Shown here: in pieces, positions 1-17,339 of the stretch
Layout: each line of letters begins with the position of its first letter
How positions within the stretch are numbered: the stretch's first letter is position 1
NCBI GenBank assembly: GCA_021849525.1
Contig: JAJZSS010000002.1
Coordinates: 1 to 17,339, forward strand
DNA length: 17,339 bases
Origin: Chloroflexota bacterium
GTDB lineage: Bacteria > Chloroflexota > Anaerolineae > Anaerolineales > UBA4823
Direction of reading: 5' to 3'
Position numbers and translations under genes: made by a program
Notes under the pieces: generated by a model
The model's input: the letters and a program-made list of their open reading frames with translations, nothing else
What the model was told of the DNA's origin: nothing
Database searches by the model: none

Positions 1-534
1 TTTCCCGAAATTCCGATCTATATCGCCGGGGTAAATCCTGGCCTGGCGCGCCTGGCAGGCGAAGCTGCCGATGGTTTCCTGGTCCATCCCTTTCATTCCC
101 CAGAATACTTAAAACAGGTCCTGTTTCCCGGCATCCAGGAAGGCCTGCAGCGCAGCGGTCGAAGCCGCGGCGACTTGAAAATTGCCTGCACTGCATTTTG
201 CGTGACCAACCCTGGCGAGCGAGAATTTGTTCGCCAGCAGATTGCATTTTATGCTTCCACTCCCTCATATATAAACGTGATGGCCTCGCACGGCTGGCAG
301 GAGATTGCTGAGCAGCTCTCCCATCTGGCGTCTCGCAAACAATGGCAGGCGATGCCAGCTTTGATCAGCAATGAGATGCTGGCGACATTTGCAGTTGAAT
401 GCACACCTCAGGAGCTGCCCAGCGCGCTGTCTGAGCGCTACGCCGGACTGGTAGATCGCCTGGGCTTATATTGGCCCTTTATTCCTGGTGAGCGGGATGA
501 ATTTTGGCGTTCATTTCTAAAGACACAGGCCTGA
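1..534 (+). CDS. Luciferase-like (F420-type) oxidoreductase, C-terminal part
   Basis: The reading frame is open from the first base of the window to TGA at 532-534, so this is the last 177 codons of a gene that starts upstream. The segment opens with PEIPIYIAGVNPGLARLAGE followed by ADGFLVHPFHSPEYL, a pattern typical of the C-terminal half of luciferase-like TIM-barrel flavin- or F420-dependent oxidoreductases, where a conserved Gly/Ala-Asp-Gly segment lines the cofactor pocket. The tail matches what I know of the TIGR03617-like F420-dependent group, which supports F420 rather than FMN, but the N-terminal cofactor-binding residues are outside the window and the substrate cannot be told. An internal TTG at 175 could be read as a start, but the upstream codons clearly continue the same domain. 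The next gene, pcm, begins 15 bases downstream and is probably co-transcribed. Confidence 0.8.
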   Translation, partial: FPEIPIYIAGVNPGLARLAGEAADGFLVHPFHSPEYLKQVLFPGIQEGLQRSGRSRGDLKIACTAFCVTNPGEREFVRQQIAFYASTPSYINVMASHGWQEIAEQLSHLASRKQWQAMPALISNEMLATFAVECTPQELPSALSERYAGLVDRLGLYWPFIPGERDEFWRSFLKTQA

Positions 535-549
535 GGTTCGAATCAAAGT

Positions 550-1248
550 ATGCTTCTCGAGGCAGATCCCCTGGATCACATTTATGCTCTGGAGCGGCGA
601 GCAATGGTTAGCGAGCAGATCGCCCGGCGGGGTATCGTGGATGAGCCTGTACTTCAAGCCATGAGCGAAGTCCCCCGCCATCTTTTCATTCCCCCAGAGC
701 TGCGTCAGGCTGCTTACCAGGATCGCCCTCTTCCAATTGGGTATCGCCAGACTATCTCACAGCCATATATCGTCGGCCTGATGACCCAAATGTTACATCT
801 GAATGGCTCAGAATCGGTGTTAGAGATCGGCACCGGCTCCGGCTACCAGGCCGCAATCCTGGCACAATTGGCGGCGAAAGTACATACAATCGAACGGTAT
901 GCAGCGCTCTCAGCGGCAGCCAGGCAAGTAATCCAGGGGCTGGGTATCCGAAATGTAAGTTTTCATGTGGGGGATGGCAGCCTTGGACTGGCAGAATATG
1001 CCCCGTTTGAGGCCATCCTGGTGACCGCCGGTGCGCCGAGCGTTCCGAAAATGCTCCTGGATCAATTAAGCGAGCGAGGCCGGCTGGTTATCCCGGTAGG
1101 CAAGTGGACGGGGCAGTCCCTGGAGCGCTGGCGGCGAACGCCAGCCGGCTTTGAGCATGAAGCTGTAGCTCCGGTAGCCTTTGTGCCGCTGGTTGGAAAA
1201 GCGGGGTGGGAATCAGTGGATGACGAAAATGAAAACGCCCCCGATTAA
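550..1248 (+). CDS. pcm: Protein-L-isoaspartate O-methyltransferase
   Basis: This 232-residue protein methylates L-isoaspartyl residues in damaged proteins using S-adenosylmethionine, starting their repair in the cytoplasm. Family hallmarks are clear: MVSEQIARRGI near residue 19, VPRHLFIP at 41-48, PIGYRQTISQPYIV at 62-75 (the active-site Ser/Thr loop, with Arg where Gly is common), and the SAM-binding VLEIGTGSGYQAA at 90-102. A later motif, ILVTAGAPSVPK, matches the family post-motif region. Length is slightly above the usual 205-220 because of about 15 extra residues at each end. The start is uncertain: ATG 550 has only a weak GAGG overlapping the preceding stop, 13 bases away, and Met19 is an alternative. 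The gene follows the oxidoreductase by 15 bases, suggesting translational coupling. The last codons lie inside the hairpin at 1235-1262. Confidence 0.92.
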   Translation: MLLEADPLDHIYALERRAMVSEQIARRGIVDEPVLQAMSEVPRHLFIPPELRQAAYQDRPLPIGYRQTISQPYIVGLMTQMLHLNGSESVLEIGTGSGYQAAILAQLAAKVHTIERYAALSAAARQVIQGLGIRNVSFHVGDGSLGLAEYAPFEAILVTAGAPSVPKMLLDQLSERGRLVIPVGKWTGQSLERWRRTPAGFEHEAVAPVAFVPLVGKAGWESVDDENENAPD

Positions 1249-1262
1249 GAAAACGGGGGCGT
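1235..1262. terminator. Intrinsic terminator shared by convergent pcm and rnj
   Basis: A perfect 9-bp stem, ACGCCCCCG at 1235-1243 with CGGGGGCGT at 1254-1262, encloses a 10-base loop that contains the TAA stop of pcm. Read on the minus strand it is followed by TTTTCATTTT, a good U-tract, so it mainly ends the rnj transcript 16 bases after its stop codon. Read on the plus strand it is followed by ATTGATTA, a much poorer tract, so termination of pcm is probably weaker. Confidence 0.8.
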
Positions 1263-1278
1263 ATTGATTATCGCCAGA

Positions 1279-2922
1279 TCAGGCGTGGGTCAGCGAGACA
1301 AAGATCATGGGTCTCCGCCGAGTCTTATTGAACAAGAATGATTTAACAGTTTCCTGGATATCATCCTCGATCCTGGCGGTCCCACTGCTCACTGTCTCTC
1401 GAACGAGGTCGCGAGTCTCAGCAATCAAGTCCTCGCCGCCATTCCGGGTGTAGATAAACCCACGCGTAATGATTTCCGGGTCATCGAGCAAGCGATGCGA
1501 ATACTGATCCAGGGTCAGGTTTATCAACACAAACCCATCCCTTGCCAGCGCTTCTCGCTCACGGATCACACTGGGACCAACATCGCCTACCCCATAACCA
1601 TCTACAAATACCCAGCCGCCTTTGATCCGCTCTGCCAGGCGCATTTCTCCGTTATGGAACTCAACCACCTGACCGTTTTCAATGATCGCGATATTTTCCT
1701 TGGGCACACCAATCTGCTGAGCAATCGCAGAATGCTGGTGTAAATGACGCAGCTCACCATGGATCGGAATAAAATACTTGGGCTTAACCAGGTGTAGAAG
1801 CAGTTTCATTTCTTCCTGGCTGGCGTGCCCGGAGACGTGCACCGGGGCAATCCCTTCGTAAATCACCTTCGCGCCGCGCCGGAACAGGCGATTGATGGTG
1901 CGATAGACCGTTTCCTCGTTGCCCGGGATGGGGTGCGATGAAAGGACAACGGTATCACTTGGGGTGATATCGAACTGGCGATTGGTGCCCGTGGACAGCC
2001 GGCCCATGATCGAGGTTGGCTCACCCTGGGTACCGGTACACATCAACACCACCTGATGGTGAGGCAGCTTCAGCGCCTGGTCAAGGGGAACAAGAAGATC
2101 ATCGGGTAAATCTAAATATCCCAATTTGCTGGCAATTTTGGCGTTTTCAACCATACTGGCGCCTACAAAAGCCATTTTTCGACCCTGGCGGATGGCCGCA
2201 TTACCAACTTGCTGCATGCGTGAGATCAGCGAGGCGAAGCTGGCGATGATAATCCGCCCTTTTGCATTGCGGAAGACTTCATCGAACGCTGGATCGATCA
2301 CTCGCTCAGACGGAGTCCAGCCTGGCTTATCGGCATTGGTCGAATCCGCCAACAGGGCCAACACACCCCGTCCGGCTAACTCAGCCAGCTTGGCATAATC
2401 AGTTGGCCAGTTATCGATCGGGGTATGGTCAAATTTATAATCCCCGGTATGGATCACCAGCCCGGCCGGCGTCGTTATCCCCAGACCAACACAATCCGGA
2501 ATGGAGTGGCTGACATGGAAAAATTCCACCTTGAACGGCCCGACCTGAATTGCATCCCCGGCATGCACGGTCTCCAACCTGGCTTTGCTTAATACCCCTT
2601 CCCGGGCGAGCTTGACCTCTAACAAACCGCGCGTCAACGGGGTTGCATAGATGGGCACATCGATCTCTTCAAGCACGTGTTTGATCGCCCCGGTATGATC
2701 TTCATGACCGTGGGTTACGATAATGCCGCGCACATTCTGGCGTTTATCCAGCACATATTGAAAATCGGGGATGATATAGTCGATCCCCAACATATCATTC
2801 TCGGGAAACATCATGCCGGTATCGACAATGAGGATATTCTCCCCAAATTCGTAGGCCATCATATTCTTCCCGACTTCCCCCAGTCCACCCAGGGGGATTA
2901 TTCTAAGTTTTTGATTACTCAT
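1279..2922 (-). CDS. rnj: Ribonuclease J
   Basis: This 547-residue protein is a full-length RNase J, a metal-dependent enzyme with endonuclease and 5'-3' exonuclease activity in mRNA decay and rRNA maturation. It has the metallo-beta-lactamase core: the LGGLGEVGKN opening at 11-20 and the zinc motif HGHEDHTG with His71, His73, Asp75 and His76. Further on are HTGDYKFD, the beta-CASP region with ADSTNAD and the SHPIPGNE loop, and VSGHASQEE followed by FIPIHGELRHLHQH, which supplies late metal ligands. The C-terminal domain is present. ATG 2922 is preceded by AGGAT at a workable distance and matches the usual N-terminus. It is preceded by a structured leader with its own terminator (2941-3126) and ended by the hairpin at 1235-1262. 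Which paralogue (J1 or J2) it corresponds to cannot be decided. Confidence 0.95.
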   Translation of the reverse strand: MSNQKLRIIPLGGLGEVGKNMMAYEFGENILIVDTGMMFPENDMLGIDYIIPDFQYVLDKRQNVRGIIVTHGHEDHTGAIKHVLEEIDVPIYATPLTRGLLEVKLAREGVLSKARLETVHAGDAIQVGPFKVEFFHVSHSIPDCVGLGITTPAGLVIHTGDYKFDHTPIDNWPTDYAKLAELAGRGVLALLADSTNADKPGWTPSERVIDPAFDEVFRNAKGRIIIASFASLISRMQQVGNAAIRQGRKMAFVGASMVENAKIASKLGYLDLPDDLLVPLDQALKLPHHQVVLMCTGTQGEPTSIMGRLSTGTNRQFDITPSDTVVLSSHPIPGNEETVYRTINRLFRRGAKVIYEGIAPVHVSGHASQEEMKLLLHLVKPKYFIPIHGELRHLHQHSAIAQQIGVPKENIAIIENGQVVEFHNGEMRLAERIKGGWVFVDGYGVGDVGPSVIREREALARDGFVLINLTLDQYSHRLLDDPEIITRGFIYTRNGGEDLIAETRDLVRETVSSGTARIEDDIQETVKSFLFNKTRRRPMIFVSLTHA

Positions 2923-2940
2923 ACAATTATCCTATCTAAT

Positions 2941-2982
2941 ATTAAGAAAACGAACCCCATCAGGAGTTTTCCAGCTGGGGCT
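2941..2982 (-). terminator. Intrinsic terminator in the rnj leader
   Basis: On the minus strand AGCCCCA (2982-2976) pairs with TGGGGTT (2959-2953). Inside, GGA (2972-2970) pairs with TCC (2965-2963) around an AAAC loop. CGTTTTCTTAAT follows, a fair U-rich tract. It lies only about 30 bases before the rnj ATG, so it would stop transcripts from the strong upstream promoter unless it is bypassed. Confidence 0.6.
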
Positions 2983-3114
2983 CATGTTACTGTATCCATA
3001 TTCAGATTACAACCGGGTGCGTCTAAATCTATTGATTAGGCCACCCGCCCGTTCTGGGAGCGATGTAACTTGTGATTCGCCGGGTTTCCGGCTAGCTAAA
3101 AACCTCTTACTTGT
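2941..3114 (-). ncRNA. Candidate structured leader RNA / attenuator of rnj
   Basis: Transcription from the promoter at 3121-3149 should begin near 3114 and cross about 190 bases without a convincing gene before the rnj ATG at 2922. The RNA can form hairpin A (GCCGG, AAAC loop, CCGGC; 3092-3079) and hairpin B (3047-3014), in which CGGGTG pairs with CACCCG and CTAATC pairs with GATTTAG across an AATA loop, one T bulged. A weaker hairpin uses CTG/CAG around 3005-2989. A long-range stem is possible between 3106-3094 and 2976-2964, closing these as a multi-branched fold. The 3' end is the terminator at 2953-2982. I cannot match it by eye to a known riboswitch, 6S, SRP, RNase P or tmRNA class. It could be an attenuating leader or a separate small RNA. 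Structures were paired by hand, not computed. Confidence 0.5.
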
Positions 3115-3120
3115 TGCTGG

Positions 3121-3149
3121 ATTATAGCATGCAGGACCTTATTTGTCAA
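3121..3149 (-). promoter_or_regulatory. Perfect-consensus sigma-70 promoter of the rnj leader
   Basis: On the minus strand TTGACA (3149-3144) and TATAAT (3126-3121) are separated by exactly 17 bases. Both hexamers match the housekeeping consensus fully. It sits in the gap after the groEL terminator and faces rnj; the predicted start is near 3114. No other promoter for rnj stands out. Confidence 0.85.
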
Positions 3150-3197
3150 AGTTTTCACTTGTGGAAACGCCAATCCGATAATTTCTATTATTAATCT

Positions 3198-3235
3198 AAT
3201 AAAACAGTGGAGAGCAATCGTGCTGCTCTCCACTG
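3198..3235 (-). terminator. groESL intrinsic terminator
   Basis: On the minus strand a perfect 12-bp stem, CAGTGGAGAGCA paired with TGCTCTCCACTG (3235-3205, 7-base loop), is followed by TTTTATT. It begins about 20 bases after the groEL stop codon and cleanly separates groESL from the rnj promoter. Confidence 0.9.
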
Positions 3236-3254
3236 AGGCGATCAAAAAATCGAT

Positions 3255-4883
3255 TTAATAATCCGGCATCGGCGGGGGAGCCGCTTTTTCCTTTTCAGGG
3301 ATGTCGGTAATCAAGGCTTCGGTAGTCAGGATCATAGCTGCAATCGAGGCAGCATTTTCCAGCGCTCCACGGGTCACCTTGGCAGGATCGATTACACCAT
3401 TCTTAACCATATCAACATAGGCTTCGCTGATGACGTTGTAACCGATATTCTTGTTCTTCTTCTCTTTCTGAGCGCGGCGAACGCCTTCCAGGATCACAGA
3501 GCCATCTTTACCTGCGTTCTCGGCAATCCGGCGCATGGGCATTTCCAAAGCTTTGCGGACGATATTCACGCCAATCTTGGCGTCTTCATCATCCATCTTG
3601 AGAGCTGCCAGGGCATCCATGGCATTGATCAGAGCCACACCACCACCCGGAACGATGCCTTCTTCAACAGCTGCACGAGTTGCCGACAGGGCATCTTCGA
3701 CGCGGTGTTTCTTTTCCTTCAGCTCGGTCTCAGTGGCTGCGCCAACACGAATGATGGCAACGCCGCCCGAGAGTTTCGCCAGGCGTTCCTGGAGTTTCTC
3801 GCGATCATAATCGCTGGTGCTCTTGTCGATCTCAACCCGGATCTGCTCGATGCGGCCTTTGATCTGGGACGGATCGCCCTTACCGCCAACAAGAGTGGTG
3901 TCGTCTTTGGTGACGACGATCTTCTCAGCGCGGCCGAGGTCGGCAATCGTGGCGCTTTCCAGCTTGCGGCCGGTCTCTTCAGAGATCACGGTCGCGCCGG
4001 TCAGGGTAGCAATATCCTGCAGCATGGCCTTGCGGCGATCGCCAAAGCCAGGGGCCTTGACAGCGACCACGTTCAGCATGCCACGCAGTTTGTTCAAAAC
4101 CAGGGTCGCGAGAGCTTCGCCATCGAGATCTTCGGCGATGATGATCAAATCACGGCGACCAACCTGGACGAGTTTCTCAAGAAGGGGAACGATATCCTGA
4201 GCCGCGGAGATTTTCTTGTCGTGGATCAGGATATAGGGATCGCTGATGCTGGCTTCCATGTGCTCGGCATCGGTAATAAAGTAAGCCGAGATATAGCCGC
4301 GGTCAAACTGCATACCTTCAACGTATTCAGTTTCGAATTCCAGGCCTTTGGATTCTTCCACAGTGATGACGCCGTCTTTACCGACTTTGTCCATCACTTC
4401 GGCAATCAGCTCACCAATCACGCGGTCCTGGGCAGAAATCGAAGCCACATTGGCGATGTCTTCTTTGGAGGTCAGCTCGATAGCCTGTTCATTGATTTTT
4501 CCAGCGACTGCTTTGGTAGCAGCTTCGATGCCACGTTTGAGCAGCATCGGGTTGGCGCCGGCAGCCAGATTACGCATACCTTCCATCACGATCGAATGCG
4601 CTAAAACAGTAGAAGTGGTTGTGCCATCTCCAGCAATGTCATTGGTCTTGGTGGCGGCTTCCTTGAGCAGCTGGGCGCCCATATTTTCAAAGGGGTCTTC
4701 CAGCTCAATTTCCTTCGCAACGGTTACACCGTCGTGGGTCACAGTCGGGGATCCGAATTTCTTATCCAGGGCAACATTGCGGCCTTTCGGGCCGAGGGTC
4801 GTTGCGACCGCGTCTGCCAGAGTTTCCATACCCCGGGAGAGACGTCGGCGGGCTTCTTCAGCGAAAATAAGTTGTTTAGCCAT
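3255..4883 (-). CDS. groEL: Chaperonin GroEL (60 kDa)
   Basis: This is the ATP-driven chaperonin subunit of the double-ring folding chamber, working with GroES in the cytoplasm. At 542 residues it has normal length. The N-terminus [15 protein letters not shown], the nucleotide-binding TLGPKGRNV at 29-37 and the [10 protein letters not shown] segment at 81-90 (catalytic Asp86) are intact, as are the apical-domain region and the GGGVALINA and MILTTEALI segments of the second equatorial half. The C-terminus ends in PPPMPDY instead of a Gly-Met repeat tail. ATG 4883 is preceded by AGGAG nine bases upstream. It follows groES after 31 bases and shares its promoter and CIRCE operator; the operon ends at the terminator at 3198-3235. 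In HrcA systems GroEL also keeps the repressor active, which would link this gene to hrcA at 12347. Confidence 0.98.
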
Positions 4884-4914
4884 TGATGATTACTCCTATT
4901 ATTGGGAAATTAAT

Positions 4915-5208
4915 TTACGCCAGGATTGCTAAAATGTCGCTCTCGCGCAGAATGAGCAGCTTTTTGCCATCCACCTTGATCTCGGTGCCGGAATACTTGG
5001 CGAACAATACGGTATCGCCTGCAGCGACATCCATTGCCACGCGCTCACCTTTGTCGTTGCGATCACCAGGACCTACGGAAAGGACTTTCCCTTTTTGGGG
5101 TTTTTCTTTGGCGGTCTCGGGGAGCACAATCCCGCCAGCAGTGATTTCTTCCTGCTCGAGCGGCTCGATCACCACGCGGTTACCCAGGGGTTTAAGAGAC
5201 ATGGACAT
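4915..5208 (-). CDS. groES: Co-chaperonin GroES (10 kDa)
   Basis: This is the heptameric lid of the GroEL chamber. From ATG 5208 the product is 97 residues, the normal size. It reads [20 protein letters not shown] at the N-terminus, then the mobile loop around [19 protein letters not shown] that docks on GroEL, then GKVLSVGPG and the [18 protein letters not shown] region. ATG 5208 is chosen because AGGAGG at 5219-5214 lies five bases upstream. ATG 5202, two codons later, is eleven bases away and is nearly as plausible. An ATG at 5223 precedes the ribosome-binding site and is rejected. It is the first gene of the groESL operon, with a perfect CIRCE in its 5' untranslated region. Confidence 0.97.
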
Positions 5209-5255
5209 TATTACCTCCTGCATGAGAATTTGAAGAGTTGTTACTCAGGGATAAA

Positions 5256-5282
5256 TTAGCACTCAACTCGATTGAGTGCTAA
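5256..5282 (-). promoter_or_regulatory. CIRCE operator of groESL (HrcA binding site)
   Basis: TTAGCACTC and GAGTGCTAA are separated by nine bases (AACTCGATT); both arms are perfect CIRCE halves. It starts just after the predicted transcription start, so bound HrcA should block groESL transcription. hrcA itself is in this window. Confidence 0.97.
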
Positions 5283-5292
5283 TTGCGTCCGT

Positions 5293-5321
5293 ATCATAAC
5301 CAGATTTAGGATGTAAGTCAA
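5293..5321 (-). promoter_or_regulatory. groESL sigma-70 promoter
   Basis: On the minus strand TTGACT (5321-5316) and TATGAT (5298-5293) are spaced 17 bases apart. The predicted start, near 5286, lies directly beside the CIRCE operator, the usual arrangement for HrcA control. Confidence 0.88.
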
Positions 5322-5375
5322 GAGGGCAAATCAGATTCTTGCGAAATTCTTACACAAAACAAATATGCTCAGATG

Positions 5376-5396
5376 AAAAAATTGGAGGTCCAATCC
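5376..5396 (-). terminator. Terminator of the TPR gene pair
   Basis: On the minus strand ATTGG (5394-5390) and CCAAT (5385-5381) flank an ACCT loop, directly followed by a run of six T. The stem is short (5 bp, extendable by G-U pairs) but the U-tract is strong. It begins about 10 bases after the stop codon of the second TPR gene and sits before the groES promoter. Confidence 0.65.
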
Positions 5397-5405
5397 GATA
5401 GCTTG

Positions 5406-6872
5406 TTAATTCCCTGGTGAATATCCATCACCAGTTGGGGTAATGGCAGGTTGAGTTCCGTTAGGTGTCACAGTCGGTGTCGAGGCAACCATGTCGCCGG
5501 TAGTCACCCCACCGGTAGAGCTACCCAGCCGGCGGCATATCCCTTCGCTGTCTTCCACAATACTCATCAAGGTGACATCATCCGGATAACCTTCCCGAAC
5601 CTGCTGCAGCACATCCAATGCCTCGCTGCAGTAATTTTCAGCCGGGCGGCTTAAAAATGCCAGCACAGTGCCGTATTCAACATAGTAATAAGCCACACTT
5701 AAACTGGACAGTGGCAGACCTTCGACATCCATGCCGCCTAATTCATTCTCCGCCGCGGTACAGGATACAACGGCGCAGCGCAATAGGGGCGTAGCGCCCT
5801 CATAGTTTCGGGCCCGGATCGAGATGATCCCCAATTGCCCATAGGTATGGGCATTGGTAGGATCAAACTCCAGCGCTTTCTGGGCATTCAGCGTGGCAGC
5901 ATAAAACTGCCCTTCCTGGGTATAGGTTTTCGCAATCTCAATATAGGGCTGTGGATTTTGCACACCGAGCTGCTCATTAATCCTGGCGGCGCGATCAAAA
6001 TAGTCCAGCGCCCGATCGGGGTTTTTAATTCCTTCGCGATAGTTTTGACCAATCCGGATATACAGAAAAGTCATATTCGGAGCCAGGTCTGCCGCTTTTT
6101 GATATTGTTGGATGGCACTGTTATATTGAGCCAGGGTCTCCAAAACGTAAGCATACACCCGGTGGGTATCCATCAAATCTGGACCCAAGGAGACTGCCTG
6201 GGCAGCGTACTTCTCAGCCTGCGCCCACTTACCTTGATCGGCAAGGATTTCAGCATAAAATGCAAGCGCCAGGGCGTTGTTCGGATCCAGCTGGAAAGCG
6301 CGTGAGGCATCCCTTTCCGCTTCCAATAACATCAACTGGCGCTCTTCATTCTGAATTAATGAGTTGAAAGCATACCAATCCTTGACGAATGCGCGGGTGG
6401 CGTAATTATTGCTGTCATCCGGCATGATCTCAATCGCTTTATCGGCAGCCGCCAGGGCACTTTTCAAGCGCTCGAGGCGCTCGGTGTCATTGCGCAGTAA
6501 TTGTGAAGAATAGGTCTGAATGCGTGCCAGCTCATTCCATGCCTGAGAGTTTTGAGGGTCCTTCTCCAGGGCTGCCTGGTAAGCCTCAATCGCATCATTT
6601 ACCGGTGGGGCACTGGTTCCAGGGATATTGTTGCTCGGATCATCAATCTTCCCCGCTGCAAAATGAGCCTGAGCCTCCAGGATATAAGAACCGGCTGTAC
6701 GGGTCGGCGTTGGGGTAGGCAAAAATAGCGGCTGGATCTGGTTGCGCTGCCGGGAGAGCAGTAACCAGACTCCAAACAAGATCAGGCTGAGCAGGAATAA
6801 GACCCGATAGAAATTCGAACCCGAACGGCGCGGGTGAAATGTTGGCTGTTTTCCAACGAGCTGTTGATCCAT
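5406..6872 (-). CDS. Membrane-anchored TPR protein, paralogue B
   Basis: This 488-residue protein has a basic N-terminus, one membrane helix at about residues 23-40, then a linker containing PLFLPTPTPTRT (48-59). A long array of TPR-like helical repeats fills about 62-365; the clearest units contain DPQNSQAWNELARIQ, DPNNALALAFYAEIL and DPTNAHTYGQLGII. The repeats predict an external protein-binding scaffold. After them comes a segment with VEGLPL (383-388), VAYYYVEYGTVLA (393-405) and two cysteines (415, 446) that is also found in the neighbour, then a Ser/Thr/Pro/Gly tail. A further pair, Cys366 and Cys371, is specific to this copy. It starts six bases after the stop of paralogue A; no good ribosome-binding site is seen, so coupling is likely. 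Partner and function are unknown to me. Confidence 0.85.
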   Translation of the reverse strand: MDQQLVGKQPTFHPRRSGSNFYRVLFLLSLILFGVWLLLSRQRNQIQPLFLPTPTPTRTAGSYILEAQAHFAAGKIDDPSNNIPGTSAPPVNDAIEAYQAALEKDPQNSQAWNELARIQTYSSQLLRNDTERLERLKSALAAADKAIEIMPDDSNNYATRAFVKDWYAFNSLIQNEERQLMLLEAERDASRAFQLDPNNALALAFYAEILADQGKWAQAEKYAAQAVSLGPDLMDTHRVYAYVLETLAQYNSAIQQYQKAADLAPNMTFLYIRIGQNYREGIKNPDRALDYFDRAARINEQLGVQNPQPYIEIAKTYTQEGQFYAATLNAQKALEFDPTNAHTYGQLGIISIRARNYEGATPLLRCAVVSCTAAENELGGMDVEGLPLSSLSVAYYYVEYGTVLAFLSRPAENYCSEALDVLQQVREGYPDDVTLMSIVEDSEGICRRLGSSTGGVTTGDMVASTPTVTPNGTQPAITPTGDGYSPGN

Positions 6873-6878
6873 ATCTGA

Positions 6879-8114
6879 TTAAGGCGTGGGAGTCGCCTCC
6901 CCTTCGGCATTTTCAGGGGTAGCTTCAAGTGTTTCGGGCGGATTCTCAAAGTTTTGTTGGCAAAGCTCCAGGCCGGCATTGGCATTAAAGATGGCGATCT
7001 CATCGCCCTGTAAATTGTTTAATAATGCCTGAAAGACCGGTACTGCCAGGGTACACTGGTTGGCGCGGGCCAGGGCAAATCCATAATACCAGTAATACTC
7101 TGCCACCCGACCGTACTCCAGCGGCAAGCCTTCGACAGCCTGTCCATCAGCGGTCGTACCACCCCGCACCGCCAGTTCTAATTCTGGGATCGCTTTGCTA
7201 TATTCTTCATTTTTGTAATGCATGATCCCAAGGTTACCGTGCAGGTTTGGATTTTCTGGTTCCACTTTGACAGCTTCTTCAGCATATTGTGCAGCCTGGC
7301 GGTAGCGCCCATCGGCAAAATAGGCGCGGGCAATTTCTGTCAGCGCGACGGTATCTTGAGGATTCAAGGCATAAGCCGCCAGCAGCGATTCTTCTGCCAG
7401 GCTATAGTCCCCCTGGGCCTTGTAAGCCACACCCAGATAGAGGTGGATATCAGCAATGTTTTTATTGATTGCGAGGGCCGCTTTGAACTCCTCGATAGCC
7501 TCATCCACGTTGTTCGTATTTAATAATACGATGCCCCGTGCCCGGTGTACTTCGAGGAGCGTATTATCGAGATCGCGTGCCAGGCGCGACTCTTCCCCGG
7601 CCCTATCCACCAGCTCAAAATCATTCTGGTTGATCAAGATCTCGGCATAATAGGCATGCGCCAGAGCGTTATTCGGGTCTAAATCCAGAGCCTTACGAAT
7701 AGCCAGCTCCGCTTCGCCGTATTTGCCTTGAAATCCTAGCGCCCAGCCTTGTACTGCATGGGCTAATGAATTATTGGGGTTTTTCAACAGGGCGTTCTGA
7801 GTATTCTCAATTGCCTCATCATACTGCCCGGCAAATACCTGCAAGCGGGCCAGGCTGATAAAAGTCGCTACATTCATCGGATCTACATTAATGGCCGACT
7901 TGTAAGCGGCGATTGCCAAACTGATCTTCCCCGACCGGTACAACTCGTCGGCTTCGGATAAGTAAGACTCCGGGCTCTGGGTAGGGGTTGGCGTTGGAAT
8001 GAACAGAGGCGGTGTGGCAGGAACAACGACCTGGTTGATATAAAGGAGGATAGCAATTACCGCGAGCAGTAAGGCTATGCGAAAGAAACTTGGGCGGCGA
8101 GTTCGCCGTGTCAT
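6879..8114 (-). CDS. Membrane-anchored TPR protein, paralogue A
   Basis: This 411-residue protein has an Arg-rich start (MTRRTRRPSFFR), one membrane helix at about 12-29, a linker containing PLFIPTPTPTQS (37-48), and about eight TPR-like repeats over 49-315. Clear units are DPMNVATFISLARLQ, NPNNSLAHAVQGWAL, DPNNALAHAYYAEIL and EPENPNLHGNLGIMH. It then has VEGLPL (327-332), an AEYYWYYGFALAR segment (338-350), Cys354 and Cys385, and a Glu/Thr/Pro tail ending in ATPTP. The positive-inside rule places the repeats outside the membrane. ATG 8114 is preferred over ATG 8141 because AGAGGAAG at 8132-8125 lies ten bases before it, and the predicted transcription start is near 8141. It is the first gene of a two-gene operon with paralogue B. 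I recognise the architecture but not a named family. Confidence 0.85.
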   Translation of the reverse strand: MTRRTRRPSFFRIALLLAVIAILLYINQVVVPATPPLFIPTPTPTQSPESYLSEADELYRSGKISLAIAAYKSAINVDPMNVATFISLARLQVFAGQYDEAIENTQNALLKNPNNSLAHAVQGWALGFQGKYGEAELAIRKALDLDPNNALAHAYYAEILINQNDFELVDRAGEESRLARDLDNTLLEVHRARGIVLLNTNNVDEAIEEFKAALAINKNIADIHLYLGVAYKAQGDYSLAEESLLAAYALNPQDTVALTEIARAYFADGRYRQAAQYAEEAVKVEPENPNLHGNLGIMHYKNEEYSKAIPELELAVRGGTTADGQAVEGLPLEYGRVAEYYWYYGFALARANQCTLAVPVFQALLNNLQGDEIAIFNANAGLELCQQNFENPPETLEATPENAEGEATPTP

Positions 8115-8147
8115 GGACCATTTACTTCCTCTAAGATACATAGGCGC

Positions 8148-8177
8148 ATCTTACCATCTTTCAAGAAACCAAGTCAA
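8148..8177 (-). promoter_or_regulatory. Promoter of the TPR operon
   Basis: On the minus strand TTGACT (8177-8172) and TAAGAT (8153-8148) are spaced 18 bases apart. The predicted start near 8141 gives a leader of about 27 bases holding AGAGGAAG, which supports the ATG at 8114 as the translation start. Confidence 0.7.
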
Positions 8178-8191
8178 GATTGGGATGAATA

Positions 8192-8207
8192 GCTCTTAAT
8201 CAAGAGC
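8192..8207. promoter_or_regulatory. Palindrome between divergent promoters, possible operator
   Basis: GCTCTT and AAGAGC flank AATC. The site lies upstream of both predicted -35 boxes (TPR promoter 8172-8177, trmD promoter 8224-8229), where a regulator could act on both sides. It could also be a chance palindrome; no second copy was noticed in the window. Confidence 0.3.
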
Positions 8208-8223
8208 CTCAACACTTTCTTCC

Positions 8224-8252
8224 TTGCCAAGCCTTCCGCTTCCGGCTAAAAT
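8224..8252 (+). promoter_or_regulatory. trmD promoter, placed for a leaderless mRNA
   Basis: TTGCCA (8224-8229) and TAAAAT (8247-8252) are 17 bases apart. The seventh base after the -10 box is the G of the GTG start codon at 8259. No Shine-Dalgarno-like sequence lies before this GTG. Confidence 0.6.
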
Positions 8253-8258
8253 CGTCTT

Positions 8259-9062
8259 GTGACAGCACCCGCTTTGCAATTTGATGTCTTTACCCTTTTT
8301 CCCGACGTTTTCGCACCTTATCTACAGAGCAGCATCCTGCTCCGCGCCCAGCAGCGCCAGCTGATCCAGATCCAGCTTCACAATATTCGGGATTGGACAA
8401 CCGATCGCCACCATATCACCGATGACGAGCCCTATGGCGGTGGCGGGGGAATGGTGATGAAACCCGAGCCAATCTTTACGGCGGTAGAGAGTGTACTGGG
8501 CTCGCCACCCACCTGCCCGGTCATTTTACTCACCCCACAGGGGCGTTTATTTAACCAGGGCGTCGCTCGCCAGCTGGTGCAACCTGCTTTGGAAGGCCTC
8601 ACGGCGGCAGCAGAATTGCCCTCCCCGCGTTTGGCTTTGTTGTGTGGAAGATATGAAGGGATCGACGAACGCGTTCGCCAGTACCTGGTGAGCGATGAAA
8701 TCTCGATCGGGGATTATGTGCTCACCGGCGGCGAATTAGCCGCACTGGTTGTGATCGATGCCGTCAGCCGGCTGATCCCTGGCGTGCTTGGCGACCCGGA
8801 CGGGGCGGAAGACGATTCCCATGCTTCGGGCTTGCTCGAATATCCGCATTACACCCGCCCGCCAGAATTTCGCGGCTATCCGGTACCCGAGGTACTCCTT
8901 TCGGGCGACCATGCCCGGATTGCTCGCTGGCGGCGGGAGCAAGCCCTGCTGCGCACCTGGCAGCGCCGCCCGGACATGCTCCCAAATGCACCGTTGAGCG
9001 ACAAGGACCGTAAATTTTTAGCCAAATTAGAGGCCGAACTCCCCCAGGAACCAGATGCCTGA
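8259..9062 (+). CDS. trmD: tRNA (guanine-N1-)-methyltransferase TrmD
   Basis: TrmD methylates G37 of tRNAs using S-adenosylmethionine and prevents +1 frameshifts; it is a trefoil-knot dimer. The 267-residue product has the N-terminal [11 protein letters not shown], the [13 protein letters not shown] motif at 55-67, the knot segments [13 protein letters not shown] (128-140) and [17 protein letters not shown], and RLIPGVLG with Arg171. The catalytic Asp-Ser pair (Asp186, Ser187) is followed by [11 protein letters not shown] and the C-terminal [17 protein letters not shown] helix. The start is GTG 8259, which begins right at the conserved N-terminus and coincides with the predicted transcription start. 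It stands apart from rpsP, rimM and rplS, its usual neighbours in many bacteria, and is divergent from the TPR operon. Confidence 0.96.
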
Positions 9063-9083
9063 CAGCATCTACATTGGATAAAC

Positions 9084-9104
9084 CCGGTCAGTCCAACCGG
9101 TCAG
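9084..9104 (+). repeat. Short direct repeat / weak hairpin between trmD and the MFS gene
   Basis: CCGGTCAG occurs at 9084-9091 and 9097-9104. The same bases can form a 5-bp hairpin (CCGGT with ACCGG around a 7-base loop). No U-tract follows, so it is not a convincing terminator. It could be a tandem protein-binding site or chance. Confidence 0.3.
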
Positions 9105-9146
9105 GGTGATCCATTATTTCAATAATCGAGAGCATGGAGGCAGAAG

Positions 9147-10412
9147 ATGAAATTCAGCTACCCAAAAACGTTTCTCCTCGGATTCGGCTTTTTTGGCGTG
9201 AGTGTCATTTGGGGAACCTACAATGCGTTCGTTCCATTAATCCTGGCAAATAAATTCAACCTGGCACCCGCCTGGATCGGCTTTTTCATGACCCTGGATA
9301 ATATCGCCGCCTTGTTGATCCAGCCCCCGGTTGGCGCCTGGTCCGACCGCCTGCGCACGCCCCTGGGCAGGCGCCTGCCATTTATCTTGATCGGGGCACC
9401 GGTCGGTGCATTGGTTTTCGGATTAATCCCACTCGTGAATGCACTGCCGCTCTTCGTTGCCTGTACAACCACCTTGCTCCTCAGCATGGCGTTCTGGCGC
9501 ACGCCGGTCATCGCCCTGATGCCCGATATCACTCCCTCAAAATATCGCTCGCAAGCCAATGGCATCATCAATTTCATGGGGGGAGTGGGCTCGATCATCT
9601 CCTTCCTGGGAGGGGCTGCGCTTTACGAGATGAATAAGGCTTATCCCTTCTGGCTGGGTTCGGCGTTGGTGATTGTTGCCAGCTTGATGGTCTTAATTTT
9701 CATCCGCGAGCCGAAAGAGTACCTAACCGCTGAAAAACAGCCAGGCATCCTGCAAAGTGTCCAGGAAGTGATCAACGATCCGGACAAAAGCGCCCTGCGC
9801 ATGCTGGCAGCAATATTTTTCTGGTTCGTCGCTTACAATGCCATCGAAGCCTTTTTTACGCTGTACGCCACCAATCACCTGGGAGTGGCAGAGGCTGATG
9901 GGGCGCGTTTATTAGGCCAGCTCTCTCTCCTGTTCGTCTTATTTGCCCTGCCCTCCGGATACATCGGCGGGCGTTTCGGGCGGCGCGTGACGATTATGAC
10001 CGGTATCACGCTGATGGCGATTGCCATGCTGGTCATGTATTTCACACCGGTTGAAGTCCTGACCATCCAGCTCACGCGTTTGCCCGTCCTGGGCGCAGTG
10101 CCAGTGATCGGTCTGATCTTGATGGTCGCCGGGATTGCCTGGGCGCTAGTCAATATCAATTCGCTGCCCATGGTCGTGGATATGACAACCACCGCCCGCC
10201 TGGGTACATACACCGGTCTGTACTACCTGGCTTCCACACTTGCAGCAATTACCGGCCCCAATATCAATGGCTGGATCATCCAGCTGGGCGGGCGCAATTA
10301 CAATACAATCATGTTCGTGGCGCCAATTTTTATGCTGGTAGCCTGGGTTTTGATCTCGGGTGTGAAGCGCGGTGAAGCCCACCTTGCCGCTGAACCGGTT
10401 CCGGCTGATTGA
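9147..10412 (+). CDS. MFS transporter, possibly sugar-related
   Basis: This 421-residue protein is strongly hydrophobic, with about 12 membrane helices, and is a major facilitator superfamily carrier. The cytoplasmic loop 2-3 motif is GAWSDRLRTPLGRRLPFI (63-80). This form, with an expanded loop before GRR and a following Pro-Phe, resembles sugar-cation symporters of the GPH and SLC45 type more than drug exporters. A second-half equivalent, GYIGGRFGRRVTI, is also present. The start ATG 9147 is supported by GGAGG six bases upstream. galE follows after 28 bases, which makes sugar transport more plausible but does not prove it; the substrate is unknown. It follows trmD by 84 bases, with no clear terminator between them. 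Confidence 0.85.
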   Translation: MKFSYPKTFLLGFGFFGVSVIWGTYNAFVPLILANKFNLAPAWIGFFMTLDNIAALLIQPPVGAWSDRLRTPLGRRLPFILIGAPVGALVFGLIPLVNALPLFVACTTTLLLSMAFWRTPVIALMPDITPSKYRSQANGIINFMGGVGSIISFLGGAALYEMNKAYPFWLGSALVIVASLMVLIFIREPKEYLTAEKQPGILQSVQEVINDPDKSALRMLAAIFFWFVAYNAIEAFFTLYATNHLGVAEADGARLLGQLSLLFVLFALPSGYIGGRFGRRVTIMTGITLMAIAMLVMYFTPVEVLTIQLTRLPVLGAVPVIGLILMVAGIAWALVNINSLPMVVDMTTTARLGTYTGLYYLASTLAAITGPNINGWIIQLGGRNYNTIMFVAPIFMLVAWVLISGVKRGEAHLAAEPVPAD

Positions 10413-10440
10413 TCTGATCGAGCAAGCAAAAGGAAAGCTG

Positions 10441-11451
10441 ATGAATATTTTAGTAACCGGCGGTGCCGGATATATTGGCAGCCATACCTGCCTGGAACTG
10501 CTGAAAGCAGGCTATGAAGTTGTTGTGGTCGATAACCTGGCGAACAGTAAAGAAGAGGCTTTATGCAGGGTTCAGGAGCTGGCTGGAAAAAGTCTCACTT
10601 TTTACCGGGTGGATTTGCTTGACAGACCTGCTCTGGATACGATATTTGCCAGCCAATCCATTGACAGCGTGATTCACTTTGCCGGCTTAAAGGCGGTAGG
10701 CGAATCGGTCTCAATTCCGCTGCATTATTACCAGAATAATATCACCGGCACTCTGAACCTGTGCCAGGTCATGCAAAAATATGAGGTTAAAAAATTGGTT
10801 TTTAGCTCATCAGCGACTGTTTATGGGGAGAATAACCCATCTCCACTGCAGGAGGATTATCCGCTCTCGGCAACAAACCCCTATGGGCGTTCCAAGCTGA
10901 TGATCGAAGAGATCCTGCGAGACCTGCATCGTTCGGATCCAACCTGGGATATTGCCATCCTGCGCTATTTCAATCCTGTCGGTGCCCATTCCAGCGGGCA
11001 GATTGGGGAAGACCCAAACGGCATCCCTAACAATCTATTACCTTATATCACCCAGGTTGCGGTGGGGCGATTAGCCCAACTCTCGGTGTTTGGGAATGAT
11101 TACCCAACTCCGGATGGATCCGGGATCCGTGATTATATCCATGTCGTCGATCTGGCTGGAGGGCATATCAAGGCGTTGGAGAAGCTGGAATCGCACCCAG
11201 GAGCCGTGGCTTACAATCTTGGAACCGGGCGCGGCTACAGCGTGCTGGAAGTGGTTGAAGCATTCTCAAAAGCTTCTGGGAGAGCTATCCCTTATCGGAT
11301 TACGGCGCGCCGTCCAGGTGATGTCGGTGTCAGCGTTGCCGATCCGACACGTGCCCAGCAGGAGCTAGACTGGTATGCCCAATTGGGACTTGCAGAGATG
11401 TGCGCAGATTCCTGGCGCTGGCAGGAACAAAATCCCGAAGGCTATCCTTAA
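10441..11451 (+). CDS. galE: UDP-glucose 4-epimerase
   Basis: GalE interconverts UDP-glucose and UDP-galactose with a bound NAD, in the Leloir pathway and in supply of galactose units for glycans. The 336-residue product is of normal length. It has the Rossmann motif VTGGAGYIGSH with Gly7, Gly10 and Gly13, VVDNLANS, the HFAGLKAVGES segment, the catalytic Ser124 in FSSSATVYGE, and the Tyr148-x3-Lys152 pair in NPYGRSKL. RYFNPVGAH, DGSGIRDYIHVVDLA and YNLGTGRGYSVLE are also typical of GalE. ATG 10441 is chosen because the Rossmann fold begins there and AAAGGA lies just upstream; the frame is open to 10372 but that part overlaps the MFS gene. Spacing of 28 bases from the transporter and 31 to the next gene suggests one transcript. 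Confidence 0.95.
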   Translation: MNILVTGGAGYIGSHTCLELLKAGYEVVVVDNLANSKEEALCRVQELAGKSLTFYRVDLLDRPALDTIFASQSIDSVIHFAGLKAVGESVSIPLHYYQNNITGTLNLCQVMQKYEVKKLVFSSSATVYGENNPSPLQEDYPLSATNPYGRSKLMIEEILRDLHRSDPTWDIAILRYFNPVGAHSSGQIGEDPNGIPNNLLPYITQVAVGRLAQLSVFGNDYPTPDGSGIRDYIHVVDLAGGHIKALEKLESHPGAVAYNLGTGRGYSVLEVVEAFSKASGRAIPYRITARRPGDVGVSVADPTRAQQELDWYAQLGLAEMCADSWRWQEQNPEGYP

Positions 11452-11459
11452 ATAGGCCC

Positions 11460-11475
11460 GATCACAAAGGTGATC
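11460..11475 (+). other. Small hairpin covering the ribosome-binding site of the RluA gene
   Basis: GATCAC (11460-11465) and GTGATC (11470-11475) flank AAAG. The only reasonable Shine-Dalgarno sequence for the next gene, AAAGGTG, lies in its loop and 3' arm, about ten bases before ATG 11483. If folded, it would lower translation initiation. Confidence 0.35.
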
Positions 11476-11482
11476 CACAGGT

Positions 11483-12205
11483 ATGTCCATCCCTCCTCAC
11501 GATTGTATTCTACATGTTGATGAAGCCATCCTGGTGGTGAATAAACCGCCGGGCTTGCCAACCTTACCCGATGGGTACAATCGCGCCGTGCCACATCTCA
11601 AATCCCTGCTGGAACCGGATTTTGGACGATTGTGGATTGTCCACCGCCTGGATCGACAGACCAGCGGAGTCATCGTCCTGGCTCGCAGTGCAGCTGCGCA
11701 CCGCCATCTCAATCTCCAATTTGAACGCCGCCAGGTCGTTAAAACCTATCACGCCCTGGTACTCGGAACCCCCACCTGGGACGAGCAGACGATTCGCCTG
11801 CCCCTGCGTGCCAATGGGGACCGGCGTCACCGCACGGTGGTCGACCCCGAGAATGGCAAACCGGCAGTTACTGAGCTAAATGTAAAACAACGGTTTGAAG
11901 ACAAAATAGCTTTAATTGAGGCTGTGCCGCGTACCGGACGGACCCACCAGATCCGCGCCCACCTGGCAGCGATCGGCTATCCCCTGGCAGCCGATGAGCT
12001 TTACGGCGGCGGAAAGGCATTCTTCCTGTCACAGATTCAGTCCATTGCCAGCGAATATGACATTCCTTTAATTGAGCGAGCAGCATTACATGCTGTTTCG
12101 CTCGAGTTAATCCATCCGGACCAATTAAATAATCTGTTGTTTAGGGCTCCGTACGCCAACGATTTCGTTCAGGTGGTCAGCCTTTTGGGGGATCCGCGGG
12201 AATAA
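11483..12205 (+). CDS. RluA-family RNA pseudouridine synthase
   Basis: This enzyme converts uridine to pseudouridine in rRNA or tRNA. The 240-residue product has the RluA signature HRLDRQTSGVIVLAR at 54-68 with catalytic Asp57, VNKPPGLPT at 19-27, the VVKTYHALVLG strand region, and the C-terminal RTGRTHQIRAHLAAIGYPLAADELYGG motif. It has no N-terminal S4 RNA-binding domain, so it is a catalytic-domain-only form like RluA or TruC and unlike RluC/RluD. The RNA target cannot be read from the sequence, so no gene symbol is given. ATG 11483 fits the family start. It is probably co-transcribed with galE, although the functions are unrelated. The next operon has its own promoter about 60 bases downstream. 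Confidence 0.9.
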   Translation: MSIPPHDCILHVDEAILVVNKPPGLPTLPDGYNRAVPHLKSLLEPDFGRLWIVHRLDRQTSGVIVLARSAAAHRHLNLQFERRQVVKTYHALVLGTPTWDEQTIRLPLRANGDRRHRTVVDPENGKPAVTELNVKQRFEDKIALIEAVPRTGRTHQIRAHLAAIGYPLAADELYGGGKAFFLSQIQSIASEYDIPLIERAALHAVSLELIHPDQLNNLLFRAPYANDFVQVVSLLGDPRE

Positions 12206-12262
12206 GCTAGCTCTGGATTGTTAATTCATTGTCAGAATTTGGGGGCCAGACAGTCTGATTTC

Positions 12263-12291
12263 TTGACGTACATCTTTCCACATGGTATCAT
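12263..12291 (+). promoter_or_regulatory. Promoter of the hrcA-grpE-dnaK-dnaJ operon
   Basis: TTGACG (12263-12268) and TATCAT (12286-12291) are exactly 17 bases apart. The predicted start near 12298 lies just before the CIRCE element, so HrcA binding would block initiation or early elongation. Confidence 0.85.
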
Positions 12292-12304
12292 CTTAACTTG
12301 AATT

Positions 12305-12331
12305 TTAGCACTCTCGTGCCGAGAGTGCTAA
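12305..12331 (+). promoter_or_regulatory. CIRCE operator of the dnaK operon
   Basis: TTAGCACTC and GAGTGCTAA flank nine bases (TCGTGCCGA), both arms perfect. It lies only 15 bases before the hrcA ATG, so the same inverted repeat would also be a hairpin in the mRNA close to the start codon. This gives hrcA autoregulation. Confidence 0.97.
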
Positions 12332-12346
12332 AATAGTGAGAACAAG

Positions 12347-13381
12347 ATGCTGAATCTAACCGAACGACAAAAACAAATTCTAGCGCTGGTCATTCGCGAT
12401 TATATTGAAACCGGTCAACCGGTGGGTTCGCAGCGGTTGGTGGAAGTATACGAGCTTACTTATAGCTCCGCGACCGTGCGAAACGAAATGGGCGCGCTGA
12501 CCGAGATGGGCTACCTGCGCCAACCTCATACCTCCGCCGGACGGGTGCCGAGCGAGGAAGGCTACCGATACTTTGTCGGTCAGTTAATGGGCAATACCGA
12601 CCTGCCGGTCCCCACCAAGCGCATGATTGTCCACCAGTTTTATCAGGCCGGCACCGACATCGAACGCTGGATGCGCCTAGCGGCTTCGGTTCTCGCTCAC
12701 CAATCTCAAGCTGCCTCTGTCGTTACTGCTCCCCATTCAGACACTTCTGTCTTTAAGCATATTGAGTTGATCAATACCCGTGGCCGTCAGGTTTTGATGG
12801 TGTTGGTAATGACCAACGGTGAAATTCGCCAGCAGATGCTGGCTCTGGCAGAACCGGTCACCCAGGAGCAGTTAAGCCAGGTTGCCCAAAGGTTAAACAA
12901 CCTGTATCAAGGATTGAATGTAGAAAATATTCAGGCCTCCGGCAGTCCGCTCGAAGCCCTGGAACAAGATATCACCAAACTAATCATCGAAGATATCCGC
13001 CAATCGAGCCACATTCTGGGCAGCGAAGTCTATCGCGATGGCTTGAACCATGTGCTGGATGATCCTGAATTCTCTGAAGAAGGTGGGGCGCGGCGTGCTT
13101 TACGCATCATCGAAGAACGCCCGCTGCTCGAAGACCTGATCACGCGCACAGTGCTCTCGACCGAGTTGGGGGGCGTGCAGGTATTAATTGGCGGCGAAGG
13201 CACGTATGAAGAGCTGCGCGATTGCTCCGTCGTCCTGGCGCGCTATGGACATCCCGATCTGGCAACCGGAACCCTGGGCGTCCTGGGGCCGATTCGGATG
13301 CCTTATGGGCGGACGATTTCCACCGTGCGCTTTGTCGCAAATTTACTCAGCAATCTTGTTGTCGATCTGCATGCGGAATAG
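12347..13381 (+). CDS. hrcA: Heat-inducible transcription repressor HrcA
   Basis: HrcA binds CIRCE as a dimer and represses chaperone operons until heat or misfolded protein withdraws GroEL. The 344-residue product has normal length. The N-terminal winged helix is clear: LTERQKQILALVIRDYIETGQPVGSQ near the start (residues 4-29), then SSATVRNEMGALTEMGYLRQPHTSAGRVPSEEGYRYFV in register. The central and C-terminal ligand-like region includes VLIGGEGTYEELRDCSVVLARY and GTLGVLGPIRMPYGRTISTVRF, typical of the family. Only a weak GTGAG precedes ATG 12347, because the CIRCE sits immediately upstream; expression is probably low, as suits a repressor. It heads the dnaK operon, and both targets (this operon and groESL) are in the window. 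Confidence 0.97.
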   Translation: MLNLTERQKQILALVIRDYIETGQPVGSQRLVEVYELTYSSATVRNEMGALTEMGYLRQPHTSAGRVPSEEGYRYFVGQLMGNTDLPVPTKRMIVHQFYQAGTDIERWMRLAASVLAHQSQAASVVTAPHSDTSVFKHIELINTRGRQVLMVLVMTNGEIRQQMLALAEPVTQEQLSQVAQRLNNLYQGLNVENIQASGSPLEALEQDITKLIIEDIRQSSHILGSEVYRDGLNHVLDDPEFSEEGGARRALRIIEERPLLEDLITRTVLSTELGGVQVLIGGEGTYEELRDCSVVLARYGHPDLATGTLGVLGPIRMPYGRTISTVRFVANLLSNLVVDLHAE

Positions 13382-13432
13382 CGCCTCTACAGGTGCATTT
13401 CAGGCCTCTTTTTTGAAAGGAAACACGAAATT

Positions 13433-14011
13433 ATGGCTGATTTTGAGACAAATGAACCAAATCCTGAAGAAACAAATCCATCCGCCAGGCCGGAAGCAGC
13501 CCAAACTACCTCGCCGGAAGCTCAAACCAACGCTGAAACGCTTCCTGAGGTTGAGACTCTGATGCAAACGTTAAAGGATTGTCAGTCCAAAGCAGATGAA
13601 TATCTGGACGGCTGGCAGCGCTCACGAGCGGATTTTGCCAACTATAAGCGGCGGATCGATCGCGAACAAAGCCAGGTTTACCAAAACGCGGCGGGCAGTA
13701 TTTTCAAACGCTATCTCGAAATATTAGACGATCTGGAACGCGCTCTCAAAAATCGCCCACCAGAAGGCGAAGGCGCTATCTGGGCTGATGGGATCGAATT
13801 AGTCTATCGAAAATTCTTGAGCATCCTGGAAGCAGAAGGGATCACCCAGCAACAAGCTCAAGGCGTCGATTTTGATCCGACTCTTCACGAAGCGATCTCG
13901 TCTGAGCCGCACGAAGATTTCCAGAGCGGGCAAGTCATCGAGGTCATCAAAAATGGATATATGCTGGGTGAGCGAGTCCTGCGTCCAGCTCTGGTCAGGG
14001 TCGCACAATAA
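13433..14011 (+). CDS. grpE: Nucleotide exchange factor GrpE
   Basis: GrpE is the dimeric exchange factor that releases ADP from DnaK. The 192-residue product begins with a Glu/Pro/Thr-rich disordered stretch of about 40 residues. It then has a long helix (about 42-95) with the family segment [19 protein letters not shown], and a C-terminal beta domain ending [10 protein letters not shown], then [25 protein letters not shown], which contacts the DnaK nucleotide domain. AAAGGA lies about eleven bases before ATG 13433. It is 51 bases after hrcA and 73 before dnaK in the same operon. Confidence 0.96.
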
Positions 14012-14084
14012 TATTGATTCAAGAAATTATCTGCGGGCAGAATCCGCAATTCAGGTATGGTTTATTTCACTGGAGGAAAAATCA

Positions 14085-15983
14085 ATGGCAAAAATCATTG
14101 GCATAGACCTGGGCACCACCAATTCTGTCGTGGCGGTCATGGAGGGCGGCGAACCGGTAGTCATCCCATCGGCAGAGGGTGAACGTCTGGTCCCATCCGT
14201 CGTAGCTGTCAATAAAAACCACGAGCGACTTGTGGGTCGGGTGGCGCGCAATCAGGGGGTGATGAATTCAGAAAATACGATCTACTCGATCAAACGCTAC
14301 ATGGGTCGCAAGTTCAACGATGCCGAAGTACAGAAGGCTTTGAAACGCGCCCCATATAAAGTCGCCGAAGCCCCCAATGGGGATGTGCGGGTTATTTTAG
14401 ACGGGAAAGAATACTCCCCACCAGAAATCTCAGCCATGGTACTGGCAAAGATTAAGCGCGACGCTGAAGCCTATCTGGGCGAGACAGTCACGCAGGCAGT
14501 GATTACCGTTCCGGCGTACTTCAACGATGCCCAGCGGAATGCCACCAAAGATGCTGGCAAGATTGCAGGCCTGGAAGTTCTGCGGATTATTAACGAGCCC
14601 ACTGCTTCATCACTGGCTTATGGCCTGGACAAGAAAAAAGATGAGGTGATCGCGGTCTATGACCTGGGCGGCGGCACGTTTGATATCTCTATTCTGGATG
14701 TCGGCGATGGTGTGTTCCAGGTTCGCTCCACCAGCGGCGATACCTTCCTCGGCGGTGATGATTTTGATCTGCGGATCATCGACTACATTGCTGAAGAATT
14801 TCAACGCCAGAACGGGATAGACCTGCGCAATGACCGCCAGGCGCTACAACGCCTGCGCGAAGCCGGCGAAAAAGCCAAGATCGAGCTTTCCAGCGTTCTC
14901 CAGACAGAGATTAATCTGCCCTACATCACTGCTGACGCCAGCGGCCCCAAGCACCTGGTGATGACTTTGACCCGCGCCAAGCTGGAACAGCTGACCCGTG
15001 ACCTGATCGAACGCTCATTGGAGCCTGTGCGCCATGCCCTGCGGGATGCTGGATTAGAACCCGGTCAGATAAACGAAGTAGTCCTGGTCGGTGGAATGAC
15101 CCGCATGCCTGCAGTTCAGGAAGCGGTGCGCAAGCTCTTCAATAAAGAACCGCACAAGGGCGTCAACCCGGACGAAGTTGTTGCGATCGGGGCAGCCATC
15201 CAGGCAGGCGTTCTGGGCGGAGAGGTTAAAGACATCCTCCTGCTGGATGTGACCCCCCTGACTCTATCGGTCGAAACCCTGGGTGCGGTTGCCACACCAT
15301 TGATCGAACGCAATACAACCATCCCGACGCGTAAGAGCCAGATTTTCTCTACTGCCAGCGACAACCAGTCGCAGGTGGAAATTCATGTTCTTCAGGGCGA
15401 GCGCCCGATGGCAGCCGACAATAAATCGCTCGGTCGCTTCATCCTCGATGGCTTACCCCCAGCGCCGCGCGGTATTCCTCAGGTGGAAGTTACCTTTGAT
15501 ATCGACGCCAATGGGATCTTGAAAGTAACTGCTTCGGATAAAGCAACCAACCGCAGCCAACACATTACAATTACTGCCTCTTCTGGTCTGAATGATGCTG
15601 AAGTTGAGCGCATGCGCAAAGAGGCTGAACAACACGCCGATGAAGACCGTAAACGGAAAGATCTGATTGAATCCCGCAACAACGCTGATAATGCCGCGTA
15701 CACGGCCGAGAAGGTCCTGCGCGACCTGGGTGACAAAATTCCGGGTGATCTCAAGAGCAACGTCGAAAGTGAAGTTCAAAAGGTCCGCTCGGTTATGAAT
15801 GAAGATGATGTCGAAGCGATCCGCAAGGCGACCGAGAGTTTGAACGAAGTCGTTCAAAAAGTAGGCGCTGCGGCTTACCAACAGGCCGGACCAGCACCTG
15901 AAGGTGCTGGTCCCAGCCAGGGTGATAACCCGGGCGGCTCTGGCGATGAAGATGTAGTGGATGGCGAATTTCGTAACGCCTGA
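14085..15983 (+). CDS. dnaK: Molecular chaperone DnaK (Hsp70)
   Basis: DnaK is the ATP-dependent Hsp70 that binds exposed hydrophobic peptides with DnaJ and GrpE. The 632-residue product has normal length. The start [20 protein letters not shown] holds the phosphate-1 loop. Also present are [33 protein letters not shown], the phosphate-2 loop [12 protein letters not shown], and [14 protein letters not shown]. The [18 protein letters not shown] linker joins the nucleotide domain to the substrate domain, and the tail ends [12 protein letters not shown], the conserved C-terminus. ATG 14085 is chosen because GGAGG lies eight bases upstream; an open frame reaching back into grpE is rejected. The C-terminal disordered tail is encoded partly by a perfect hairpin at 15888-15913. 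Confidence 0.98.
15888..15913 (+). other. Strong hairpin inside the 3' end of dnaK
   Basis: A perfect 11-bp stem, GGACCAGCACC paired with GGTGCTGGTCC, closes a TGAA loop. It codes for part of the Gly/Pro/Ala tail of DnaK, a region with little constraint on sequence. Being GC-rich and perfect it should fold stably in the mRNA. No U-tract follows. Confidence 0.7.
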
Positions 15984-16009
15984 TCCACACCCTGACGACA
16001 TGTAAGCAG

Positions 16010-16041
16010 AAAGGTTGGAAACCAAATGGTTTCCAACCTTT
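16010..16041 (+). other. Strong hairpin between dnaK and dnaJ
   Basis: A perfect 14-bp stem, AAAGGTTGGAAACC paired with GGTTTCCAACCTTT, encloses an AAAT loop. It begins 26 bases after the dnaK stop and ends 24 bases before the dnaJ ATG. Only TTTAAAT trails the stem, so it is a poor terminator. A role in partial termination or in protecting the dnaK mRNA 3' end is inferred. Confidence 0.75.
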
Positions 16042-16065
16042 AAATCCTTAAACACAGGCAATTGT

Positions 16066-17196
16066 ATGACCCAACGCGACTATTACGAAATCCTGGGTGT
16101 CCCTCGCTCAGCCAGCCCAGACGATCTAAAAGCAGCTTTTCGTAAGCTTGCGCGCCAGTTCCATCCGGACGTAAACAAAGAGCCAGACGCTGAAGAAAAG
16201 TTTAAAGAAATCAACGAAGCCTACGCTGTGCTATCGGATACCGACAAACGCTCAGCTTATGACCGATTTGGTCATGCCGGTGTGAAAGGTGCAGGAGGAG
16301 CACAGGATTTTAATGTCGATTTCAATGATTTTGCCGATATATTTGGCGATTTGTTTGGGTTTGGGGGCATGGGCGGGCGCAGCAGCCGGCGCAGCCGGAA
16401 TATGCCCCGCCGAGGAGATGACCTGCAAATTGCGCTCGAGCTGACTTTCGAAGAATCCGTATTCGGCGTTGAAAAAGAAATCGAAATTACCCGCGATGAG
16501 GTTTGCACGACCTGCAGCGGCAGTGGGGCTGAGCCAGGCACCTCCCCGGTGCGCTGCGCTACCTGCAATGGCAGCGGCGAAGTGCGCCAGGTCCGCCAGA
16601 CGATCCTGGGCTCGATGGTTCAGGTGGCTACCTGCCCTACCTGCCGAGGACAGGGCGAGACCATCGCCACACCCTGCCATTCCTGCCAGGGACGAGGACT
16701 GGAACGTAAAACTCGCAAGAAAATTGTGGCAATCCCCGGCGGCGTTGATACTGGCAACCAGATCCGCCTGGCCAGTGAGGGCCAGCCTGGGGTTAACGGC
16801 GGTCCAGGCGGTAACCTGTACGTCCTGATCCAGGTCAAACCACACAAATTCTTCCGCCGGCGTGAATTCGACATCTTGATGGATTTGAATGTCAACATTG
16901 CTCAGGCCGCCCTGGGTGCAGAGGTGGAAATTCCTACTGTCGATGGTCCTACCAAGCTAAAAATACCTGCCGGCACACAGCCAGGTAAGGTTCTGACGCT
17001 ACGCTCGAAAGGCATCCCCCATCTGCGCGGCAATGGGCGCGGCGACCAAAAAGTGATCATCAATGTGGAAGTACCATCACGGCTAACCACTGAACAGCGC
17101 GAGCTGTTTGAACAGCTCGCCAAAAGTCTGGGAAGTGAAGTGCGCCCGCAAGAGCGCAGCTTCTTAGACTGGCTCAAAGAAACCCTGGGCGGCTAA
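16066..17196 (+). CDS. dnaJ: Molecular chaperone DnaJ (Hsp40, type I)
   Basis: DnaJ delivers substrates to DnaK and stimulates its ATPase. The 376-residue product has the full type I layout: a J domain at 4-70 with HPD at 33-35 and KFKEINEAYAVLSD, a Gly/Phe-rich stretch (FGDLFGFGGMGG), then four zinc-binding repeats CTTCSGSG, CATCNGSG, CPTCRGQG and CHSCQGRG, followed by the two beta-barrel substrate domains (KPHKFFRRREFDILMDLNV and later EVPSRLTTEQRELFEQL). ATG 16066 is chosen because MTQRDYYEILGV is the standard start. The frame extends upstream to 16015 through the intergenic hairpin, which is rejected. The ribosome-binding site is weak (CAGG). It is the fourth gene of the HrcA-controlled operon, placed behind a strong hairpin that may lower its expression relative to dnaK. 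Confidence 0.97.
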   Translation: MTQRDYYEILGVPRSASPDDLKAAFRKLARQFHPDVNKEPDAEEKFKEINEAYAVLSDTDKRSAYDRFGHAGVKGAGGAQDFNVDFNDFADIFGDLFGFGGMGGRSSRRSRNMPRRGDDLQIALELTFEESVFGVEKEIEITRDEVCTTCSGSGAEPGTSPVRCATCNGSGEVRQVRQTILGSMVQVATCPTCRGQGETIATPCHSCQGRGLERKTRKKIVAIPGGVDTGNQIRLASEGQPGVNGGPGGNLYVLIQVKPHKFFRRREFDILMDLNVNIAQAALGAEVEIPTVDGPTKLKIPAGTQPGKVLTLRSKGIPHLRGNGRGDQKVIINVEVPSRLTTEQRELFEQLAKSLGSEVRPQERSFLDWLKETLGG

Positions 17197-17206
17197 TAAA
17201 CAAATC

Positions 17207-17226
17207 CAGGCGGGGTGACCCGCCTG
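17207..17226 (+). terminator. Hairpin between dnaJ and prmA, possible weak terminator
   Basis: A perfect 8-bp stem, CAGGCGGG paired with CCCGCCTG, closes a GTGA loop. ATTGATTTAA follows, a poor U-tract, so termination would be partial. It begins 11 bases after the dnaJ stop. Confidence 0.5.
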
Positions 17227-17248
17227 ATTGATTTAATCCGAGGTATAT

Positions 17249-17339
17249 ATGGAAGATGCAACCTGGCTGGAAGTTTCCCTGGTGGTAGATGGCGAATTGG
17301 CAGAGGCTGTAGCTGAACCCCTTTGTCATTTACACCGCA
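17249..17339 (+). CDS. prmA: Ribosomal protein L11 methyltransferase, N-terminal fragment
   Basis: Only the first 30 codons are in the window, starting MEDATWLEVSLVVDGELAEA and running off the end. The TWLEVSL opening, with a following Glu/Ala-rich helix, resembles the N-terminal substrate-binding domain of PrmA, which trimethylates ribosomal protein L11. prmA directly after dnaJ is a common gene order in bacteria, which adds weight. ATG 17249 is preceded by GAGG five bases upstream. The SAM-binding catalytic domain is outside the window, so the call depends on the short N-terminus and context. Confidence 0.7.
   Translation, partial: MEDATWLEVSLVVDGELAEAVAEPLCHLHR

Follow-up and report, generated by a model that had tools for sequence, protein, structure and literature searches.

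RNase J is a central 5′-to-3′ RNA-decay enzyme in many bacteria, and its gene, rnj, is preceded in the Chloroflexota locus described here by a long leader with a predicted terminator. Among the closest described systems, feedback by mRNA decay is known for Escherichia coli rne, and also for pnp and rnc (PMC3997798), and Bacillus subtilis rny is likewise autoregulated by mRNA decay, with cleavages that lie partly in the coding region (PMC10303841). Of these, rne and rny offer the likeness of ribonuclease genes controlled through their own mRNA leaders; they differ in acting via mRNA decay, whereas the rnj leader carries a terminator-like hairpin. Synechocystis rne is a ribonuclease gene whose 5′ UTR is a site of premature transcription termination, with calculated values of ~95.9% of polymerases in unstressed cells and ~65.3% under UV (PMC10989929). 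That gene is cyanobacterial and encodes RNase E rather than RNase J.

Two further systems share the anatomy rather than the gene. The B. subtilis rplJL leader is an experimentally tested autogenous attenuator comprising an anti-antiterminator, an antiterminator, and a terminator (PMC4538822). Ahead of a housekeeping gene it combines an intrinsic terminator with structures that compete, as is proposed for the rnj leader, but the gene, the signal, and the sequence are different, and the regulator and structures of rplJL were tested by experiment whereas those of the rnj leader are predicted from sequence. UpsM, from the dcw 5′ UTR of Rhodobacter sphaeroides, is a small RNA produced by a Rho-independent terminator, with action in trans proposed (PMC5089854); the likeness is a long 5′ UTR with a terminator, in another operon and another phylum. 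A survey of 104 motifs has the word "Chloroflexi" twice, for Chloroflexi-1 and pan, and "ribonuclease" not at all (PMC2864571). Among the best-ranked matches in the open-access literature, taken by their titles and the starts of their abstracts and including few subscription journals, there was no terminator-bearing rnj leader and, within the same scope, no such leader RNA in Chloroflexota. Rfam 15 at gathering thresholds matched no family in the window or in 20 relatives, and at E ≤ 10 the window gave chance-level matches only. With no Rfam match, the rnj leader looks like a new RNA family, most likely doing a known kind of job, attenuation.

Anatomy of the rnj leader

The window, the whole stretch of 17,339 nucleotides analyzed here, lies in an assembly of 2.6 Mb that is 68% complete. 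On its minus strand, a groES-like ORF (its place before groEL judged by eye) is followed by groEL, a terminator-like hairpin, the promoter, a leader of ~190 nt, and rnj (Table 1). The 26 named relatives of this rnj come from metagenome-assembled Chloroflexota, most of them labeled as Anaerolineae or one of its subgroups, and share 58 to 80% identity over the best segment. The original prediction had placed a perfect-consensus promoter, the strongest of the window, about 190 bases before an RNase gene, and on both points it was borne out: the window has no other full-consensus match to the promoter, and 200 shuffles gave none; its −10 element ends 198 nt before the ATG, and the ORF that follows matches TIGR00649. 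The hairpin behind groEL, absent from that prediction, is strong and distinct from the one discussed next.

Table 1. Coordinates of features in and around the rnj leader of the window
Feature	Position	Strand	Evidence or remark
rnj, RNase J family ribonuclease, 547 aa	1279..2922	−	TIGR00649, 597 bits vs cut-off 400; ATG at 2922
Likely Shine-Dalgarno sequence, AGGA	2930..2933	−	7 nt before rnj ATG; sequence and inference
U-rich tail of T, GUUUUCUU	2944..2951	−	First two bases can pair into stem
T, terminator-like hairpin, AUGAGCCCCA ... UGGGGUUCGU enclosing GCUGGAAAACUCCUGA	2950..2985	−	−19.4 kcal/mol, 2/200 shuffles; terminator scan
13-pair stem of the original prediction	3014..3047	−	Folds with bulges, z −1.85, 9/200 shuffles
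H1 hairpin, GCCGG-AAAC-CCGGC	3079..3092	−	−8.5 kcal/mol, 1/200 shuffles as stable
5′ segment GAGGUUUUUAGCU, possible partner of T loop side AGCUGGAAAACUC	3094..3106	−	Duplex −11.2 kcal/mol
Promoter TTGACA-N17-TATAAT, extended −10 (TGC before TATAAT)	3121..3149	−	12/12
Terminator-like hairpin behind groEL, separating groEL from the rnj unit	3205..3235	−	−22 kcal/mol, 0/200 shuffles; terminator scan

The reading of the whole region changes with a second terminator-like hairpin, T, which the original prediction had overlooked: a likely stop signal stands between the strong promoter and rnj, 28 nt from the ATG when counted from the last base before the run of T residues. Counterparts of T are present in relatives. 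A stricter terminator pattern found no second copy in the window's own genome; this pattern was written from the window's own T, so its uniqueness speaks to the lack of a second copy and to nothing else. The idea that CCCGGYCGG terminators are a general trait of these genomes was dropped. The pattern, searched in 41 genomes, matched in 13; in six of these (G044, G043, G023, G007, G014, and G012) the matches are the rnj loci by their coordinates, and the other seven genomes gave 9 matches, against 13 for a backward control. In six of these seven genomes the matches lie away from rnj; G051 could not be placed relative to rnj. At the f8 loci L079, L084, L088, and L171, a second hairpin, CCCTC...GAGGG, lies between the main terminator and rnj, with T-rich stretches behind it in some loci; it is possibly a second stop signal.

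The remainder of the leader had been predicted to form several good hairpins, a description that suits H1 and not the 13-pair stem. Hairpins stand at the H1 position in many relatives, judged by eye. The stem at 3047-3014 is unremarkable, folding mildly better than shuffles. It sits inside a variable insert closed by GUUAC/GUAAC (3069-3065/2990-2986), and no counterpart was seen by eye in relatives, where the segment varies in length and sequence. The closing stem itself, which reads GUUUGAA/UUCAAAC in L010 and L011, was not kept as a shared element, its homology not being clear. With T included, the window's leader has a fold z of −3.08 (3/200 shuffles as good). Over 64 leaders, the mean z is −1.66 for whole leaders including T and −0.58, a stability slightly above that of shuffles, for the first 75 nt before T. 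6S RNA and SRP RNA were considered as possible identities of the leader and set aside as having no support from Rfam.

The neighborhood holds other features of note in their own right. Perfect inverted repeats of the CIRCE type, of the form TTAGCACTC-N9-GAGTGCTAA, occur at 5256-5282 and 12305-12331 of the window, one upstream of the groES-like ORF and the other upstream of hrcA, which is also encoded within the window (TIGR00331, 296 bits). Together the repeats and hrcA are an ordinary HrcA heat-shock regulon. Beside groESL, at 5406-8141, lie two neighboring repeat-rich proteins that look TPR-like and membrane-anchored by eye.

Recurrence and linkage to rnj in the Anaerolineales

A DNA search of 61 genomes with the window's leader matched its own genome alone, and conservation was therefore sought by position before rnj. 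Searches for rnj, with the window's own genome included each time, located the gene in 32 of 38 family genomes (E ≤ 1e-60), in 280 of 301 genomes from the order (E ≤ 1e-100), and in 78 of 81 sampled across the phylum (E ≤ 1e-60). Removal of duplicates and of two regions without a start codon left 144 upstream regions, not all of them phylogenetically independent. The 300 nt before rnj hold a hairpin of −12 kcal/mol or lower followed by a T-rich tail in 116 of the 144 (antisense, 53; dinucleotide shuffles, 27, 24, and 25), a count that can include terminators of upstream genes. The promoter is conserved as well: over the whole collected region, 60 of the 144 have a best match of 11 or 12 of 12 positions (antisense, 4; shuffled, 2), and in 91 the best match reaches 10 of 12 or more together with TGn (antisense, 4; shuffled, 0).

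Hand curation retained 93 of these regions and left out 51 that had no recognizable unit or in which T or the leader start was uncertain. The distance from the end of T to the rnj ATG in the curated set has a median of 79 nt and is at most 45 nt in 14 regions, the window among them. Where at least 55 nt follow T (73 regions), promoter-like sites matching at least 10 of 12 positions occur there in 2 regions (shuffled mean, 3.6) and those matching at least 9 of 12 in 19 (shuffled, 14.8). On these counts, rnj appears to depend on read-through of T.

The order of elements in many Anaerolineales is a strong promoter, a 5′ hairpin H1, T, and then rnj. A conserved structured leader before rnj, as the original prediction had it, is thus supported and extends beyond this genome. 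A recognizable unit is missing in some lineages (e.g., L014, L022, L025, L030, and the loci of family f5). L033 has a similar promoter at 35 nt from rnj, and no leader separates the two. For the phylum sample, 25 of 29 upstream regions were inspected, and by eye none of the 17 from outside the Anaerolineales showed the promoter-hairpin-terminator unit. Three of the latter (L203, L204, and L206), and perhaps also L210, carry a hairpin upstream of rnj that lacks a U tract, and in several a coding sequence appears to extend nearly to rnj. The leader accordingly looks like a feature of the order Anaerolineales, sampling elsewhere being thin.

The association with rnj is close. R1, a covariance model built from seven sequences of the f12 leader, had matches in 60 of 100 f12 genomes at E ≤ 1 and in 41 of 100 at E ≤ 0.01. 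At its 30 best loci, rnj lies directly downstream in 29 (22 of 23 when the model's own seven are removed), and nine weaker matches (G191, G253, G287, G279, G247, G265, G241, G208, and G223) are also just upstream of rnj; the weaker matches beyond those nine were placed relative to rnj in part. In genus g32, the L078 leader matches 8 of 11 genomes, and comparison of coordinates puts all eight just upstream of rnj. The sole leader away from rnj among the 30 best R1 loci and the eight matching g32 genomes is L243 (G186, 1606-3106), ~2 kb upstream with two ORFs between. One of these ORFs is of no recognized family; the other looks transposase-like. This natural insertion parts the leader from rnj and offers a possible natural test of rnj expression without its leader.

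Compensatory change and leader-T complementarity

Structures were compared in 30 aligned f12 leaders fitted to a model that contains H1 and T. Standard pairs fill 100% of H1 cells in this alignment, and both sides of the helix change at all five of its pairs (variants include CUGCC/GGCAG, CGACG/CGUCG, and CGGCG/CGCCG, among others). The outer stem of T has two-sided changes at five of six pairs, with 81.2% of cells paired. Sliding the partners by 1 to 3 columns lowered pairing from 90.8% to 33 to 50%. None of 500 column shuffles equaled the percentage paired, the covariation score, or the count of cells changed on both sides; the number of pairs with two-sided changes was reached by 25 of 500 and that of pair types by 57 of 500. 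Fitting the alignment to a model with H1 and T makes the pair counts lean toward these two elements; compensation in H1 is plain also in the unfitted alignment A1. As to the helices that the original prediction had put forward for covariation, compensatory change in f12 is thus found in H1, as in the stem of T, so that the lack of helix conservation that would have counted against the prediction does not hold for these two; the 13-pair stem has no counterpart that we could see.

A long-range pair outside the model joins GUUGACUU, before H1, to AAGUCAGC, in the T loop; 91.7% of its cells are paired in f12, with one-sided wobble changes at four of eight pairs and no two-sided change. The T loop itself, CGCGAGCAAGUCRGC, is almost invariant in most of the f12 leaders L221-L250, while both surrounding stems change. 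A nearly invariant loop between changing stems suggests that the loop is read as sequence, by the leader's 5′ end or by a protein. It may also bear some likeness to rRNA.

Complementarity of the T loop to the 5′ part of its leader seems to take family-specific forms. Examples, given as leader 5′ part/T loop, are ACGGCC/GGCCGU in f9 (L077), CCUGCCG/CGGCAGG in L140, UACCGGCCG/CGGCCGGUA in L158, ACCGGCCA/UGGCCGGU in L156, and GCCGAUU/GGUCGGU in L027. Whether a leader matches its own T more closely than it matches the T of other leaders was examined by permutation. For leader nt 1 to 75 against the T loop, the mean was −15.37 with the leader's own T and −13.93 with permuted ones (n = 97; 0/5,000 permutations as good), and a thinned set of 64 dissimilar leaders gave z = −3.98 (0/5,000). 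The controls gave z = 0.04 and −0.63 with reversed leaders, and with the last 60 nt they gave z = 0.70 and 1.19. A version of the test built on the inner 5′ arm returned z values of −5.23 and −4.31; its controls taken upstream of the promoter or after T carried no signal (−0.79 to 0.09), and its reversed controls carried weak signals (−1.5 to −2.6), probably because GGCCGG reads alike backwards. Permutations within families were not significant in the T-loop test (f1, 380/5,000; f14, 305/5,000; no trend in f8, f9, or f12, and in f8 a reversed control that fits better than the real leader), and the complementarity is therefore mainly a between-family signal. In the window, the duplex of GAGGUUUUUAGCU with AGCUGGAAAACUC is no better than chance, shuffled pre-H1 segments being as good in 246 of 2,000 cases; 16 of 96 other T loops fit this segment as well, and 65 of 96 other loops are a better fit to the window's 75-nt leader than the loop of its own T.

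Proposed mechanism and competing explanations

The promoter and the terminator-like hairpin both lie upstream of rnj on the same strand, and the combination of a strong promoter, no clear second promoter, T at the gene's door, and a complementary 5′ strand is the anatomy of an attenuator. We are fairly confident that the region is a transcription attenuator of rnj. In the sequence of events that we propose, RNA polymerase would start at the very strong promoter and make the leader; by default, H1 would form first, after which T would halt the majority of transcripts shortly ahead of rnj. This default is the likely one since H1 is made first and, alone, would leave T free. In the alternative state, H1 and the segment preceding it, together the first ~75 nt of the leader, would pair with T at its loop and inner half. 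Any event that opens H1 or releases the 5′ segment would promote this pairing, which may either prevent T or lock it as a pseudoknot, the two states yielding different amounts of rnj mRNA. This full model, with leader pairing as the alternative state, seems to us reasonably likely, and for the pairing as a switch the balance tips slightly in favor. That T terminates in vivo, that leader pairing switches it, and the direction of the switch are all things that we infer from the sequence.

As to the signal, RNase J itself is a plausible guess by analogy with the leaders of other ribonucleases, offered tentatively: surplus enzyme binding or trimming the nascent leader would let T win, giving feedback. 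A more specific and rather unlikely form is a self-metering switch in which the nascent leader would be RNase J's own test substrate. When plentiful, the enzyme would bind or trim the 5′ segment or H1, the partner strand of the T loop would be lost, and rnj would be off; when it is busy or scarce, the 5′ strand would capture the T loop and rnj would be read. If true, this would be autogenous attenuation of a ribonuclease via cotranscriptional RNA processing, kept across an order.

The same elements could be read otherwise. A promoter, an RNA of ~80 to 190 nt, and a terminator might constitute an independent small RNA gene that merely precedes rnj and acts in trans or on rnj mRNA, or an RNA that is both leader and small RNA, for which Rhodobacter UpsM is a precedent (PMC5089854). 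The unit's own strong promoter and terminator and the nearly invariant T loop in f12 agree with this. The original prediction gave it standing as well, and we now find it unlikely: the RNA adjoins rnj at 29 of 30 loci and in 8 of 8 matching g32 genomes, the exception is parted from the downstream rnj by 2 kb that include a transposase-like ORF, and no clear separate rnj promoter follows T. Promoter and terminator would be enough on their own if the terminator were simply leaky, constitutive, and unregulated, holding rnj at a fixed low level despite the strong promoter, but that account, which we think quite unlikely, gives no obvious reason why the leader-T complementarity and the compensatory change in H1 should be kept. 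In post-transcriptional autoregulation like that of E. coli rne, RNase J would bind the leader and promote decay of its own mRNA; such feedback has known parallels in rne, pnp, and rnc (PMC3997798) and in rny (PMC10303841). The original prediction had pointed to such control; its conserved structured leader stands, and the evidence points to attenuation rather than to rne-type decay, an improbable alternative here that leaves the terminator and U tract unexplained and for which no Rfam family was matched.

Two explanations fare worse still. A structured leader with a terminator is what a metabolite riboswitch would present, and the original prediction had named one as a possibility. By inspection, leaders of different families share an architecture and not a core, with sequence, length, and insert varying greatly (some stretches are nearly invariant within f12). 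With no core seen across families, no Rfam match, and a tie to one housekeeping gene, a riboswitch is very improbable. Attenuation coupled to translation of a leader peptide is the most improbable of the readings: a start codon with at least 5 codons stands behind an SD-like stretch in 10 of 97 leaders, and in those 10 only, and no ORF is conserved by eye in the f12 alignment, so the leader peptide is not supported.

In summary, attenuation of rnj remains the reading that we prefer, and the leader unit probably acts as a switch that sets how much RNase J is made. If this is right, the leader would constitute a new RNA family across an order and would provide a directly testable model of how an RNA-decay enzyme is controlled in a phylum that has been little studied.
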